This document shows, in pieces, positions 1 to 64,000 of a stretch of 64,000 bases of DNA. Below the pieces are notes generated by a model. The model made no database searches. It was not told the origin of the DNA and saw nothing but the letters and a program-made list of their open reading frames with translations. The stretch is from Salinirussus salinus (GTDB taxonomy: Archaea > Halobacteriota > Halobacteria > Halobacteriales > Haloarculaceae): NCBI RefSeq assembly GCF_009831455.1, contig NZ_WOWO01000002.1, positions 1-64,000 on the forward strand. The letters run 5' to 3'. Position numbers and translations under genes: made by a program. Each line of letters starts with the position of its first letter. Position 1 is the first letter of the stretch.

Positions 1-29
1 GCGCTGCGTGTGGGTTGCGCCGCGCGGCC

Positions 30-76
30 GGGGGGGCGGGGGGGGGGGGGGGGGGGGGGGGCGCCCCCCCCCCCCC
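30..76. repeat. Poly-G / poly-C homopolymer tract
   Basis: Seven G (30-36), one C, then 24 uninterrupted G (38-61), C62, G63 and 13 C (64-76). The G and C runs could pair as a hairpin or form G-quadruplex DNA. Such a tract right at the window edge may also be an assembly or sequencing artefact. It lies about 100 nt before the first gene and is not part of it. Confidence 0.9.
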
Positions 77-172
77 GACGCCGGGGGCTTTCCAGCGGTA
101 CGTGACTACGCCCGACGCACTACCGAAGCCTGTGACCCAACCACCTTCACCCCGGAGTCACAACCCCCGGCC

Positions 173-484
173 ATGATCGCGCGGCTGTGGCACGGCTGGA
201 CAGACCCCGACGACGCCGACGACTACGAGACCCTCCTCCGGGAAGAACTCTTCCCTCGCTTCGCTGATGAGGTCGGCGAGGGCTACGCGGGCGCGGAGCT
301 GTTGCGCCGCGAGCGCGACGAAGACGTCGAATTCCTCACGCAGATCCACTTCGACTCCTGGGACGCCGTCGAGGCCTTCGCCGGCGAGGACTACGAGCAA
401 GCCCACGTCCCGCCCGAAGCCGAGGAACTTCTCGCGCGCTACGAGGACGGGGCGACCCACTACGAGGTCCGCGAGCGGGCGTGA
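173..484 (+). CDS. ABM-like (antibiotic biosynthesis monooxygenase fold) protein
   Basis: A 103-residue protein of the dimeric alpha/beta-barrel size class. The first strand (IARLWHGW), a central FLTQIHFDSWDAVEAF strand-helix unit and the following short helix resemble ABM/DUF1330-like proteins. The reading frame stays open upstream through the poly-G tract, but that part is low-complexity Gly/Pro and not credible, so ATG at 173 is preferred. It is convergent with the cupin gene, the two stop codons being directly adjacent. Substrate and catalytic activity cannot be told from the sequence; many family members have no known enzyme activity. Confidence 0.7.
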   Translation: MIARLWHGWTDPDDADDYETLLREELFPRFADEVGEGYAGAELLRRERDEDVEFLTQIHFDSWDAVEAFAGEDYEQAHVPPEAEELLARYEDGATHYEVRERA

Positions 485-850
485 TCAGTTCAGGTGGTCG
501 AGGTCCGTCCGGGTGCGCTCGGTCTCGACATCGCCGGTGTTGCGCGTCTCCGCGGGCTCGAACAGGAGGATCTCGGCCTCCTCGTCGGCGACCGGGCGGT
601 GTTCGACGCCGGCGGGGACCACGAGCAGGTCGCCCTCTCCGAGCGTGGCGGGCTCGCGGTCGCGGAACTCGATGTCGAGTTCGCCCGAGACGACGAGGAA
701 GAGTTCGTCGGCGTCCTCGTGGCTGTGCCAGACGAACTCCCCCTCGACCTTGGCGAGCTTGACGGCCTGGCCGTTGAGTTCGGCCGCGACCCGGGGCGCC
801 CACTGCTCGTCGAAGCCCTCGAAGGCCTCGCTGAGTGTGACTTGCTGCAC
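485..850 (-). CDS. Small cupin-domain protein
   Basis: A 121-residue single-domain cupin. Motif 1 is visible as W-H-S-H-x4-E followed by a Gly eight residues later, and motif 2 as G-D-x4-P-A-G-x2-H. The two His of motif 1, the Glu and the motif 2 His would bind one metal ion. Start chosen is GTG at 850, directly before QQVTLSEAF; the frame continues upstream only into repeat copy A, which encodes nothing credible. Cupins this small act as isomerases, dioxygenases or sugar/small-molecule binders, and the substrate cannot be read here. Repeat copy A ends 82 nt upstream on the same strand. Confidence 0.8.
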   Translation of the reverse strand: MQQVTLSEAFEGFDEQWAPRVAAELNGQAVKLAKVEGEFVWHSHEDADELFLVVSGELDIEFRDREPATLGEGDLLVVPAGVEHRPVADEEAEILLFEPAETRNTGDVETERTRTDLDHLN

Positions 851-932
851 GTGTGGACGTGGGTCTGTGCGCTCAAAACCCGTTCGACGACGCTGGAGGA
901 AGTGCTTCGGTTCGTAATACCCGGTACGAGTG

Positions 933-1146
933 CTAGAAAGCCCCCGCGTTCTCGACTCGCGCGGCTCGCTGCGCTCCTCGTTACACTGCGGTGCTTGCGT
1001 CACCGGGCTTCGTCGAGAACGCGGCCCCCTCCAGTCCCACCCGGAGCCACACACCTCCCCAGCCGACTGCGCTCCTCGCTTCGCTGCGGTGCTCATCCCT
1101 CGCACGGCGGCTGTCGCGCGATGGACCGCGCGACAGCGCGCGCCAC
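933..1146 (-). repeat. Dispersed structured element, copy A
   Basis: Read on the minus strand from 1146 to 933 it begins with a hairpin (GCTGTCGCGCG pairing with CGCGCGACAGC, 6-nt loop), followed by boxes GTGCGAGGGATGAG, CGCAGTCGGCTGGGGAGG and GGGTGGGACTGGAGGGG. A perfect 13-bp stem follows (1012-1024 with 944-956), then GGGGCTTTCT. Copy B at 38609-38902 shares the order of boxes and the stem position, but the stem sequence differs. The 851-1255 stretch holds no credible gene; open frames in it are low-complexity Arg/Ser translations. It may be an RNA gene, an untranslated leader of the cupin gene or a non-autonomous mobile element. Confidence 0.75.
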
Positions 1147-1223
1147 ACAGTCGGTCCGGGTCTCCGAGGGGACTGGAGTTCTCCCGGGTCCATCTCGAAG
1201 CACTATCCGCCACCGTCGGCCGG

Positions 1224-1230
1224 TCTTTAT
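1224..1230 (+). promoter_or_regulatory. Probable TATA element for the carboxyltransferase transcript
   Basis: TCTTTAT in a GC-rich surround, centred about 29 nt before the ATG at 1256. That spacing fits an archaeal promoter whose transcript begins at the leader ORF. Confidence 0.45.
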
Positions 1231-1255
1231 GCCCGGTCGGCCCGAGGGTGGGGCC

Positions 1256-1288
1256 ATGACAGCACTGGAGCGGGAGGCGAGTCGATGA
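1256..1288 (+). CDS. Candidate 10-residue leader peptide (uORF)
   Basis: ATG-initiated frame encoding MTALEREASR and ending in TGA. The A of the next ATG (1285) overlaps it as ATGA, so the carboxyltransferase start overlaps the uORF stop. A TATA-like element sits about 29 nt upstream of 1256, which would make this ORF leaderless. A GGAGG within it (1273-1277) is suitably placed as a Shine-Dalgarno site for the main ORF. No protein homology is expected; the call rests on arrangement only, so chance is possible. Confidence 0.4.
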   Translation: MTALEREASR

Positions 1289-2874
1289 AACGCGAGGACA
1301 GGGAGATGGACCGGCTGGTCGAGCGGGTCCGCGAAGCCAAGAAGGCGGTCGGCGACGAGGGCCGGCCCGAGGCCGTCGAGTACCAGCACGACCTGGGCAA
1401 GCTGACCGCCCGCGAGCGGGTCGACTACCTCTGTGACGCGGGCAGCTTCGAGGAGGTCGGCCGGCTCGGTGCCCCGCATCCGACAACTCCGGAGGTGTAC
1501 GACTGGGAGCGGGAGGACGCCCCCGCGGACGGGATCATCACGGGCATCGGCGATGTCGACGGCCGGCCGGTCGCGGTGATGGCGACCGACTTCACCGTCA
1601 AGGGCGGCTCGATCGGCCACACCGGCGGCCAGAAGATGGCCCGCGTGGCCGACCTGGCCATCGAGCGCGGGCTCCCGTTCGTGATGTTGCACGACGGCGG
1701 CGGCCACCGGATCCAGGAGGGGCTGGACGCCGGGCCCTTCGCCTCCGGGGACGGCGGCTTCGCCAACACCCAGGAGACCATGTCGGGGTGGGTGCCGACC
1801 GTCGCCGCGATCATGGGCCCTGGCTTCGCCGCGGGGACCAACTTCGCCGCCTACTGCGACTTCGTCCCGATCGTCGAGGGGACGGCCACGATGGGCGTCG
1901 CCGGCCCCGCGCTCGTCGATGCCGCGCTGGGGGTCGACCTCTCGAAGGAGGAACTGGGCGGGGCGGACTTCCAGACCGCCGAGACCGGGATGGCCGACCT
2001 GGCCTGCGAGGACGACGAGGCGTGCCTCGATGCCATCAAGCGCTATCTCTCCTATCTGCCGGGCAACGCCCAGGAGGACCCGCCGGCGACCGATGGGTGG
2101 GAGCCCCCCGCGACGGAGCGGACCGAGCGGCTCGCGGAGGTCATCCCCGCGGACACCTCGAAGGGCTTCGACGTCTACGAGGTCATCGAGGGGATCGTCG
2201 ACCGGGACGCATTCTTCGAGAAGAAACCCCGCTACGCCCGCAACGTCGTCACCGGCTTCGCCCGCCTCGAAGGGCGACCCGTCGGCGTGATCGCCAACAA
2301 CCCCCGGATCAAGGCCGGCACCGTCGACACCGGGATGTCCGACAAGGCCGCCCACTTCGCGAGCATCTGTGACGCCTTCGGCCTGCCCATCGTCACGCTG
2401 GTCGACGTGCCCGGCGTCCTCCCGGGCCCCGACTCCGAGCGGGAGGGGGTCGCCCGCCACGCCGCCAAGCTCCCCTTCGAACTCAACCGCGCGACGGTGC
2501 CGCGGCTGAACGTCGTCCTCCGGCGGGGCTACGGCTTCGGCTACGTGGCGATGGGCGGCGGCCGGTCGACTGACAACGACCTGACCGTGGTCTGGCCCAG
2601 TGCCGAGATCGCCGCGATGGGGATCGAGGGGGCCGTCGACATCGCCTACCGCCGGGAGCTGGAGGCCGCCGACGACCCCGAAGCCAGACGGCGGGAGCTG
2701 ATCGAGGAGTTCACCGAGCGGACGAACGCGGTCCGGGCGGCCGAGCGGCTCGGGGTCGACGCCGTCGTCGAGCCCGGCGAGACCCGCGACCGGCTCGTCA
2801 CCGCTCTCGAGCGCTCCCGCGACCGGTCGGGCGACGACTGGCCGCCGAAGAAACACTCGATCAACCCGGTCTGA
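1285..2874 (+). CDS. Acyl-CoA carboxylase, carboxyltransferase (beta) subunit
   Basis: A 529-residue protein, the normal length for PccB/MccB-type carboxyltransferases, which move the carboxyl group from carboxybiotin to propionyl-, acetyl- or methylcrotonyl-CoA. Both crotonase-fold halves are present. The N half has GGSIGHTGGQKMARVADLA from about residue 106 and LHDGGGHRIQEG. The C half has GVIANNPRIKAGTVDTGMS from about 333, VDVPGVLPG and RRGYGFGYVAMGGG. No biotin carboxylase or biotin carrier gene is adjacent, so the partner subunit must be elsewhere. ATG 1285 is preceded by GGAGG at 7 nt spacing; a second Met at 1306 is possible. Acyl-CoA specificity is unclear. Confidence 0.9.
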   Translation: MKREDREMDRLVERVREAKKAVGDEGRPEAVEYQHDLGKLTARERVDYLCDAGSFEEVGRLGAPHPTTPEVYDWEREDAPADGIITGIGDVDGRPVAVMATDFTVKGGSIGHTGGQKMARVADLAIERGLPFVMLHDGGGHRIQEGLDAGPFASGDGGFANTQETMSGWVPTVAAIMGPGFAAGTNFAAYCDFVPIVEGTATMGVAGPALVDAALGVDLSKEELGGADFQTAETGMADLACEDDEACLDAIKRYLSYLPGNAQEDPPATDGWEPPATERTERLAEVIPADTSKGFDVYEVIEGIVDRDAFFEKKPRYARNVVTGFARLEGRPVGVIANNPRIKAGTVDTGMSDKAAHFASICDAFGLPIVTLVDVPGVLPGPDSEREGVARHAAKLPFELNRATVPRLNVVLRRGYGFGYVAMGGGRSTDNDLTVVWPSAEIAAMGIEGAVDIAYRRELEAADDPEARRRELIEEFTERTNAVRAAERLGVDAVVEPGETRDRLVTALERSRDRSGDDWPPKKHSINPV

Positions 2875-2911
2875 CTGAGACCGACCCAGTCGCGGCTCGG
2901 CGGTCGGCGGG

Positions 2912-4348
2912 CTACGCGCCGGGGTAGCCCCAGGGGCTGACCTCCTCGACCGTGGCCGCGACCCCCAGCAGGTCCGCCTCCGAGAACGTCGGCCCGACGA
3001 CCTGCATCCCGACCGGGAGCCCGTCTGCGAGGTCGGCGGGGACGTTCACCACGGGGTGACCGGTCAGATTGAAAACCCAGGCCATCGCCCAGTCGGTGGG
3101 CATCCCTTCAGTTTCGACGCCGTCGATCTCCGGCGGGAACGGCTCGTCGTGGGTCAGCGGCGGCGTCGCCACCGTCGGACAGACCAGGGCGTCGTAGTCT
3201 CCCACGACCTCCTGGACGGCCCGGTAGAGGTCGGTCCGCGGGAAGTTGCTGTTCGTGTACGCCGTGATGTCGTGGCTCTCGCCCACCTCGACGATCTCCC
3301 GGAGCTGGTCGGGGACCTCCCCTTCGTGTTCCTCCAGCAGGTCGTAGCCCAGGTCGCGGTTCAGCTCCTCGACGGTCTCCGCGAAGTAGGCCGTGACCGT
3401 CGTCATGTAGGTCTCGTTGACGGTGTGCCGGTCCGGCGTGTCAAGCTCGACCTCCTCGACGGTCGCGCCCGCGCTCTCTAGGTCACCGAGGGTGGACTCG
3501 ATGGCGTCGCGGGTCTCGGGGGCGACCGGGAACAGATCCAGTCCCGGCGAGTACGCGATCTCGAGGTCGGCCGGGTCGCGGGACTCGGCCGCTCCCTCGT
3601 AGTCGTCGGTCGCGGGGACGCTGAAGGGGTCGATGGGGTCGACGCCGGCCATCACGTCGAGCATCCGGCCCAAACTCCGCGTGTCGCGGGCCATCGGCCC
3701 CCGGACGGAGACGGGGGTGTGGCCGTGAAAGCCGTTCAGGTCGCTGCCGTTGGGGACGAGCCCGTGGGTCGGCTTGACCGAGACGACGTTACAGCACGCG
3801 GCGGGATTTCTGAGCGAGCCGCCGACGTCCGAGCCGGTGGCGAGCGCGACCAGCCCGTCCGCGAGCGCGGCCGCGGACCCGCCCGAGGAGCCGCCGGCGT
3901 TGCGTTCGGGGTCGAAGGGCGTCCCCGTCGGCCCGACCACGTCGTTGACCGTCCGGACCGTGTGGCCGAGCGCCGGCGTGTTCGTTGTGCCGACCGGGAC
4001 CGCCCCGGCCTCCTCCAGCCGCCGGACCGTCAGCGCCGTCTCGTCGGCGACGTCGTCTGCCAGCGGAGCCAGCCCTCTCGTGTGGACAACACCCTCCTTG
4101 GTGTCGCCGAGGTCCTTGATCCCCAGCGGGACGCCCGCCAGCGGGAGGTCCTCACCGGCCTCGACGCGCTCGCGGACCTCGCGGGCCTGTTCGCGGGCCT
4201 CTTCGGCGATGACGGTCACGAATGCGTTTGTCACGTCGTTTCGCTCCTCGATGCGCTCGACGGCGGCGTCGACGACCTCGACGGGGTCAGCCTTGCCTGC
4301 GTTCACATCCGCCGCGATGTCGACCGCCGACCGGTAATGGTCTGCCAT
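2912..4348 (-). CDS. Amidase-signature family amidase
   Basis: A 478-residue amidase with the full Ser-cisSer-Lys triad: Lys78 in GIKDLGD, cis-Ser154 in GGSSGGSAA and nucleophile Ser178 in SDVGGSLRNPA, spaced as in the family (24 residues between the serines). It hydrolyses an amide, but amide substrates range widely (aryl amides, indoleacetamide, GatA-type glutamine). No GatB/GatC genes are near, and the C-terminal part ending in GLPVGMQVVGP is that of stand-alone amidases. Two starts exist (4357, 4348); 4348 is preferred because a TATA-like element lies 29 nt upstream of it. Convergent with the carboxyltransferase gene. Confidence 0.88.
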   Translation of the reverse strand: MADHYRSAVDIAADVNAGKADPVEVVDAAVERIEERNDVTNAFVTVIAEEAREQAREVRERVEAGEDLPLAGVPLGIKDLGDTKEGVVHTRGLAPLADDVADETALTVRRLEEAGAVPVGTTNTPALGHTVRTVNDVVGPTGTPFDPERNAGGSSGGSAAALADGLVALATGSDVGGSLRNPAACCNVVSVKPTHGLVPNGSDLNGFHGHTPVSVRGPMARDTRSLGRMLDVMAGVDPIDPFSVPATDDYEGAAESRDPADLEIAYSPGLDLFPVAPETRDAIESTLGDLESAGATVEEVELDTPDRHTVNETYMTTVTAYFAETVEELNRDLGYDLLEEHEGEVPDQLREIVEVGESHDITAYTNSNFPRTDLYRAVQEVVGDYDALVCPTVATPPLTHDEPFPPEIDGVETEGMPTDWAMAWVFNLTGHPVVNVPADLADGLPVGMQVVGPTFSEADLLGVAATVEEVSPWGYPGA

Positions 4349-4371
4349 GACACCCACCTCGCAGAGACGCG

Positions 4372-4381
4372 CGAAAAGGAT
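4372..4381 (-). promoter_or_regulatory. Probable TATA element of the amidase gene
   Basis: Minus-strand TCCTTTTCGC centred about 29 nt before ATG 4348, consistent with a leaderless transcript and supporting the shorter start. Confidence 0.4.
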
Positions 4382-4418
4382 TGTGTCAACATCCGGTCAC
4401 TGGGCCGCGCGTGGCGGA

Positions 4419-4426
4419 GCTATTAG
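4419..4426 (+). promoter_or_regulatory. Probable TATA element of the epoxide hydrolase transcript
   Basis: GCTATTAG, the only AT-rich spot in the divergent region on this strand, centred about 29 nt before the leader ORF ATG at 4451. Confidence 0.4.
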
Positions 4427-4450
4427 TGAGCCACGCACGTCCGGTGGGGT

Positions 4451-4516
4451 ATGGACGCCACGACTCCGGGAGAACACAGTCACAGGGAAACGCCGCCGGC
4501 CGGGAGGCGGTCATGA
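4451..4516 (+). CDS. Candidate 21-residue leader peptide (uORF)
   Basis: ATG at 4451 opens a 21-codon frame (begins MDATTPGEHS) whose TGA overlaps the epoxide hydrolase ATG at 4513 as ATGA. A TATA-like element is placed for a leaderless start at 4451, and a GGAGG at 4503-4507 could serve the main ORF. This is the same arrangement as at 1256-1288. The coding nature is unproven; the peptide has no recognisable feature. Confidence 0.4.
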   Translation: MDATTPGEHSHRETPPAGRRS

Positions 4517-5652
4517 GCGCGGACGTCGAACCCTTCGAGGTGGACGTCGAGGAAGGGACGGTCGCGGACCTGCGCGAGCGGCTGGAGCGCACCCGGTGGC
4601 CCGACCAGCTCCCCGACGCCGGCTGGGACTACGGGATGGAGCGGGAGACGCTCCGCGAGATGTGCGAGTACTGGCGGACGGAGTACGACTTCGCGGGCTA
4701 CGAGCGCCGGATGAACCGCTTCGACCAGTACACGACGACGGTCGACGGCCAGCGGATCCACTTCTACCACGTCGAGTCCCCGGAGCCGGGCTCCCGGCCG
4801 CTCCTGCTCAGCCACGGCTGGCCGGGGTCGGTCGTGGAGTTCCACGACGTTCTGGAGCCGCTGACCGACCCTGCGGCCCACGGCGGCGACCCTGAGGAAG
4901 CCGTCGACGTGGTCGCGCCCTCGCTGCCGGGCTACGGCTTTTCGGGGCCGACGACCGACCGCGGCTGGGACATCCCGCGGATCGCCGACGCCTTCGCGGA
5001 ACTGATGGCCCGCCTGGGCTACGAGGACTTCCTCGCCCAGGGCGGCGACTGGGGCTCGCTCATCACCGTCAACCTCGGCGCCAGCTATCCCGACCGCGTC
5101 GAGGCCATCCACACGAACATGCTGTCGGTCCAGCCCTCCGCGCTGGGCGTCGAGGACCCGATGAGCCTGCTCGACGAGGAGGGCCGCGAGACGGTCCGGG
5201 AGGTCCGGTCGTTCCAGGGCGCAGAGACGGGCTACCAGGAGATCCAGTCGACCAAGCCACAGACCCTGGCCTACGGACTCACGGACTCGCCGGCGGGACT
5301 CGCGGGGTGGATCCTCGAGAAGTTCCAGACGTGGGCGGACGGCGGGCTGGAGGCCTTCGACCGCGACCGGCTGCTCGACAACCTCACCACCTACTGGGTG
5401 ACCGAGACGATCAACGCATCCACCCGCCTGTACTACGAGACCGACACCGAGGAGGCGCTTCCCTCGAGCGTCGACGTGCCGACCGGGCACGCCCGGTACC
5501 CCGTCGAGATATACAAGACCCCGCGGCCGTGGGCCGACCGCGTCTACGACATCGTCCACTGGGCGGAGTTCGAGGAGGGCGGCCACTTCGCCGCGATGGA
5601 AGTGCCGGAACTGTTCGTCGACGACCTCCGGGAGTGGATGCGGGTGGTCTGA
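4513..5652 (+). CDS. Epoxide hydrolase-type alpha/beta hydrolase
   Basis: A 379-residue protein with an N-terminal epoxide-hydrolase (EHN) domain (about 1-110, beginning EPFEVDVEEGTVADLRERL) followed by an alpha/beta-hydrolase fold. The oxyanion-hole motif HGWPGS is at 101-106, the nucleophile Asp179 lies in GGDWGS and the catalytic His358 in EGGHFAAMEVPE. Asp at the nucleophile elbow, with W following, is the epoxide-hydrolase signature and argues against an esterase. It opens epoxides to diols; the physiological epoxide is unknown. The upstream extension of the frame is rejected because it runs through the promoter and leader ORF region; ATG 4513 has a GGAGG before it. Confidence 0.85.
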   Translation: MSADVEPFEVDVEEGTVADLRERLERTRWPDQLPDAGWDYGMERETLREMCEYWRTEYDFAGYERRMNRFDQYTTTVDGQRIHFYHVESPEPGSRPLLLSHGWPGSVVEFHDVLEPLTDPAAHGGDPEEAVDVVAPSLPGYGFSGPTTDRGWDIPRIADAFAELMARLGYEDFLAQGGDWGSLITVNLGASYPDRVEAIHTNMLSVQPSALGVEDPMSLLDEEGRETVREVRSFQGAETGYQEIQSTKPQTLAYGLTDSPAGLAGWILEKFQTWADGGLEAFDRDRLLDNLTTYWVTETINASTRLYYETDTEEALPSSVDVPTGHARYPVEIYKTPRPWADRVYDIVHWAEFEEGGHFAAMEVPELFVDDLREWMRVV

Positions 5653-5718
5653 GATAGCGCTGTCCGGCGTAGACTGGCGATTATCGCGGCGGTCCCGCCG
5701 GAGACTGCGGTGCCCCTC

Positions 5719-6393
5719 CTACCGCATCGATGCGACGACCTCACGGACCCGCTCGCCGTCGGCCTCGACGTAGCCGCCGTGATAGCAGAGGACTCCCTGA
5801 ATGTCGCGGTCGGTGAGTCGCTCCGCCGAATCGAGTGCCTCGTCCATCTCCAGGGTGAACTCCTCGCTCGGCCCCTGGAGCCCCGACGCGTCGGCGGTCA
5901 GGGCGTCGGCCGCCAGCAGCGTCCCCGAGTCCGGGAAGTGCAGCGAGACGTGACCCGGCGCGTGCCCGGGCGTGAAGACGACGTCCATCGGGCCGGCCGC
6001 GGTCCGGAACCGGACGCCGTCGACGAGTTCGACGTCCACATTGACGGGCTCGTAGCGCTGACCCTCGGGGCTCTTGATGGGGTGTTCGCGGCCGTCGACG
6101 TAGGGCGCACACCGCTGGTGGGCGTAGACGACCGCGCCGGTGCGGGCAACCAGTTCCGCGAGCGCGCCCGCGTGGTCGCCGTCCTGGTGTGTGACCAGCG
6201 CGGCGCGGACGTCGCCCAGGCTCAGGCCCGCATCGGCCAGGCCGTCCTCGAGCTGGTCGAGTTCGCCGGCGTAGCCGACATCGATGAGGACGACGCCGGT
6301 CGGCGTCTCGACGGCGGCCGGGTGGATGGTGACGGTTCGCTCGCCCCGTTCGACGGTCTGTGTGAGGTGGTGGACGCCTTCGGGAAGCGACAT
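5719..6393 (-). CDS. MBL-fold metallohydrolase
   Basis: A 224-residue metallo-beta-lactamase-fold hydrolase. The metal motif reads H69-Q-D71-G-D73-H74, that is HxDxDH instead of the usual HxHxDH, a variant seen in some members. Further ligands are likely His in TPGHAPGHVS and Asp in ADALTADA, with a late His in CYHGGY. Such proteins hydrolyse thioesters, lactones or phosphoesters, and the substrate cannot be assigned. ATG 6393 is chosen; the frame stays open upstream but crosses the start region of the divergent SDR gene. The short gap to 6518 must hold both promoters. Confidence 0.82.
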   Translation of the reverse strand: MSLPEGVHHLTQTVERGERTVTIHPAAVETPTGVVLIDVGYAGELDQLEDGLADAGLSLGDVRAALVTHQDGDHAGALAELVARTGAVVYAHQRCAPYVDGREHPIKSPEGQRYEPVNVDVELVDGVRFRTAAGPMDVVFTPGHAPGHVSLHFPDSGTLLAADALTADASGLQGPSEEFTLEMDEALDSAERLTDRDIQGVLCYHGGYVEADGERVREVVASMR

Positions 6394-6517
6394 GCGTGGA
6401 CCGACGGCGAGAGCTGTCAAAACACCCGGGGGTGACGGTGCCGGCGCAACGGGTGGCAGACGACATCCGGCCGACGGCCCGCGGTGGCTTGAAGACGCCG
6501 GGGGGCGCAGGGAGCGT

Positions 6518-7249
6518 ATGACACTCGACGACGAGGTCATCATCGTGACGGGCGCGAGCCGCGGGCTCGGGAAGTCGATGGTCGAGCGCTTCTCGGCGGA
6601 GGGCGCCCGCGTCGTGCTCACCGCACGCGACGAGGACCGGATGGAAGAGGTCGCCGCGGACCTCCCGACCGAGTCGCTGGTCGTCCCCGCGGACGCCCGC
6701 GACGCCGACGACGTTGAGCGGGTCGTGGAGGGGACCGTCGACGCGTTCGGCCGGGTGGACACGCTCGTGAACAACGCCGGCGTGAGCATCCTCGGGATGC
6801 AGGACGACCGGAAGTTCATTCAGGACGTCACCGAGGAGGAGTACGACACCGTTCTGGAAGTGAACCTCAAGGGAGTGTTCCTGTTCACCCGCGAGGTCCT
6901 CCCGCACATGTACGACCGGGGGCGGGGAAACGTCGTCAACATCTCCTCCGGGCTGGGTCGCAACGCCATCGCCGGCGCGGGCTGTTACGTCGCCTCCAAG
7001 TGGGGACTGGAGGGGTTTACCCGCGTGACCGCACTCGAGGGCGAGGGTCGGGGCGTCAACGCCAACGCGCTTGACCCGGGCGGGCGAGTCAACACCGATA
7101 TCTGGGCTCACCTCCCGCAGGAAGAGCGCCAGCAGATCCTCCAGCCGGACGTGATGGACGACGCCGCTGTCCTGTTGGCAGCCCAGGGACCCGACGGTGT
7201 CTCCGGGGAGTCGATGACTGCCGAGGAGTGGGAACAACACTTCGAATAG
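6518..7249 (+). CDS. Short-chain dehydrogenase/reductase
   Basis: A 243-residue classical SDR. The cofactor motif TGASRGLG is at 11-18, NNAG at 85-88, catalytic Ser143/144, and Tyr157-x3-Lys161 (YVASK). Arg36-type residues after the second strand (TARDEDR) suggest NADP(H). It oxidises or reduces an alcohol/carbonyl; the family is too broad to name a substrate. The C-terminus is shorter and more acidic than usual, ending shortly after a VSGES segment. ATG 6518 is the first good start after the divergent MBL gene. Confidence 0.85.
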   Translation: MTLDDEVIIVTGASRGLGKSMVERFSAEGARVVLTARDEDRMEEVAADLPTESLVVPADARDADDVERVVEGTVDAFGRVDTLVNNAGVSILGMQDDRKFIQDVTEEEYDTVLEVNLKGVFLFTREVLPHMYDRGRGNVVNISSGLGRNAIAGAGCYVASKWGLEGFTRVTALEGEGRGVNANALDPGGRVNTDIWAHLPQEERQQILQPDVMDDAAVLLAAQGPDGVSGESMTAEEWEQHFE

Positions 7250-7364
7250 GTCCGACCGCGCGGCGGCCGTCGGGTGTCGTCGTCCGCCGGTGTCTCGGTC
7301 CGGAGCGGGAGCAGCCGACAGACACTTGACAACCTTGATATGACGCGCAATCGTGGGGTCGGCC

Positions 7365-8717
7365 ATGGACGTAAAGACGGTTGACGAAACCTCCTTCTCC
7401 TACCGGAAGGTGCTTTTCTACTTCCTGGTCACGGTGGGTATCTGTGCGGTGGTCGTCGCGCCGGTGTTCGTCTCCCAGCCCTACGGCCGGCTGCTGAACA
7501 CGGTCATGCTGCTGGCGCTGTTCGGGCTGGTCACCCGGACCGTCGTCTCCTCGGTGCTCACCTTCGCCCGCGTCGACAGGCCGGAACTCCCCGACGACGC
7601 CGACCTCCCCGACGTCAGCGTCGTCATCCCCGCGTACAACGAGGCGCCGGTGCTCAGAGACACCATCGAGGCCTGCCGGAACCTCGAGTATCCCAAAGAG
7701 AAGCTGGAGGTAATTCTCTGTTACGAGGCGGCCTCCGTCGACGGGACCTGCGAGCTCGCCGAGCGGCTGGCCGCCGAGGACGACATCACGAGGGCCATCG
7801 AGCGCGACGAGCCCGGCGGGGGCAAGGCCAAGGCGACGAACTACGCGCTGCAGTACGTCACCGGGGACGTCATCGCCAGCATCGACGCCGACCACGAGTT
7901 CGAACCGCGTGCCGTCAGGCGCGCGGTCGCGTGGTTCCTCGACGACGAGGACACCTGGTGTGTCAAGGGTCGGTGTTACGGGCGGAACCCGACGGACTCG
8001 GTGATCGCCCTCCACGCCACCGTCGAGCGCCACATCGCCGAGAAAGGCGAGATCGCCGCCCGCGAGCTGTACGACGGCTACACCTTCTTCGGCGGCGGGC
8101 AGGCCTTTTTCCGGGCGGAACTGTTCGAGGAGATCGGCCTCTTCGACGAGCAGATCATGGTCGAGGACATCGACATGTCCTCGAAGATCCACGAGGCCGG
8201 GAAGGACCTGCACGTCGACCCGACGGTCATCACCTACGAGGAGAACCCCGCGACGCTCGATGCGTGGTGGAGCCAGCGCAAGCGGTGGGCCCGCGGGTGG
8301 ATGCAGGTGACGAATCGTTACCTCTCGCGGGTGCCGAGCACGTCGACGCTATCCCCCCGCCAGCGCCTCGACGGCATCTACACGATGATGTACGCCGTCG
8401 TCCCCGCGCTTCTCGTGCTCGCCTTCCCGATGGGGATCCTGTCGGCGCTGACCAGCATCAGCGCGCCCACCTACGTCCCCCTCTCGGACAGCACGCTTTG
8501 GACGCTGCCCTTCCTCGCGCCCGGTGCCGTCTTCGGGCTCATCGCCCTGCAGGACTACCGGGACGGCCTCTCGCACAACCCCGCGGAGTACCTGGCGGCA
8601 CTGACGCTGGGGCCGTATCTCATCTTCCAGACCGCCGTCTACGTCACCGCGTTCATCCAGGAGTACCTCCTGCGCAAGCCGAGCGTCTACGTGACGACCT
8701 CCAGAAGCGACGGCTGA
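7365..8717 (+). CDS. Processive family 2 glycosyltransferase, membrane-bound
   Basis: A 450-residue membrane glycosyltransferase of the cellulose/hyaluronan-synthase-like GT2 group. Two N-terminal membrane helices (about 17-37 and 45-65) precede the catalytic domain with VVIPAYNEAP at 86-95, the DxD-type SIDADHE near 171, EDID near 266 (catalytic Asp) and QRKRW near 303, the motif of processive enzymes. Three or more C-terminal membrane helices follow. It probably polymerises and exports a surface polysaccharide or glycosylates a lipid carrier. A GTG at 7353 could extend it by four residues; ATG 7365 is preferred. It stands alone, not in a glycan cluster. Confidence 0.88.
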   Translation: MDVKTVDETSFSYRKVLFYFLVTVGICAVVVAPVFVSQPYGRLLNTVMLLALFGLVTRTVVSSVLTFARVDRPELPDDADLPDVSVVIPAYNEAPVLRDTIEACRNLEYPKEKLEVILCYEAASVDGTCELAERLAAEDDITRAIERDEPGGGKAKATNYALQYVTGDVIASIDADHEFEPRAVRRAVAWFLDDEDTWCVKGRCYGRNPTDSVIALHATVERHIAEKGEIAARELYDGYTFFGGGQAFFRAELFEEIGLFDEQIMVEDIDMSSKIHEAGKDLHVDPTVITYEENPATLDAWWSQRKRWARGWMQVTNRYLSRVPSTSTLSPRQRLDGIYTMMYAVVPALLVLAFPMGILSALTSISAPTYVPLSDSTLWTLPFLAPGAVFGLIALQDYRDGLSHNPAEYLAALTLGPYLIFQTAVYVTAFIQEYLLRKPSVYVTTSRSDG

Positions 8718-8757
8718 GCAGCCGCGTCACACTCCGCGTCGCGTCCGGGTGGTAAGC

Positions 8758-9117
8758 CTACTCCCTGCCGACCAGCTCCGGCTCGCCCTCGGGCGGCTCG
8801 ACGCGCACCTCGTGGCGGGTGTGGCGGGCGTGGGTCTCGGCCCACCGCCGGGCGGGCGCTGCCGAGAGGAAGGCGTCCTCGTCGGGGCACTGCCGGCAGT
8901 CGACCAGCCACGGCGTGACGTCGTCGGGGAAGTGACCGGTGTGGCGGCGGTGGTCGAGCGCGAACCGCTCGAGGGCGCGGTTACCGACCTGGAGCTCGTC
9001 GAGTTCGTAGCTCAGCTCCCAGCTCTCCCCACACCGCGAACAGCTCACTGTCGGTGTCGTCTCGGGCTCTGTCGGGGGTTCGGCCGGACCGTCGCCGTCG
9101 GGACCGTCGTCGGGCAC
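8758..9117 (-). CDS. Conserved haloarchaeal small zinc-binding protein (unknown function)
   Basis: A 119-residue protein I cannot name. Two CxxC knuckles (C26-x2-C29 and C74-x2-C77) separated by about 45 residues suggest one zinc site. The middle is rich in His and Arg (LDHRRHTGHFPDD), the first 20 residues are an acidic Pro-rich tail, and the C-terminus is charged. No membrane segment or signal is present. Convergent with the glycosyltransferase gene and divergent from srp19. A role in nucleic-acid binding is possible but not shown. Confidence 0.7.
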   Translation of the reverse strand: MPDDGPDGDGPAEPPTEPETTPTVSCSRCGESWELSYELDELQVGNRALERFALDHRRHTGHFPDDVTPWLVDCRQCPDEDAFLSAAPARRWAETHARHTRHEVRVEPPEGEPELVGRE

Positions 9118-9212
9118 ACACGACCCGAGGTCGTCCGCACACTTAGCCGGAACGGCCGGGCGACCGGCGGCCGAAGAGACAGCGGTTTCAGGCGGGGGGA
9201 AAAAGGGAGGAT

Positions 9213-9491
9213 ATGGTCGAGAACGTCATCTGGCCGGCGTACCTCGATGCCGACCTGAGCCGCTCGGAGGGACGGCGCGTCCCGGAGGACCTTGCGGTCC
9301 CCGGGCCGACGGTCGACGAGATCGCCGAGGCGGTCGGCCAGGTGGGCTACGACGCGGTCATCGAACGCGACAAGACCTACTCCCGGGAGTACGAGCCCCG
9401 CGGGCGGGTCCTCGTGAAGGACGCGGACGACGCGAGCAAGAGCGACCTCCTCGGTGCCGTCGCCGCCTACCTGGGAGCGATCCGCGCGTGA
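9213..9491 (+). CDS. srp19: Signal recognition particle protein SRP19
   Basis: A 92-residue protein matching archaeal SRP19. It starts [20 protein letters not shown], continues with RRVPEDLAV and P-T-V-D-E-I-A-E-A, and has the basic [15 protein letters not shown] segment that binds 7S RNA. It binds the tips of SRP RNA helices 6 and 8 and promotes SRP54 assembly in co-translational targeting. The length is normal. It precedes gar1 with the coding regions nearly touching, an arrangement common in haloarchaea, so the two RNA-binding proteins are probably co-transcribed. Confidence 0.93.
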
Positions 9492-9493
9492 GC

Positions 9494-9718
9494 ATGCGAC
9501 GGGCCGGCGAGGTCGTCCGGGCCGCCCAGGGGCTCGCGGTCGTGCGCGCGCCCGGCGAGGAGTTCCCCGGCGAGGGTACGACCCTCGTCGACGAGTCGCT
9601 GGCGGAGGTCGGCGAGGTGGTGGCGGTGTTCGGCCCCGTCGAGCGCCCCTACCTCGCGGTCGCGCCCGCGGCCGGGCCGGTGGCACGGCTGGTCGGCGAG
9701 GCCGTCTACGCGCGATGA
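9494..9718 (+). CDS. gar1: H/ACA ribonucleoprotein core protein Gar1
   Basis: A 74-residue small beta-barrel protein of the archaeal Gar1 type: MRRAGEVVRAAQGLAVVRAP, then DESLAEVGEVVAVFGPVERPYLAVAP, typical for the domain that contacts Cbf5. With Cbf5, Nop10 and L7Ae it forms H/ACA particles that pseudouridylate rRNA. ATG 9494 lies 2 nt after the srp19 stop; a GTG at 9488 overlapping that stop is the alternative. Eukaryotic Gly/Arg-rich tails are absent, as expected for archaea. Confidence 0.9.
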   Translation: MRRAGEVVRAAQGLAVVRAPGEEFPGEGTTLVDESLAEVGEVVAVFGPVERPYLAVAPAAGPVARLVGEAVYAR

Positions 9719-9790
9719 ACCCGGACAGCGAAGCGGGTCGCACGCGCCGATGACGAAACCCTCAACACCGTTCCCGCCGCCGTGGGGAGT

Positions 9791-10867
9791 ATGAACGGCC
9801 GGGCGCGAGTGCTTGCTGCCTGTGGCGGGATCGCCGCCATCTTCCTGTGTGTCCAGCTCGGCGCGCTGGCGCTGGTCGACCCCCTGAAGGCCGGCGGCAA
9901 CCAGTTCGTCGAGAACACCGGCGACCCGACCAACAGCATCGTCTACATCGCGCTGATCCTCGTCGCGACGGCGGGCATGCTCGCGGTCATCAAACTCGGT
10001 CTGGAGTGGGTCCTCCGGGGCCTCGTCATCTTCTCTGGGGTCTACATCGCGTGGTACGTCTTCCGGGTGGTCGTCCCCGGCGTCTACGTCCCCGTCGGCG
10101 GCTTCCCGGTCAACGTCCTCGCGGTCGCCCTCGCAGTCGGGCTCGGGGCCGCGCTGTACGTCTATCCGGAGTGGTACGTGGTCGACGCCGCGGGCGTCGT
10201 GATGGGGGTCGGTGCGGCCGGACTCTTCGGGATCAACTTCGGCATCCTCCCCGCGCTGGTCCTGCTGACGGTGCTCGCGGTCTACGACGCCATCAGCGTC
10301 TACGGGACCGAGCACATGCTGACGCTCGCCTCCGGCGTGATGGACCTGCGGATCCCGGTCGTCCTCGTCGTGCCGCTGACGCTCTCTTACTCCTTTCTCG
10401 ACGCCGACCTTCCGGACCCGGAAGCCGAAGAGGCCGACGAACAGACTGACCCGGCGGCCGCCGACGGGGGAGAAGGCGGGGCGGTCGGGGACGAAGGCGC
10501 CGACGCCGACGAGGGCGGCCCCGACACCGCCGACGGTAGCGACGCCGAGGCCGACTACGGCCGGGACGCGCTGTTCATCGGGCTCGGCGACGCGGTGATC
10601 CCGGCGGTGCTCGTGGCGAGTGCGGGCTTCTTTCTCACCGATGTGCCCGCCCTCCCGGTCCCCGGCCTCGCGCTGACGCTGCCGGCGGCGACGGCGATGG
10701 CGGGGACCTTTCTCGGGCTGGTCGTCCTCCTGCGGATGGTGCTGGCGGGCCGGGCCCACGCCGGCCTCCCGCTTCTAAATGGCGGCGCGATCGCGGGCTA
10801 TCTGGTCGGCGCGCTGGCCAGCGGGCTGTCGCTGACGCAGGCGCTGGGTCTCGAGGGGCTGCTGTAG
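9791..10867 (+). CDS. Presenilin-family intramembrane aspartyl protease (PSH)
   Basis: A 358-residue polytopic membrane protein with about nine predicted helices. The two catalytic aspartates are in AVYDAIS (near 166) and GLGD (263-266), and a P-x-L segment (GLPLLNG, near 326) replaces the PAL motif. Archaeal presenilin/signal-peptide-peptidase homologues cleave membrane-embedded helices; haloarchaeal substrates are mostly unknown. Between the two catalytic helices is an acidic, Gly/Asp/Glu-rich hydrophilic loop (about residues 210-257), which would lie on one face of the membrane. ATG 9791 is followed at once by a hydrophobic helix. Confidence 0.88.
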   Translation: MNGRARVLAACGGIAAIFLCVQLGALALVDPLKAGGNQFVENTGDPTNSIVYIALILVATAGMLAVIKLGLEWVLRGLVIFSGVYIAWYVFRVVVPGVYVPVGGFPVNVLAVALAVGLGAALYVYPEWYVVDAAGVVMGVGAAGLFGINFGILPALVLLTVLAVYDAISVYGTEHMLTLASGVMDLRIPVVLVVPLTLSYSFLDADLPDPEAEEADEQTDPAAADGGEGGAVGDEGADADEGGPDTADGSDAEADYGRDALFIGLGDAVIPAVLVASAGFFLTDVPALPVPGLALTLPAATAMAGTFLGLVVLLRMVLAGRAHAGLPLLNGGAIAGYLVGALASGLSLTQALGLEGLL

Positions 10868-10899
10868 CGTGCCCGTCGTCGCGGCGCTCTTGCTCCCGC

Positions 10900-11901
10900 T
10901 CAGAACGCCTCGCTCGCAGGCGTGACCGAGATCGTCTCTCCCAGGTCCTGCTCGCGGGCCCGCTCGTAGAGCATCCCCGCGGCGGCGACCGTCTCGATGC
11001 CGGTACCGCCGCTGTCGAACAGCGTTACCTCCGTGCTGCTGGTGCGACCCGGCTCGGTTCCGGCGACCACTTCGCCGAGTTCGGCGTGGAGGTGGTCCGC
11101 GTCGACGGCCCCCTCCCGGACCGCCTGGATGTAGGCACCTGCGTCGCCGGTCTCGAGGTCCGCCCGCGCCCGCAGGTCGGGAACGTACTTCGCCCGGGCG
11201 ACGGTCGTGCCGTCGACCTCGCGGGCGTCGGGGCTGTACTGGCCCATGGCCGTGACGTGGGCGCCCTCCGCCAGGTCATCGCCGTCGAAGACCGGTTCGG
11301 TGGCCCGCGTGGCCGTGATGACGATGTCCGCATCGGCGACGGCGGCTGCCGGCGAGTCGACCGCCGAGACCGCCGCCGTCCGCAGCCGGTCGTCGAACTC
11401 CGCGGCGAAGGACGCTCTGCTCTCGGGGGTCGGCGAGTAGACCCGCACGCGGTCGAGGTCCCGGACGGTCGCGGTCGCGGCCACCTGTGCGCGGGCCTGC
11501 GAGCCGCTGCCGATGACCGCCAGCTCCGCGGCGTCTTCGCGGGCCAGTGCGTCCACGCCCACGGCGCCGGCTGCGCCGGTCTTGTAGGGGTTCATGCTCG
11601 CGCCGTCGAACAGCGCCAGGGGTTCGCCGCTGTCGGCGTCGAACAGCGGAAGCAGGAAGTGGGCGTCCTCGGCCCCGAAGCCGGCGGCGTAGGTGTAGGT
11701 GCCCATCGCCCCGGTCTCGGGCAGGATCGCCATGTACGCGGTCAGAAAACCCGGCGGGTCGGCGCTTGTAAGGCTCGTCCGGGGCTTCGCGGGCGCACCC
11801 TCGCCGACCTGGCGGTACCCCTCCCTGACGGCGTCCACGTAGTCGGCGTACGACGCGAGCCCGGCCACATCGTCGCTTCCCAGAACGCGTACCTCGGGCA
11901 T
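10900..11901 (-). CDS. Ornithine cyclodeaminase / mu-crystallin family enzyme
   Basis: A 333-residue enzyme of the OCD/mu-crystallin family. The substrate region carries K-P-R-T-S and, near the middle, FDGASMNPYKTGAAGAVG; the Rossmann motif is IGSGSQARAQ and the following VRVYSPTPESR fits NAD(P)H binding. Family members include ornithine cyclodeaminase, alanine dehydrogenase (the archaeal AlaDH is of this family) and imine reductases; which one cannot be decided. The start ATG 11901 has a TATA-like GGTCTATACC centred about 25 nt upstream on the minus strand, next to a near-palindrome CCCTATAGGGG. Convergent with the presenilin gene. Confidence 0.85.
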   Translation of the reverse strand: MPEVRVLGSDDVAGLASYADYVDAVREGYRQVGEGAPAKPRTSLTSADPPGFLTAYMAILPETGAMGTYTYAAGFGAEDAHFLLPLFDADSGEPLALFDGASMNPYKTGAAGAVGVDALAREDAAELAVIGSGSQARAQVAATATVRDLDRVRVYSPTPESRASFAAEFDDRLRTAAVSAVDSPAAAVADADIVITATRATEPVFDGDDLAEGAHVTAMGQYSPDAREVDGTTVARAKYVPDLRARADLETGDAGAYIQAVREGAVDADHLHAELGEVVAGTEPGRTSSTEVTLFDSGGTGIETVAAAGMLYERAREQDLGETISVTPASEAF

Positions 11902-12079
11902 GGCCGCCCTATAGGGGCGGGCGGTATAGACCTTCGGAGAGACTGTCCGGGCCGGTCCGGGCGGGTAGCCGGCGCGGCCGCGGCCCAGTATCAGTCCCGA
12001 GAGCCGGCCAGAAAGCTTCTTACGTGGGGTGTGTGTATCCCTGCCACGGACGCGGGACGGCCCCCGCACGCCTCCAGCG

Positions 12080-12247
12080 ATGACTCCCGACACGGGCGAC
12101 GACACCGAGCGGGCGGGTGCGGACGGCGGGACCAGCCGGTACGGCGAACTCGAGGTCGGCGACGAGGAGGTCGTCATCTACGACCGCGAGAACCACCGGG
12201 CCTGGCTCCAGTCCTCCGTGACGGTGACTGTCGAGGACCGTCGCTGA
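12080..12247 (+). CDS. Small conserved haloarchaeal protein (DUF7331-like)
   Basis: A 55-residue acidic protein. The second half, YGELEVGDEEVVIYDRENHRAW, resembles a small haloarchaeal family annotated as DUF7331, as far as I remember. No domain, metal site or membrane segment is seen. ATG 12080 is taken; a GTG at 12029 would add 17 unlikely residues. It is divergent from the OCD gene and convergent with the DUF3054 gene (3 nt between stops). Confidence 0.6.
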   Translation: MTPDTGDDTERAGADGGTSRYGELEVGDEEVVIYDRENHRAWLQSSVTVTVEDRR

Positions 12248-12250
12248 CCG

Positions 12251-12676
12251 TCACGTTGCGGGCGGTTTCGAGACGAACACCGCCAGCGCCCGCCAGCCGA
12301 GCAGGAATGCACCCCCGACGACCGCCGAGATGACGACGAACGCGACGGCGGTGCTGCCGCTGACCAGGATCCGCAGGCCGTGTGCGACCGGCAGTGCGAC
12401 CAGCCAGGCCGGCAGCGCCCACCCCAGCCCCCGTCGGAACGAGGCGAGCGCGTCGTCGGTGTACAGCCCCCCGAGGACGGCGACGGCGACCCAGGCGAGT
12501 ACGAAGGGGAAAAGCGCCTCCAGATAGGCGAGCGGGTTCGCCAGCGGCTGCATGCTGTGGCCGAACTGCTGGCCGATGAAGACGAAGGCACCCAGCGCGA
12601 GGACGTCCCCGACGAGGAGGCCGGCGGTGGAGGCAGAGGGGTCCACCCGCGTCCGGAGGTACGTGCTCGTGCTCAT
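12251..12676 (-). CDS. DUF3054-type integral membrane protein
   Basis: A 141-residue protein with four predicted membrane helices (around 18-38, 50-72, 82-104 and 112-134). The pattern, with LVGDVLALGAFVFIGQ at the start, a YLEALFPFVLAWV helix and GGLYTDDAL after it, is that of DUF3054 proteins, whose function is unknown. ATG 12676 is used; an ATG six nucleotides upstream is the alternative. The methyltransferase gene ends 9 nt upstream on the same strand, so the two could be one transcript. Confidence 0.75.
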   Translation of the reverse strand: MSTSTYLRTRVDPSASTAGLLVGDVLALGAFVFIGQQFGHSMQPLANPLAYLEALFPFVLAWVAVAVLGGLYTDDALASFRRGLGWALPAWLVALPVAHGLRILVSGSTAVAFVVISAVVGGAFLLGWRALAVFVSKPPAT

Positions 12677-12685
12677 ACCCACCGC

Positions 12686-13336
12686 TCAGGCGCGCCCGGA
12701 CTTGTGTCTCCCGCTTCCCGCCACGCTCCCGCTTCCCGCCACGCCGACGACCGTGTAGCCGAACCCGCCGTCGAGGACCGTCGCCTCGAACCCCCCCGCC
12801 GCCAGCAGGTCGACGAGGGCGGCAGGCGCGTGGAAGGTGGAGTCGAACCCCCAGGCGCGCTCGGCGGCGACGAGCGCCCGGCCGCGGAGCGTCGTCGGGT
12901 CGAACTCGCGGACGACGACCACGCCACCCGGGCGAAGCACCCGGTACAGCTCCGCGACCACTGCGGGGTGGTCGGGCATGTGGTGGAGCGCGTCGACGAC
13001 GAGGGCGGCGTCGACGGAGGCGTCGGCGACCGGCAGCCGCGTCGCGTCGCCGGCGACCGCCGCGTGGCCCTTCGACCGCGCCCGCCGGAGCATCCCCGGT
13101 GCGGCGTCGACGACGACCGTCTCCGGGCGGATGGCCGACGCCCCGCGCCCGGTGCCGCCGCCGAGGTCCAGCGCGCGGTAGACGGGGCGCTCGGCGCGGG
13201 CCAGCCCCTCGACCAGCGGCGTCTCCCTGGTCGGGGGCATCGCCAGGTCGTACAGCCGCGCGAGCCGGTCGAAGGTGGAGACGTCCCGGGTGACAGTCGA
13301 GCGGTCTCCCCGGGTGACAGTGGAGGTGTCGTCCAC
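12686..13336 (-). CDS. Class I SAM-dependent methyltransferase
   Basis: A 216-residue methyltransferase. Motif I is ALDLGGGTGRGA, the acidic residue after strand 2 is in VVVDAAPGML, motif II-like DATRLPVADASVD, then DALHHMPDHPAVVAELYRVLRPGGVVVV (motifs IV-V). This is the UbiE/Methyltransf_11 layout used for small molecules or lipids. Start: GTG 13336 is the only reasonable start in frame before the fold begins, because the later ATG would delete part of the first helix. The segment before the fold has a repeated STVTR. Substrate unknown. Confidence 0.8.
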   Translation of the reverse strand: MDDTSTVTRGDRSTVTRDVSTFDRLARLYDLAMPPTRETPLVEGLARAERPVYRALDLGGGTGRGASAIRPETVVVDAAPGMLRRARSKGHAAVAGDATRLPVADASVDAALVVDALHHMPDHPAVVAELYRVLRPGGVVVVREFDPTTLRGRALVAAERAWGFDSTFHAPAALVDLLAAGGFEATVLDGGFGYTVVGVAGSGSVAGSGRHKSGRA

Positions 13337-13393
13337 GGCTCGCGTACGCGCGGGCGACACAAATCCCTTACTCGCCGAGGCCCCAGTGGCGGT

Positions 13394-13909
13394 ATGGAAC
13401 TGGCCGTCCGGAACTGGCCGCCAGAGGGCGAGGCGCTGGCGCTGGACCACGAGCGGTTCATCTACGGCGGGAAGTTCAACACCGGGCGGACGGCCAAGGC
13501 CGTCGCACGCGAGGACGGCGAGGTGGTCGCCGCCGTCGCCTTCAACGAGGACCGTACCGACGCGGACACGCTGCGCTTCCGGTACGTCTCGGTCCGGGTC
13601 GACCGCCGCGCCGAGGGGGTCGGACCGCGGCTGCTGGCCTTCGCGGCCGACCGCGCCCGCGAGCACGGCTACGAGCGCGTCGGGATCGCCGTCAACAATC
13701 CCTACGCCTACGAGGCCTGCTACCGCGCCGGCTTCGCGTTCACCGGCGAGGAGACCGGGATGGCGGAACTCCTCATGACCTACCCCCCGGAGGACCGCTC
13801 GCCGGCGCGCTACCGGGAGGGGCTGGACGTCTTTGCTGAGCGGGACCTCCCGACCGACCAGGCCGACTTTGTCGCCCGGACCGACGACACGCCGCCCGAG
13901 ACCATCTAG
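13394..13909 (+). CDS. GNAT-family N-acetyltransferase
   Basis: A 171-residue acetyltransferase. The acetyl-CoA-binding motif A reads VRVDRRAEGVGPRLLAFA (R-x2-G-x-G form), followed by the motif B helix YAYEACYRAGF typical of GNAT enzymes. About 40 residues after the GNAT core form an acidic C-terminal tail. Substrate unknown: protein N-termini, amino groups of metabolites or tRNA are all possible. ATG 13394 is divergent from the methyltransferase GTG with 57 nt between. Convergent with the following membrane protein gene. Confidence 0.8.
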   Translation: MELAVRNWPPEGEALALDHERFIYGGKFNTGRTAKAVAREDGEVVAAVAFNEDRTDADTLRFRYVSVRVDRRAEGVGPRLLAFAADRAREHGYERVGIAVNNPYAYEACYRAGFAFTGEETGMAELLMTYPPEDRSPARYREGLDVFAERDLPTDQADFVARTDDTPPETI

Positions 13910-13918
13910 GGCTTCCAG

Positions 13919-14758
13919 TCAGACGGGCGTCTCGAACAGCCGGGCGCCACAGTCCGGGCAGGCCACCGCCGCGACCTCGCGGGTCGAACAGCAGGACTCG
14001 ACGGTCTCGGTGCCGAACTCGGGAGTGCCCGAACAGGCCGGGCAGGTGTCGACGAACAGCCGGAGGCCGTTGAGCAGTTGCCCGCGGGCTCGCACCGGGA
14101 GGTCGCTCCACCCGCCGTACCGCTGTTCGAGGGCGTGGGCGGCCCCGAGGTCGGCGAGGAAGGCCGCCCGCGACTCCCACCGGCCCGCCTCCTTCCCGTC
14201 GACGACCAGCCGGAAGGCGTCGCCGAACTCCTCGGTTTCGGCCCCGCCGGGAACCCCGAGGGCGTCGCGCAGTGCCCCGCGGTCGGCGTCGCGGGCCTGC
14301 TCGACCCCGGCGTTCCACGCCCTCCGGAACGACTCTGTGAGACAGAGGTCGTCGCTGTCGGCACACTCCTCCAGCGCGCCGACATCCATGAGGACAGCCT
14401 CGGGGTCGAGGTTCTCGGCGTCCGGGGCCGTCTCCTCACTGTCGGCCCCGGCCACCCCCGCGAACTCGCCGGCCGGCTCTTTCCCGAACAGCGCCAGCAG
14501 CCACGGCGGGAAGTACCGCTTGGTCAGCGTCGGCGTCCCGGGGACGAGATAGCCACGGAGGTAGATGGCCGCAAGCGAGAGCCCGACCAGGATGGCGCCC
14601 GCCGCGAGCCCGATGCCGGCGTTGCTGGTCGCGACACCGGCCGCGGCGACGGCCCCGCCGAGGGCGATGGCGATGAGAACGTTCACGACAGTACAGGGGA
14701 GACACCGGTTCTCGCCGGTGTACTCGGGTTGTCGAAACCGACTGACTGCGCCGCTCAT
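13919..14758 (-). CDS. Haloarchaeal membrane protein with cysteine motifs (unknown function)
   Basis: A 279-residue protein I do not recognise. Near the N-terminus a CLPC pair directly precedes two membrane helices (about 24-44 and 47-68). A long soluble region follows, and the C-terminal 50 residues hold several CxxC or CC pairs (CPAC, SCCS, CPDC), probably one or two zinc ribbons. The layout CxxC-TM-TM-soluble-zinc ribbon suggests a membrane-anchored redox or metal-binding protein. ATG 14758 is used; an ATG ten codons upstream is possible. Divergent from fen1 with 91 nt between. Confidence 0.65.
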
Positions 14759-14849
14759 GCCCGGGGCCTCGGGCGCAGCCGGCATCAACGTTGCGTCGCG
14801 GTCGCGCCGGTCGGGGGATTCAAGCCGGTCTCGCCCCTACGGAGGGGCG

Positions 14850-15824
14850 ATGGGAAACGCGGACCTTCGTGACCTGGCGGTCATCGAGGAGGTGTCGTTC
14901 GACGACCTCTCGGGCGTGGTCGCCGTGGACGCCCACAACTGGCTCTACCGGTACCTCACCACCACCGTCAAATTCACCGACAGCCGCGCCTACACCACGG
15001 CAGAGGGTGAGGAGGTGGCAAACCTCATCGGGGTGGTCCAGGGGCTCCCGAAGTTCTTCGAACACGACCTCACGCCAGTGTTCGTCTTCGACGGCGCCGT
15101 CACAGACCTCAAAAGCGACGAGGTCGAGCGCCGCCGCGCCCAGCGCGAGCGCTACGAGGAAGACCTGGCGGAGGCCCGCGAAACCGGCGACGAGGTGGCC
15201 ATCGCCCGCCTCGACTCGCGGACACAGCGGCTCACCGACACCATCGTCGAGACGACCCGGGGGCTGCTGGAGCGGCTGGACGTGCCGGTCGTCGACGCGC
15301 CCGCCGAGGGGGAGGCCCAGGCCGCCCACATGGCCCGCCACGGCGGGGCCGATTACGCCGGCAGCGAGGACTACGACACCCTCCTCTTCGGCGCGCCGCT
15401 GACCCTGCGCCAGCTCACGAGTTCGGGCGACCCCGAGCTGATGGACTTCGAGGCCACCCTCGCGGACCTGGAACTGACCTGGGAGCAACTGGTCGACGTC
15501 GCCATCCTCTGTGGAACCGACTTCAACGAGGGCATCTCGGGTGTGGGGCCGAAGACGGCAGTCGACCTCGTCCGCGAACACGGCGACCTCTGGGCGGTCT
15601 TCGAGCGCGAGGGCTACCACGTCGAGGGGGCCGACCGCATCCGTGACCTCTTTCTCGACCCCGCGGTGACCGACGTCGAGGTGGACACCGACGTCGACCC
15701 GGACTTCGACGCCGCGCGCCGGTACGTCACGGAGACCTGGGAGGTCGACGCCGGCGAGGTCGAGCGCGGTTTCGAGCGCATCGAGGAGGCGCTCGTCCAG
15801 ACCGGCCTGGACCGCTGGAGCTAG
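14850..15824 (+). CDS. fen1: Flap endonuclease 1
   Basis: A 324-residue archaeal FEN-1, the structure-specific nuclease that removes 5' flaps during Okazaki-fragment maturation and base excision repair. The N region ends in VAVDAHN (Asp27), the I region has VFVFDG (Asp81), EGEAQ (Glu153, Glu155), SEDYD (Asp174, Asp176) and Asp224 in GTDF. A helix-hairpin-helix GVGPKTA follows. The C-terminus QTGLDRWS is a PCNA-interacting (PIP-like) peptide with Trp in place of Phe. The stop TAG shares the CTAG palindrome with the stop of the convergent phasin-like gene. Confidence 0.93.
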
Positions 15825-16366
15825 GAGAGCCGCTCGCGAAGCTGTTCGGTCTGCTCGCGGAGCTGGTCGATCTGGTCCTGGAGCTGACCGCTCGCGTCCG
15901 CCTGCATCTCCTCGAGCTGCTCCTCGGTGCGGTCGAGGAACTCCTCGGCCCGCGTCTCCATCTCCTCGTGGGCCTCGACGAGCACGTCGAGTTGCTGGGA
16001 GACGGAGTCGAGATACGCCGCCGAGAGGTCGTCGTACCCCTCGAGCCCCTCCTCGGCGAGGTCGGCGGCCTCCGAGCGGGCCTGCTCGGCGGCCTCGAAC
16101 TGCTGGTCCATCGCCTCGCGGACCTGCTCGACGCCCGCTTCCGAGCCGGGGACCGTCGACTCGATGGCCTCGAGGTAGCGCTCGATGGCTTCGTGGGTCA
16201 TCTCGGCGCTCCGCGCGCTCGCGTCGGTCCCGCTGTCCATCCCCTCCACCATCGCCTCGTTGAGCCGCTTCTGGAGTTCGACCGACTGTTCGAGGGCCTG
16301 CTGGCTCCGTTCGAGCGTGCGCCGCTGGAGTTCGAACGCGGCGGCGATCGGGTTCCGGTCGGCCAT
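15821..16366 (-). CDS. Phasin-like coiled-coil protein
   Basis: A 181-residue almost wholly helical, acidic and Gln-rich protein without cysteines or membrane segments. The layout, NP-x6[21 protein letters not shown], then [17 protein letters not shown] and a C-terminal coiled coil from about 120, is like haloarchaeal phasins (PhaP) that coat polyhydroxyalkanoate granules. This is from memory and cannot be verified here; no PhaC/PhaE synthase gene is in the window. It could also be an unrelated coiled-coil protein. Its TAG stop overlaps the FEN1 stop on the opposite strand within CTAG. Confidence 0.6.
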
Positions 16367-16457
16367 ACCCCCAGGTTCGTCCGGGGCCCACATCAAACCA
16401 CAGGCGGCCCTGGATTAGCGGAGGGGGTCCCCGCGGACACCCGGCGCCGTACCGGAG

Positions 16458-16466
16458 GCTTTTACG
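16458..16466 (+). promoter_or_regulatory. Probable TATA element of fumC
   Basis: GCTTTTACG centred about 28 nt before the fumC ATG at 16490, giving a leaderless transcript. Confidence 0.45.
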
Positions 16467-16489
16467 CGCCGGCGGGCGACTCCTCTCCC

Positions 16490-17902
<1,413 letters not shown>

Positions 17903-17983
17903 GCGGCGAGGACTGTTCCGCGTGTCCGAGCCGCAGTCGCCGGCGAGCAGGAGACGACTGAACTCCGATCGCGGCCACCCTGG

Positions 17984-18667
17984 CTACCGCACGAAGTAGG
18001 GCTCGTCGCCCGGGTGAAAGCGCCCGAGGTCGGAGGTCTGGCGATAATCCGACTCGCGGAGCGCCACCAGGGCGTCCGCGAGCGCGTCGGCGTGGGCGTC
18101 GTTCCAATCTGTCGGCTCCAGGACTGGAACAACGAGCCACCCCGACCCCTTGGTCTCGGTCGCGTGCAGCGCCTCCATGTCGACCTCCGCCTCGCGCGAG
18201 CGGCTGGTGTACGCCTCGAAGACGTGCCGGGTCGCCCGTTCGCCGACGGGGAGCAGGACGTGGGCCGTCACCGCCCGGAGTTCGGCGTCGAAGTACGGCT
18301 CCAGGGCGGCGTAATCGCTCTCCGTCGGCGAGCCGGCCGCGTCCCCCTCTGTGGGTGCGTCGGCCCCGCCCGTCATGCTCCCGGGTGCACACGTGTGCAG
18401 GTAGGAGAGGAAGGTACGCCGGACCCGAACCTCGCCACTGTCGGGGTCGACGCCGTCGACGAGCCCGCCCCGCGAGAGCGCGTCGAAAAACGACGGCGAC
18501 CAGGGGCGACCCGTGAACGGGACCCGGGCCTCGAGGCCGCCGTGTACGCCGGGGTGGTCGCCGACGACGTGGAAGTGTGCCCGCGTATCGCCGTAGCCCG
18601 GGACCGAGTGCTCGCAGGGTGGGTCCATTCCGAACGGATTCCGGAGCGTGTCGGCGACGTACTCCAC
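17984..18667 (-). CDS. Uracil-DNA glycosylase superfamily protein
   Basis: A 227-residue protein of the uracil-DNA-glycosylase-like fold. N-terminal NPFGMDPPC, then HVVGDHPGVHGG, corresponding to the GEAPG-type motif of family 4 enzymes, followed by VPFTG and later LLPVGERATR. A cluster of four Cys as in family 4 is not evident (Cys18 and Cys93 are the clearest), so the Fe-S cluster may be missing. It would remove uracil from DNA or be a relative with other activity. The start is GTG 18667; no ATG or GTG lies upstream in frame before the peptidase gene. Confidence 0.72.
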   Translation of the reverse strand: MEYVADTLRNPFGMDPPCEHSVPGYGDTRAHFHVVGDHPGVHGGLEARVPFTGRPWSPSFFDALSRGGLVDGVDPDSGEVRVRRTFLSYLHTCAPGSMTGGADAPTEGDAAGSPTESDYAALEPYFDAELRAVTAHVLLPVGERATRHVFEAYTSRSREAEVDMEALHATETKGSGWLVVPVLEPTDWNDAHADALADALVALRESDYRQTSDLGRFHPGDEPYFVR

Positions 18668-18744
18668 AGGGGAGCCAGCCCCGCGAGCGACAATAGTCTG
18701 CCGGCGGCCGACGACCGTCGGGGCCGCGATACCGCGCGACCGGC

Positions 18745-20586
18745 TCAGACGTGCTCGTCGAGGAAGTCGACGACCCGGGTGTAGGCCTCGACCTGGTTCT
18801 CCAGTTTGGCGATGCCGTGTCCCTCGTCCTCGAATACGAGTTTCTCGACGGGGACGCCCCGCTCGCGGACCTCCTCCACGATCTGCTCGGCCTCACCGAC
18901 CGGGACCCGCGGGTCGTTGGCGCCGTGGAGGACGAAGAGCGGCGCCTCGATGTTCTCGACTCTGTTGATGGGGCTGATCTCCTCCAGGAGCTCGCGGTCC
19001 TCGGCCAGCGAGCCGTACTCGGCCTCCCGGAGCTCCCGGCGCCAGGGGCCGGTGTTCTCGAGGAACGTGACGAAGTTGGCGATGCCGACCGCGTCGACGC
19101 CCGCGGCCCAGCGGTCGGGGTACTCCGTCAGCGCCGCGAGCACCATGAACCCGCCGTAGGAGCCGCCCTTCGCGACCACGCGGTCGGCGTCGAGCTCGGG
19201 CTGTGCGACCAGCCAGTCGACCGCCGCGTCGATGTCCCGCACGGCGTCCATCCGCTTCTCCACGTCGTCGAGGTGGGTGTACGCTTTCCCGTAGCCCGTC
19301 GAGCCGCGGACGTTGGGCTCGAAGACCGCGTAGCCACGCGAGAGGAAATACTGGGTGAGGCCGGTGAAGGAGGGACGGCGCTGGCTCTCCGGGCCGCCGT
19401 GGATGTCGACGACGACCGGCGCGTCGTCGGGCTCGCCGCGCTCGACGCCCTCGGGGACCGAGTAGAGGGCGGGGACCTCCCGGCCGTCGAAGGTCTCGTA
19501 CCTGACGAGGGCGGGCTCGACGAAGGTCTCGCGGGGGATCCCCGCGGTCCCCGCGCGAGTCCACTGGCGCGCGCCCCCGCCCTCGCGCAGCCCCGGGACG
19601 GGGACGACGAAGACGTTGGTGTTGAGCGCGCGGCCCGACGCCGACAGCGCCAGGCGGTCGCCCGCGGGGCCGAAACTCACGCCCCCGGCGACGTCGCCGG
19701 GCAGGTCCGGGAGCGGGTACTCCGTGAGGTCGGTGCCCTCGACGTCCGCCAGCGTGAGTTCGGTGTAGCCGTCGACGTTGCGGGAGTACACGAGCAGGCC
19801 GTGCTCGTCGTCGACGGCCACGCCGTCGATGTTCCACTCCCCGCCCTCGCGGACCGGCTCCAGGTCGCCCGTCTCCGGGTCCAGCCGGGCGAGATACAGC
19901 GTGTCGCTGCCCTCGTCGGTGACGGTGTAGAGCCCGCCGTCCGGCCCCCACTCGACGCTGCCGTAGCGCACGTCGCCCTCGTGGGGCGTGAGGTGGGTCC
20001 GCTCACCGGTCCCGATGTCCAGCACGTAAACGTCCTGGTCGAAACTGGAGTGAGCCTCAGTGAGGACAAGCCGGTCGTCGGCGGGCGCCCAGCCGCCGAC
20101 GGTGAGCCAGCCGTCGCCCTCGAAGACCAGGTCGGCGTCGTCGCCGCGTTCCTCGCGGCCCTGGGTGTAGATGTCGAAGACCGACTCGTCGCGGCGATTG
20201 GAAGCGAACGCGAAGCGGTCGCCGCCGTGGCTCCAGCCGCCCCACCGGTGTTTCGCGTCGGGCAGCCCGGTCAGCTCTGCGATGGTGCCGCCCTCGTCTA
20301 GCCGGTACAGTTGCATCCGTTCGTTGCCCCCCTCGTCCATGCCGAAGACGAGCTCCGGCCGGGTCGGCGAGTAGCTGGCGAAGGAGACGGGCTCGTCGTA
20401 GAAGGTCCGCTGGGTGGGCCAGCCGCCGGGCTCCTCCAGCGTCCACACCTGGCCGGTCCCGGTCGTGTCCATCAGGAAGGCGAGCGTCCCGTCCGGCCCC
20501 AGCGTCGCGCCGTAGGCCCGCCGGACGGTCAGGTACCGCTCGAGGTCGTACTCGTGCACTCCCGAGGGCACGGGTGGCGCGCACAT
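18745..20586 (-). CDS. S9 family prolyl oligopeptidase-like serine peptidase
   Basis: A 613-residue peptidase with an N-terminal beta-propeller (about 1-370) and a C-terminal alpha/beta-hydrolase domain. The nucleophile Ser is in GGSYGG (near 474), Asp in GANDPRVP (near 557) and His in DEGHGI (near 588). These are the S9C acylaminoacyl-peptidase/DPP-like features, with HGGPESQRRPSF as oxyanion-hole region. It cleaves short peptides, probably in the cytoplasm since no signal peptide is seen. Start ATG 20586; the open frame upstream crosses the neighbouring sugar-dehydrogenase gene and is rejected. Divergent from that gene. Confidence 0.9.
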   Translation of the reverse strand: MCAPPVPSGVHEYDLERYLTVRRAYGATLGPDGTLAFLMDTTGTGQVWTLEEPGGWPTQRTFYDEPVSFASYSPTRPELVFGMDEGGNERMQLYRLDEGGTIAELTGLPDAKHRWGGWSHGGDRFAFASNRRDESVFDIYTQGREERGDDADLVFEGDGWLTVGGWAPADDRLVLTEAHSSFDQDVYVLDIGTGERTHLTPHEGDVRYGSVEWGPDGGLYTVTDEGSDTLYLARLDPETGDLEPVREGGEWNIDGVAVDDEHGLLVYSRNVDGYTELTLADVEGTDLTEYPLPDLPGDVAGGVSFGPAGDRLALSASGRALNTNVFVVPVPGLREGGGARQWTRAGTAGIPRETFVEPALVRYETFDGREVPALYSVPEGVERGEPDDAPVVVDIHGGPESQRRPSFTGLTQYFLSRGYAVFEPNVRGSTGYGKAYTHLDDVEKRMDAVRDIDAAVDWLVAQPELDADRVVAKGGSYGGFMVLAALTEYPDRWAAGVDAVGIANFVTFLENTGPWRRELREAEYGSLAEDRELLEEISPINRVENIEAPLFVLHGANDPRVPVGEAEQIVEEVRERGVPVEKLVFEDEGHGIAKLENQVEAYTRVVDFLDEHV

Positions 20587-20643
20587 AGGTCTGTGGCCGC
20601 CGATTCGGGCCCGAGGGTCCGGAGCGCCAGCCCGGAGGCCCGC

Positions 20644-20650
20644 GCTTTTG
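20644..20650 (+). promoter_or_regulatory. Probable TATA element of the sugar dehydrogenase gene
   Basis: GCTTTTG centred 27 nt before ATG 20674, consistent with leaderless initiation. Confidence 0.4.
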
Positions 20651-20673
20651 TGGGTCTGGCCCCTACCGGGCTC

Positions 20674-21990
20674 ATGCGACGCCGAACGCTCCTCGCAACC
20701 CTCGCCGGCGGCGCGGCGGGGCTGGCCGGCTGCAGCCAGGGCGCGCCGTCCGGGAACGGAAACGACGGCGACCGCCCGGGGGACGGTAACGGCGGTGGGT
20801 CCGGCACACCTCTCGACGGAGTCCCCGACGCTGTCGCTCTCGACCCCGTCGCCGAGGGGTTGCGCGCGCCGCTCGACATCGCCTTCGCCCCCGACGCCGA
20901 CCGCCGCTACATCGCCGAACAGCAGGGGGTCGTTCGCGTCCACGGGACCGACGGGCTCCGCTCCGAACCGCTGCTCGACCTCCGGGAGACGGTCGTCACG
21001 GGGTTCGAGCAGGGACTGCTCGGGCTGGCGCTTCACCCCGACTTCGCGGAGAACCGCCGGCTGTTCGTCCGCTACTCCTCGCCGCCCCGGAGTGGGACGC
21101 CCGACGGCTACAGCCACACCTTCGTCCTCGCGGAGTTCCGGGTGAGCGAAGACGGCCGGACGGCCGTCCCGGACTCCGAGCGAACCGTCCTCGAGGTCCC
21201 CGAGCCACAGGCCAACCACAACGCCGGCAGCGTCGTCTTCGGCCCGGAGGGGTATCTCTACGTCGGGGTCGGCGACGGCGGGGCCGGCGGCGACCAGGGA
21301 GAGGGGCACGTCGAGGACTGGTACAGCACCGTCCCCGGCGGCAACGGCCAGGACGTCACCGAGAACCTCCTGGGGAGCGTCCTCCGGCTCGACGTCGACG
21401 GGCGGGAGGACGGCAAGGGGTACGCCGTCCCCGACGACAACCCCCTGGTCGGGCGGGAGGGACTCGACGAACAGTACGCCTGGGGGTTCCGAAACCCCTG
21501 GCGGCTCTCGGTCGACGGCGAGGCGCTGTACGCCGGCGACGTGGGCCAGAACCGCTACGAGGAGATCGACCGCGTCGAGCGTGGCGGGAACTACGGCTGG
21601 AACGTCCGGGAAGGACGGCACTGCTTCGGCGCGGGCGAGTGTCCCGACAGCACGCCCGAGCGCGTCCGCGACGGCGAGCCGCTGCGCGAGCCGGTGCTCG
21701 AATACCCTCACTCCGGCGCCGCCGTCAGCGGCATCTCGGTCATCGTCGGCAACGTCTACCGCGGCTCGACGGTGCCGGGGCTGGACGGGCACTTCGTCTT
21801 CGGCGACTACCGGGCCAACGGCCGGCTGTTCGTCGCGGACCCGGCCGACGGCTGGACCAGCGGCGTCCTGCCGGTCGCCGGCGACGACACGGTCGAGCGG
21901 GTCCTCTCCATCGCCCGCGGTCCCGAGGGCGAGATGTACGTCCTCGGAACGGGCGAGCGCGGCGGCGTCTACCGGCTCACGTCAGGCTGA
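20674..21990 (+). CDS. PQQ-dependent sugar dehydrogenase-like lipoprotein
   Basis: A 438-residue secreted protein. The signal MRRRTLLATLAGGAAGLAGC ends in a lipobox (Cys20), with the Arg cluster suggesting Tat export. A Gly/Asn/Asp-rich linker follows and then a six-bladed propeller like soluble glucose (aldose sugar) dehydrogenase: L-R-A-P-L-D-I-A-F, EQGLLGLALHPDF, GDGGAGGDQG, WGFRNPWR, GDVGQNRYEEID and GGNYGWNVREG. The conserved Arg-Asn and His/Gln residues of the PQQ pocket are partly visible. It likely oxidises sugars or polyols outside the membrane. PQQ biosynthesis genes are absent here. Confidence 0.85.
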   Translation: MRRRTLLATLAGGAAGLAGCSQGAPSGNGNDGDRPGDGNGGGSGTPLDGVPDAVALDPVAEGLRAPLDIAFAPDADRRYIAEQQGVVRVHGTDGLRSEPLLDLRETVVTGFEQGLLGLALHPDFAENRRLFVRYSSPPRSGTPDGYSHTFVLAEFRVSEDGRTAVPDSERTVLEVPEPQANHNAGSVVFGPEGYLYVGVGDGGAGGDQGEGHVEDWYSTVPGGNGQDVTENLLGSVLRLDVDGREDGKGYAVPDDNPLVGREGLDEQYAWGFRNPWRLSVDGEALYAGDVGQNRYEEIDRVERGGNYGWNVREGRHCFGAGECPDSTPERVRDGEPLREPVLEYPHSGAAVSGISVIVGNVYRGSTVPGLDGHFVFGDYRANGRLFVADPADGWTSGVLPVAGDDTVERVLSIARGPEGEMYVLGTGERGGVYRLTSG

Positions 21991-22033
21991 GCGCAGGGTC
22001 GCTCCGCCGGCTCCCGCCGGTCTCCCGTTCGCG

Positions 22034-22675
22034 CTACCCTCCGGTCCCTTCGACGAGCCGCTGGAGGTGCTCGGGCGGGACCGCACCCCGCGCGGCCGTA
22101 CCGTCGCAGACGAAGGTCGGCACGCCCGTGACCCCCTGCTGTTTGGCCCGGTCGAACTCGGCCTCCAGTTCCTCCCGGAGGGTGTCGTCCTCAAGCGCTC
22201 CCTCGACGACGCCGGGGTCGATGCCGATATCGGCAGCGATATTCTCGAGCACTTCGGGGTCGCCGATGTCCTGTCCCTCTTTCCAGAGGGCATCGAAGAC
22301 CGCCTCGTCGAAGGCCAGCCAGGTGCCGTAGGCCTCGGTCTCCCTGACCCGGTAGGAGACCAGCTGGGCGTTCAGCGAGTCCACGTCGGTCCGGAGTTCC
22401 TCGACCATCTCGACGTCGTACTGCTCCTGTAGCCGGCGGACGTTCTCCCGGGCCTGCTCGTAGTAGGCCTCGTCCTTGCCGTCGTCGGCCTCGTGGTCGA
22501 TGGTGCCGTCCTCGTTGCGCTTGCCCGCCCGGAGGCCGAAGGGGTGCCAGTCGATCCTGAGAGGGGCCTCGCGGGTCTCCTCGTACTGTTCCAGGGACTG
22601 GCGCCCGAGATAGCAGAAAGGGCAGACGTAGTCCGAGTATACCGTCACCTCGGCCGTGGTCTCTGTCTCGCTCAT
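22034..22675 (-). CDS. DsbA/FrnE-like thiol oxidoreductase
   Basis: A 213-residue thioredoxin-fold protein of the FrnE/2-hydroxychromene-isomerase type. The active site is C18-P-F-C21 in YSDYVCPFCYLG, an inserted helical domain follows, and the cis-Pro loop is GVTGVPTFV near the C-terminus. No signal peptide is present, so it should act in the cytoplasm, as FrnE proteins do in redox stress or polyketide metabolism. It ends about 44 nt after the sugar-dehydrogenase stop, convergently. ATG 22675 fits the fold start. Confidence 0.85.
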   Translation of the reverse strand: MSETETTAEVTVYSDYVCPFCYLGRQSLEQYEETREAPLRIDWHPFGLRAGKRNEDGTIDHEADDGKDEAYYEQARENVRRLQEQYDVEMVEELRTDVDSLNAQLVSYRVRETEAYGTWLAFDEAVFDALWKEGQDIGDPEVLENIAADIGIDPGVVEGALEDDTLREELEAEFDRAKQQGVTGVPTFVCDGTAARGAVPPEHLQRLVEGTGG

Positions 22676-22750
22676 GCCCCCGCTACGGCCCGGGCACTGA
22701 TAAGCGGGCAGGCACGCGGCGGTTCGGCCGCCGCTCGCGATGGAGAGAAG

Positions 22751-22821
22751 TGCGCTGGCCGAGATTTGAACTCGGGTTAGGACCGTGGCAGGGTCCTGTG
22801 ATACCACTACACCACCAGCGC
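22751..22821 (-). tRNA. tRNA-Gly (anticodon GCC)
   Basis: Read on the minus strand: acceptor stem GCGCTGG pairing with CCAGCGC, D-arm with AGTGGTAT, anticodon stem GGACC/GGTCC around the loop CTGCCAC (anticodon GCC, U33 present), and a T-arm CCGAG-TTCAAAT-CTCGG. The discriminator base is A and CCA is not encoded, as is usual in haloarchaea. No intron. It decodes GGC/GGU, the most used Gly codons of a high-GC genome. Confidence 0.95.
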
Positions 22822-22917
22822 CTGTCCCAAACTGGGAGCAAGGGAGACAAAAGCGTTCCGAATACCGGCGGCGTCACCTCCCCGGGACTTAGGCGACCCC
22901 CGACCCTACCCCCGGCC

Positions 22918-23232
22918 ATGACAGTGATCGCGATGCTGTCGGTCGCACCGGTTCGCGAGGGGAGCATGGCGGGCGACGTCGCCGACGCCGTCGCGGCGCT
23001 CGAGGGTTTCGACGTCTCCTACGAGACGAACCCGATGGGGACCGTCATCGAGGCCGAGGACATCGACACCCTCCTCGCGGCCGTGGCCGCGGCACACAAG
23101 GCCGTCGACGCCGACCGGGTGAGCACCTTCCTGAAGGTCGACGACAAGCGGACCGTCGACCAGCGCGCGCGGGAGAAAGTCGAGGACGTCGAGGCGGAAC
23201 TCGGCCGGGAAGCGCGCAGCGACCCGGCCTGA
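22918..23232 (+). CDS. Thiamine-binding protein (MTH1187/YkoF type)
   Basis: A 104-residue ferredoxin-like fold protein of the MTH1187/DUF77 family. It has the typical VIAMLSVAPVREGSMAGDVADAV start, the YETNPMGTVIEAEDID strand and a C-terminal helix with KRTVDQRAREKVEDVEA. Family members form tetramers and bind thiamine or related pyrimidines. Known from structure for YkoF-like relatives; the in vivo role in archaea is uncertain. No thiamine biosynthesis gene is adjacent. ATG 22918 follows a short upstream region beside the tRNA. Confidence 0.82.
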   Translation: MTVIAMLSVAPVREGSMAGDVADAVAALEGFDVSYETNPMGTVIEAEDIDTLLAAVAAAHKAVDADRVSTFLKVDDKRTVDQRAREKVEDVEAELGREARSDPA

Positions 23233-23293
23233 CCGCGGCCGGCGTGCGGTTCCGGACGGGACCGCAAACGCCCCCCGGCCGGTAGAGCGCCGC

Positions 23294-24121
23294 TCAGGGG
23301 CGGAAGACGACGGCCCTGGCGGCAGCCAGCGAGACGCCGAACCAGGCGACGAGCCCGAGTGCCGCCGGGAGCGTGGCCGCGGCGACGGGGAGTTCGCTCG
23401 CGCCGGTCGGCGCGACGGCGAGCGAGAACACCAGGCTCCTGTAGGCGGCGTTCGGACTCAGCGCGAGCAGCGCGGTCAGGTCCGCCGGCGAGACCAGCCC
23501 TCCCGAGAGTGCGGCGACGAAACTGCTGTCGAAACCGACGACCAGCGCGAGCACCAGGCCGGTGGCGAGCGCCAGACCGGCACGCGTCGAGCGCGCGACC
23601 GTCGAGACCAGCACCGCCAGCGCGAGCACGACTGCCGCGAAGACGGCCGTGACGACGACAAAGCGCAGGAACGTGACCGGCGTGTCGACGGTGTTGTGGA
23701 CCGCGATGACGGAGACCGTCTCGCCGCCGCCCGCGGTGGTCACCGCGACGCCGACGCCGACGAGCGAGAGGAGGACGACGCCGAGCAGGGGGACCAGCCG
23801 CCCGAGATACACCCCGAGGACGTACTCGCCGGCCGAGACGGGGAAGGTCCGGATGGCCTCTATCTCACCGCGGTCGTGGTCGCCGAGCACCGCGCGGTAG
23901 CCGAGCGCGAACCCCAGCACCGGGAGCAGGACCTCGTGGGGCAACAGCAGGTCAAGCACGGCCGGCAGGTAGCCACCCGGCGCCGAGAGCAGCGTGAGCC
24001 CGACCACGAGCCCCACGTAGCCGACGGCGAGGGCGGCCACCGTTCGGCTCCGGAGGACGGTCTGGAACTCCCGCTGGGCGACGGCCATCGTCCGGGCCGT
24101 TCGCGTCCGGGCGGGGCTCAC
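23294..24121 (-). CDS. nosY: NosY-like ABC transporter permease
   Basis: A 275-residue ABC-2 type permease with six predicted membrane helices and an N-terminal cytoplasmic helix (TMAVAQREFQTVLRSR). The loop GDHDRGEIEAIRTFPVSAGEYVLG is typical of NosY and related ABC-2 permeases. It partners with the adjacent NosF ATPase, and its ATG overlaps the nosF stop (ATGA), implying translational coupling. In nitrous-oxide reducers NosDFY supply sulfur or otherwise mature the CuZ site of NosZ. The call depends on the nosL-nosD-nosF context. Confidence 0.85.
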   Translation of the reverse strand: MSPARTRTARTMAVAQREFQTVLRSRTVAALAVGYVGLVVGLTLLSAPGGYLPAVLDLLLPHEVLLPVLGFALGYRAVLGDHDRGEIEAIRTFPVSAGEYVLGVYLGRLVPLLGVVLLSLVGVGVAVTTAGGGETVSVIAVHNTVDTPVTFLRFVVVTAVFAAVVLALAVLVSTVARSTRAGLALATGLVLALVVGFDSSFVAALSGGLVSPADLTALLALSPNAAYRSLVFSLAVAPTGASELPVAAATLPAALGLVAWFGVSLAAARAVVFRP

Positions 24122-24873
24122 TCCTCCTCACCCCGCTGTCTGCCGGCGTAGACTGTCGGCATCTCCGCGCCGACGAGCGTCTCGAGGGCGTCCGCGAGCG
24201 AGTCCGTCCCGGTCTCCGCCAGGAGCTCTCCGGGCGGGTCGGCCGCGACGAGCGTCCCTCGGTCGAGCACCAGCACCACGTCCGCGACGCGCTCGGCGGC
24301 GGTCAGGTTGTGCGTCGCGAGCACGACCGCGTCGCCGGTGTCGGCGACGTCCCCGATGACGCCGGTGATGTAGGCGGTCATCATCGGGTCCAGCCCGCTC
24401 GCGGGCTCGTCCAGCAGGAGCACGCCGGGGTCGCCCACGGTGGTCAGTGCCAGCCCGAGCAGGCGGGTCATCCCGCCCGAGAGGGCGTCGACGGGTCGGT
24501 CGGCAACCGGCGTCAGCCCCACCCGCTCCAGCGTCGCGTCCACGTCGACGTCGGTCTCGACCAGCGAGCCGTAGAAGGCGACCGTCTCGGCGACGGTGAA
24601 CTGCGGGCGGAACGCGGGGGTCTGTGCGAGGTAGCCGACCGGCCGGTCGCCCCTGGCGTCGACCTCGACGCTGCCGTCTGTCGGCTCGATCAGCCCGCCG
24701 AGCAACCGCATGAGCGTGCTCTTGCCGGAGCCGTTCGGCCCGATGAGACAGGCGACCGTCCCCGGCGCCAGGGCGAAGGAGATCTCCTCGAGCACCGTGA
24801 GGTCGCCGTAGGCGTGGCCCAGCCCCTCGACGTCGATGACCGGTCCCTCGGCGGGGTCCTGCTCATCCGTCAC
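24118..24873 (-). CDS. nosF: NosF-like ABC transporter ATPase
   Basis: A 251-residue ABC ATPase. Walker A GPNGSGKST is at 45-53, Q-loop YLAQTP near 81-86, signature LSGGM at 131-135, Walker B VLLLDEP at 151-157, and the switch His is in ATHN. It energises NosY. The start overlaps the 3' end of nosD by 11 bp, so nosD-nosF-nosY behave as a coupled operon. The C-terminal tail after LLAETGTDS is a regulatory extension of normal size. Confidence 0.87.
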   Translation of the reverse strand: MTDEQDPAEGPVIDVEGLGHAYGDLTVLEEISFALAPGTVACLIGPNGSGKSTLMRLLGGLIEPTDGSVEVDARGDRPVGYLAQTPAFRPQFTVAETVAFYGSLVETDVDVDATLERVGLTPVADRPVDALSGGMTRLLGLALTTVGDPGVLLLDEPASGLDPMMTAYITGVIGDVADTGDAVVLATHNLTAAERVADVVLVLDRGTLVAADPPGELLAETGTDSLADALETLVGAEMPTVYAGRQRGEEE

Positions 24874-26791
24874 GGCTCGTCACCCCCGTCTCCACGCCGA
24901 GCCGGTCGAGGACGTCGGGTCTGACGGGCCGGCTCAGCGGGGCGGGGTCGATGGCCCCCTCCGCGCGCAGCCCGGGGACGGCGCGCTGGAACCCCCGCAT
25001 TACCGTGACCGCCGGCGAGTCGGCCAACGTTGCGGCCCCGGCCGACCGGTTCGCGGCGCTGTCGACGGTGTCGGTCGGCCGGTAGGGCCGGTCGATCACC
25101 CCGTCACCGTCCCGGTCGCGGCCCGGGATCGGGCCCCAGTAGTTGCCGCGACCGCCGACGGCCCAGGTGTCGCGGCTCCCCGGCGCGACCTCGACCGGTC
25201 GGCCGTTCGCGAGGATATCGTTCTCGGCGATGTCGTTGGTGGGCAACAGCGTCCCGTCGCGTACCCCGACGTCGTTCCGGACGACGGTGTTGTGGGTCAC
25301 CAGCGAGCGGTCGGCACCGACCGAGATCCCCAGCCCGTTGTCAGCGACCACGTTCCAGGCCACGAGGGAGGTGCTCCCGTCGACGGAGACCCCCCGTCCC
25401 GAGTCCCGGACGTCGTTGCCGACGACCAGGTTCCCCTGCGGCCGCGTCATCACGACGACCCCCACCTGTGTCTCACGGACGGAGTTGTTGGCGACCAGCG
25501 TGTCCCGCGTGTACATCTCGTGGACCCCGTACCGCATCCCGCGCATGGTGTTGTCCCGGACCACGAGCCCGTCGGAGTAGTGGGTGTAGACCCCGTCGCG
25601 ACCGCCGCGGAAGGCAGAGTCCTGGACGACCGCGCGGGAGTACATCGCCAGCACGCCCATGAAGCCGTCGCCCCAGTCCTCGGCCCCGCGGACAGTCACG
25701 TTCGTGACGGCGGCCCCCGAGCTGTTGAGCAACACGATACCGTTGGCGGGGGTGTCGACGGTGACGTCGGCCACGAGCGAGCCGCGGGCGTCGGCCATCC
25801 GGATCCCGGCGTCACCCTCGCCGTAGACCAGGCGCACGCGCCGGTCCCACTCGGAGCCGTCGTCGTCGTCGGAGGCGTTCCCGAGGTCACGGTCGCCGAC
25901 GCCGGTCACGCGCAGGTCGGTGACCGCGACCCGCGGCGAGCGGACCGTCAGGACGCTCCCGGTCCCGTTCCCGTCGATGACTGTCGCGTTCCCGGCGCCC
26001 GCGAGCGTGACCGGTTTGGTGACCGTCACCGGGCCGTCGTAGGTCCCCGGCGGGAGGCGGACCGTCTCGTTCGCCTCCGCCTGCTCCAGTGCCGCCTCGA
26101 GCGTCGGGGCGTCCCCCTCCCCGACGACCACTGAGACCGGACGGTCGCGAAGCTCGCTGGCGTCCGCGACGGTCCGGTTCGCCCACGCGTGCTGTTCGCC
26201 GATCCGCTCGCGCAAGACCGCGCCGCGCGCGCGCTCCGTCCCGGACCGGCTCTTGACCGCCGCCCAGCCGACGACCGTCCCGCCGTACCGGTCGGTGAAG
26301 GCGGTCGCGTCGGCCCGGTCGCCGAAGGGGAGGACGGCCGGTCCGGCCGGCGTCCGGGCCTCGCTGTCCACGACGAAGTGCGCCTCGGACGCCCGGACCC
26401 ATCCGCGCCTGACGTCGTTCTGAAGCGTGACGTAGCCGGCGTCGGTCAGCTCGGGTGCGGTCCCGGAGTAGTCTGTCACGAACACCGCCAGCGGGCGGCC
26501 GTAGGTCCCGCCTCCGCCCGTTCCGACCTCCTCGACCAGCGCCTCCATCCCGTAGTAGCCGACGACGTACTCGTACTGGGCGTAGAAGGCCTGGGCCCGG
26601 GGGACCGACCAGCCCCGCGACTCGGCCTGGCGGACGTCGACGCCGGTCATCCCGGTCGTCAGGGTGTCGTCGAAGGCGACCGGCGAGAACGACTGGCCGG
26701 CGTCCGGGCTGACCAGAAAGCCCGTCCCGGCGAGGAGGAGCACGACCGCGAGCCCCAGCCCGACCCACGCGACCCTGACCCGGCCCACCAT
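24863..26791 (-). CDS. nosD: NosD-like copper-site maturation protein with N-terminal NosL-like domain
   Basis: A 642-residue exported protein. A membrane helix/signal (about 5-28) leads to a region of about residues 60-180 that resembles the neighbouring NosL: F-V-T-D-Y-S at 104-109, a mid F-V-V-D-S-E segment and A-F-T-D-R-Y-G-G-T-V-V-G-W. It lacks the CxxCGM copper motif. From about 226 it has the repeated right-handed beta-helix (CASH/NosD) units with PPGTYDGPVTV, NSSGAAVTNV, GNYWGPIPG and DRDGDGVIDRPY near the end. NosD is the extracytoplasmic partner of NosFY in NosZ CuZ assembly. It starts 1 nt after the nosL stop. Confidence 0.87.
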   Translation of the reverse strand: MVGRVRVAWVGLGLAVVLLLAGTGFLVSPDAGQSFSPVAFDDTLTTGMTGVDVRQAESRGWSVPRAQAFYAQYEYVVGYYGMEALVEEVGTGGGGTYGRPLAVFVTDYSGTAPELTDAGYVTLQNDVRRGWVRASEAHFVVDSEARTPAGPAVLPFGDRADATAFTDRYGGTVVGWAAVKSRSGTERARGAVLRERIGEQHAWANRTVADASELRDRPVSVVVGEGDAPTLEAALEQAEANETVRLPPGTYDGPVTVTKPVTLAGAGNATVIDGNGTGSVLTVRSPRVAVTDLRVTGVGDRDLGNASDDDDGSEWDRRVRLVYGEGDAGIRMADARGSLVADVTVDTPANGIVLLNSSGAAVTNVTVRGAEDWGDGFMGVLAMYSRAVVQDSAFRGGRDGVYTHYSDGLVVRDNTMRGMRYGVHEMYTRDTLVANNSVRETQVGVVVMTRPQGNLVVGNDVRDSGRGVSVDGSTSLVAWNVVADNGLGISVGADRSLVTHNTVVRNDVGVRDGTLLPTNDIAENDILANGRPVEVAPGSRDTWAVGGRGNYWGPIPGRDRDGDGVIDRPYRPTDTVDSAANRSAGAATLADSPAVTVMRGFQRAVPGLRAEGAIDPAPLSRPVRPDVLDRLGVETGVTSRDG

Positions 26792-26792
26792 C

Positions 26793-27449
26793 TCAGTTCA
26801 TGCCCAGCCCGGCGACCGTCTCCCTGGTGACGTCCCCGAACGAGAGCAGCGTCCCGCCGTGCTCGTCGCTGAACGAGTCGGCGTCGGCCTCGGCCGAGAA
26901 CCCGATGAGGTCACGGCCCATGGCCCCCTTCACCTCGGAGTTGGCGACGAAGGTCACCTCGGTCGCGTCGACGAAGGCGTCGGCCTCGGGGTGGGTACTG
27001 ATCAGCGTCGAGTCGCCGTCCTGGGTGAGCGTGTAGTCCACGCTCGAGTAGTCCGTGACGTAAAACGCCGTGCGCTCCCAGCCACGGTCCTGGCGCTCGA
27101 AGTCGTACTGGAACGCCTCCCACGTGCTGTCGAACCGAGCGGGGTTGTCGTGGCCAGACGGCTGCTCGTCCCGGTAGAATATCTCCGTGCTCGGCCCGGG
27201 GTGGTTCGGGATCACCATCCCGCAGACCTCACACTGGTCTTCGGTCGTCAGCGTGACCGGCTCGGGTGTGTCCCCCTCGCCGCCGCCCCCGAGGCAGCCG
27301 GCGACGCTCGCGGCGGCTGCCGCACCCACCCCTCCCAGTACCCGACGGCGCGTGACGTCCCCGACCCGGCGTCCCCGCTCCGGCCCCTCTCCGCCCCCGT
27401 GCGAGGGGACGTGTGAGTGCCCGTGAGCGTGATGAGAGTGGTCGCACAT
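26793..27449 (-). CDS. nosL: NosL copper-binding lipoprotein
   Basis: A 218-residue NosL, the Cu(I) chaperone for nitrous-oxide reductase. The metal motif is Cys73-E-V-Cys76-G-Met78, a Tat-type signal TRRRVLGGVGAAAAASVAGC ends in lipobox Cys52, and the core has Y-V-T-D-Y-S and E-V-K-G-A-M-G-R-D-L. Ahead of the signal stands a 30-residue tail with seven His in the first 17 residues, which may bind metal in the cytoplasm. No good later start exists (the codon before TRRR is GTC), so ATG 27449 is kept. It is the first gene of the nosLDFY run. Confidence 0.88.
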   Translation of the reverse strand: MCDHSHHAHGHSHVPSHGGGEGPERGRRVGDVTRRRVLGGVGAAAAASVAGCLGGGGEGDTPEPVTLTTEDQCEVCGMVIPNHPGPSTEIFYRDEQPSGHDNPARFDSTWEAFQYDFERQDRGWERTAFYVTDYSSVDYTLTQDGDSTLISTHPEADAFVDATEVTFVANSEVKGAMGRDLIGFSAEADADSFSDEHGGTLLSFGDVTRETVAGLGMN

Positions 27450-27600
27450 CGTTGGCTACTGTTGGCACTGTCTACTGAAATACTCGTCACTCCTTCCCGG
27501 ACGGCTGAACTCGACGACGGATTTATGCGACCCGGTTTTGGCGTTCTAGACGCGTACTACGCCCGCCGCCGCGACCGCGGGCGAGCGGCCGCCGGCGCCC

Positions 27601-27690
27601 GGTCCCAGCCGACTGCCCCTCTCGGGCGCCGGCCGCAACCGACCGCCACTCCCTGGCCCCGGCCGAAACCGACCGCAGTTCCCGGATTCG
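27601..27690. repeat. Three 30-bp imperfect tandem repeats in the nosL-SCO divergent region
   Basis: Units begin at 27601, 27631 and 27661, exactly 30 bp apart. Units two and three share GGCCG-A-ACCGACCGC and are close, while the first is more diverged (GGTCCCAGCCGACTGCC). Degenerate GC-rich sequence precedes them. They lie within the 292-nt non-coding stretch 27450-27741 between divergent genes and may be regulatory or a slippage product. Confidence 0.7.
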
Positions 27691-27703
27691 AGGATCACAC
27701 CAG

Positions 27704-27739
27704 ACGACTCTTGTGTGGAAATTCCAAAGCTCGAGTCGT
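27704..27739. promoter_or_regulatory. Palindromic operator candidate upstream of the SCO gene
   Basis: An outer inverted repeat ACGACTC (27704-27710) / GAGTCGT (27733-27739) encloses an inner perfect palindrome TGGAA-A-TTCCA (27716-27726). It ends 2 nt before the SCO ATG, where a bound regulator would block initiation, or it may form an mRNA hairpin masking the start. Confidence 0.4.
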
Positions 27740-27741
27740 AG

Positions 27742-28407
27742 ATGAGGCGACGCACATACCTCCAGGTGGCTGCAACGCTCGGCGCGGCGGGGCTGGCGGG
27801 CTGCTCGGCCAGCGGCGCCGGTAACCCCGACGTGGTGCTCCCGGAGCCGGACCGGGAGTTCGACAGCAGCGACCTGCCGTACCCGGCCTGGGGCGAGCGG
27901 CTCCCCGACGTCACGCTCCCGGCGCCGCTGGCGGACCGTGAGGTCGCTCTCCGGTCCGTCGACCGCCCGCAGCTGCTGACGTTCTTCTACAGCCACTGCA
28001 ACAGCGTCTGTCCGGTGCTCATCTCGGCGCTCCGGAACGTCCAGACGCACGCGCTGAACGAGGGATACGGCGACGAGGTGGCGTTTCATCCGACCACCTT
28101 CGACCCCGAGCGCGACGACGCCGACCGCCTCCGGACCTACGGCGAGGAGATGAACGTCGACCTCGCCGCGGGTAACTGGCGGTTCCTCCGGCCGGCATCG
28201 AGAGGGCGGGCCGAGGAGGTCGTCGCGGAGCAGTTCGGCGTCTCCTTCGAGCGGACCCATCCCGAGGAGATGGAGGTGTACATGTTCGCACACGCCGCGC
28301 TGACGCTGCTCGTGAACGCCGACGGGTACGTCGAGCGCGCTTACCGGGAGAAACAGCCCGACCCCGAGACGATGATCGCGGACCTGGAGACGGTAAGGAA
28401 CGGATGA
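27742..28407 (+). CDS. SCO1/SenC family copper-delivery lipoprotein
   Basis: A 221-residue thioredoxin-fold SCO protein. The signal MRRRTYLQVAATLGAAGLAGC has a lipobox (Cys21) and twin Arg. The copper site is Cys86-N-S-V-Cys90-P, with the usual His later in MFAHAALTLLVNADG. SCO proteins load the CuA centre of cytochrome oxidase; NosZ has a CuA centre too, so delivery to NosZ is possible by context. Its stop overlaps the next ATG by ATGA, so it heads a coupled SCO-TlpA-CcdA operon divergent from nosL. Confidence 0.88.
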   Translation: MRRRTYLQVAATLGAAGLAGCSASGAGNPDVVLPEPDREFDSSDLPYPAWGERLPDVTLPAPLADREVALRSVDRPQLLTFFYSHCNSVCPVLISALRNVQTHALNEGYGDEVAFHPTTFDPERDDADRLRTYGEEMNVDLAAGNWRFLRPASRGRAEEVVAEQFGVSFERTHPEEMEVYMFAHAALTLLVNADGYVERAYREKQPDPETMIADLETVRNG

Positions 28408-28931
28408 ACCGGCGGCGACTCCTCACCGCACTCGCCGGGCTCGGGCTGACCGGCGGGAGCCTGCTTGCGGTCAGCCAGGGGCTCCCGGGCGGCTCCGACG
28501 GGCTCTCGGTCCGCGTCGAGACGGTCGACGCCGCCGGGTCGGAGGCCGGCCAGCTCGGCCTGCCAGTCCGCGGGCAGCCGGTGACCGTCGTTGACCTGTT
28601 CGCGACCTGGTGTGCGCCCTGCAGGGAACAGATGGATGCGCTCGGCGCGGTCCACCGCGAGTACGGCGACCGTGCGGCCTTCGTCTCCGTGACCAACGAG
28701 CGCGTCGGCGGGACGCTCACCCGGGCCGACATCAGGGAGTGGTGGCAGCGCCACGACGGCAACTGGACGGTGGGACTCGACCCCGAGAGCGCCCTCATGG
28801 CCGCGCTGGGCGCCGACGGCCTGCCCTACCTCGCGGTCGTGGACCGGTCCGGGACGGTCCGCTGGGAGCACGCCGGGCTCGTCGATGCCGACACTCTCGG
28901 CGACCGGCTCGACCGTCACCTGGAGGCATGA
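28404..28931 (+). CDS. TlpA/ResA-like exported thioredoxin
   Basis: A 175-residue thioredoxin-fold protein with active site W-Cys70-A-P-Cys73. The signal MNRRRLLTALAGLGLTGGSL has a Tat-like motif but no lipobox Cys, so it is anchored by its helix or released. The cis-Pro is in GLPYLAVVDRSG. Reduced by CcdA, it would keep cysteines of copper or heme proteins (SCO, apocytochrome c, CuA sites) reduced outside the membrane. It overlaps both neighbours by 4 bp. Confidence 0.87.
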   Translation: MNRRRLLTALAGLGLTGGSLLAVSQGLPGGSDGLSVRVETVDAAGSEAGQLGLPVRGQPVTVVDLFATWCAPCREQMDALGAVHREYGDRAAFVSVTNERVGGTLTRADIREWWQRHDGNWTVGLDPESALMAALGADGLPYLAVVDRSGTVRWEHAGLVDADTLGDRLDRHLEA

Positions 28932-29584
28932 CCGGAGCAGTTCCGGGCGCCGGCGTCCTGGCCTTCGCCCTCAGCGCCGGCCTGACGACGTTTTTCGCCC
29001 CGTGTGCGTTCCCGCTGTTGCCGGGTTACGTGGGCTACGCCCTGCAACAGAACGGCGTCCCCGGGGTCGCGGCCGCCGGGGCGGCCGCGGCCGGCGCGCT
29101 GGCGACGCTCGCCGCCGTCTCGGGGCTCGCCTTCGTCTTCGGGCGGGCGCTGACCGGCGTGTTGCCGGCGTTCGAACCGCTCGTCGGCCTCGGATTGGTC
29201 GTCTTCGGGGCACTGGTCGCCACGGACCGGGTCCCCGAGGTGCGGGTGCCGCTCTCCCGGCGTCCGGACTCGGTCGCCGGGTTCGGCGTCTTCGGCGCGG
29301 CCTATGCACTCGCCGCGGCCGGCTGTGTCGTCCCGCTCTTTCTGGGGGTGGTCGGCCAGGCGGCGACGCTCCCCGCACCCGCGGGCGTCGCAGTCCTGGG
29401 CGCGTACGCGGCGGGCGTCACCGCCCCGCTCGCGGGCATCACCCTCCTGACGGGAGCGGGCGTCGGCTCCTGGCGCTCCGCCGGCCGGCTCTCGCAGTAC
29501 GTCAAGCCCGTCGCCGGTACCGTGATGGTCGCCGCCGGACTCGGGCAGCTCTACCTCTCCGTCGCTGTGCTCGACGTGCTGTAG
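28928..29584 (+). CDS. ccdA: CcdA-like thiol-disulfide transmembrane protein
   Basis: A 218-residue membrane protein with six predicted helices. The electron-relay cysteines are Cys26 in FFAPCAFPLLPGYVGY and a second Cys near 132 in AAAGCVVPLFLG, as in the CcdA/DsbD membrane domain. It carries electrons from cytoplasmic thioredoxin to the exported TlpA/SCO proteins. ATG 28928 overlaps the TlpA stop (ATGA). The last gene of the operon; a non-coding stretch of 114 nt follows. Confidence 0.88.
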   Translation: MTGAVPGAGVLAFALSAGLTTFFAPCAFPLLPGYVGYALQQNGVPGVAAAGAAAAGALATLAAVSGLAFVFGRALTGVLPAFEPLVGLGLVVFGALVATDRVPEVRVPLSRRPDSVAGFGVFGAAYALAAAGCVVPLFLGVVGQAATLPAPAGVAVLGAYAAGVTAPLAGITLLTGAGVGSWRSAGRLSQYVKPVAGTVMVAAGLGQLYLSVAVLDVL

Positions 29585-29662
29585 AACCTCCTGACTCGGG
29601 CCCTCCGGGGCGGACACCGCGCCCGCCCCAGCGGATCCCGTTTCGTTGTTCAGCAGGGGTCA

Positions 29663-29668
29663 TTTTAA
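29663..29668 (+). promoter_or_regulatory. Probable TATA element of the halorhodopsin gene
   Basis: TTTTAA about 33 nt before ATG 29699 in an AT-rich 40-nt stretch. A second AT-rich motif, CTTACTTAAA, sits just upstream of the start and may be part of a control site. Confidence 0.45.
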
Positions 29669-29698
29669 TGTATCGTCAATCCTTACTTAAATTCGGTC

Positions 29699-30526
29699 AT
29701 GTTCGAAGCAGTACTCGGCGGAGAGGGTGCGCTACCGGCACTGGTCCCGCTCCAGGCAGACCTGATACAGGGCGACCAGCTGTTGAGTTCGTCGCTGTGG
29801 GTCAACGTCGCCCTGGCCGGGCTGGCGGCGCTGCTGTTCGCCTATATGGGCCGGAACGTCCGGGGGGACCGCGCCAGGATGATCTGGGTCGTGACGCTGT
29901 TCATCCCGCTGGTATCGATCTCGAGTTACCTCGGACTGCTCTCGGGGGTGACCATCGGCGTCCTCGAGATGCCCGCCGGACACCCGCTCGACGAGGCGGT
30001 CAGCCAGTGGGGGCGCTATCTCACGTGGGCGTTCTCGACGCCGCTGATCCTGGCGGCGCTCGGGTGGCTGGCCGACGTCGACCGCGCCGACCTGCTGGCC
30101 GTCGTCGCCGCCGACATCGGGATGTGTCTGACCGGCCTGGCGGCGGCGCTGACTACCTCCTCGCTTCTGATGCGGTGGGTGTTCTACGCCGTCAGCTGTG
30201 TGTTCTTCGCCGTCGTGCTGTACGCGCTGGTGTTCAAGTGGCCCGTGAGCGCGGAGGCCGCCGGAACCAGCGAGATCTTCTCGACGCTGCGGGCGCTGAC
30301 GGTCGTCCTCTGGCTGGGCTACCCGATCGTCTGGGCGGTCGGCATCGAGGGGCTGGCGCTCGTGGAGTCGGCCGGGCTCACCTCCTGGGGGTACTCCGCG
30401 CTCGACATCCTCGCGAAGTACGTCTTCGCGTTCCTGCTGTTGCGCTGGGTCGCCGACAACGAGTCGGTCGTCGAAAGCGCGGGGAGCGGTGCCGGGACCG
30501 CCGGTGCCACCCCGGCCGACGACTGA
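29699..30526 (+). CDS. hop: Halorhodopsin (light-driven chloride pump)
   Basis: A 275-residue seven-helix microbial rhodopsin. Retinal Lys240 lies in LDILAKYVFAFLLLRWV (helix G). In helix C, Arg106 is followed by Thr109, Ser113 and Ala120 at the positions of bacteriorhodopsin Asp85, Thr89 and Asp96. This T-S-A set marks an inward chloride pump rather than a proton pump. The segments WGRYLTWAFSTP, AADIGMCLTGLAAALTTS and LWLGYPIVWAVGIEGLALV match the halorhodopsin pattern. Length is normal, with an acidic C-tail. It uses light to take up chloride for osmotic balance during growth. Monocistronic. Confidence 0.95.
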   Translation: MFEAVLGGEGALPALVPLQADLIQGDQLLSSSLWVNVALAGLAALLFAYMGRNVRGDRARMIWVVTLFIPLVSISSYLGLLSGVTIGVLEMPAGHPLDEAVSQWGRYLTWAFSTPLILAALGWLADVDRADLLAVVAADIGMCLTGLAAALTTSSLLMRWVFYAVSCVFFAVVLYALVFKWPVSAEAAGTSEIFSTLRALTVVLWLGYPIVWAVGIEGLALVESAGLTSWGYSALDILAKYVFAFLLLRWVADNESVVESAGSGAGTAGATPADD

Positions 30527-30612
30527 CACTTTCTGCTACTCGCCTTCGGTCCGTCCGCTCGTGGTCCCGTGGCGGTGACCGGACGGTCGGGAACCGGCAG
30601 GAGTCCACGCGT

Positions 30613-30619
30613 TCTTAAC
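30613..30619 (+). promoter_or_regulatory. Probable TATA element of mch
   Basis: TCTTAAC centred about 25 nt before ATG 30641; the interval contains the hairpin-forming GGCCGGCCAAGCCGGCC. Confidence 0.4.
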
Positions 30620-30640
30620 GGTGGCCGGCCAAGCCGGCCC

Positions 30641-31570
30641 ATGGAGACGCTCAACCGGATGGCCACCGAACTCGTCGACGAGGCCATCGACTTCGCCGAG
30701 GAACTCACTATCGGGGTCCACGGCCTCACCGGCGACGCCGCGGTACTGGATTTCGGGGTCGAGCGGCCGGGTGCCGTGGAGGCCGGACTGTTGCTCGCGG
30801 AGGTCCAGACCGCCGGGCTGGCGACCGTCCAGACCGGCGTCGAGACCGTCGGGGGCGCCCCGCTGACCCACGTCGAACTCTCGACCGACCACCCGGCGCT
30901 GGGCCTGCTCTGTGCCGGTAAGGCCGGCTGGGAACTCAGCGTCGGCGACTTCGAGGGGCTGGGCAGCGGGCCCGCCCGCGCGCTCGTCGCCGAGGAGGAC
31001 ATCTTCGGTCGCGTGGGCTACCGGGAGGACGCCGACTTCGCCGTGCTGGCGGTCGAGACCGACCAGCTCCCCGGCGAGGAGGTCGCCAGCGCCGTTGCCG
31101 AGCGGGCCGGGGTCCCCGAGTCGGCGGTGTTTCTCCCCGCTTACGCCACAGCCTCTGTCACGGGCAGCGTCGTCGCCGCCTCCCGCGCCGCTGAGCTCGC
31201 GACCCTCCGGCTGGCGGAGTCCGGCTACGACCCCGCGAGCGTGCTCTCGGCGACCGGGCGGGCGCCGGTCGCGCCGGTCGCCGACGGGGAGGAGGCGGCG
31301 ATGGCCCGGACGACCGACGCACTCGTCTACGGCGGGCAGGTCCACCTCCACCTCGAGGACCCGGTCGAAGACCCCGAGGCGGTCGCCTCGACGGCTGGTG
31401 GGGAGTACGGGCAGCCCTGCGCGGACGTTTTCGAGGACGTCGACTGGGAGCTGGCCGACCTGCCCGTCGACTTCTTCGGCCCCGCGCAGGTGACGCTCGA
31501 CGTCCTCGGCGGGGAGACCCACGTCGTCGGCGAGACTCGCCCCGACGTGCTCGCCGAGAGCTTCTACTGA
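30641..31570 (+). CDS. mch: Methenyltetrahydromethanopterin cyclohydrolase-type protein
   Basis: A 309-residue Mch, which in methanogens interconverts methenyl- and formyl-tetrahydromethanopterin. Recognised by the start METLNRMATELVDEAI, the GLLLAEVQTAGLATV segment, LSTDHPALGLLCAGKAGWEL and the YGGQVHLHLED region with GQPCADVFEDVDWE near the C-terminus. Haloarchaea are not methanogens and mainly use folate-type C1 carriers, so its carrier there is uncertain; formaldehyde/C1 metabolism is inferred. TGA overlaps the next ATG by one base. Confidence 0.9.
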   Translation: METLNRMATELVDEAIDFAEELTIGVHGLTGDAAVLDFGVERPGAVEAGLLLAEVQTAGLATVQTGVETVGGAPLTHVELSTDHPALGLLCAGKAGWELSVGDFEGLGSGPARALVAEEDIFGRVGYREDADFAVLAVETDQLPGEEVASAVAERAGVPESAVFLPAYATASVTGSVVAASRAAELATLRLAESGYDPASVLSATGRAPVAPVADGEEAAMARTTDALVYGGQVHLHLEDPVEDPEAVASTAGGEYGQPCADVFEDVDWELADLPVDFFGPAQVTLDVLGGETHVVGETRPDVLAESFY

Positions 31571-32055
31571 TGCGCTACAAGGTGGTCCCCGGGCCGGTCG
31601 ACGAGGACCTGCTCCACGCGGTCAGCGAGGCAGTCCCGCTGGTCCCCGGCAGCGTCGAGGACTGCTGTACCCGGATCCGCGACCGGACTGGCGTCCCCTC
31701 CCGGGAGGAGGCACGCGAGTGGCTGACGTTCTGCCAGGCGCTCGGCCTGGTCGACGAGACCGACCGCGGCTACTACCGGGTGCGCGACCCGCCAGACGGT
31801 GAGGCGCTCGCGGCGGCCTTCGAGGACGGCGTCTTCGGCGCGCGGGAACTGCTCGAGGTGCTCGATGCCGCCGACGAGCCGCTCGACGCCGCGACGGCAT
31901 TCGCGGCGGTCCGCGACCGCGTCCCGAGGTGGGAGCGGGACCGCGACCCCGACTGGGAGGCCGAGTGGCACGGGCGGGTCCGGCGGCTGCTCGAGTGGGG
32001 CGTGGCCCTCGGCCACCTCGAGCGAGCGGACGACGGATACCGGCCCGCCGGGTGA
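31570..32055 (+). CDS. Conserved haloarchaeal winged-helix-like protein, coupled to mch
   Basis: A 161-residue soluble protein I cannot name. Its composition (helical, charged) and the sequence C-T-R-I-R-D-R-T-G-V-P-S-R-E-E-A-R-E-W-L, followed by FCQALGLVDETDRGYYRV, look like a winged-helix domain with wing GYYRV. A second one may lie in the C half (HGRVRRLLEWGVALGHLERADDGY). Start overlaps the mch stop (TGATG), so it is translationally coupled and may act with Mch or regulate it. DNA binding is inference only. Confidence 0.65.
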   Translation: MRYKVVPGPVDEDLLHAVSEAVPLVPGSVEDCCTRIRDRTGVPSREEAREWLTFCQALGLVDETDRGYYRVRDPPDGEALAAAFEDGVFGARELLEVLDAADEPLDAATAFAAVRDRVPRWERDRDPDWEAEWHGRVRRLLEWGVALGHLERADDGYRPAG

Positions 32056-32094
32056 TCGCGTGACTTATTCCTCTCAGTCGGGTACGTGACCCCG

Positions 32095-32772
32095 ATGACC
32101 GACGCTCCGGTCGAGGCAGTCCTGTTCGACATCGACGGCACGCTCGTCGAGTACGAGCGAACGCCCGGCGACCTGCTGCCGCTGGCTTTCGAGGCGGCCG
32201 GCGTCGACCCCTTCTTCGACGCTGCCGACTACGAGGCGCGTTACGGCGAGTTCGCCGAGGAGAGCGAGGACGTGCAGGACCTCCGGAAGCGGTGTTTCGC
32301 CGACATCGCCCGCGAGGAGGGTCGGGACCCGGAGGTCGGCCGGGCGGTCGCGCGGGCCTACGCGGCCGAGCGCGACCACACCAGGGTCGACCCCCTCCCG
32401 GGCGCGCACAGGGCGCTCAACGCGCTCGACTCCCGGTACAGCCTCGCCGCGGTCACGAACGGCGGGCCGGGGATGCAGGGGCGGAAGCTCGCTGCCGTGG
32501 GCCTCGACGACCGGTTCGAGACGGTCGTCCACGCCGGCTACGAGACGGCTGCCAAACCGGCTGTCGAGCCCTTCCAGGCGGCGCTGGAGTCACTCGGCGT
32601 GGCTCCCGAACGGAGCGTCTACGTCGGTAACTCCCTGGAGGCCGACGTCGCGGGCGCGAACCGGGCGGGCGTTCGGTCGGTGTGGTTCGACCGCGACGGG
32701 GTTGCGGACCCCGAGCCGGAGCCACACGGCCGCGTGAGCTCGCTGCACGCGCTCGTCGACGAGCCCTGGTGA
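32095..32772 (+). CDS. HAD superfamily hydrolase
   Basis: A 225-residue HAD phosphatase-like protein. Motif I is FDIDGTLVE, motif II in LAAVTNGGPG, the motif III Lys in TAAKPAVEPF and motif IV VGNSLEADVAGANRAG. With the C1-type helical cap (about 15-95) it resembles subfamily IA phosphatases such as phosphoglycolate phosphatase and haloacid dehalogenase-like enzymes. The substrate is not predictable. ATG 32095 starts right before the fold; a GTG at 32086 is the alternative. Confidence 0.82.
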   Translation: MTDAPVEAVLFDIDGTLVEYERTPGDLLPLAFEAAGVDPFFDAADYEARYGEFAEESEDVQDLRKRCFADIAREEGRDPEVGRAVARAYAAERDHTRVDPLPGAHRALNALDSRYSLAAVTNGGPGMQGRKLAAVGLDDRFETVVHAGYETAAKPAVEPFQAALESLGVAPERSVYVGNSLEADVAGANRAGVRSVWFDRDGVADPEPEPHGRVSSLHALVDEPW

Positions 32773-32813
32773 GGCCCGGCGGCCCCCCGGACGTCACCAA
32801 CTCGGGCCGGCCT

Positions 32814-33593
32814 CTACCCGGCGCCGGCCCGGTGCTTCCGGAGCCACTCTTCCCAGGTTACCGTCCCGACGGCCCGGTCCGGGCAGGTGGCGTGGCCGGC
32901 ACGGAACGCCGCGGCCGTCGACCCGGGGAGCGGCAGGCGGAGGACCGGCCGCCGAACCCCCAGGACCTCGCGGTACGTCTTCGCGAGTTCGCCGACCGAC
33001 TCGACCTCCGGACCGCCGACATCGGGGACCCGGCCGGCCGCCTCGACCGTCGCGTACTCGGCGACGGCGTCGGCGACCTCGCCCACGTCGACCGGCTGGT
33101 TCTCGAACCGCGTCGGGAGGGGCCACACCGGGAGCCGCGCCACGGCCCCCAGCAGGTCGTGGACGAACGGGTGAAACTGCGTCGCCCGGAGAACGGTCGA
33201 CGGGACGTCGCTGTCTGCGACGAGTCGCTCGGCCGTCAGTTTGTGCTCGTAGTAGCTGTACGGGATGTCGTCGATACCGACGATGGAGGGGTGGACGACG
33301 TTCTCGACCGCCTCCTCCGTCGCGGCAGTCAGGAGCCGCCGGGTCCCGTCGACGTCGACCGCCTCGGTGTCTCCCCGGGGCGCGGTGGCGGCGTGGACGA
33401 CCACGTCGACGTCGTCGAGGGCGGCGTCGAGGCCGGCCCCGGTCGCGAGGTCGACCTCGACCCACTCGGCGGTTCCGCCGTCGTCGGGTGGCGAGCGGCT
33501 GGCGGCGCGCACTTCGTGGCCGGCCGCTGACAGGCGTGGTCGCAGTGCACTCCCGAGTGTTCCGGTCGCACCGGTCAGTAGCGTGACTCCCAT
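32814..33593 (-). CDS. NAD(P)-binding atypical SDR (NmrA/complex I NDUFA9-like)
   Basis: A 259-residue Rossmann protein. The nucleotide motif T-G-A-T-G-T-L-G is at 7-14, followed by AASRSP after the second strand, DVDVVVHAATAP and VDVDGTRRLLTAA. A Y-x3-K (YYEHK) is present, while the usual catalytic Ser is in HPSIVG. The late TRFENQPVDVGEVADAVA is typical for the extended/atypical SDR group that binds NAD(P)H in electron-transfer or sugar-nucleotide contexts. Function unknown. It faces the HTH regulator divergently. Confidence 0.8.
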   Translation of the reverse strand: MGVTLLTGATGTLGSALRPRLSAAGHEVRAASRSPPDDGGTAEWVEVDLATGAGLDAALDDVDVVVHAATAPRGDTEAVDVDGTRRLLTAATEEAVENVVHPSIVGIDDIPYSYYEHKLTAERLVADSDVPSTVLRATQFHPFVHDLLGAVARLPVWPLPTRFENQPVDVGEVADAVAEYATVEAAGRVPDVGGPEVESVGELAKTYREVLGVRRPVLRLPLPGSTAAAFRAGHATCPDRAVGTVTWEEWLRKHRAGAG

Positions 33594-33648
33594 ACGAGTC
33601 GGTTCGGTCCGGGTGGCCGAGTCGACACTGCCGGAGTCGCCCGGGGGG

Positions 33649-33655
33649 GTTTAAG
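33649..33655 (+). promoter_or_regulatory. Probable TATA element of the HTH regulator gene
   Basis: GTTTAAG centred 28 nt before ATG 33680. On the minus strand the same AT-rich spot reads CTTAAAC and could also serve the divergent SDR gene. Confidence 0.45.
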
Positions 33656-33679
33656 TCCGGCGGCCGGCCCGACACCGGC

Positions 33680-34336
33680 ATGAAGCACGTCCGGGTGACG
33701 CTGACCGCCGACGGGCGCGAGACGGAGGTCCATCCGATGTACGACATCGTGGCCAACGCGGAGTTCGTCGAGCGCGCGACGGCCATGCAGTGGAACACCG
33801 CGGACGACGAACTCGGGATCCTCCACTACGTCGAGGGGGACCTCGAGGCGTTCGAGGCAGCCGTCTCCGGCGTCGACGAAGTCATCGACTACACACTCGA
33901 ACCCGCCGGCGACGACGCGTTTTACGCGTACGTCTGGGACGCCATGACGGAGTCACTCCGTGAGTTCTTCGGAGCTATCGCCCGGGGTGGCGTGGCCGTC
34001 GTTCCACCCATCGTCTACCACGAGGACGGAACGGTGACCCTGTCTGCCTTCGGCCCGTCGGAGGCGCTCCAGGAGACGCTGGTGGCCGACTATTCGCCTG
34101 TCGAACTGACCGTCGAGGAGATCGGCGGCCTGTCGGCCATCGGCGCGGCAGCCGAGAGCCGCCTCAGCGACCGCCAGCGCGAGGCGGTCGAGGCTGCGCT
34201 CGACCTCGGGTACTACGAGGTGCCTCGCGAGGCCGACCACGAGGCGGTCGCCGACCGGCTCGGCTGCGCGCCCAGCACCGCGGCCGAACACCTCAGAAAG
34301 GCGGAGTCGAAAGTCCTCCGGGCCACCTTCGCGTAA
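33680..34336 (+). CDS. Bat-type helix-turn-helix (HTH_10) transcription regulator
   Basis: A 218-residue regulator. The C-terminal 60 residues (about 158-213), LSDRQREAVEAALDLGYYEVPREADHEAVADRLGCAPSTAAEHLRKAESKVL in outline, are the haloarchaeal bacterio-opsin-activator HTH domain. The N-terminal half is the commonly associated sensor region (MKHVRVTL start, 'HPMYDIVA' segment) without GAF or PAS. It likely binds promoter DNA and may sense a small molecule. It could control the divergent SDR gene; halorhodopsin, 3 kb away, is a more speculative target. Confidence 0.82.
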   Translation: MKHVRVTLTADGRETEVHPMYDIVANAEFVERATAMQWNTADDELGILHYVEGDLEAFEAAVSGVDEVIDYTLEPAGDDAFYAYVWDAMTESLREFFGAIARGGVAVVPPIVYHEDGTVTLSAFGPSEALQETLVADYSPVELTVEEIGGLSAIGAAAESRLSDRQREAVEAALDLGYYEVPREADHEAVADRLGCAPSTAAEHLRKAESKVLRATFA

Positions 34337-34357
34337 CCGGCCGCCCCTCCGTGGCCA

Positions 34358-36022
34358 TTACTCTCCGGGATGCAGGTCCGTGACGGTTCCAACACCCTTC
34401 GACTGTCCTTCACGGAAGACGAAGCGCTGCCCCTCTTCGACGAGATACGGACGGAACTTGAACCGGACGCGAGCCCGTCCGGTGTCCCCGGGCAGAAGCT
34501 GGTCGTTCTCGGGGTACAGCGCCGCGGCTTCGCTGACCGTCTCGATGTGAACCACCGGCTCGTAGCCGGCGCCGATCCGGGTCGGGTGGTTGAGCACCAT
34601 CACCTCCGCCTCGAACTCCCGGCTTGGCTCGGGGTCGGCCTCGCGCGGCAAGAGGGTCATCCCGCGCTCGATCTCCTCCTCGCGGACGCCCTTGAGCGCG
34701 ATGCCGACGATCCGGCCGGCGCTGGCCTGGTCGACACGGTGGTAGTGCATCTCGATGCTCCGGGCCTCGACCTCCCGGAAACTGCCGTCCTGCATCGGTC
34801 CGAGCAGGAGTTCGTCACCGGCGGCGACCTCGCCGGACTTGATCGTGCCGGAGGCGACGGCCCCGACGCCGGTGACGTTGTATGTCCGGTCGACGTACAT
34901 CCGGAACTGCTCGTCGACGCCCGACCCGGCCGTCTTCGGGAGCCGGGCGAACATTTCGTCGAGAACCTCCAGGCCCCGCCCGGTGACGGCGCTTGTCGTG
35001 ACGACTGGCACGACGGTTTCGCTGATCTCCTCGATAGCCGACTCGACGCCGTGTCGTTCGACGCGCAGTGGCGTCTTCTCGACTTCCCGGAGCAGGCGCT
35101 CGACCTCCCGCTCGACCTCAACAAGTCGCTCGTCGTCCACCAGATCCGCCTTGGTGATGGCGACCATCGTCGGCAGGTCTGTCGCCAGCAGGATCCCCAG
35201 GTGCTCGCGGGTCGTGTCGGTCGGACCGTCGTCGGCCGCCACAGTCAACAGTCCGTAGTCGAGTTTCTGCCCGACCAGTCCGCGGATGGTCGTCCGCAGC
35301 CAGGGTTCGTGACCTACAGTATCCACGAACGACACGAGCCGGTCGGCCTGCTGGACGACCCGGGCGCGGTCGCCCTTCCGGTGGGGGTTGTCCATTCGGA
35401 CCGGGCCCTCGCTGTCGAAGCCGTAGACGCCGTAGGAGAGGTCGGCCGACAACCCTCGCTCGATCTCGTGGGGCTGGACATCCAGAAACGAGCGGGTCCC
35501 TCCCTCCCCGTCATCGGCCTGTCCGGTCACCAACGAACCGACGAGCGTCGACTTGCCGTGGTCGACGTGGCCGGCCGTCCCGACGACGACGTGCTCGTCG
35601 TCCTCGATCGCGGTCCCCTCGCGGATGGTTGCGAGGCCGACGATCCCGCCGTCCTCCGGCCCCGCGGCGCTCCCGGTCCCGTCGCCGTTCGTCGCGCTGG
35701 CCGACCCGTTCCCGACGCCCCAGGTCTGGACCTCCTCGATGTGTGCGCCGGCTTCCTCTGCGAGCAGGGAGAGCACGTCCATCGACTCGGAAAAGTCCTC
35801 CCGGGGGATGCCCGTTATTCCACCATCGTCGGTGACGCCGACCACGTACGTCGCCTCGCCGTCGCCCGACAGCACGCGGTGGCGAAGCTGCGCCGCGAGA
35901 CTCTCGAATCGCCCCTCGCTCGCGTGCAGTTCCTTCGTGAGCCGCTCTTTGAATTCGACGCTTCCACCCTCGCGTTCGCCGCGCTCGACGGTCCGCTCGA
36001 GGGCGGCCCGGTCGGGGCTCAT
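34358..36022 (-). CDS. GTPBP1-like translational GTPase
   Basis: A 554-residue GTPase. The N-terminal region (about 1-145) with FKERLTKELHASEGRFESLAAQLRHR and a TYVVGVTDDGGITGI strand is that of archaeal GTPBP1/2 relatives. The G domain has G1 GTAGHVDHGKST at 148-159, G3 DTVGHEP and G4 TKAD, and two EF-Tu-like barrel domains follow. Eukaryotic GTPBP1 acts in mRNA decay and ribosome rescue; the archaeal role is less known. A flexible Gly/Ser/Asn/Thr segment lies at 103-125. ATG 36022 has a TATA-like element 29 nt upstream. Confidence 0.87.
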   Translation of the reverse strand: MSPDRAALERTVERGEREGGSVEFKERLTKELHASEGRFESLAAQLRHRVLSGDGEATYVVGVTDDGGITGIPREDFSESMDVLSLLAEEAGAHIEEVQTWGVGNGSASATNGDGTGSAAGPEDGGIVGLATIREGTAIEDDEHVVVGTAGHVDHGKSTLVGSLVTGQADDGEGGTRSFLDVQPHEIERGLSADLSYGVYGFDSEGPVRMDNPHRKGDRARVVQQADRLVSFVDTVGHEPWLRTTIRGLVGQKLDYGLLTVAADDGPTDTTREHLGILLATDLPTMVAITKADLVDDERLVEVEREVERLLREVEKTPLRVERHGVESAIEEISETVVPVVTTSAVTGRGLEVLDEMFARLPKTAGSGVDEQFRMYVDRTYNVTGVGAVASGTIKSGEVAAGDELLLGPMQDGSFREVEARSIEMHYHRVDQASAGRIVGIALKGVREEEIERGMTLLPREADPEPSREFEAEVMVLNHPTRIGAGYEPVVHIETVSEAAALYPENDQLLPGDTGRARVRFKFRPYLVEEGQRFVFREGQSKGVGTVTDLHPGE

Positions 36023-36045
36023 GAGGACCGATAGCGGACCGCCAC

Positions 36046-36056
36046 GCAAAAGCTTT
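36046..36056 (-). promoter_or_regulatory. Probable TATA element of the GTPBP1-like gene
   Basis: Minus-strand AAAGCTTTTGC centred about 29 nt before ATG 36022; the 178-nt region 36023-36200 otherwise shows nothing. Confidence 0.4.
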
Positions 36057-36200
36057 CCCCGGATTCGTGGCTCTATCCGTAGCTGAGTCGGTCGTTGCGA
36101 ACTGGCGACACGCTCCCCTCGCGCCGTGGTGTGTCGCACGACCGCTGGCCACGACGCGCCGGCTGTCAGGTCACGGGGTCGCTGGTCCCGGTTCGGTACT

Positions 36201-36938
36201 TCAATCCTCGGACCCGTCGGCGACCCAGCCGGCTGCTTCCAGGAAGCCGTCGGCGTACGCCGCCGCTGTGACGTGGTCTGCGGCTGCCCGCGCCGTCGCG
36301 TCGGCGTTCGCGACGGCCGCGCTCCGGCCGGCCGCGGAGAGTATCGGCGCGTCGTTCTCCGAATCCCCGACGGCGGCGAAGTCACTGGTATCGTGGCCCA
36401 GCGCTTCCGCGACCGCCGCGAGGCCGGTTCCCTTGTCTACGTCCGGTGAGGTGACGTGGTAAGCAAATCCCGTGTCGAGGACGACAAGCCCGTGGTCGCC
36501 GGCGACCTCCTCGAGCGGCCCGAGAGGCTGGTCCCGGCTGACGGCGAGTTCGGTCTCGCGCCAGCGGTTGACCAGGTCCGCAGCCCCCCACCCGAGGTCG
36601 TATCCCCGGTCGCGGTACTCCGCAAGGACCGCCTCGGCGGCCGCGCGGTCGCCGCGGATCTGGAGGTCCCCGGCCCGGCCGGTCAGGACGACCCCGCCGT
36701 TCTCCGCGACCACCAGCGTGTCGATCCCCAAAAATTCACAGAGAGCGACGGGATAGGGCATCGACTTCCCGGTGGCGATGACCACCGGTGCGGCCCACTC
36801 CCGGAGGACAGGGACCACCCGCGGGTCCACCCGGCGGCGGTCGTCGGTGAGCGTTCCGTCGATATCCACCACCAGCGGCGACACGTTCCCGTCCCGACCC
36901 ACACGCCCGACGCGGCTGTCGTCTCCGTCCGGCATCAT
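36201..36938 (-). CDS. Phosphoglycolate phosphatase, archaeal type (HAD IIB)
   Basis: A 245-residue HAD subfamily IIB phosphatase. Motif I is VVDIDGTLTD, motif II IATGKSMPYP, the C2-type cap lies in the middle, the Lys is in DVDKGTGLAAVAEALG and motif IV is AAVGDSENDAPIL. This is the archaeal phosphoglycolate phosphatase pattern (TIGR01487 type), which removes phosphoglycolate from DNA repair or oxygenation side reactions. A sucrose-phosphatase-like function is the alternative. The first 18 residues are probably not part of the fold; a GTG further in is possible as start. Confidence 0.8.
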   Translation of the reverse strand: MMPDGDDSRVGRVGRDGNVSPLVVDIDGTLTDDRRRVDPRVVPVLREWAAPVVIATGKSMPYPVALCEFLGIDTLVVAENGGVVLTGRAGDLQIRGDRAAAEAVLAEYRDRGYDLGWGAADLVNRWRETELAVSRDQPLGPLEEVAGDHGLVVLDTGFAYHVTSPDVDKGTGLAAVAEALGHDTSDFAAVGDSENDAPILSAAGRSAAVANADATARAAADHVTAAAYADGFLEAAGWVADGSED

Positions 36939-37036
36939 CCCCTCGTTCCGGCCCGGGAATCATCAACCCCGCGGCCTGTACTGCGCTGGCCGGCGTCGAG
37001 GAAAACGCACATGCCGCCCGGCTCCCACCCTCGGGT

Positions 37037-37921
37037 ATGGACGTTCCACCGGTCGACGTCGAGCGGTGCCCGGACATCTATCTCGTCGACCACCTGCTCG
37101 ACGGTATCGAGGGCGGAATGGCCACCTACCTGCTCGACGCTGACCGTCCGGCCCTGCTGGACGCCGGCCCCGCCAACACCGTCGACCGCCTGCTGGACGC
37201 GATGGCCGTGGTGGGGATCGACCCCGAGGAGGTCGCCTACATCCTCGTGAGCCACCTCCACCTCGACCACGCCGGCGGGGCGGCGGTGCTCGCCGAGCGC
37301 TGCCCGAATGCGACGGTCGTCGTCCACGAGCGGGGCCACCGGTACCTCACCGAACCCGACAGCCTCGCGCGCCTCGTCGAGAGCGTCGAGGCCGCCGTCG
37401 GCGAGGAGAAGCCCTTCGGCGACCCCGACCCCGTCGACCCCGACCGGTGCCGGACGGTCGCGGGCGGAGAGCACCTCGACCTGGGGGACCGCACGCTCGC
37501 GCTGTACGACGCACCCGGCCACGCCCCCCACCACTACACCGCCCTCGAGCCCGACAGTGGCACCCTGTTCGCGGCCGATGCGGTCGGGGCCTACTACGAA
37601 GGTCGCGTGATGCCCACCACGCCGCCGCCGAGTTTCGACCTCGAGGACACCCTGGAGACCGTCAGGAGGATGCAGGATCTCGACCCCGACCGGGTCCTGT
37701 TCTCGCATTTCGGCCCCGGCGGGGATGCCGCCGCGGACCTCGAGCGAGCGGAACAGGTCCTCCCGGAGTGGGTCGAGGCCGTGCGGGGGGCACACGAGGC
37801 TACCGGCGGCGACCTCGGGGCGATGATAGAGCGGCTGGCCCCGGAGTGGGGGACGCCGACGCTCCCGCGGGACATCGTCGGTATCCTCGACTATCTGGAC
37901 TACTCGGTCAACCGGTCGTAG
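37037..37921 (+). CDS. MBL-fold metallohydrolase (glyoxalase II-like)
   Basis: A 294-residue metallo-beta-lactamase-fold hydrolase with the complete motif H73-L-H75-L-D77-H78. Further ligands are His in APGHAPHHYTA and Asp in FAADAVGAYY, and the C-terminal His is in LFSHFGPGG. The two-metal site is intact, unlike the variant at 5719-6393. About 80 C-terminal residues extend the fold as in glyoxalase II and related thioesterases. Substrate not predictable. The last 22 nt overlap the convergent J-domain gene. Confidence 0.85.
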   Translation: MDVPPVDVERCPDIYLVDHLLDGIEGGMATYLLDADRPALLDAGPANTVDRLLDAMAVVGIDPEEVAYILVSHLHLDHAGGAAVLAERCPNATVVVHERGHRYLTEPDSLARLVESVEAAVGEEKPFGDPDPVDPDRCRTVAGGEHLDLGDRTLALYDAPGHAPHHYTALEPDSGTLFAADAVGAYYEGRVMPTTPPPSFDLEDTLETVRRMQDLDPDRVLFSHFGPGGDAAADLERAEQVLPEWVEAVRGAHEATGGDLGAMIERLAPEWGTPTLPRDIVGILDYLDYSVNRS

Positions 37922-38520
37922 GCAGCCTGGACCCGCTTGAACTCCTCGGCGTCGCCGTCGGCGGCGTCGGGGTGGACATCCTTGATCCGCTCGCGGTAGG
38001 CCCGCTTGACCGCCGATTCGTCGGCGCCCGGCTCGACCCCCAGCGTCTCGTAGGCCTCCCGGGCGGTCGGCCCGCTCGTCTCTCCCGGCCTGCTGGCGCG
38101 CCGTTGCCGGCGCTGCCCGCGCCCCCTGTCGGCCGCGCGCCCCTGCCGGGCCCGGGCCTGCTGGCGCGCGCGCCGGCGGGCCTCCTCGGTAACACTCCGA
38201 CCCTCGCGGGGAGCGGTCCACTCCTCGCGCGGGCCCGCGCCGAACCCACCCCGGTCGCTGCCGCCCCGCTGTCGCTCGCGACGGGCGCGCTGCCGGCCGC
38301 CCCCCGCGGCACCCGCGGTCCGGGCCTGGTTCTCGACGCTCCGGTAGAGCCGCCCCATCAGCCGCCCGGTGGCGTGGGACCAGAGGACGTAGGTCATCGC
38401 CGCGAACAGGGCCGCGACCGGCAGGAGGATGAGACTCCCGGCGAGTCCGCCGACCGCGAGGACGACGGTCATCAGGGCGAACGCGCCGGCGAGGCCGGTG
38501 ACGAGCCGCGAACGGTGCAC
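37900..38520 (-). CDS. Membrane-anchored J-domain (DnaJ-like) protein
   Basis: A 206-residue protein. Two N-terminal membrane helices (about 6-26 and 28-48) are followed by a strongly basic Arg/Gln/Gly-rich linker and a C-terminal J domain (about 155-205) with AYETLGVEPGADESAVKRAYR and the HPD motif intact (VHPDAADG). It should recruit DnaK/Hsp70 to the membrane and stimulate its ATPase. No zinc or substrate domain is present, so it is a type III J protein. GTG 38520 is preferred; the frame upstream reads into the region before repeat copy B. Confidence 0.8.
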   Translation of the reverse strand: MHRSRLVTGLAGAFALMTVVLAVGGLAGSLILLPVAALFAAMTYVLWSHATGRLMGRLYRSVENQARTAGAAGGGRQRARRERQRGGSDRGGFGAGPREEWTAPREGRSVTEEARRRARQQARARQGRAADRGRGQRRQRRASRPGETSGPTAREAYETLGVEPGADESAVKRAYRERIKDVHPDAADGDAEEFKRVQAAYDRLTE

Positions 38521-38608
38521 ACCTGTGCTTGGGGCGGCGAGCCCGTAAGCCTCCCGGCTGCGGGGTGGTGTTCGGGGAGGTGGGGCCACCCACGGGATCT
38601 ACAGGACC

Positions 38609-38902
38609 TGGCGCGCGCTGTCGCGCGTATCTTCGCGCGACAGTCGCCGTGCGAGGGATGAGGAGCGCAGCGAACGCAGTGAGCAAGCACCGCAGTCGGC
38701 TGGGGAGGAGTGTGGCTGTGGGTGGGACTGGAAGGGGCGAGACGTTGCGGGAAGACGGACGACGCAAGCACCGCAGGGAGCGAAGCGACCGAGGAGCACA
38801 GCGAGTGCGAGGCCGACCGAATGGAGACCTCGGCCCGCTCGAACGGTGACTGCAGGGAACCGCGAGAGCCCCTCGACCGCAACGTCTCGGGGCTTTCTTG
38901 CA
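38609..38902 (+). repeat. Dispersed structured element, copy B
   Basis: Same order of boxes as copy A: hairpin (CTGTCGCGCG / CGCGCGACAG), GTGCGAGGGATGAG, CGCAGTCGGCTGGGGAGG (present here as CCGCAGTCGG-CTGGGGAGG), GTGTGGCT, GGGTGGGACTGGAAGGGG. A perfect 13-bp stem follows (38738-38750 with 38877-38889), then GGGCTTTCTTGC. The stem sequence CGAGACGTTGCGG is unlike that of copy A but placed identically, and the enclosed loop is longer (126 against 55 nt). Both loops contain GACGCAAGCACCGCAG. The rest of 38521-38985 holds no gene. Confidence 0.75.
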
Positions 38903-38985
38903 GGACTGAATCCCCATCCCGCTAAAGCAAACACCACCAGGCATCGCGGCCGAGGGTTCAAACCGCTGGGTGCGGTAACTCCAGT

Positions 38986-39189
38986 ATGAGCGTCTCGAGC
39001 CCCTGTGAGATCTGCGCGAGCGCCGACGTCGAGGGGGCCTGCCAGCGCTGTGGCCAGCTGGTCTGTGAGCGCCACTTCGAGGAAGACCTTGGTCTCTGTG
39101 TCGAGTGCGCCGCCGAAGTCGGGGACCGGCCGACGAACGTCCCCTCGGAGGAGGACATGCCCGACGGCGTCGACACCTACCAGTTTTAG
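38986..39189 (+). CDS. Small B-box-like zinc-finger protein
   Basis: A 67-residue protein whose first 45 residues hold Cys7, Cys10, Cys19, Cys22, Cys27, His30, Cys38 and Cys41, enough for two interleaved zinc sites, similar to a B-box or RING-like finger. The C-terminal third is acidic. Such one-domain zinc proteins are common in haloarchaea and mostly uncharacterised. Repeat copy B ends 83 nt upstream on the same strand. Its TAG stop overlaps the TAA stop of the convergent sensor-domain gene. Confidence 0.75.
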   Translation: MSVSSPCEICASADVEGACQRCGQLVCERHFEEDLGLCVECAAEVGDRPTNVPSEEDMPDGVDTYQF

Positions 39190-39890
39190 CGAGTGAGCAG
39201 CGTCTGGGTGACCGCCCCGTGAACGCGGCCGGCGGCGTTGAATACGTGTAGCGCGACGAGCCCGAGCACCGCTCCGAACAGGGATGCAACCAGTGCCTCT
39301 GGGAGAGTGTCGACCGCGACGAACCCGACGGCGTCGGCGGTGACAGTCAGGTCAACCGGACCCAGGTCCACGGCCACGTCCCCTACCGTCCCGGCCCCGC
39401 CGTAGGTGACGCCGGGGAGCCAGAACAACAGCGGAGCGAGGAGATAGGCGAGCGCCACCGTGAACGCGACCGTGACGGCGACGAACGCGAACGTCCCGAC
39501 GAAGAACGTCGCCAGGAAAAAGGCGACCAGGAGATAGCACCGAGGGTCGGTGCCGACGGTCTTGAAATACGGCCAGACCGGGAGTTTGCTCAGGTCGGCC
39601 GGTTCCCAGGTCGCCTCGCGACCGAGCAACCGCCGGAGCAGCGCCGCCTCGACGAGTGCGACGTGGTCGGCCAGCCCGAGCACGGCCGCGAGTATCGGTA
39701 CGCCGACCGCGAGCGGGACCAGCGCCACCCCGAGGGCGACCCCGGTCACGAACGCCGTGAAGTACGCGACCCCCAAGGGGAACCGCAACAGGAGGTACGC
39801 GATGTGCCGGTAGGTCCCCCCGTCCGTGACGACGCCGAACACCCGGCCGGACACGGACCGGCTGCGCGTCGCCGTTGCTGGTTCGGCCAT
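39186..39890 (-). CDS. Putative sensor-domain integral membrane protein
   Basis: A 234-residue membrane protein with four to five hydrophobic segments and the pattern of the 'putative sensor' domain (PF13796-like): Y-L-L-L-R-F-P-L-G-V-A-Y-F near the start, the paired helices GVALVPLAVGVPILAAVLGLA, and an amphipathic linker EATWEPADLSKLPVWPYFK. In bacteria and haloarchaea this domain precedes histidine kinases or stands alone; here no kinase domain follows, so its signal output is unknown. A TATA-like AT-rich stretch at the end of pyrF (39961-39970) could be its promoter. Confidence 0.72.
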   Translation of the reverse strand: MAEPATATRSRSVSGRVFGVVTDGGTYRHIAYLLLRFPLGVAYFTAFVTGVALGVALVPLAVGVPILAAVLGLADHVALVEAALLRRLLGREATWEPADLSKLPVWPYFKTVGTDPRCYLLVAFFLATFFVGTFAFVAVTVAFTVALAYLLAPLLFWLPGVTYGGAGTVGDVAVDLGPVDLTVTADAVGFVAVDTLPEALVASLFGAVLGLVALHVFNAAGRVHGAVTQTLLTR

Positions 39891-39960
39891 ACCTGCCAGA
39901 AGGACACCCGGCAGCAAAGAGGCTGGACCAGTGTCGCCGAGTTCGCATTTCGGCACAACG

Positions 39961-39970
39961 TTTATTTATA
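39961..39970 (-). promoter_or_regulatory. AT-rich TATA-like element upstream of the sensor-domain gene
   Basis: Minus-strand TATAAATAAA, overlapping the pyrF stop codon and about 75 nt before ATG 39890. It implies an independent promoter with a leader. Confidence 0.4.
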
Positions 39971-40777
39971 GTGATTGAGCCGCTGTTTCAGCCGCTTCGC
40001 GGCCTCGCCGGCCGCGCCGAAGTAGGCGTCCGCGCCGCGGGCGTCCTCGCCGGCGAAAATAATGCCGCGCGAGGAGTTGACCAGCCCGACCCCGTCGACC
40101 AGTCCGTACTCCACGGCCGCCTCCGCGTCCCCGCCCTGGGCGCCGACGCCAGGCACCAGGAAGGGCAGGTCGGGCACCAGCCCGCGGACCGCCTCCAGTT
40201 CCTCGGGGGCGGTCGCGCCGACCACGAGGCCGACGTTGTCGTTGCGGTTCCACAGGTCCGCCAGCCCGGCCACCTTCTCGTAGACCTGGTCGCCCGAGGC
40301 GAGTTCGAGGTCCTGCAGGTCCGCGCCGCCCGCGTTGGAGGTCCGACAGAGCACGAACACCCCTTTCTTTTCGCGGGCGAGAAAGGGCTCCAGGGCGTCC
40401 CGTCCCAGGTAGGGGTTGACGGTGATGGCGTCGACGGTATCGAGGATGGAGGCGTACTTCCGTGCGGTGTTGCCGATGTCCCCGCGCTTGGCGTCCAGCA
40501 ACACGGGCACGCCCTTCCCGTGGGCGTAGGCGACGGTCTCCTCGAGCGCGCGCCAGCCGTCGGGGTCCTCGTAGAAGGCGGCGTTGGGCTTGAAGCAGGC
40601 GGCGTGCTCGTGGGTCGCGTCGATGACGCGGCGGTTGAACGCCCAGCGTGGCAGGTCGGCGTCTTCCACGGCGGCGGGGAGCCGGTCCGGGTCGGGGTCC
40701 AGCCCCACGGAGACGACGCTGTCGACCCGGTCGATGCGCTCGCGCAGACGCTCGAAGAACGGTACGTCGGTGTCCAT
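39962..40777 (-). CDS. pyrF: Orotidine 5'-phosphate decarboxylase
   Basis: A 271-residue OMP decarboxylase (last step of UMP synthesis). The catalytic D-x-K-x2-D motif is DAKRGD (Asp95, Lys97, Asp100), with Lys63 in CFKPN as the earlier catalytic residue. GLDPDPDRLP near the start and the longer chain mark the subfamily 2 (PyrF type 2) rather than the short 210-residue type. The C-terminal phosphate-binding loop is VNSSRGIIFA. ATG 40777 gives the expected start. Confidence 0.93.
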   Translation of the reverse strand: MDTDVPFFERLRERIDRVDSVVSVGLDPDPDRLPAAVEDADLPRWAFNRRVIDATHEHAACFKPNAAFYEDPDGWRALEETVAYAHGKGVPVLLDAKRGDIGNTARKYASILDTVDAITVNPYLGRDALEPFLAREKKGVFVLCRTSNAGGADLQDLELASGDQVYEKVAGLADLWNRNDNVGLVVGATAPEELEAVRGLVPDLPFLVPGVGAQGGDAEAAVEYGLVDGVGLVNSSRGIIFAGEDARGADAYFGAAGEAAKRLKQRLNHYK

Positions 40778-40890
40778 ACCCCGACCACGAGCGGCGGGAC
40801 TGAAAACTGTCGGATCCGGGCGGGGAGAGCACCGTCGGTGCCCGGGACGGTCACCAACACTCATGTCTCGGGCCCGTCAAGGGGCACTCG

Positions 40891-41547
40891 ATGGCGATCC
40901 ACGCGGTGGCCTTCGACCTCGACGACACGCTGGTCGTCACCGAACGCGACCGCCAGACGCTGCTCGACGAGGCCACCGACGCCGCCGGAGTACGCGGGAT
41001 CGACCGCGGGGAGTACCTCGACGCCCACGGCGCCGACCTGGCCACCGAGACCCGCGCGCCCATCTTCGACGCCATTCTGGACAACGGCGACGCCGAGCCC
41101 GTCAGCCGGGCCTACCGCGATGCGGTCAACGACGCGCTCGTCCCCGTCCCCGGCGTCCCGGACCTGCTCGCGGAGCTCCGCGAGCGGTACTGCGTCGGGC
41201 TGCTGACAGACGGCCCCAGCCGCGCCCAGCGGAGCAAGCTCGAGCGGCTCGGCTGGACCGACCTGTTCGACGCCGTCGTCGTGACCGGCGAACTCCCGGC
41301 CGGCAAGCCCGACCTGCGGGCCTTCGCCGCGCTGTCCGACCGGCTCGGCGTCCCGCCGGAGGAGACCGTCTACGTCGGCGATAACCCGACCGCCGATGTC
41401 CGCGGCGCCAAGCGCGCGGGGATGCTCGCGGTTCAGGTGCTGGGCAGTGAGGACGACGACCCCGACCCGGCGGCCGACGACACCGTGGTCCGCGAGTCGC
41501 TGGTCGAGGGCGTCCGGGACGTGCTCAGCCGTCAGCAGCGCCTCTGA
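40891..41547 (+). CDS. HAD superfamily hydrolase
   Basis: A 218-residue HAD IA hydrolase. Motif I FDLDDTLVV, motif II LLTDGPSRAQ, motif III Lys in AGKPDLRAF, motif IV VGDNPTADVRGAKRAG. The cap between about 15 and 90 is helical (C1). It differs from the HAD protein at 32095 in having FDLDDT instead of FDIDGT, and is similar in size to archaeal TON_0338-like phosphatases. The substrate is not predictable. The last 23 nt overlap the convergent hypothetical gene. Confidence 0.82.
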   Translation: MAIHAVAFDLDDTLVVTERDRQTLLDEATDAAGVRGIDRGEYLDAHGADLATETRAPIFDAILDNGDAEPVSRAYRDAVNDALVPVPGVPDLLAELRERYCVGLLTDGPSRAQRSKLERLGWTDLFDAVVVTGELPAGKPDLRAFAALSDRLGVPPEETVYVGDNPTADVRGAKRAGMLAVQVLGSEDDDPDPAADDTVVRESLVEGVRDVLSRQQRL

Positions 41548-41854
41548 GCTGCTCGCGGACGGCGTCGACCGCTCGCTTGACCGCCGCGCCGCTCTCGACG
41601 GCGAGCTTCCCGCCGGTCTCCGACTCCTCGACGCCGAGGTCGACGACGACCCGCCCGGGATACATCACGACCGCCCCGACGGCCTCCCCCTCGACCGTCA
41701 CGCGGTACGCGACGGTCCCCCCGGAACTGGGTTCGGCTTCGGGGTCGGCGTCGGTCACGGCGACGGCCCCGAGCGGGCCGGTCTCCAGCCCCGTCAACTC
41801 GGAGGCCAGCAGCTGGGCGATCCGCTTGCCGTCGGTGACTCGGTCCTCGACCAT
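41525..41854 (-). CDS. Conserved hypothetical protein, coupled to the DUF2240 gene
   Basis: A 109-residue soluble protein with a helical start (KRIAQLLASELTGLE), a strand-rich middle (TVAYRVTVEGEAVGAVVMYPGRVVVDLG) and a C-terminal helix. No motif I recognise. The ATG overlaps the stop of the upstream DUF2240 gene (TGATG), so the two are translationally coupled and may form a complex or act in the same process. Confidence 0.65.
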   Translation of the reverse strand: MVEDRVTDGKRIAQLLASELTGLETGPLGAVAVTDADPEAEPSSGGTVAYRVTVEGEAVGAVVMYPGRVVVDLGVEESETGGKLAVESGAAVKRAVDAVREQLRGAADG

Positions 41855-42294
41855 CACAGCTCCTCCCGGGCGCGGTCGACCAGCCCGTCGACGTCGACGC
41901 CCTGACGGCTGGCGTACAGCAGCGCGGCGGCCTCGACGGCGACGTCCAGCTCGGCCTGGAGCCGGTTGATCCCGGCGACGGCCTCCTGTTTCTCGACGCC
42001 CGCGTCGACGACGGCCCCGAGGGCCCGCTCGAAGACCGAGCGCTGCTGGACGACGGACTCGTCGGGGACGAATCCATCGGGCACCGTCACCCCCGCCGGG
42101 TCGAAGGTGACGGCGACAGTCTCGTCGGCGCGCTCGAGCAGCCCCTCCGTGACGGCGGCGTCGACCAGCCGCTGTGCCTGGTCGGGAGAGAACCAGTCCC
42201 GGTCCAGCGACAGCGCGACGACGAACTCGCTCTCGCGCAGCTCGTCGACGCCGCGCTGGCGGAACGGTGCGGCCACGGTCCGCCGGAGACTCAT
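41854..42294 (-). CDS. DUF2240 family protein
   Basis: A 146-residue protein. Start MSLRRTVAAPFRQRG, then ESEFVVALSLDRDWFSPDQAQRLVDAA, is typical for the archaeal DUF2240 family, which looks like a winged-helix domain followed by a helical C-terminal half (ERALGAVVDAGVEKQEAVAGINRLQAEL). The function is unknown; a nucleic-acid role is only guessed. The upstream extension of the frame crosses the divergent rps8e region and is rejected. Confidence 0.78.
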   Translation of the reverse strand: MSLRRTVAAPFRQRGVDELRESEFVVALSLDRDWFSPDQAQRLVDAAVTEGLLERADETVAVTFDPAGVTVPDGFVPDESVVQQRSVFERALGAVVDAGVEKQEAVAGINRLQAELDVAVEAAALLYASRQGVDVDGLVDRAREEL

Positions 42295-42414
42295 CGCCAC
42301 AAGGGCCGACCCGACGGCCCCTAAAGCTGTCGAGGGCCGGACGGCCACCCGAGCGGCGTCCCGGGGCCGCGGCGAGACGAGGGGTTGAAGTACGCCCTGG
42401 TACTCCCTGCGGGT

Positions 42415-42786
42415 ATGAAAGACCACGCACGCTCGACGCGCACGCGGACCGGCGGCCGGCGCCGGCGGAGTAGCGACCGCAAGAAACACCAGCTCGGCTC
42501 GGAGCCCACGGAGACGACCGTCGGCGAGCGCCGGCTGAAGACCGTCGAGGCCCGCGGCGGGACCGAGAAGGTCCGCGCCATGCAGACCGACACCGCGACG
42601 GTCGCCACCGACGACGGCACCGTCGCCGCGACCATCGAGAGCGTCGCCGAGAACCCCGCGAACCCCAACTACGCCCGCCGGAACATCCTCACCAAGGGCG
42701 CGGTCATCGAGACGGACGCGGGGCGGGCCCGCGTCACCTCCCGGCCCGGCCAGGACGGCCAGGTCAACGCCGTCCTGGTGGAGTAG
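42415..42786 (+). CDS. rps8e: 30S ribosomal protein S8e
   Basis: A 123-residue archaeal S8e with the characteristic basic N-terminus MKDHARSTRTRTGGRRRRSS and KKHQLGSEPTETTVGERRLKTVEARGGTEKVRAM, then the beta-rich body ending NPANPNYARRNILTKGAVIETD. It is part of the small ribosomal subunit. An upstream in-frame ATG at 42385 would add ten residues before the normal start and is not used. Monocistronic, divergent from the DUF2240 gene. Confidence 0.94.
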   Translation: MKDHARSTRTRTGGRRRRSSDRKKHQLGSEPTETTVGERRLKTVEARGGTEKVRAMQTDTATVATDDGTVAATIESVAENPANPNYARRNILTKGAVIETDAGRARVTSRPGQDGQVNAVLVE

Positions 42787-42820
42787 CCGAACGTAGCCGT
42801 ATATAGGGGTTTACCCGTAA

Positions 42821-42829
42821 CATATAAAG
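42821..42829 (+). promoter_or_regulatory. TATA-like elements before the metallophosphatase-ppk genes
   Basis: CATATAAAG, followed closely by GTATTTA (42831-42837) and preceded by TATATAGG (42799-42806), in the only AT-rich patch between rps8e and ATG 42880. Several overlapping promoters are possible, fitting a regulated phosphate gene. Confidence 0.45.
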
Positions 42830-42879
42830 GGTATTTACCGCCGCGGTTCGAGGGGGAACATCGCCGTCAGGATCCACAC

Positions 42880-43581
42880 ATGGCGAACCACTCCCTCGAC
42901 GACGCGCTCCCCGTCGAACACTGTCGCATCGACGCCGACGAATACGACGACATCTACGTGGTGGGCGACATCCACGGCTGCCGGCGGACGTTCGAGGTGC
43001 TTCTGGAGCGGCTGTCGCTCGGGCCCGACGACCTCCTCGTGGCCGTCGGAGACCTCGTCCGGAAGGGGCCGGACAGCGGCGGTGTTCTCGACGTCGTGCG
43101 GGTCCAGGAGAACGTCATCAGCGTTCGGGGGAACAACGAACAGCACCTGGTCAGCGGCCGCAAGAGCCACCCCGACCACGGGGCCGAAGACATCGCGTTC
43201 ATGGAGTCGCTCCCGGTCGCCGTCTCGTGGGACGACGCGCTGGTCGTCCACGGGGGTGTCGACCACCGCAAACCGCTCCGCGCCCACGACCAGCAGGACC
43301 TGCTGAACATGCGCTCGCTGGCGGGTGACGGCTACGAGCGACCCTACTGGTTCGAGGACAGAGGGGACCGACCGCGGGTGTTCTTCGGCCACACCGTTCT
43401 CGACGAACCCTTCGAATCCCCGTACGCCGTGGGGCTGGACACGGGCTGTGTTTACGGCGGGCAGCTCACCGCCTACGACTACCGGCGCGAGCGGTTCGTT
43501 TCTGTCGACCCTCCAGCCACCCACCTCCACCGTGACGAGGGGAACATCGTCAGCCCGCAGCAGGCGGGCCGGACGGCGTAG
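42880..43581 (+). CDS. Calcineurin-like metallophosphatase (PPP-type)
   Basis: A 233-residue Ser/Thr-protein-phosphatase-like metallophosphoesterase. GDIHG (48-52) is followed by GDLVRKGPDS and RGNNE in place of GDYVDRG and GNHE, and by VVHGG with the metal His. It resembles bacterial PrpA/ApaH-like enzymes and could dephosphorylate proteins or dinucleoside polyphosphates. Its stop directly abuts the ppk ATG, so they form one unit; a role in polyphosphate or phosphate signalling is inferred from that. Confidence 0.85.
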   Translation: MANHSLDDALPVEHCRIDADEYDDIYVVGDIHGCRRTFEVLLERLSLGPDDLLVAVGDLVRKGPDSGGVLDVVRVQENVISVRGNNEQHLVSGRKSHPDHGAEDIAFMESLPVAVSWDDALVVHGGVDHRKPLRAHDQQDLLNMRSLAGDGYERPYWFEDRGDRPRVFFGHTVLDEPFESPYAVGLDTGCVYGGQLTAYDYRRERFVSVDPPATHLHRDEGNIVSPQQAGRTA

Positions 43582-46053
43582 ATGTCGCCTGACACCGACG
43601 ACTCCCACGACGTCGACCTCGCGGACCCCGCGTACTACCTGAACCGCGAGCTGAGCGAGCTGGCCTTCCAGCGGCGGGTCCTTCACGAGGCGCTGGACGA
43701 CCGCACCCCGCTGCTCGAGCAACTCAGGTTTCTGGCGATCGTCACCCGTAATCTCGACGAGTTCTTCATGAAGCGGGTCGGCGGACTGAAACAGCAGATC
43801 GACGCTGGAATCACTGAGCGGACGGCTGACGGACGCACCCCCGAACAGCAGTGGCACCAGGTCCTCGAGACTGCCCGCCCACTGCTCGAACGGCAGGCCT
43901 CGCGGTATCAGGAGCACGTCCGGCCGGCACTGGCGGACGCCGGGATCGCGGTCGTCGACTACGACGACCTCCCGGTCGGGGAGCGGACCGAACTCCGGGA
44001 GCTCTTCGAGAGCTCCGTTCTGCCGACGCTGACGCCGCTGTCGTTCGACCCCGCACACCCGTTCCCGTTCATCTCGAATCGGAGCCTCTCGCTTGCCGTG
44101 CTGACGCGGGGTCGCGGCGAGGAGAGTCCCACGTTCAACCGGGTGAAGGTCCCGCCCAACCGCCCGCGGTTCGTCCCGGTCGGCGCGGAGGAGGAGGACC
44201 GGTACGTCCGGGTCGAGGAGGTGATCCGGGCGAATCTGGACCTGCTCTTTCCGGGCACCGAAGTGGTGGACACCGCGCTGTTTCGACTGACGCGAAACGC
44301 CGAGGTTCGGCGCGACGAGGAGGTCGCGGAGGACCTCATCGAGATGGTCGAGGAAGTCCTGGAGGAGCGGCGGTTCGCCACAGTCGTCCGCCTAGAACTG
44401 GAGGCCGGCGCTCCCCGGCAGGTCCGCCGGACGCTCGTCGACCAACTCGACCTCGACGAGCGGGAGGTGTTCGAGCTCCCGGCGCCGCTTGATTTCCGGG
44501 ATTTCGAGACGCTCGTCGACCTCGAGTATCCGGAGCTGAAACCCGACCCCTGGACGCCACAGCCCCACTCCCGCCTGCCAGCCGGCTGGCACGGCTACGA
44601 CGAATTCGGCGAGGACCGCGAGCACGACATCTTCGCCGAAATCAAGGACGACGACATCCTGTTGCACCACCCCTACCACTCCTTCACCGACACGGTCCAG
44701 CGGTTCCTCGACGAGGCCGCTAACGACCCCGACGTGCTCGCGATCAAGGCTGCGATCTACCGGACAGCAAGCGATTCGCAGGTGATCCAGAGCCTGATCG
44801 ACGCCGCCGAGAACGGGAAGCAGGTGGCGGTGATGGTCGAACTCAAAGCGCGGTTCGACGAACAGAACAACCTCGAGTGGGTGCGAACCCTGGAGGAACA
44901 CGGTATCCACGTTGCCTACGGGACCGTCGGCCTGAAGACTCACACCAAGACGGCGCTCGTGGTCCGCGAGGAGCCCGAGGGGGTCCAGCTGTACTCACAC
45001 GTCGGCACCGGGAACTACCACTCCGAGACTGCCAAGGGGTACGTCGACCTCGGGCTCCTGACCGCCGACCAGGATATCGGCCACGACCTGGTGAAGCTGT
45101 TCAACTCCTTCACCGGCCCGACGCTCGAAGACCAGTTCCGGAAGCTACTGGTCGCGCCCGTCACGATGCGCGGGCGGTTTACCGACCTCATTCGCAACGA
45201 GGCCGCACACGCTCGCGAGGGCGAACGCGCCCGGATGGTGGTCAAGGTCAACAGCCTCGAAGACCCAGCGATCATCAGGGAACTGTACGAGGCCGCGATG
45301 GCCGGGGTCGACATCGACCTCGTCGTCCGGGACATCTGCCGACTCCGCCCCGGCGTCGAGGGAGTCAGTGAGACCGTCGACGTCTACAGCATCGTCGGGC
45401 GGTTTCTCGAGCACTCCCGGATATTCTACTTCGAGAACGCGACGGCCGTCGACGAAGAAGGGACGCGGGCCGACGCCGACCCGGGGTACTACACCGGGTC
45501 GGCGGACTGGATGACCCGCAACCTCGACAGGCGCATCGAGGCCGTCACACCCGTCGAGGACCCCAGGCTCCGCGAACAGCTACGGTTCGTGTTGGACCTC
45601 GCGCTGGCGGACAACCGCCGGGCCTGGGAGATGCACCCCGACGGCTCGTACACCCAGCGCACTCCCGGGGACGGCCGGGTGGTCGACACACAGACCGTCC
45701 TCATGTCTGAGGCCGAAGCCGCGGCTAGCAGCGACCAGGTGACCCGAGGGATCCCCTGTGCGTTCGACCTCCCGGGGAGTGGGCTCGACATCGGTGACGG
45801 TCCCGACCGGTCCCGGGCCGACGCCGCGAGGCCGGGGGTCGGCGGCGGGGCCGGCCGACGCGACCCCGGTGTGACAGCCGGGGACGACGACCCCGACGAG
45901 ACGTTGCCGGAGGCGTTACTCGCACACCCCGACCGGTGGTACCGCCCCGACAGCGGGACCTACGCGTTCGCGGTGCGCACGCCCGACGGCGACCGCGTCT
46001 ACCGGAAAACCGCCGACGCCGCCGCGGCGCTGGTCGACGAGTACTGGAGTTAG
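43582..46053 (+). CDS. ppk1: Polyphosphate kinase (PPK1) with C-terminal extension
   Basis: An 823-residue PPK1, longer than the usual 690-720. It starts YLNRELSELAFQRRVL with LDEFFMKRVGGLKQQ, continues with DILLHHPYHSF and has the phospho-acceptor His near 473 in SHVGTGNYH and the second catalytic His near 611 in EHSRIFYF. It makes polyphosphate from ATP. From about residue 705 a Gly/Asp-rich linker leads to an extra domain of about 45 residues (HPDRWYRPDSGTYAFAV onward). ATG directly follows the phosphatase stop. The TAG stop overlaps the TAA stop of the convergent PhoU-type gene. Confidence 0.93.
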   Translation: MSPDTDDSHDVDLADPAYYLNRELSELAFQRRVLHEALDDRTPLLEQLRFLAIVTRNLDEFFMKRVGGLKQQIDAGITERTADGRTPEQQWHQVLETARPLLERQASRYQEHVRPALADAGIAVVDYDDLPVGERTELRELFESSVLPTLTPLSFDPAHPFPFISNRSLSLAVLTRGRGEESPTFNRVKVPPNRPRFVPVGAEEEDRYVRVEEVIRANLDLLFPGTEVVDTALFRLTRNAEVRRDEEVAEDLIEMVEEVLEERRFATVVRLELEAGAPRQVRRTLVDQLDLDEREVFELPAPLDFRDFETLVDLEYPELKPDPWTPQPHSRLPAGWHGYDEFGEDREHDIFAEIKDDDILLHHPYHSFTDTVQRFLDEAANDPDVLAIKAAIYRTASDSQVIQSLIDAAENGKQVAVMVELKARFDEQNNLEWVRTLEEHGIHVAYGTVGLKTHTKTALVVREEPEGVQLYSHVGTGNYHSETAKGYVDLGLLTADQDIGHDLVKLFNSFTGPTLEDQFRKLLVAPVTMRGRFTDLIRNEAAHAREGERARMVVKVNSLEDPAIIRELYEAAMAGVDIDLVVRDICRLRPGVEGVSETVDVYSIVGRFLEHSRIFYFENATAVDEEGTRADADPGYYTGSADWMTRNLDRRIEAVTPVEDPRLREQLRFVLDLALADNRRAWEMHPDGSYTQRTPGDGRVVDTQTVLMSEAEAAASSDQVTRGIPCAFDLPGSGLDIGDGPDRSRADAARPGVGGGAGRRDPGVTAGDDDPDETLPEALLAHPDRWYRPDSGTYAFAVRTPDGDRVYRKTADAAAALVDEYWS

Positions 46054-47048
46054 GGGTCCGGGGCGGCCTTCTGCAGCGCGTTCTCGGCGATGTTACCGCC
46101 GTAGTCGGCGGTCCGGGACAGCGAGTCGACGACCAGCCCCAGCCCCTGCGCCGTCCCGGGGTCGAGCTCGCGGATCTCCTTGTCGACCTCGCGGGCCTTC
46201 CCGTCGACGTCGTCGATCCGGGCCCGGGCCGAGGTGGCCAGCTCGGTCGCCTCCTCGGGGTCGTCGGTCAGCAGGGCGTCCATCGCCATCTCGGGGACCG
46301 TCGCCGCCTCCTCGCGGAGCGCCCGGAGCGGGCCGACGGCGCTGTCGGGCACCTCCTCGAGTTCGAGGGCGAGGTCGGCGATCTTGGTGGCGTGGTCGGC
46401 GATCCGCTCGAGCTGGCGGGCGCTGGACTGGAAGTCGAAGCAGGTGTCGCGGGGAAAGCCGATCTCGGTCGCCGCGGTCGGGTTGCGGAGGACGGTCCGG
46501 AACACCCGCGAGACCATATACCACAGCCGGTCCACGTCGTCGTCCCGCTCCATCACGTCCTGTGCGAGGTCGTCGTCGTGCTCGATGAGCGCCTCGACGG
46601 CGTCCTCGAGCATCGTCAGCGAGACCAGCCGCATCCGCGTGATCGCGTTGTGTACCGACAGCTCCGAGGAGTCCAGCAGGTCCCGCAACACTACCCGTTC
46701 GGACGTCTCCTCGATCACCTCCAGCCCCACGAGCCCCTGCGTGGCCTCGCGGATGATCCGGCGCTGGGCGGCGGTGATCCGCGTGGTCTCCAGCCTGATG
46801 ACGTCGAAGCCGCTGACGTACATCGTCATCACCGCGCGCGTGAGCTCGTGCTCGTCCTCCAGCCCGGTGATGTCGAGCGTCCCCTCCGTGCGCTCCTCCT
46901 CCCGACGCGGCGAGAGCAACAGGAGGTCCTCCTCGGAGTGAAACTCCACGACGCTGCCGGCCTCGACGTCGTTTGCCGTCGCCCACTCCTTCGGCAGGGA
47001 GACGGTGTACGTCGACCCACCCGTGACCTGCACCTTGCGTGTCTCCAT
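46050..47048 (-). CDS. AbrB-PhoU type phosphate uptake regulator
   Basis: A 332-residue protein. The first 45 residues (KVQVTGGSTYTVSLPKEWATANDVEAG) form a SpoVT/AbrB-like swapped-hairpin DNA-binding domain. The rest is two PhoU-like helical bundles with the D/E-x3-D metal motifs in ERDDDVDRLWY and ARQLERIADHATKIAD. In archaea such AbrB-PhoU proteins are thought to regulate phosphate uptake genes. It is convergent with ppk and divergent from phoU, placing it at the centre of the phosphate module. Confidence 0.87.
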   Translation of the reverse strand: METRKVQVTGGSTYTVSLPKEWATANDVEAGSVVEFHSEEDLLLLSPRREEERTEGTLDITGLEDEHELTRAVMTMYVSGFDVIRLETTRITAAQRRIIREATQGLVGLEVIEETSERVVLRDLLDSSELSVHNAITRMRLVSLTMLEDAVEALIEHDDDLAQDVMERDDDVDRLWYMVSRVFRTVLRNPTAATEIGFPRDTCFDFQSSARQLERIADHATKIADLALELEEVPDSAVGPLRALREEAATVPEMAMDALLTDDPEEATELATSARARIDDVDGKAREVDKEIRELDPGTAQGLGLVVDSLSRTADYGGNIAENALQKAAPDP

Positions 47049-47395
47049 ACGCCACCGTTCGACCCAGGGGGATAATAAACTTCTGCAAATCTATATATAT
47101 CAGTCAAGAGTAACGTATTCTGTGCTGCGAGCACCCCCGCCTGCGCCGCGCGGCAACCGGCAGCCGCCTTCCGTGGTCGCAGTTCCCGGGTCATCCGGAG
47201 GGGACGTTGCGGGGTTCGGAGCGGGATGACCGGCCGACTCCAGGCCGGAACAGCCCGGGACGTGACCACGAGACTCCCGGATATATAGGTTACAGTCCGT
47301 CTCGGCAACCCGCGACCCGAGTACGCACACGTTCGGGCCGGCGCCGGACGCGCGTCATACGAACGGTTATGTGTTGTCAGCGGCGAGATGGGTCC
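47049..47395. other. Non-coding divergent promoter region between the two phoU-type genes
   Basis: 347 nt without a credible gene. On the minus strand CTGATATATATAG (47091-47103) is a strong TATA candidate for the AbrB-PhoU gene. On the plus strand TATATAGG (47281-47288) and CATACGAA (47356-47363) are candidates for phoU. The stretch between contains hairpin-prone GC-rich sequence. Regulatory sites for phosphate response could lie here, but none is recognisable. Confidence 0.5.
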
Positions 47396-48070
47396 ATGCC
47401 ACGGGAAGGATACCAGGAGCGTCTCGCGGGCCTGCGCGAGGACGTCCTCTACATGAGCGAGGTCGTCCTCGAGCGCCTGCGGATGGGGCTGGACGCGCTC
47501 CAGGCCAAAGACGAGGAGCTCGCCTGGGAGGTCATCGAGGGCGACGACGAAGTGAACGCGCTCTATCTCGACCTCGAGGGGGAGTGTATCGACCTGCTCG
47601 CGCTCCAGCAGCCGGTCGCCGGCGACCTGCGCTTCATCGCCGCCTCGTTCAAGATCATCACCGACCTCGAGCGGATCGCCGACCTCGCGACCAACCTCGG
47701 CGACTACACCCTCGACGCCGAACGGGACGTCTACCCGGACGTCGACGTCCAGGAGATCGGCGAGGAGGTCACCCGGATGGTCGAGCGATCCATGGAGGCC
47801 TACGCCGAGGAAGACCCGGATGTCTGTTACGAGATCGCCGACTACGACGACCGGGTTGACGAGCTCTGCGAGCGCGCCTCCGAGGCGGTCGCCCGCGACC
47901 TCATCGAGCGCGAGGACGCCGACAGCGACGAGGAAGTCGAGCGCCTGATGCGGGACGTCCACCGGCTCCTGCTCACGATCCGCGACCTCGAGCGGGTCGG
48001 CGACCACGCGGTCAACATCGCCGCACGGACGCTGTACATGGTCGAGAACGACGACGACCTGCTGTACTGA
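47396..48070 (+). CDS. phoU: Phosphate signalling protein PhoU
   Basis: A 224-residue two-bundle PhoU. The N-terminal YQERLAGLREDVLYMSEVVLERL, the E-x3-D-x5-D metal motifs of each bundle (EGDDEVNALYLDLE, YDDRVDELCE) and the two repeats DLERIADLATNLGD and DLERVGDHAVNIAA are diagnostic. It restrains the Pst phosphate transporter; no pst genes are in the window. ATG 47396 is chosen. An in-frame ATG at 47369 (adding nine residues with two Cys) is less likely. Confidence 0.92.
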   Translation: MPREGYQERLAGLREDVLYMSEVVLERLRMGLDALQAKDEELAWEVIEGDDEVNALYLDLEGECIDLLALQQPVAGDLRFIAASFKIITDLERIADLATNLGDYTLDAERDVYPDVDVQEIGEEVTRMVERSMEAYAEEDPDVCYEIADYDDRVDELCERASEAVARDLIEREDADSDEEVERLMRDVHRLLLTIRDLERVGDHAVNIAARTLYMVENDDDLLY

Positions 48071-48104
48071 CCGTCCCGGTCGGAGGCCCGCCGGGGGGCT
48101 ACGG

Positions 48105-48800
48105 CTACGGGTGGTCGGCCTCGACGAGCCCCTCGCCGGTGATCTTGAACCCCGCCTGGGCGCCGGCCTCGCGGCTGTGGTGTTTCTCCAGAGTCGCCCG
48201 GCGGTTCCCCCCGCGAAAGCGGTCCAGTCGCAGGATGACCGCCGACCAGTGGTCGAGCGTGTGCCCGCCCAGCGCGCGCGCCGCATCCGAGTCGGGGTCG
48301 GTGAAGACCTGGTTGGTGAAGGCGACGGCGAGGTCGTGTCGCCGGGCCAGCGAGAGCAGATGGGTGACCTGCCGGGCGACCGCGCGCAGTGCCTCCCCTT
48401 CCTCCTGCTCGGTACGTTCCAGCCGGTAGAAGCCGGTGGCGCTGTCGAGCACCACGAGGTCGACCTCCCCGGCGACGTCCGTGGCGTCCCGGACTGCCTC
48501 CTCCTGCTCCTCAAAGGACAGCGCCTCGCTGACGACCAGCCGGCCCGCGAGGTCGTCGACGCTCCGGCCCTGGCCGGCGTGGGCCGCGGCGAGTTGCTCC
48601 ATCCGGTCGACCGACAGCCCCTCGGTGTCGATAAACAGCGTCGAGGCACCGGCGTCCGCGGCCTCCATGGCCGCCGAGAGGACGACGTTGGTCTTGCCGG
48701 CGGCCGGCGGGCCGTACACCTGCGTGACGGCGCCGCGTTCGAACCCCCCGCCGAGGAGTCCGTCGATGGCGTCGCAGCCGGTCGGGATGGGCTCTGTCAC
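48105..48800 (-). CDS. radB: DNA repair and recombination protein RadB
   Basis: A 231-residue RecA-fold protein, the archaeal RadA paralogue RadB, which helps RadA in homologous recombination. It starts TEPIPTGCDAIDGLLGGGFERGAVTQVYG, with Walker A GPPAAGKT at 30-37, Walker B VVLDSATGFY and the late LGGHTLDHWSAVILRL. It lacks the RadA N-terminal domain, as RadB should. GTG 48800 is preferred because it matches the typical length; a GTG 18 nt upstream is possible. Convergent with phoU. Confidence 0.92.
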   Translation of the reverse strand: MTEPIPTGCDAIDGLLGGGFERGAVTQVYGPPAAGKTNVVLSAAMEAADAGASTLFIDTEGLSVDRMEQLAAAHAGQGRSVDDLAGRLVVSEALSFEEQEEAVRDATDVAGEVDLVVLDSATGFYRLERTEQEEGEALRAVARQVTHLLSLARRHDLAVAFTNQVFTDPDSDAARALGGHTLDHWSAVILRLDRFRGGNRRATLEKHHSREAGAQAGFKITGEGLVEADHP

Positions 48801-48910
48801 ACTCCGGGCTTGGGCCACCTTCGCATAAAAGGCCGCGTCTCGCCGGCGTTCACTCCCCCGCCCCCCGCGTGGCCCGGATCCGCTAAGTGGCCGGCTCGCC
48901 TACCGCGGGT

Positions 48911-49660
48911 GTGATCGTCGTCGCGACGGCGGATTTCGAACTCTACCACGAGGTGGTGACCGCGCTGCGGGAGCGCGGCGTCGACTTCACCACCGTCGAG
49001 CCCGGCGAGGACCTCCCCGAGGGAACGACAGCGCTGGTCCGCGGGGTCGACGACGAGGGGGCGGTCCCGGGGGAGGCCGACGTGGCGGTCGTCGAGGCCG
49101 AGCCCGGGGACCCCCGGGCGGCCGTCGACGCCGTCGCGGCCACCCTCCGGGACGGAGAGGGGCGGACGGTCGTGGGGGTCGACCCCGGCGACCGCCCCGG
49201 GGTCGCGGTGCTGGAGGGTGACACCGTCACTGCCGCCTTCCAGGTCCCCGCCGAGCGGGTGGCCGATGTCGTCCGCGAGGAGGTGGCCGACGCCGTCGAC
49301 CCGCTCGTGCGCGTCGGCGACGGCGCACGGCTGGTGGGTGCGCGGCTACTCGAGGACCTGTCCGAGGTCCCCGTCGAGCTGGTCGACGAGTCCGGAACCA
49401 CTCCCTACCTCGGGACCGGCGCCCGCGGGATGGGGGACGTGCTCGCCGCGGTCAACATCGCCCGCCGCGAGGGCGAACGCATCGGGGGCCGCGAGGTCGA
49501 GCCCACGGCCGGGGAACTCACGCGGATCCAGGACCGCTCCCGGGAGCAAAGCGAGGAGAACCGCGCCATCGACGCCGACCTCGCCCGGCGGGTGGCGGCC
49601 GGCGACCTCTCTATCGAGGAGGCGCTTGCCGAACACGCCGACGACACGAACGCATCCTGA
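48911..49660 (+). CDS. Conserved archaeal protein with a possible RNase H-like fold
   Basis: A 249-residue soluble protein that I recognise only as conserved in haloarchaea. The segment VVGVDPGDRPGVAVLEGDTV (87-106) looks like the first strand and hairpin of an RNase H/RuvC-type fold, with Asp91 as a candidate metal ligand. The N-terminal 80 residues form a separate alpha/beta region, and the C-terminal 70 are helical and charged. A nuclease role is speculative. GTG 48911 gives MIVVATADFEL as a clean start. It is divergent from radB. Confidence 0.68.
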   Translation: MIVVATADFELYHEVVTALRERGVDFTTVEPGEDLPEGTTALVRGVDDEGAVPGEADVAVVEAEPGDPRAAVDAVAATLRDGEGRTVVGVDPGDRPGVAVLEGDTVTAAFQVPAERVADVVREEVADAVDPLVRVGDGARLVGARLLEDLSEVPVELVDESGTTPYLGTGARGMGDVLAAVNIARREGERIGGREVEPTAGELTRIQDRSREQSEENRAIDADLARRVAAGDLSIEEALAEHADDTNAS

Positions 49661-49665
49661 GGCGC

Positions 49666-51330
49666 TCAGACACCCCGCAACCGCCGAGGAAGGACATAGC
49701 GCCCGTCCTCGCGGGGGAACTCGACGATGTCGACGACGGCGTCTGTGTTCAGCGAGCCGTAGACGTGCGCGAATCCCCCGAGCGGTCCTTCCTCGTACCG
49801 GATCTCGGCGTCGACAGCGCCGGGGTCTACGACCAGAAGCCGGGGGTTCTCCGCGTCGGGGTAGTGACTCTGTGCGACCGCGAGCACCTGTTCGGGGGTC
49901 GAACAGTGGACGAACCCCTCCTCGGAGAGCGACGGGGGGCGGTACGCCCCGTCCGCGGTGTGGGCCTCGTAGTCGTCGCCCTCGACGACGTGGACCAGGC
50001 GGTCGGCGTACCCCTCCCTGACCGCGGCTTCTGCGCGCCGCAGCACCTCCCGGACTGGCAGGCCGGCCTCCCGGGCGACCGCGAGCGCGTCGTCGTACTC
50101 CGCGCTGACGTCGAAGACCGCACCGCCGTCGGTCGCGTCGATTCCTCCGCCGGCCCCGCCGCCGACGCTCGCCACCTTGACGCCGACCTCGTGGCGCTCT
50201 CCGCCGACTGCGAGGGTCGCCGTCACGACCTCGCGGTCGGCGACGAAGCGGTGGCCGGCGCCGTGTTCGCGCACACCGAGGGTGCCGGTCTCCTCGGCCA
50301 GCCGGCGCGCGACCCGCTCGGCGTCCTCCGGTTTGACGACGACCTTCACCAGGTGGCCCGGCCGCGACTTCTTCATCGTGAGTGGGACCACCGAGACGTC
50401 CCGGGCGCCGGCCTCGGCGAGGGTCTCCTGGAGCCCGCCGAGTACCTCCGGAGCGGCGTCGTCGAGGTTGGTCTCGAGCACCGTGATGGGGTCCCGGCGA
50501 AGTCGCTCGGTCTGACCGACCACGGCGCGGAGGACGTTCGGCCGGTCGTGGAAGTCGTAGCCGCCCGCGCCGTACCCCGACTCCTCGACCCGCATCGACG
50601 GCAGCGACGCCACACCCCTGGCGACCTCGGCGAGGATGGCTGCCCCGGTCGGCGTGAGCAACTCCGCCTCCACGGGCCCGCCCCGCAGCGACCACGCCGC
50701 ACCCTCGGCGAGTTCGACGACGGCTGGCACCGGGACCGGGTAGGTGCCGTGGCCCGTCTCCGCCTCGCCGCCGCCTGTGGCCAGCGGGGTCGTCACCACC
50801 CGGTCGACCTCCAGGTCCGCGAGCAGCAGCGCAACCCCGACGATGTCCGCGATGGCGTCGTCGGCCCCGACCTCGTGGAAGTGTGTCCCCTGGAGGTCGG
50901 TGCCGTGGACCGCGGCCTCCGCCTCGCCCAGCCGCTCGAATACCGCCAGCGCTCGCGCCTCGACGTCCGCCGGGAGGTCCATCCCCTCGACGGCCCCCAC
51001 CACCTCGGGGTAGGTTCGCGTCGGGCCGTGTCCCTCCGCGTGTGTGTGGTCGCCGTGGTCGTGGCCCTCCTGGCTGTGGTCGTGGTTGTGTCCGTGGTCG
51101 CGGGGCTGGTCGTCGTGGCTGCCATCCCCGTCGCTGGCCTCGTCGGTCAGCAACACGTCGACGGCGGTGGCGCCGACCCCCGCTTTCGTGACCTGGCGGG
51201 TCCGGTAGCGGACGTCGATCGCGTCCTCGACGGGGGCCAGCGCGTCGCGGTCGGCCCCGGCGGCGAGCAGCGCCCCAAGGAGCATGTCCCCGCTGGCGCC
51301 CATCCGGCCGTCGAAGGCGAGCGTTCGCAT
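49666..51330 (-). CDS. larC: LarC-like nickel-insertion protein fused to DUF952
   Basis: A 554-residue protein. Residues 1 to about 430 are LarC (TIGR00299): DGRMGASGDMLLGALLAAG at the start, TPTGAAILAEVA and LETNLDDAAPEVLGG in the middle, then SRPGHLVKVVVKPEDAERV. LarC is the CTP-dependent nickel insertase that makes the nickel-pincer cofactor of lactate racemase-type enzymes. A His/Asp-rich loop at about 72-103 could bind nickel. The last about 115 residues (RLVHVVEGDDYEAH to FAHVYGSLNTDAVV) are a DUF952 domain. larA, larB and larE are not in the window. ATG 51330. Confidence 0.88.
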   Translation of the reverse strand: MRTLAFDGRMGASGDMLLGALLAAGADRDALAPVEDAIDVRYRTRQVTKAGVGATAVDVLLTDEASDGDGSHDDQPRDHGHNHDHSQEGHDHGDHTHAEGHGPTRTYPEVVGAVEGMDLPADVEARALAVFERLGEAEAAVHGTDLQGTHFHEVGADDAIADIVGVALLLADLEVDRVVTTPLATGGGEAETGHGTYPVPVPAVVELAEGAAWSLRGGPVEAELLTPTGAAILAEVARGVASLPSMRVEESGYGAGGYDFHDRPNVLRAVVGQTERLRRDPITVLETNLDDAAPEVLGGLQETLAEAGARDVSVVPLTMKKSRPGHLVKVVVKPEDAERVARRLAEETGTLGVREHGAGHRFVADREVVTATLAVGGERHEVGVKVASVGGGAGGGIDATDGGAVFDVSAEYDDALAVAREAGLPVREVLRRAEAAVREGYADRLVHVVEGDDYEAHTADGAYRPPSLSEEGFVHCSTPEQVLAVAQSHYPDAENPRLLVVDPGAVDAEIRYEEGPLGGFAHVYGSLNTDAVVDIVEFPREDGRYVLPRRLRGV

Positions 51331-51444
51331 GGTCGAGCGGAGGGACGGCCGGGACAAGAACCTTGCCGGCCTGCCCCGGCCGGAGACCGCCGCCGGCGAC
51401 CCTCTCCGGTATCTTGAAGCACCGTCGTGTGAAACGGATGTCAC

Positions 51445-52266
51445 ATGGACGCAGACGCTGACGTCCGGGAGCGGTCCCCCTCCGAGACGCCCTCACTCGC
51501 CATCGAGACGACCGGCCTGACGAAGCGGTACGGCGACGTGACCGCGGTCGAGGACCTCGACCTCTCCGTGCCGCAGGGGGCGGTGTACGGCTTTCTCGGC
51601 CCGAACGGGTCGGGCAAGACGACGACGATGCGGATACTGACGAGCCTGACGCGCCCGACTTCGGGCTCGGCGCGGGTCGTCGGCGTCGACGTCGCCGACC
51701 GGAGCGACCTGATCCGGGAGATCGGCTACCTGCCGGAGGAGCCGCCGCTGTTCGACGAGCTGACCGGCCGGGAGCAGCTGCGCCACGTCGCCGCGCTGCA
51801 CGACCTGCCCGCCGACGTGGCCGACGAGCGCATCGCGCGGTATCTGGAGCGGTTCGACCTCGTCGGGGCGGCCGACCGCCGCCAGGAGGGGTACTCGACG
51901 GGGATGCGCAAGAAGGTCGGGCTGATCGCGACGGTCATCCACGAGCCCGGCGTCCTCTTCCTGGACGAGCCGACCTCCGGGCTCGACCCCCGGGCGGCCC
52001 GGACGGTCAAGGACCTGGTCGCCGAACTCGCGGGCGGCGAGACCACCGTCTTCCTCTCGACGCACATCCTCTCTGTGGTCGACGAACTCGCCGACAGCGT
52101 CGGCGTGCTCAACGAGGGGCGGCTGGTCGCCGAGGGTGCCCCCGACGACCTCAAGCGGCAGGCCGAGCGCGGCGAGGGGACGAGCCTGGAGGACGTCTTC
52201 CTCTCGGTGACCGCCGACCACGCCGACGAGGTCGAGGCCACGGGCCCGGACCCGGAGCCCCGATGA
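51445..52266 (+). CDS. ABC transporter ATPase (ABC-2 type)
   Basis: A 273-residue ATPase. Walker A GPNGSGKTT is at 52-60, the signature is YSTGMRKK (STGM in place of the usual LSGGQ), Walker B VLFLDEPTSGLD, and the His switch is in STHIL. The C-terminal extension after GAPDDLKRQ is typical for ABC-2/DrrA-like exporters. It overlaps the permease gene by ATGA. Substrate unknown; drug, lipid or polysaccharide export are all possible. Confidence 0.88.
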   Translation: MDADADVRERSPSETPSLAIETTGLTKRYGDVTAVEDLDLSVPQGAVYGFLGPNGSGKTTTMRILTSLTRPTSGSARVVGVDVADRSDLIREIGYLPEEPPLFDELTGREQLRHVAALHDLPADVADERIARYLERFDLVGAADRRQEGYSTGMRKKVGLIATVIHEPGVLFLDEPTSGLDPRAARTVKDLVAELAGGETTVFLSTHILSVVDELADSVGVLNEGRLVAEGAPDDLKRQAERGEGTSLEDVFLSVTADHADEVEATGPDPEPR

Positions 52267-53951
52267 GCGGCCTCGCTCACGTCCTCCGGATAGCGCGGGT
52301 CGACGTCACCCGGATGGTCCGGAAACACACCGACACGAGCGGGGGGCTGGGTCGGCTCGCCTCGCTTCTCGTCTTCGTCGTGCTCGCGGGGGCTGCGACC
52401 CTCGGCGGCGGCTACCTCGCCTACCGGGCCGGGGGCGCAGTCGGGCCCGGTGACGTCGCCGTCGGCCCCTTCTCGGCGACGGCGGCGCTGCGGGGGATCG
52501 TCGCGGTCTTCGGGCTCATCGGCGCGGCCGTCGTGGCCCTGCGGGCGGTCGGCCAGCGCGGCACGCTCACCAACGCCGAGGGCGTGCTGACGGTCGTCCC
52601 GACCGGCGAGGCCTTCCTGGGGCTGTTGCTCGCGGAGTACGTCTACGTCCTGCTCTGGCTCGGTGGGCCGGCCGTCGGGATAGGCGTCGGGCTGGCGCTG
52701 GGCACCGGGTCGGCGCTGGCTGCGGTGACGGTCCCGCTCGGGGTCGCGGCCGTCGGGGCCACGGTCGTCGCCGTCGGCTTCCCGGTCGGCCTGGGGCTGA
52801 AACACCTGCTGAGCCGGATCGCCTTCGTCGCCCGCAACAAGGGCGTGCTGATAGCCGTCGCCTTCCTAGTCTACTTCGCCTTCGTGGTCACCGGCTCGCT
52901 GAACGCGACCGTCGTCGCGCTGTTCGAGCCCATGCAGGCCTCGCCGACCGGCTGGCCCGCCGACCTGATGCTCGCCGGGACGGGCCTGCTCGCGCCCAGC
53001 CCGCTGCTGGCCGCGGGGACCGTCGCCGTCGTGGCCGTCGTCGGAGCCGCCGGCGCCGCCGCCGGGACGCGGGTGGCCACAGCCCACTGGTTCTCGGACC
53101 CGGTGCTCGCCGGCGAGAGCGAGGAGGAGTCAGCAAGCAAGCAGGAGTCCGGAGCGGTCGGAACCACCGGCGTCGCGTTCCAGCGCCGGCTGGCTGCGGC
53201 CTTCGGCCGGCCGACCGCCGCGCTCGTCCTCCTGGCCTGGCGGCGCGCGGCGCGTGCGCCGCTGAAGCTGCTGTACGTCGTCTACCCGCTCTTCTTCGCG
53301 GTCGGCGTCTTCGCCGACATCTTCCAGACCGGCCGGATCCCGGGCTATCTCCCGTACGGGACGGTCCTGTTCGTCGCGTGGGCGGCCGGCGTCGTCTTCA
53401 CGCTGAACCCGCTGGGCGACCAGGGCGCGGGGCTTCCGGCGACGCTTCTGAGCCGGGTCGACGGCCGGCAGTTCGTCCGCGCACACGTGGTCGCGAGCCT
53501 GGTCGTCGCGGTCCCGTTCGGGACCGTCCTCACTGCCGCCGTCGCCCTCCTCAGCCCGCTGCCCACGACGAGGACGGTGCTTCTGGTCGCCGCGACGCCG
53601 CTTCTGATCGCCGTGGCGACCGTCCTCTCGGTGGGGATCGGGACCGCGTTCCCCCGCTTTCGGGCGGTCAACATCACCCGGTCGATGAAGACCGTCGTCC
53701 CCAGCACGCTGGCTTTCGCGCTGTTCTCGGTCCACCTGGTCGCGACTGTCGCCGCCGCAGTCGTCGTCTCCGACGAGGGCGCACGTGGGCTCGGAGCGGC
53801 GCTGCTGACGTTCGTGTTACCGTTCGGGCTCGGCGTCGACGCCGAGACGCTCTCCCTGGCTGCGGCGGTGCTGCTCGTCGTCCTCGTCGTCACACCGGCG
53901 CTGTCGTACCGGTACGCAGTCCGCCGGTTCGACCGGTACACGCTGGACTGA
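52263..53951 (+). CDS. ABC transporter permease (ABC-2 type, large)
   Basis: A 562-residue membrane protein with about twelve predicted helices in two sets, separated by a charged loop around residues 280-300 (GESEEESASKQES). It is coupled to the ATPase upstream by an ATGA overlap. The double-length organisation suggests an internal duplication of a six-helix ABC-2 permease, so one gene may supply both halves of the channel. The substrate is not predictable. Confidence 0.82.
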   Translation: MSGLAHVLRIARVDVTRMVRKHTDTSGGLGRLASLLVFVVLAGAATLGGGYLAYRAGGAVGPGDVAVGPFSATAALRGIVAVFGLIGAAVVALRAVGQRGTLTNAEGVLTVVPTGEAFLGLLLAEYVYVLLWLGGPAVGIGVGLALGTGSALAAVTVPLGVAAVGATVVAVGFPVGLGLKHLLSRIAFVARNKGVLIAVAFLVYFAFVVTGSLNATVVALFEPMQASPTGWPADLMLAGTGLLAPSPLLAAGTVAVVAVVGAAGAAAGTRVATAHWFSDPVLAGESEEESASKQESGAVGTTGVAFQRRLAAAFGRPTAALVLLAWRRAARAPLKLLYVVYPLFFAVGVFADIFQTGRIPGYLPYGTVLFVAWAAGVVFTLNPLGDQGAGLPATLLSRVDGRQFVRAHVVASLVVAVPFGTVLTAAVALLSPLPTTRTVLLVAATPLLIAVATVLSVGIGTAFPRFRAVNITRSMKTVVPSTLAFALFSVHLVATVAAAVVVSDEGARGLGAALLTFVLPFGLGVDAETLSLAAAVLLVVLVVTPALSYRYAVRRFDRYTLD

Positions 53952-53974
53952 CGCCGTGACGCGCCGGACCGGGC

Positions 53975-54427
53975 TCAGGCCCGCTTTCGCCGCACCAGGT
54001 GGAGGTCGTATGGGGCGTCGGTATCGACCGAGCCGAAGGGGGTGGTCATGCGGTCTTCCGCGCCGGCCCCGTCCCCGTCCTCGGGGCGTCCGGTGCCGAC
54101 GAAGACGACGCTGGCGTCGACGTCGACGGCCGTCTGCCGGACCTGGCTGGAGACCCCGTCGCCCGGCGACTCCGCGCCGGGCTCGGTGAACTGCCGCTCC
54201 GCGTCGTCGGTCGCCTCCTCGATCTTCCGTCTGAGGTCAGCGCTCGCGGTCTCGACGGCGAAGTCCTCGTCGGGCTCGATCCACCGGCGGCGCTGGGCGT
54301 AGGTGTCGCCGGTCGGGACGAAACTCACCGCGACCACCTCCTCGCCGAGCGCGGCGCCGTGTTCGACCGCGCGGGCGAGCGCTGCCTCCGAACTCGCGGA
54401 GCCGTCGTACGGGACCAGAAAGACCAT
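53975..54427 (-). CDS. Universal stress protein (UspA family)
   Basis: A 150-residue Usp-fold protein: VFLVPYDGSASSEAALARAVEHGAAL at the start and VDVDASVVFVGTG, followed by a shortened C-terminal part. The usual ATP-binding G-x2-G-x9-G-S/T is degenerate here: only TPFGSVDTDAP can be aligned, so ATP binding is doubtful. Such proteins respond to stress and nutrient limitation. The ATG 54427 lies 126 nt from the divergent cdc48 start. Confidence 0.82.
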   Translation of the reverse strand: MVFLVPYDGSASSEAALARAVEHGAALGEEVVAVSFVPTGDTYAQRRRWIEPDEDFAVETASADLRRKIEEATDDAERQFTEPGAESPGDGVSSQVRQTAVDVDASVVFVGTGRPEDGDGAGAEDRMTTPFGSVDTDAPYDLHLVRRKRA

Positions 54428-54553
54428 ACCTCACCGTTGCGCCGACGGGATTATCAATCTATTCGACGGCCCGGTTCTGGTCCCCCTCGGGACCGCCGGT
54501 AACAAAAGGCATATCTCCCGCCAGGGCCGACTGTCAACACATCCCAGACCACA

Positions 54554-56776
54554 ATGAATGAAGTCCAACTAGAGGTGGCAAAGGCGTATCCCAACGACTC
54601 GGGGCGCGGCATCGCCCGGCTCGACCCCGACACCCTCCTGCATCTCAAGCTCTCGCCGGGGGACATCATCGAGATCGAGGGGGCCGACCGGACCGCCGCG
54701 AAGGTCTGGCGGGCCGACCGGCAGGACTGGAACACCGATACTGTGCGCATCGACGGGTTCACCCGACAGAACGCCGACGTGGGGATCGGCGAGCGCGTCG
54801 AGATCCGGAAAGCCGAGGCCGAGAAAGCCGACACGCTCGTGCTCGCGCCACCCGAGGAGGCGAGCGTGCAGTTCGGCTCGGACGCCGCGGGGATGGTCAA
54901 ACGCCAGATCCTCAAGCGGCCGGTCGTCGAGCGCGACATCGTCCCCGTGATGTCGAGCACGAACCACCCGTTCATGCGCTCGCCCGGCCAGGCGATCCCG
55001 CTGATCGCGGTCGAGACGGAACCCGAAGGGGTGGTGCTAATCACCGAGGACACCGAGGTCGAACTCCGGGAGGAGCCCATCTCCGGGTTCGAGAAGACCG
55101 GCGGCGGGATCACCTACGAGGACATCGGCGGCCTCCAAAACGAGATCCAGCGCGTCCGGGAGATGGTCGAACTCCCGATGAAGCATCCCCAGATCTTCAA
55201 GAAACTCGGCATCGAGCCACCGCAGGGGGTGCTCCTGCACGGCCCGCCCGGCACCGGCAAGACGCTGCTCGCGAAGGCCGTCGCCAACGAGACCTCCGCC
55301 AGTTTCTTCTCTATCGCCGGCCCCGAGATCATCTCCAAGTACTACGGCGAGTCCGAGCAGCAGTTACGGGAAATCTTCGAGGACGCTACCGAGGAGTCGC
55401 CCTCGATCATCTTCATCGACGAGCTCGACTCCATCGCCCCCAAACGCGAGGACGTCACCGGCGAGGTCGAGCGGCGCGTCGTCGCCCAGCTGCTGACGAT
55501 GATGGACGGCCTCGAATCCCGGGGCCAGGTCGTGGTCATCGGCGCCACCAACCGCGTCGACAGCGTCGACCCCGCGCTCCGGCGGCCCGGCCGGTTCGAC
55601 CGCGAGATCGAGATCGGCGTCCCCGACGAGACGGGTCGCGAGGAGATCCTCCAGATCCACACCCGAGGGATGCCGCTCTCTGACGACGTCTCGCTGCCCG
55701 AACTCGCGGAGGACACCCACGGCTTCGTCGGCGCGGACATCGAGAGCCTGACCAAGGAAGCCGCGATGAAGGCCCTGCGCCGCTATCTCCCGGAGATCGA
55801 CCTCGACGAGGAGGACATCCCGCCGAGCCTGATCGACCGGATGATCATCAAACGCGACGACTTCCGCGGGGCGCTCAACGAGGTGAGCCCGAGCGCCATG
55901 CGGGAGGTGCTCGTCGAGCTACCGAAAGTCTCCTGGGACGATGTCGGCGGCCTCGAGGACGCCAAGGCGAACGTCCAGGAGTCCGTCGAGTGGCCGATGA
56001 CCTCCCCCGAGAAGTTCGAGCGCCTCGGCGTCGAGCCGCCGGCAGGCGTCCTGCTCTACGGCCCGCCCGGCACCGGCAAGACGCTGATGGCGAAGGCCGT
56101 CGCCAACGAGACCGACGCCAACTTCATCTCCGTGCGGGGGCCACAGCTGCTCTCCAAGTGGGTCGGCGAATCGGAGAAGGCGATCCGGCAGACCTTCCGG
56201 AAGGCCCGGCAGGTCTCCCCCACAGTCATCTTCTTCGACGAACTCGACTCGCTTGCGCCCGGCCGGGGCGGCGAGACGGGGTCGAACGTCTCCGAGCGGG
56301 TGGTCAACCAGCTCCTGACCGAGATGGACGGCCTGGAGGAGATGGAGGACGTGATGGTGATCGGCGCCACCAACCGGCCGGACATGATCGACCCGGCGCT
56401 GATCCGCTCGGGACGGTTCGACCGCCTCGTGATGATCGGCGAGCCCGACACCGAGGGCCGCGAGCAGATCCTCAAGATCCACACCGACGACACGCCGCTG
56501 GCCCCGGACGTCAGCCTGCGCGAACTCGCCGAGCGCACCGAGGGCTACGTCGGGTCGGACCTGGAGTCGATCGCCCGCGAGGCGGCCATCGAGGCGCTGC
56601 GCGAGGACGACGACGCGGCGGATGTCGACATGCGTCACTTCCGGAAGGCCCTGGAGAACGTCCGGCCGACGCTGACCGACGACATCCGGGAGTACTACGA
56701 GCAGATCGAGGAGGAATTCCGCGGCGGCACCGGCCCCGAACCCCGGACCCGCGGCGGGCGGATCGGCTTCCAGTAG
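54554..56776 (+). CDS. cdc48: Cdc48/VCP-like AAA+ ATPase
   Basis: A 740-residue archaeal Cdc48/p97/VAT. The N domain (about 1-180) has the double-psi barrel start [22 protein letters not shown]1 Walker A GPPGTGKT is near 230, Walker B IDELDS near 286, pore loop KYYG. D2 Walker A is near 502, Walker B FDELDS near 563, pore loop KWVG. It forms hexamers that unfold proteins for the proteasome. The C-terminal tail ends RGGRIGFQ. A conserved Arg finger is in RRPGRFDRE and RSGRFDRL. The gene ends 1 nt before the left 140-bp inverted repeat. Confidence 0.95.
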
Positions 56777-56777
56777 A

Positions 56778-56917
56778 CCACTTTTTACTGCGTCGGGTGC
56801 GCTCCCTTCGGTCGCGCACCGCTCCTTGTAAAAACGTGGGGAAAAACACCTTCACGCTCACTCGCTTGCGCTCGTTCGCGTGAAGCGAACCGCGCTCGCT
56901 GCGCTCGCGCGGATGCT
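56778..56917 (+). repeat. Inverted repeat, left copy (140 bp)
   Basis: Pairs with 57739-57878 in inverted orientation, with only about three mismatches seen. It starts CCACTTTTTACTG right after the cdc48 stop (T5 tract at 56782-56786, a possible transcription terminator). It contains GTGCGCTCCC-TTCGGTCGCGCAC, a hairpin, and the palindromic GCGCTCGCTGCGCTCGC found widely in haloarchaeal intergenic DNA. Confidence 0.9.
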
Positions 56918-57041
56918 CGCCATAGAGCGTGTATGCCGTACGGGTGAGACATCGATTTCACCGAGGTTGGACCGAATACACCGCTCAATTCAGCCCGCTT
57001 ACGCCACAAAACATATTCCACGCTGCTTGCTAGCTTCTGAC

Positions 57042-57496
57042 GTGAAAGAGCGGCGTGAATTACTCGGTCTATTGGCTGTTACTGTCAGTAGTACGCTGGC
57101 AGGCTGTTTTTTCCCGGTGGTCCAGAGTCAGGTGATCTAGTGATAAATAACGAAGACGAAACGGCCCACACGGTGAGCGTCATAGTTTCAAAAACGAGTG
57201 ACAATCCCGACCGTGTTTCTCGTGACTATCCTCCCCCAACGCCCGAGGTGACTCCGGAGTGGAAACGGACGCACGAGTTTGACATCGGACCATATCAAGA
57301 ACGTATCGAGGAGGATTTGTTCACGGAGCCAGGTGCCTATTACGTCGAATGTCACTTAAACGGTGGCGGGATGGCTGCCACCTGGCTTGGCCTGTATTCA
57401 GCAGGCCCAGACGGCTCAGAGGTCGCAGAAGAACTCTTTCGACTGACGATTTCCGATGACGCAACCCTAAGTATCATGACTGGGGTTGACGATTAG
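57042..57496 (+). pseudogene. Frameshifted small lipoprotein gene
   Basis: Two frames abut at 57140. The first (GTG 57042, 32 codons) encodes a lipoprotein signal VKERRELLGLLAVTVSSTLAGC with a lipobox and stops at TAG. The second (57140-57496) has a GTG sharing one base with that TAG and encodes INNEDETAHTVSVIVSKTSDN onward, the mature part of a haloarchaeal lipoprotein with an acidic core. A single-base indel around 57136-57141 would join them as one 150-residue protein. Sequencing error, a true pseudogene or stop-start translation are all possible. Codons are AT-richer than the neighbours. Confidence 0.6.
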
Positions 57497-57738
57497 TCTG
57501 TATTACCCACGCTCCACCCCATAGCGACTGGAAAGATTCTATTTCGACCCAGTAATCCTTTGTCTATATTGAACGACTGAGATAGTCGCCTACTGGTTGG
57601 AGTCGGGTGACGGATACGCGGACGTACTGAGCGGACGGCATTTGCTGATCGAAACAAGACGGGACTGTAGGAAGCTCTCCGAAATACGGACGGAAGCGGT
57701 TTTCTGGGATGGCGTCGCCAGCACAGATGCTGTCGTCC
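57497..57738. other. Non-coding interior of the inverted-repeat island
   Basis: 242 nt of AT-richer sequence between the broken lipoprotein gene and the right inverted repeat. No ORF of note, no transposase remnant and no tRNA seen. Together with 56918-57041 it shows a base composition unlike the flanking chromosome, a sign of foreign origin. Confidence 0.5.
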
Positions 57739-57878
57739 AGCATCCGCGCGAGCGCAGCGAGCGCGGTTCACTTCACGCGAACGAGCGCAAGCGAGTGAGC
57801 GTGAAGGTGTTTTTCCCCACGTTTTTACAAGGAGTGGTGCGCGACCGTAGGGAGCGCACCCGACGCAGTAAAAAGTGG
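57739..57878 (-). repeat. Inverted repeat, right copy (140 bp)
   Basis: Inverted near-identical copy of 56778-56917. The outer end CCACTTTTTACTG (read on the minus strand) lies 4 nt after the stop of the CBS-HPF gene, the mirror of the left copy relative to cdc48, so the same T-tract could end both convergent transcripts. No clear target-site duplication is visible outside the repeats. Confidence 0.9.
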
Positions 57879-57882
57879 GAGG

Positions 57883-59025
57883 TTATAGTTCACCGAGCTT
57901 CCGCAGCAGCTGGCCGCGGTACTCCTCGTCGGCGCGCACGCCCTTCAGTTCGAGGACGTTCCGTTCGAGCTTGTCGAGCGCGACCCGGAAGGCGTTGTCC
58001 GCGCCGTAACCCTCGCCGGAGCCGGCGGCCTGGCCCTTGTTGGTCCGCAGCCGGATCTGGGCCTGGATCAGCGGCGTGCCGCGGTGGGTCTCCTTGTGTT
58101 CGTGAAACCGGACGTGAGCGTGCTGGACCTGCATCTGGCCGTACTTGTCGGCGACGCCCTCGATCTGCTGGCGGACCTGCTCGCGGGTCAGCGTCTCCAG
58201 CAGCCGGATGTTGGTGATCTGGACGTCCATGTGCTCCTCCTCGGTGTAGGTCAGCGCCCGGAGCACGTCGGTTTTGGTGATGATACCGTCGACGACGCGG
58301 TCGTCGTCCTCGGGCGTGACCACGAGCCCCGCGTAGTCGCTGTCGAGCATCCGCTGGACGGCCGCGCGCACCGACTCCTCGCCCGTCGTCGTGGCCACGG
58401 GACTGGACATGATGTCGTAGACGGGGATGTCGAGTACCCGGTCGTTGCCGCCCGAGCGGTCCCCGCGCGTCGTCTTGTCCATGTCCCGGACGACCACTTC
58501 GACGATGTCGTGGGTGGTGACCATCCCCGAGAGGTGGCCGTCCTCGTCCAGAACGGGGAGCCGGGAGACGTCGTTCTCCCGGAGGAGGTTGATCACGCGG
58601 CCGATGTGGGTGTCCTCGTCGATCGTGACGACGTCGTCGGTAGCGATCTCCCCGACAGTCAGCGCGTCGAGGTTCTCCAGAACTGCCTCGAGGATGTCGT
58701 CTTCCGAGACGATCCCCCACAAGCGGTCGGCCTCGAAGACGGGGGCGATCTTGGTCTTTCCCTCGACGAGCACGCGGGCGACCTTCCGGACGTCGGCCGT
58801 CCGGTCGACCTTGGGGGCGGACTGCATCAGGCGTTCGACCTTGGCGTCGTCGTCGACCCGGGACTGGACGAGCTGGCGCTGGGCGAGCACCCCGGCGTAC
58901 TCGCCGTCCTCGGTGACGACGAGCCCCTTCGGGTTCTCGCGCTCGAAGATCGACCTGACCTTCCCCAGTCGTTCGTCCGTTTCGACGGCAACGTACTCGC
59001 TGGTCGCGATATCGGCAATATCCAT
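57883..59025 (-). CDS. CBS-domain protein with C-terminal HPF/RaiA-like domain
   Basis: A 380-residue protein. Residues 1-270 hold four CBS motifs in two Bateman modules (DIATSEYVAVETDERLGK, APKVDRTADVRK, TDDVVTIDEDTHIGRVI, SSPVATTTGEESVRAAV), which usually bind adenine nucleotides. The last about 105 residues, from VQITNIRLLETLTREQVRQQIEG through QHAHVRFHEHKETHRG to DNAFRVALDKLERNVLELKG, resemble the ribosome-hibernation/sigma-54-modulation fold. A nucleotide-sensing ribosome-binding factor is inferred. ATG 59025; the frame upstream overlaps the divergent gene. Confidence 0.8.
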   Translation of the reverse strand: MDIADIATSEYVAVETDERLGKVRSIFERENPKGLVVTEDGEYAGVLAQRQLVQSRVDDDAKVERLMQSAPKVDRTADVRKVARVLVEGKTKIAPVFEADRLWGIVSEDDILEAVLENLDALTVGEIATDDVVTIDEDTHIGRVINLLRENDVSRLPVLDEDGHLSGMVTTHDIVEVVVRDMDKTTRGDRSGGNDRVLDIPVYDIMSSPVATTTGEESVRAAVQRMLDSDYAGLVVTPEDDDRVVDGIITKTDVLRALTYTEEEHMDVQITNIRLLETLTREQVRQQIEGVADKYGQMQVQHAHVRFHEHKETHRGTPLIQAQIRLRTNKGQAAGSGEGYGADNAFRVALDKLERNVLELKGVRADEEYRGQLLRKLGEL

Positions 59026-59166
59026 CGTGGGGTCCCTCTCTCCGGAGGTTCGACGCGCGCGGTAATCAAAGTTGGTTCTCGCTCCCATCCCCGGGCAGTC
59101 CCCGAAACCCACACCCGCCCCGGCCCGGCGTACACGCTTTTCTCCCGCCAGCCCCTCTCGGGTAGT

Positions 59167-59526
59167 GTGCTGCCCGATATCACCGTCTTCGGCGAGTACA
59201 CCTACCTGGCCACCGAGCTCATGTGGGGGACCGTCGCGCTCGCCCTGCTCGCGTACGCCGGCGCGTGGCGGGCGGCCGCCCGGACCGTCCTGGTGCTGTA
59301 CCCCTTCGCGCTCGCGTGGGACTGGTACACGCTGACCGTCGGCGTCTTCGAGATCCCGCTGCGGACCGGCGTCGAACTGCTCGGGGTCCCACTCGAGGAG
59401 CACATCTTCATGGTCCTGGTGCCGGCGATGGTCGTCGGCACCCACGAGAGTCTCCGGAAGCTGCGCGGTCCCGCGGGTGCCGGGCGAGCGGACGAGTCGG
59501 GACCGGAGGCGGGAGAGCGGGTCTAA
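59167..59526 (+). CDS. Lycopene cyclase-domain membrane protein
   Basis: A 119-residue integral membrane protein, one domain of the heterodimeric/fused lycopene cyclase family (TIGR03462 type). Signature: TYLATELMWGTVALALLA, then WDWYTLTVGVFEIPLRTGVELLGVPLEEHIFM with the conserved E-E-H, and VPAMVVGTHESL. Full haloarchaeal cyclases have two such domains; this gene has one, so it may be a subunit or a divergent enzyme of carotenoid (retinal precursor) metabolism, relevant to halorhodopsin. GTG 59167 gives LPDITVFGEY as start. It overlaps the convergent gene by 4 bp. Confidence 0.78.
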   Translation: MLPDITVFGEYTYLATELMWGTVALALLAYAGAWRAAARTVLVLYPFALAWDWYTLTVGVFEIPLRTGVELLGVPLEEHIFMVLVPAMVVGTHESLRKLRGPAGAGRADESGPEAGERV

Positions 59527-60047
59527 CTGTTCTGGGCTGCCGCGGTCACCATGCCGACGCTCTGGCCGACCCCGACGCCCGCGAGCCCCCCGATGACCCA
59601 CTCCGGACCGACCCCCATCCCGTTCGCGGCCGCGGCCGCGTACACGACGGCGCCCGCGAGCGAGAGTACGCCCGCGAGGAAGTACACCTGCCGGAACGGC
59701 GCGTCGGTCACGAGGTTGCCGGTCTGGAGGTACGCGGCCCCGGGGAGCAGCATCCACCCGTACAGCGACACACCCAGCAGCGCCTCGTTCGGGGGCGAGA
59801 GCCAGAGGCCGACGGTCCCCGCGAGAGTGAGCGGCAGGCCGGCAAACAGGACCAGCCGCCAGATGCGCAGCACCGGCCCGGTCATCTCGGCGGCGCCGGC
59901 CACGATGAAGGCCACGAGCAGCACGTCCATCACGACCAGCGCGATCAGGAGCGTCCGCTCGCTCACCGCGCCCTGGTGGGCGCCGGCAGTGACCAGCCAG
60001 GCCGCCGGGACGAGCCCGGCCGGCGCGAGGTCGGTTACGCGCCCCAT
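59523..60047 (-). CDS. Haloarchaeal integral membrane protein (unknown function)
   Basis: A 174-residue protein with six predicted membrane helices and little else: a short polar start, helices at about 10-30, 35-55, 63-82, 92-108, 118-138 and 148-168, and only a few charged residues. It could be a small transporter, sensor or structural membrane protein; I recognise no family. The 278 nt upstream (60048-60325) hold no gene; two tandem GTACGGTTACG/GTTACGTACC-like motifs occur near 60194-60230. Confidence 0.6.
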   Translation of the reverse strand: MGRVTDLAPAGLVPAAWLVTAGAHQGAVSERTLLIALVVMDVLLVAFIVAGAAEMTGPVLRIWRLVLFAGLPLTLAGTVGLWLSPPNEALLGVSLYGWMLLPGAAYLQTGNLVTDAPFRQVYFLAGVLSLAGAVVYAAAAANGMGVGPEWVIGGLAGVGVGQSVGMVTAAAQNS

Positions 60048-60292
60048 GCCTCCGGCTGTGACCGGCGCGCTGTTGGCTGTTCCGGTCGCATCCCGGCGAG
60101 AATCCGGGTCACTGTCGGCCCACCGCCCCGGCCGACGGCCGGCGTCGACGGTGGCCGGAGACGGTCCTGGCCTGTCGTGTATCTCGCATTACAGGTACGG
60201 TTACGGCCGGCCCGGATTAGTGTTACGTACCGTTCGCGTGAGAGGTGCGTACCACCGCGAGTCCGCGCCACCGCCCGGCATTCGGTGAGGGC

Positions 60293-60302
60293 ACCTTTTT
60301 GC
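60293..60302 (+). promoter_or_regulatory. Probable TATA element of the SDR gene
   Basis: ACCTTTTTGC centred about 29 nt before ATG 60326, a T-rich core typical of haloarchaeal leaderless promoters. Confidence 0.4.
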
Positions 60303-60325
60303 CCGTGGGGTCCGACCAGTACTGC

Positions 60326-61171
60326 ATGGCAGTACCAGCCCCCGACCTCTCGGGACAGGTGGCAGTCATCACGGGATCGACACGCGGCATCGGGCGCGCG
60401 CTCGCGCTCCAACTCGCCGAGTACGGCGCCGACATCGTCTCGACGGGCAAGACCGTCGACGACAGCGATTCCGACCTCGAGGGAACGATCCACAAGACCG
60501 CCGACGCGGTCCGCGAGCGCGGCTCCGAGGCGCTTGCGGTCCAGCTGGACGTGCGCGACCCCGACAACTGTCAGCGCGTCGTCGACGAGACCCTCGACGA
60601 GTTCGGCCGGCTCGACATCCTCATCAACAACGCCTCGGCGATCCAGATGGGGGAGATCGGCGAGCTCCCGATGAACCGGTTCGACCTGCTGATGGAGGTC
60701 AACGTCCGCGGGACATACGCGATGACACAGGCGGCCCTGCCGGCGCTGCGGGACGGTGGCGGGCGCGTCATCACGAACGCGCCGCCCCTGGAGGTCGACC
60801 GCGTCCCCGGGATGGCGCCCTACGCTTTCTCGAAGATGGGGATGGCCTTCATGACCCTCTCGCTGTCCGGCGAGGAGGAGGACGTCGCCGCGTCGACGCT
60901 GTGGCCGGTCACCGCCATCGAGACCCGCGCGACCCGCTACTTCGGGATGGGCTCAGAGGAGGACTGGCGGAGCCCGCAGGTCTACACCGACGCCGCCTCC
61001 GTCCTGCTCGACCGCGACCCCGCCGAGGTCGACGGCCACTCCTTCTACGACGAGGAACTGCTCGCGAGCGTTGGCGTCGAGGACTTCGACCAGTACGCGC
61101 TCGTCGAGGGGTCGAACCCGCCGCCGTCCTCCGCCGAGATGTTCGGCGCCGACTTCGCCCGGGACTGGTAG
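60326..61171 (+). CDS. SDR family oxidoreductase (HSDL2-like)
   Basis: A 281-residue SDR. The cofactor motif TGSTRGIG is at about 16-23, NNAS at about 110, and Y-A-F-S-K gives Tyr and Lys. The position of the catalytic Ser reads TNAPPLEV, where HSDL2-like relatives have NxSPPL, so the Ser appears to be Ala. The insert IVSTGKTVDDSDSDLEGTIHKTADAV is also of the HSDL2 type. Activity may be reduced or the role altered. A C-terminal acidic extension is present. ATG 60326 follows a TATA-like element. Confidence 0.8.
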   Translation: MAVPAPDLSGQVAVITGSTRGIGRALALQLAEYGADIVSTGKTVDDSDSDLEGTIHKTADAVRERGSEALAVQLDVRDPDNCQRVVDETLDEFGRLDILINNASAIQMGEIGELPMNRFDLLMEVNVRGTYAMTQAALPALRDGGGRVITNAPPLEVDRVPGMAPYAFSKMGMAFMTLSLSGEEEDVAASTLWPVTAIETRATRYFGMGSEEDWRSPQVYTDAASVLLDRDPAEVDGHSFYDEELLASVGVEDFDQYALVEGSNPPPSSAEMFGADFARDW

Positions 61172-61282
61172 CAGGGCACGTCGCCGCGCCACCGGCCGGG
61201 CAACTGTGGCGCGTCGGCCCCGCCCTCTCCCCGACCCGTCATCGTAACGATTAACAACTCACTCAGTGACACGTTAGATACG

Positions 61283-61441
61283 ATGAACGTCGAGCCCTCC
61301 ACCGAAGACCAGCTCGGTCTGCTCGTCTATGCTCTGTTCCTCGTCGGCGCCGTGCTCGTCGGTCCCCTCGAAGCGGTACTGGGGCTGGCCCTCTACTGGC
61401 TCCTCGCCAGGTGGCGGACGGCCGCGGGTAAGCCAGCCTGA
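61283..61441 (+). CDS. Small single-/double-pass membrane protein
   Basis: A 52-residue ORF starting ATG at 61283, with a polar acidic N-terminus (NVEPSTEDQ) followed by two hydrophobic segments (LGLLVYALFLVGAVLVGPL and VLGLALYWLLARW), ending in a basic tail RTAAGKPA. Too small to assign. Its hydropathy and the codon bias of neighbouring genes support it as real; expression is unproven. Confidence 0.5.
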   Translation: MNVEPSTEDQLGLLVYALFLVGAVLVGPLEAVLGLALYWLLARWRTAAGKPA

Positions 61442-61516
61442 CCGGCGGCCGACCGGCCGCGCGAGCGTGACTGTCGACACCCAAACCCATACCGTGCTGG
61501 GCTGTGAACGGATGGT

Positions 61517-61954
61517 ATGCTCGAGCCTGGCGATCCGGCACCGGCAGTCAGCGCACAGAACCAGCACGGCGAGACGGTCTCGCCGGACTTCGAGGAGCCG
61601 ACGGTCGTCTACTTCTACCCGAAGGACTTCACCGGCGGCTGCACCATCGAGGCAAACGACTTCCAGGATACCCTCCCGGAGTTCCAGGAGGCCGGCATCA
61701 CGGTCTACGGCGTCTCGATGGACGACGTCGAGACCCACGCGGACTTCGCCGAGGAGGAGGGGGTCACCTTCGACCTGCTCGCGGACCCCGACGGCGACGT
61801 AGCAGAGGCCTTCGGCGTCGACACCAGCGAGGGGTACACCGACCGGGTGACCTTCACCGTCGCCGGCGGGGAGGTCGCGGGCGTCTACGACCCCGCGCTC
61901 GCGGACCCGGAGGGTCACGCCGAGGAGGTCCTGCGGGACCTCCGCGGGGAGTAA
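61517..61954 (+). CDS. Peroxiredoxin (BCP/PrxQ type, 1-Cys)
   Basis: A 145-residue thioredoxin-fold peroxidase. The peroxidatic Cys42 is in GGCTIEAND, the BCP-type P-x3-T/S-x2-C region, preceded by VVYFYPKDF. No other Cys exists, so no resolving Cys inside the chain; it would need an external thiol. It reduces peroxides in the cytoplasm. ATG 61517 directly begins the fold. Confidence 0.88.
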   Translation: MLEPGDPAPAVSAQNQHGETVSPDFEEPTVVYFYPKDFTGGCTIEANDFQDTLPEFQEAGITVYGVSMDDVETHADFAEEEGVTFDLLADPDGDVAEAFGVDTSEGYTDRVTFTVAGGEVAGVYDPALADPEGHAEEVLRDLRGE

Positions 61955-61973
61955 GTCCCCGCCAGGCGACGCC

Positions 61974-63176
61974 TCAGTCGACGACGCCCTGCTCGCGGAG
62001 TCGTTCGACCTCCTCGTCGGAGTAGCCGTGGGCAGCGAGCACGTCGTCGGTGCTCTCACCCAACTCCTGTGGCGGGACCCGGAGGCTCGTCGCCAGGTTC
62101 CGGAAGTGGATCGGGTGGTCGATCACCTGGGCGTCCTGGCGCTCGTCGCGTTCGGCGGTCACCTTCAGCCCCCGCTGGGTGACGTGGTCGTCCTCCCAGA
62201 CCGACTCCGTGTCGTGGATCGGGCCCGCCGGGACGCCAGCGTCGTGGAGGCGTCCGACCCACTCCTCGACCGTCGCCTCGGCGAGGGACTCCTCGAGCTC
62301 GTCGCCGAGCTGGTCGGTGTGCTCGACGCGCCTGTCCCGGTGGTCGAAGCGCTCGTCGGTCAGCAGGTCCTCGCGACCCAGTTCCGCACAGAGTGCCTCC
62401 CAGAGGCTGTCCGTGCTCGCCGCGATGACGAGCGAGCCGTCGGCGGCCTCGAAGACGCCGAAGGGGGCCGCGGAGGGGTGGTAGGTGCCGAAACGGGGGA
62501 AGGGCTCGCCGGTGCCCCAGGTGTAGCCCGCCCGGGCACAGAGCCAGGAGATGGCGGCGTCGAACATCGGCACCTCGACCCACTCCCCCTCGATCTGTCC
62601 GGTCTCGCGGGCGTACAGGGCGGCGAGAACGCTCTGGACGGTGTAGGTCGCCGCCGCGAGGTCGCCGCTGGGCAGCCCGGACCACAGCGGCGGCGTCTCC
62701 TCGGTCCCGGTGATCGACATGATCCCGCTCATCGCCTGGACCACCATGTCCCAGGCGGGGACGTCCTCGTAGGGGCTGTCCCGGCCGAAGCCACTGATCG
62801 AGCAGTAGACGACCTCCGGGTTGATTTCGCGGACATCCTCGTAGGACAGGCCGAAGTTCTCGACCCGGCCGGGTTTCATGCTCTCGACGAAGACGTCAGC
62901 GTCCTCCAGCAGCGTGCGAGCGACCTCCTGGCCCTCCTCGGATTTGAGGTCGAGTGCGACGCTGTGTTTGTTCCGGTTGATGGTGTCGAAGTACTCGGGG
63001 TAGGGGCTGAACTCCCGGGCGCGGTCGCCCCGGCCGATGGCCTCGATCTTCACGACCTCGGCCCCGAGGTCGCCCAGAAGCATCGTGGCGAAGGGGCCGG
63101 CGATCACCTGCGTGAGGTCGACGACCGTGACGTCGGAGAGGGGGAGCTGCTCGGCTGTGGCGTTCGTCAGTGGCAT
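61974..63176 (-). CDS. Class III CoA transferase (CaiB/BaiF family)
   Basis: A 400-residue family III CoA transferase. Start PLSDVTVVDLTQVIAGPFATMLLGDLGAEVVKIE, then RGDRAREFSPYPEYFDTINRNKHSVALDLKSEEGQEV, are diagnostic. The catalytic Asp is expected in GRDSPYEDVPAWDMVVQAMSG, and GLPSGDLAAATYTVQSVLAALYARE follows. It moves CoA between carboxylic acids via a mixed anhydride. The acid (carnitine, formyl/oxalyl, succinyl or aryl) cannot be named. Good start at ATG 63176. Confidence 0.9.
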   Translation of the reverse strand: MPLTNATAEQLPLSDVTVVDLTQVIAGPFATMLLGDLGAEVVKIEAIGRGDRAREFSPYPEYFDTINRNKHSVALDLKSEEGQEVARTLLEDADVFVESMKPGRVENFGLSYEDVREINPEVVYCSISGFGRDSPYEDVPAWDMVVQAMSGIMSITGTEETPPLWSGLPSGDLAAATYTVQSVLAALYARETGQIEGEWVEVPMFDAAISWLCARAGYTWGTGEPFPRFGTYHPSAAPFGVFEAADGSLVIAASTDSLWEALCAELGREDLLTDERFDHRDRRVEHTDQLGDELEESLAEATVEEWVGRLHDAGVPAGPIHDTESVWEDDHVTQRGLKVTAERDERQDAQVIDHPIHFRNLATSLRVPPQELGESTDDVLAAHGYSDEEVERLREQGVVD

Positions 63177-63275
63177 CTCCCCTGGGGTACCGCCCCCCGC
63201 GCCTTAGAGGTCGGGGTCCGGGCCGGCCCCGCGGTTCGCGCTGGCCCGGAACCGCTCGGCCGGTCGCGGCGGTGC

Positions 63276-64000
63276 TCACTCGACGGGCTCGACCCGGACG
63301 GCGCTGTGTTTGTACTCGGGGATCTTCGCCTCCGGGTCGAGCGCGTCGCCGGTCAGCGTGTTCACCAGCGGGTCCGCGTAGTGGAAGGTCATGAAGACGG
63401 TTCCCTCGCGGATGCCGGGGGTCACCTCGGCCTCGACGGTGACCGACCCGCGGTCGTTTGCGACCCGGACCTCGTCGCCGTCGGCGACCCCACGCGCGGC
63501 GGCGTCGTCGGGGTGGATCTGCAGGACGTCCTCGCCACGCATGCGCACGAGCGTCCCGGAGCGGCGGGTCAGCGCCCCGCTGTTGAAGTGCTGGAGCACG
63601 CGGCCGGTCGTGAGCACGAGGTCGCCGTCCGCCAGGTCGTCGGCCGGCGGGACGTGGTCGACCGGGACGAGCGGCGCGGTCGGCTCCCCGGCCGCGAACT
63701 CCTCCTCGTGGAGGACGTCCGTCCCCGACTCCGCGCCCTCGGGGAACGGCCACCGGCCGTAGCCGTCGCCGATGGACTCGTAGCTCAACCCCGCGTACAG
63801 CGGGCTCACGCCCGTCAGCTCCTCGAAGACTGCCTCCGGGCCGTCGTACCGGAACGCCTCCGGCCGGTCGGTGACGCGTGCCGCGACCGTCCGGAGGACC
63901 TCGAGGTCCCGGCGGGCCTCGCCCGGTGGCTCGGCGTTGGCGCGCATCCGCATCACGCGGCGGTCGGTGTTGGTTACCGTCCCCGACTTCTCGGCCCAGG
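63276..64000 (-). CDS. Formate dehydrogenase-like molybdopterin oxidoreductase (3' part only)
   Basis: Incomplete: the frame continues past the window edge at 64000. What is seen is the C-terminal end of a DMSO-reductase family enzyme: WAEKSGTVTNTDRR just inside the edge, then VMRMRANAEPPGEARRDLEVL, LTTGRVLQHFNSGALTRRSG (the molybdopterin-dinucleotide-binding domain), VQIHP-type EDVLQIHPDDAAARGVADGD and the C-terminal RVEPVE. This pattern is that of FdhF/FdhA-type formate dehydrogenases, though nitrate reductase-like relatives share it. The catalytic Cys/Sec and Fe-S motifs lie outside the window. Confidence 0.8.
   Translation of the reverse strand, partial: WAEKSGTVTNTDRRVMRMRANAEPPGEARRDLEVLRTVAARVTDRPEAFRYDGPEAVFEELTGVSPLYAGLSYESIGDGYGRWPFPEGAESGTDVLHEEEFAAGEPTAPLVPVDHVPPADDLADGDLVLTTGRVLQHFNSGALTRRSGTLVRMRGEDVLQIHPDDAAARGVADGDEVRVANDRGSVTVEAEVTPGIREGTVFMTFHYADPLVNTLTGDALDPEAKIPEYKHSAVRVEPVE

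Follow-up and report, generated by a model that had tools for sequence, protein, structure and literature searches.

A covarying fold in short dispersed elements of Halobacteria with IS6-type termini

The window analyzed here, the whole 64,000-nucleotide stretch of DNA from Salinirussus salinus, holds two elements, A and B, that share a series of sequence boxes and a perfect 13-bp stem whose letters differ between them. The question that this locus raises is what kind of element keeps such a stem paired while its sequence changes, and in which molecule the pairing would matter. The preliminary description offered a structured RNA or a DNA element with variable inverted ends, and each option proved partly right.

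Extent and parts of elements A and B

All boxes of copy A (minus strand) and copy B (plus strand) were found at the places and on the strands first described, and the stem is indeed perfect in both, the arms pairing 13/13 in A and, with a different sequence, 13/13 in B. The elements themselves, however, are longer than the spans first quoted (A, 933 to 1146; B, 38609 to 38902), reaching from about 898 to 1208 and from about 38564 to 38938, with termini that are inverted, decayed, and located outside those spans. Their parts are as follows.

898..1208, minus strand: whole of element A with its termini; ends inferred from locus L220
1046..1143, minus strand: module 1 of A, with the 5' hairpin CTGTCGCGCG..CGCGCGACAG and the boxes GTGCGAGGGATGAG and CAGTCGGCTGGGGAGG
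936..1042, minus strand: folded unit of A, a covariance-model match of 113.5 bits
1012..1024 (read 1024-1012), minus strand: 5' arm of A, 13 nt, CCGCGTTCTCGAC
944..956 (read 956-944), minus strand: 3' arm of A, 13 nt, GTCGAGAACGCGG
38564..38938, plus strand: element B, whole, termini included; GGTGGTGTTCGG on one side and GGTGGTGTTTGCTTTAGC on the other
38610..38715, plus strand: module 1 of B
38720..38897, plus strand: folded unit of B, its distal part longer than in most units
38738..38750, plus strand: 5' arm of B, 13 nt, CGAGACGTTGCGG
38877..38889, plus strand: 3' arm of B, 13 nt, CCGCAACGTCTCG
38921..38938, minus strand: right end of B, GGTGGTGTTTGCTTTAGC, which matches the IS6-type terminus

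The inferred ends of A are GGATAGTGCTTCGA and, from the other side, GGAAGTGCTTCGG; L220, from which the extents of both A and B are deduced, has the same layout as A together with a 7/8 target duplication. Around A itself no target duplication is visible any more, the flanks being ACGGTGGC and TCCAGCGT, and that of B is not clear, with a match of 5/8 at best. The covariance model covers positions 38720 to 38832 of the folded unit of B, at 49.6 bits. In genome G001 (locus L202, C77), the site of A is occupied by what is apparently a decayed form of module 1, and an amidase gene there occupies the place of the carboxylase gene that adjoins A.

Across the family, the interior of the element consists of one or two units of ~110 nt, and paired units stand head to head, separated either by ~26 to 35 bp or by module 1. 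The order within each unit is GGGYGGGACTGAAAGGGG, the 13-bp variable stem, an internal loop, a distal hairpin, and GGGGCTTTC, with the tail towards the end of the element; beyond each tail there are a further ~40 bp and then a terminus of the form GGTNGTGTTYAG.... Whole elements with recognized ends measure ~220 to 600 bp, which is too short for a transposase gene. Module 1, as seen in A and B, is a second conserved part, comprising a CTGTCGCG hairpin, GTGCGAGGGATGAG, and CGGCTGGGGAGG, and its ~20 copies in the own genome and 5 in other genomes nearly always adjoin a unit. At L018 the 3' arm and tail are tandemly duplicated, 64 bp apart, and near position 3170 of L219 (G000:C4:43500-49800) lies a ~66-bp terminal-only remnant, in which two IS6-type ends are present and the interior is missing.

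Pairing and sequence turnover in the fold

The statistics of the stem were taken from 153 full cores, 34 from the own genome and 119 from other genomes, with 126 distinct 12-nt arm beginnings among them; the external cores were retrieved by an exact 19-nt head, so that the invariance of the head is partly by construction. Stem positions 2 to 13 are paired in 77 to 97% of these copies, versus shuffled means of 42 to 89%, and past position 13 to 14 pairing falls close to that of the shuffled arms. Position 1 of the stem is C-G in almost every copy and is thus uninformative on pairing. When further copies were checked for stems that do not pair, the majority were found to pair; the minority that fail include truncated units and the chimeric unit of L006, whose arms are unpaired and which is apparently a recombinant of two families.

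The complete fold was derived by aligning 58 units that represent many genera and contains 32 pairs, 25 of them with compensatory changes on both sides. Paired cells make up 95.0% of this alignment, versus 73.8 ± 0.7 when shuffled, and the covariation score is 0.527, versus 0.161 ± 0.008 when shuffled and 0.05 to 0.08 when partners are slid by 1 to 3 columns. The covarying pairs extend past the 13-bp stem into the distal hairpin, and between them stand letters that are unpaired and nearly invariant, namely, the GGG/GGG loop, AA (A49-A50), and CA (C97-A98). The basal pairs GAAAG/CTTTC, five in number, are nearly constant and therefore provide no evidence for pairing. The earlier proposal that pairing kept through changes of sequence reflects selection on structure is borne out by these figures, and it seems that selection acts on the fold, which is retained throughout Halobacteria even as its letters change.

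The strand that folds can be approached through imperfect pairs. On the head-to-tail strand, G.T outnumbers A.C by 62 to 21 in the 13-bp stem (P = 7.5e-6) and by 56 to 23 in the whole fold (P = 2.6e-4), both P values being optimistic because the copies are related and not independent. This excess of G.T over A.C on one strand indicates that the single-stranded form of the head-to-tail strand probably folds.

Termini, target duplications, and distribution

Well-preserved relatives carry IS6-family termini, GGTNGTGTTYAG... (type GG....TGTT), with 8-bp target duplications outside them, in agreement with the 8-bp duplications and GG...TGTT ends described for IS6 (PMC7986276); one author group doubts that the archaeal members belong to the IS6 family proper (PMC6807381). 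Exact 8-bp duplications were found in a first set at L043, L078, L103, L206, and L209 and in a second set at L008, L131, L137, L144, L285, and L287. Among 35 two-ended elements with recognizable ends, 7 match at 8/8 and 3 at 7/8, where ~0.1 is the estimated expectation. IS6-family transposase genes are present in 31/39 related genomes, and the ends of autonomous IS6 copies are the same as those of the element, ~697 to 704 bp apart, with exact 8-bp duplications in six cases (L226, L227, L228, L234, L237, and L244). For the IS6 gene of the own genome (L240), no matching ends were found in the stretch searched, and when longer elements bounded by the same ends plus an exact duplication were sought, only the short ones appeared. 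Judging from ends and duplications, we read the element as a putative MITE that would be at least partly mobilized in trans by an IS6-type transposase.

A terminus at ≤1 mismatch was found in 21/103 external units and in 0 control stretches, and for many of the remaining external units termini are at the control level. Stem pairing is independent of how well the IS6 terminus is preserved, with means of 11.1, 11.3, and 11.8 of 13 pairs. Copies of the unit also occur on haloarchaeal plasmids, and those in DL31, DL1, and Natrinema look solitary. Since most external units are without a clear IS6 end and these plasmid copies look solitary, IS6 need not be the sole vehicle; the ends may be lost by decay from units that retain the fold, or else some units spread by another route.

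Two copies had initially been described, and both are real, but the family to which they belong is large. Based on searches and individual stretches of the own genome, copy B as query gave 79 matches there, and there are 40 exact occurrences of the core GGGACTGRAAGGGG and 57 at ≤1 mismatch, versus 5 for the reversed pattern. The 40 exact cores of this genome (G000) compare with 1 in G001, a draft genome of the same genus that is 78% complete, and at the G001 site corresponding to L004 the element is absent, 20 unrelated bases standing in its place. Conservation outside this strain is extensive: a covariance-model search, with up to 15 matches listed per genome, detected the unit in 191/242 Halobacteria genomes, representing 63/74 genera. 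In a phylum-wide sample of 197 genomes, 30 matched, and 30/30 were from one and the same order. A viral collection searched with the exact 19-nt head gave no match. The family of A and B is a large one, made up of short mobile DNA repeats of halophilic archaea.

Two loci of genome G254, L281 and L282 (G254:C7, near 1577200 and 1814147), have exchanged outer ends, the right-type end flanking one copy on either side and the left-type end the other, and their 8-bp flanks match inversely. Recombination between the copies seems to have inverted the ~237 kb that they bound.

Candidate explanations and known relatives

We consider it probable, at roughly three chances in four, that A and B are old, non-autonomous MITE copies with IS6 termini and a conserved covarying fold, served by an IS6-type transposase in trans. 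Such a transposase would move the MITE, and the folded form would be single-stranded, as read-through RNA or as single-stranded DNA during replicative transposition. It may be recognized by a protein, because the unpaired letters between covarying pairs stay nearly invariant. RNA appears somewhat more likely than DNA as the folded form, because stems stay paired in units without a recognizable IS6 terminus. Of the two options first offered, the DNA element survives as a mobile MITE with IS6-type termini and 8-bp duplications, but not its variable inverted ends, the 13-bp stems being internal to the element. The structured RNA survives in the one or two folded, covarying units that the MITE holds, but has neither an Rfam match nor a TATA-like box. 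Indeed, the Rfam search gave only microRNA-like matches far below gathering scores; a TATA-like string was present in the 34 bp upstream of 1/169 units, which makes an own promoter unlikely, although one farther off is possible.

DDE transposases join to the target a strand whose 3' end lies towards the element terminus, and the folded strand of each unit points its 3' end the same way. Given this common polarity, the fold may conceivably have a role in transposition.

Four conserved G3 tracts, arranged as GGG-Y-GGG...GGG[hairpin]GGG, permit a quadruplex. A more speculative proposal, which we hold only tentatively, is that these elements represent an undescribed structured RNA family of Halobacteria carried on IS6-type MITEs, in which the G3 tracts might form a K+-dependent, protein-bound G-quadruplex. 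If that is true, a quadruplex would sit at the foot of a covarying hairpin, inside cells whose cytoplasm contains molar potassium, and would be bound by a protein of the host or of the transposon.

A structured RNA of the host, either a gene or a cis-regulatory element, that spread by copying and in some copies later gained IS6 ends would accord with the class-wide fold and with the units in many genomes and plasmids that have no recognizable IS6 ends and pair equally well. This origin is unlikely, however, as the stretch just upstream of the units has neither a conserved sequence nor a TATA-like box, and copy number within the genus differs as 40 to 1. Furthermore, unit tails show no clear orientation in a crude gene call, facing gene starts (18) and gene ends (27) alike, unlike a 5'-leader element.

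For the variation of the stems, the main rival to compensated mutation is a DNA mechanism that keeps pairing without selection, in which one arm is rewritten as the complement of the other by repair or template switching at quasi-palindromes. Correction of quasi-palindromes occurs in bacteria, and it would suit stems that are GC-rich and near-perfect and that recent copies share, differing by single letters. It should, however, also perfect the interruptions, and those between covarying pairs are nearly invariant and remain unpaired; nor would a strand-blind correction give more G.T than A.C on one strand. We regard it as improbable, more so than a host RNA. In the recent copies of G254, both stems are near-identical letter for letter, so that stem variation is not generated at each jump, and the left and right stems within one element are unrelated (6.0/13 identical, versus 6.5 for random pairs). 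Slow mutation, followed by compensation under selection for pairing, is the likeliest course of stem diversification.

Archaeal IS6 insertion sequences (ISH14, ISH17, ISH29, and relatives) share the type of termini and the 8-bp duplications with the element; they are ~700 bp long and encode a transposase, whereas the element encodes none, and the autonomous IS6 copies that were examined are without the folded unit. The BOX and Correia-type repeats of bacteria resemble the element in being short and dispersed with foldable transcripts, but they are unrelated in sequence and hosts. Among MITEs, ISfinder contains an IS6-family member, MITEHarch3 (PMC6807381), which by its name is probably from a halophilic archaeon and which may or may not be the element described here. 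The two such MITEs in a review of IS6, of 227 and 336 bp (PMC7986276), fall inside the size range of our element. MITEHsal2 of Halobacterium salinarum 91-R6 is a haloarchaeal MITE of 411 to 413 bp with duplications of 8 and 6 bp (PMC10264941).

The PATEs and SMRs of Haloquadratum are dispersed and transposase-free like the element, and PATEs are palindrome-rich; unlike the element, PATEs and SMRs make no target duplications, PATEs have no inverted repeats at their termini, and the ends of SMRs resemble those of no transposon, whereas the ends of the element are IS6-type (PMC3119063). A PATE or IS605-type derivative, in which the near-terminal palindromes that haloarchaeal PATEs have along with heterogeneous outer segments of 20 to 50 bp (PMC3119063) would be the hairpins, is highly improbable given the terminal inverted repeats and target duplications of the element and the inverted arrangement of its units, and the 8-bp target duplications led us to abandon the IS605/PATE and SMR readings.

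Neither the sequence nor a named haloarchaeal RNA of such a kind turned up in literature searches, and no description of a covarying fold in such elements was found in the literature searched. IS6-type MITEs are known; the class-wide covarying fold that they carry is new, and a covariance model is ready for annotating such repeats. If the MITE reading is right, the majority of haloarchaeal genomes hold a folded element that is absent from RNA family libraries, and compensatory change has kept its fold over the whole class. Whether the interior of a MITE is under selection as RNA or as single-stranded DNA would then become a testable question, as would the binding partner of the fold and its influence on neighboring genes.
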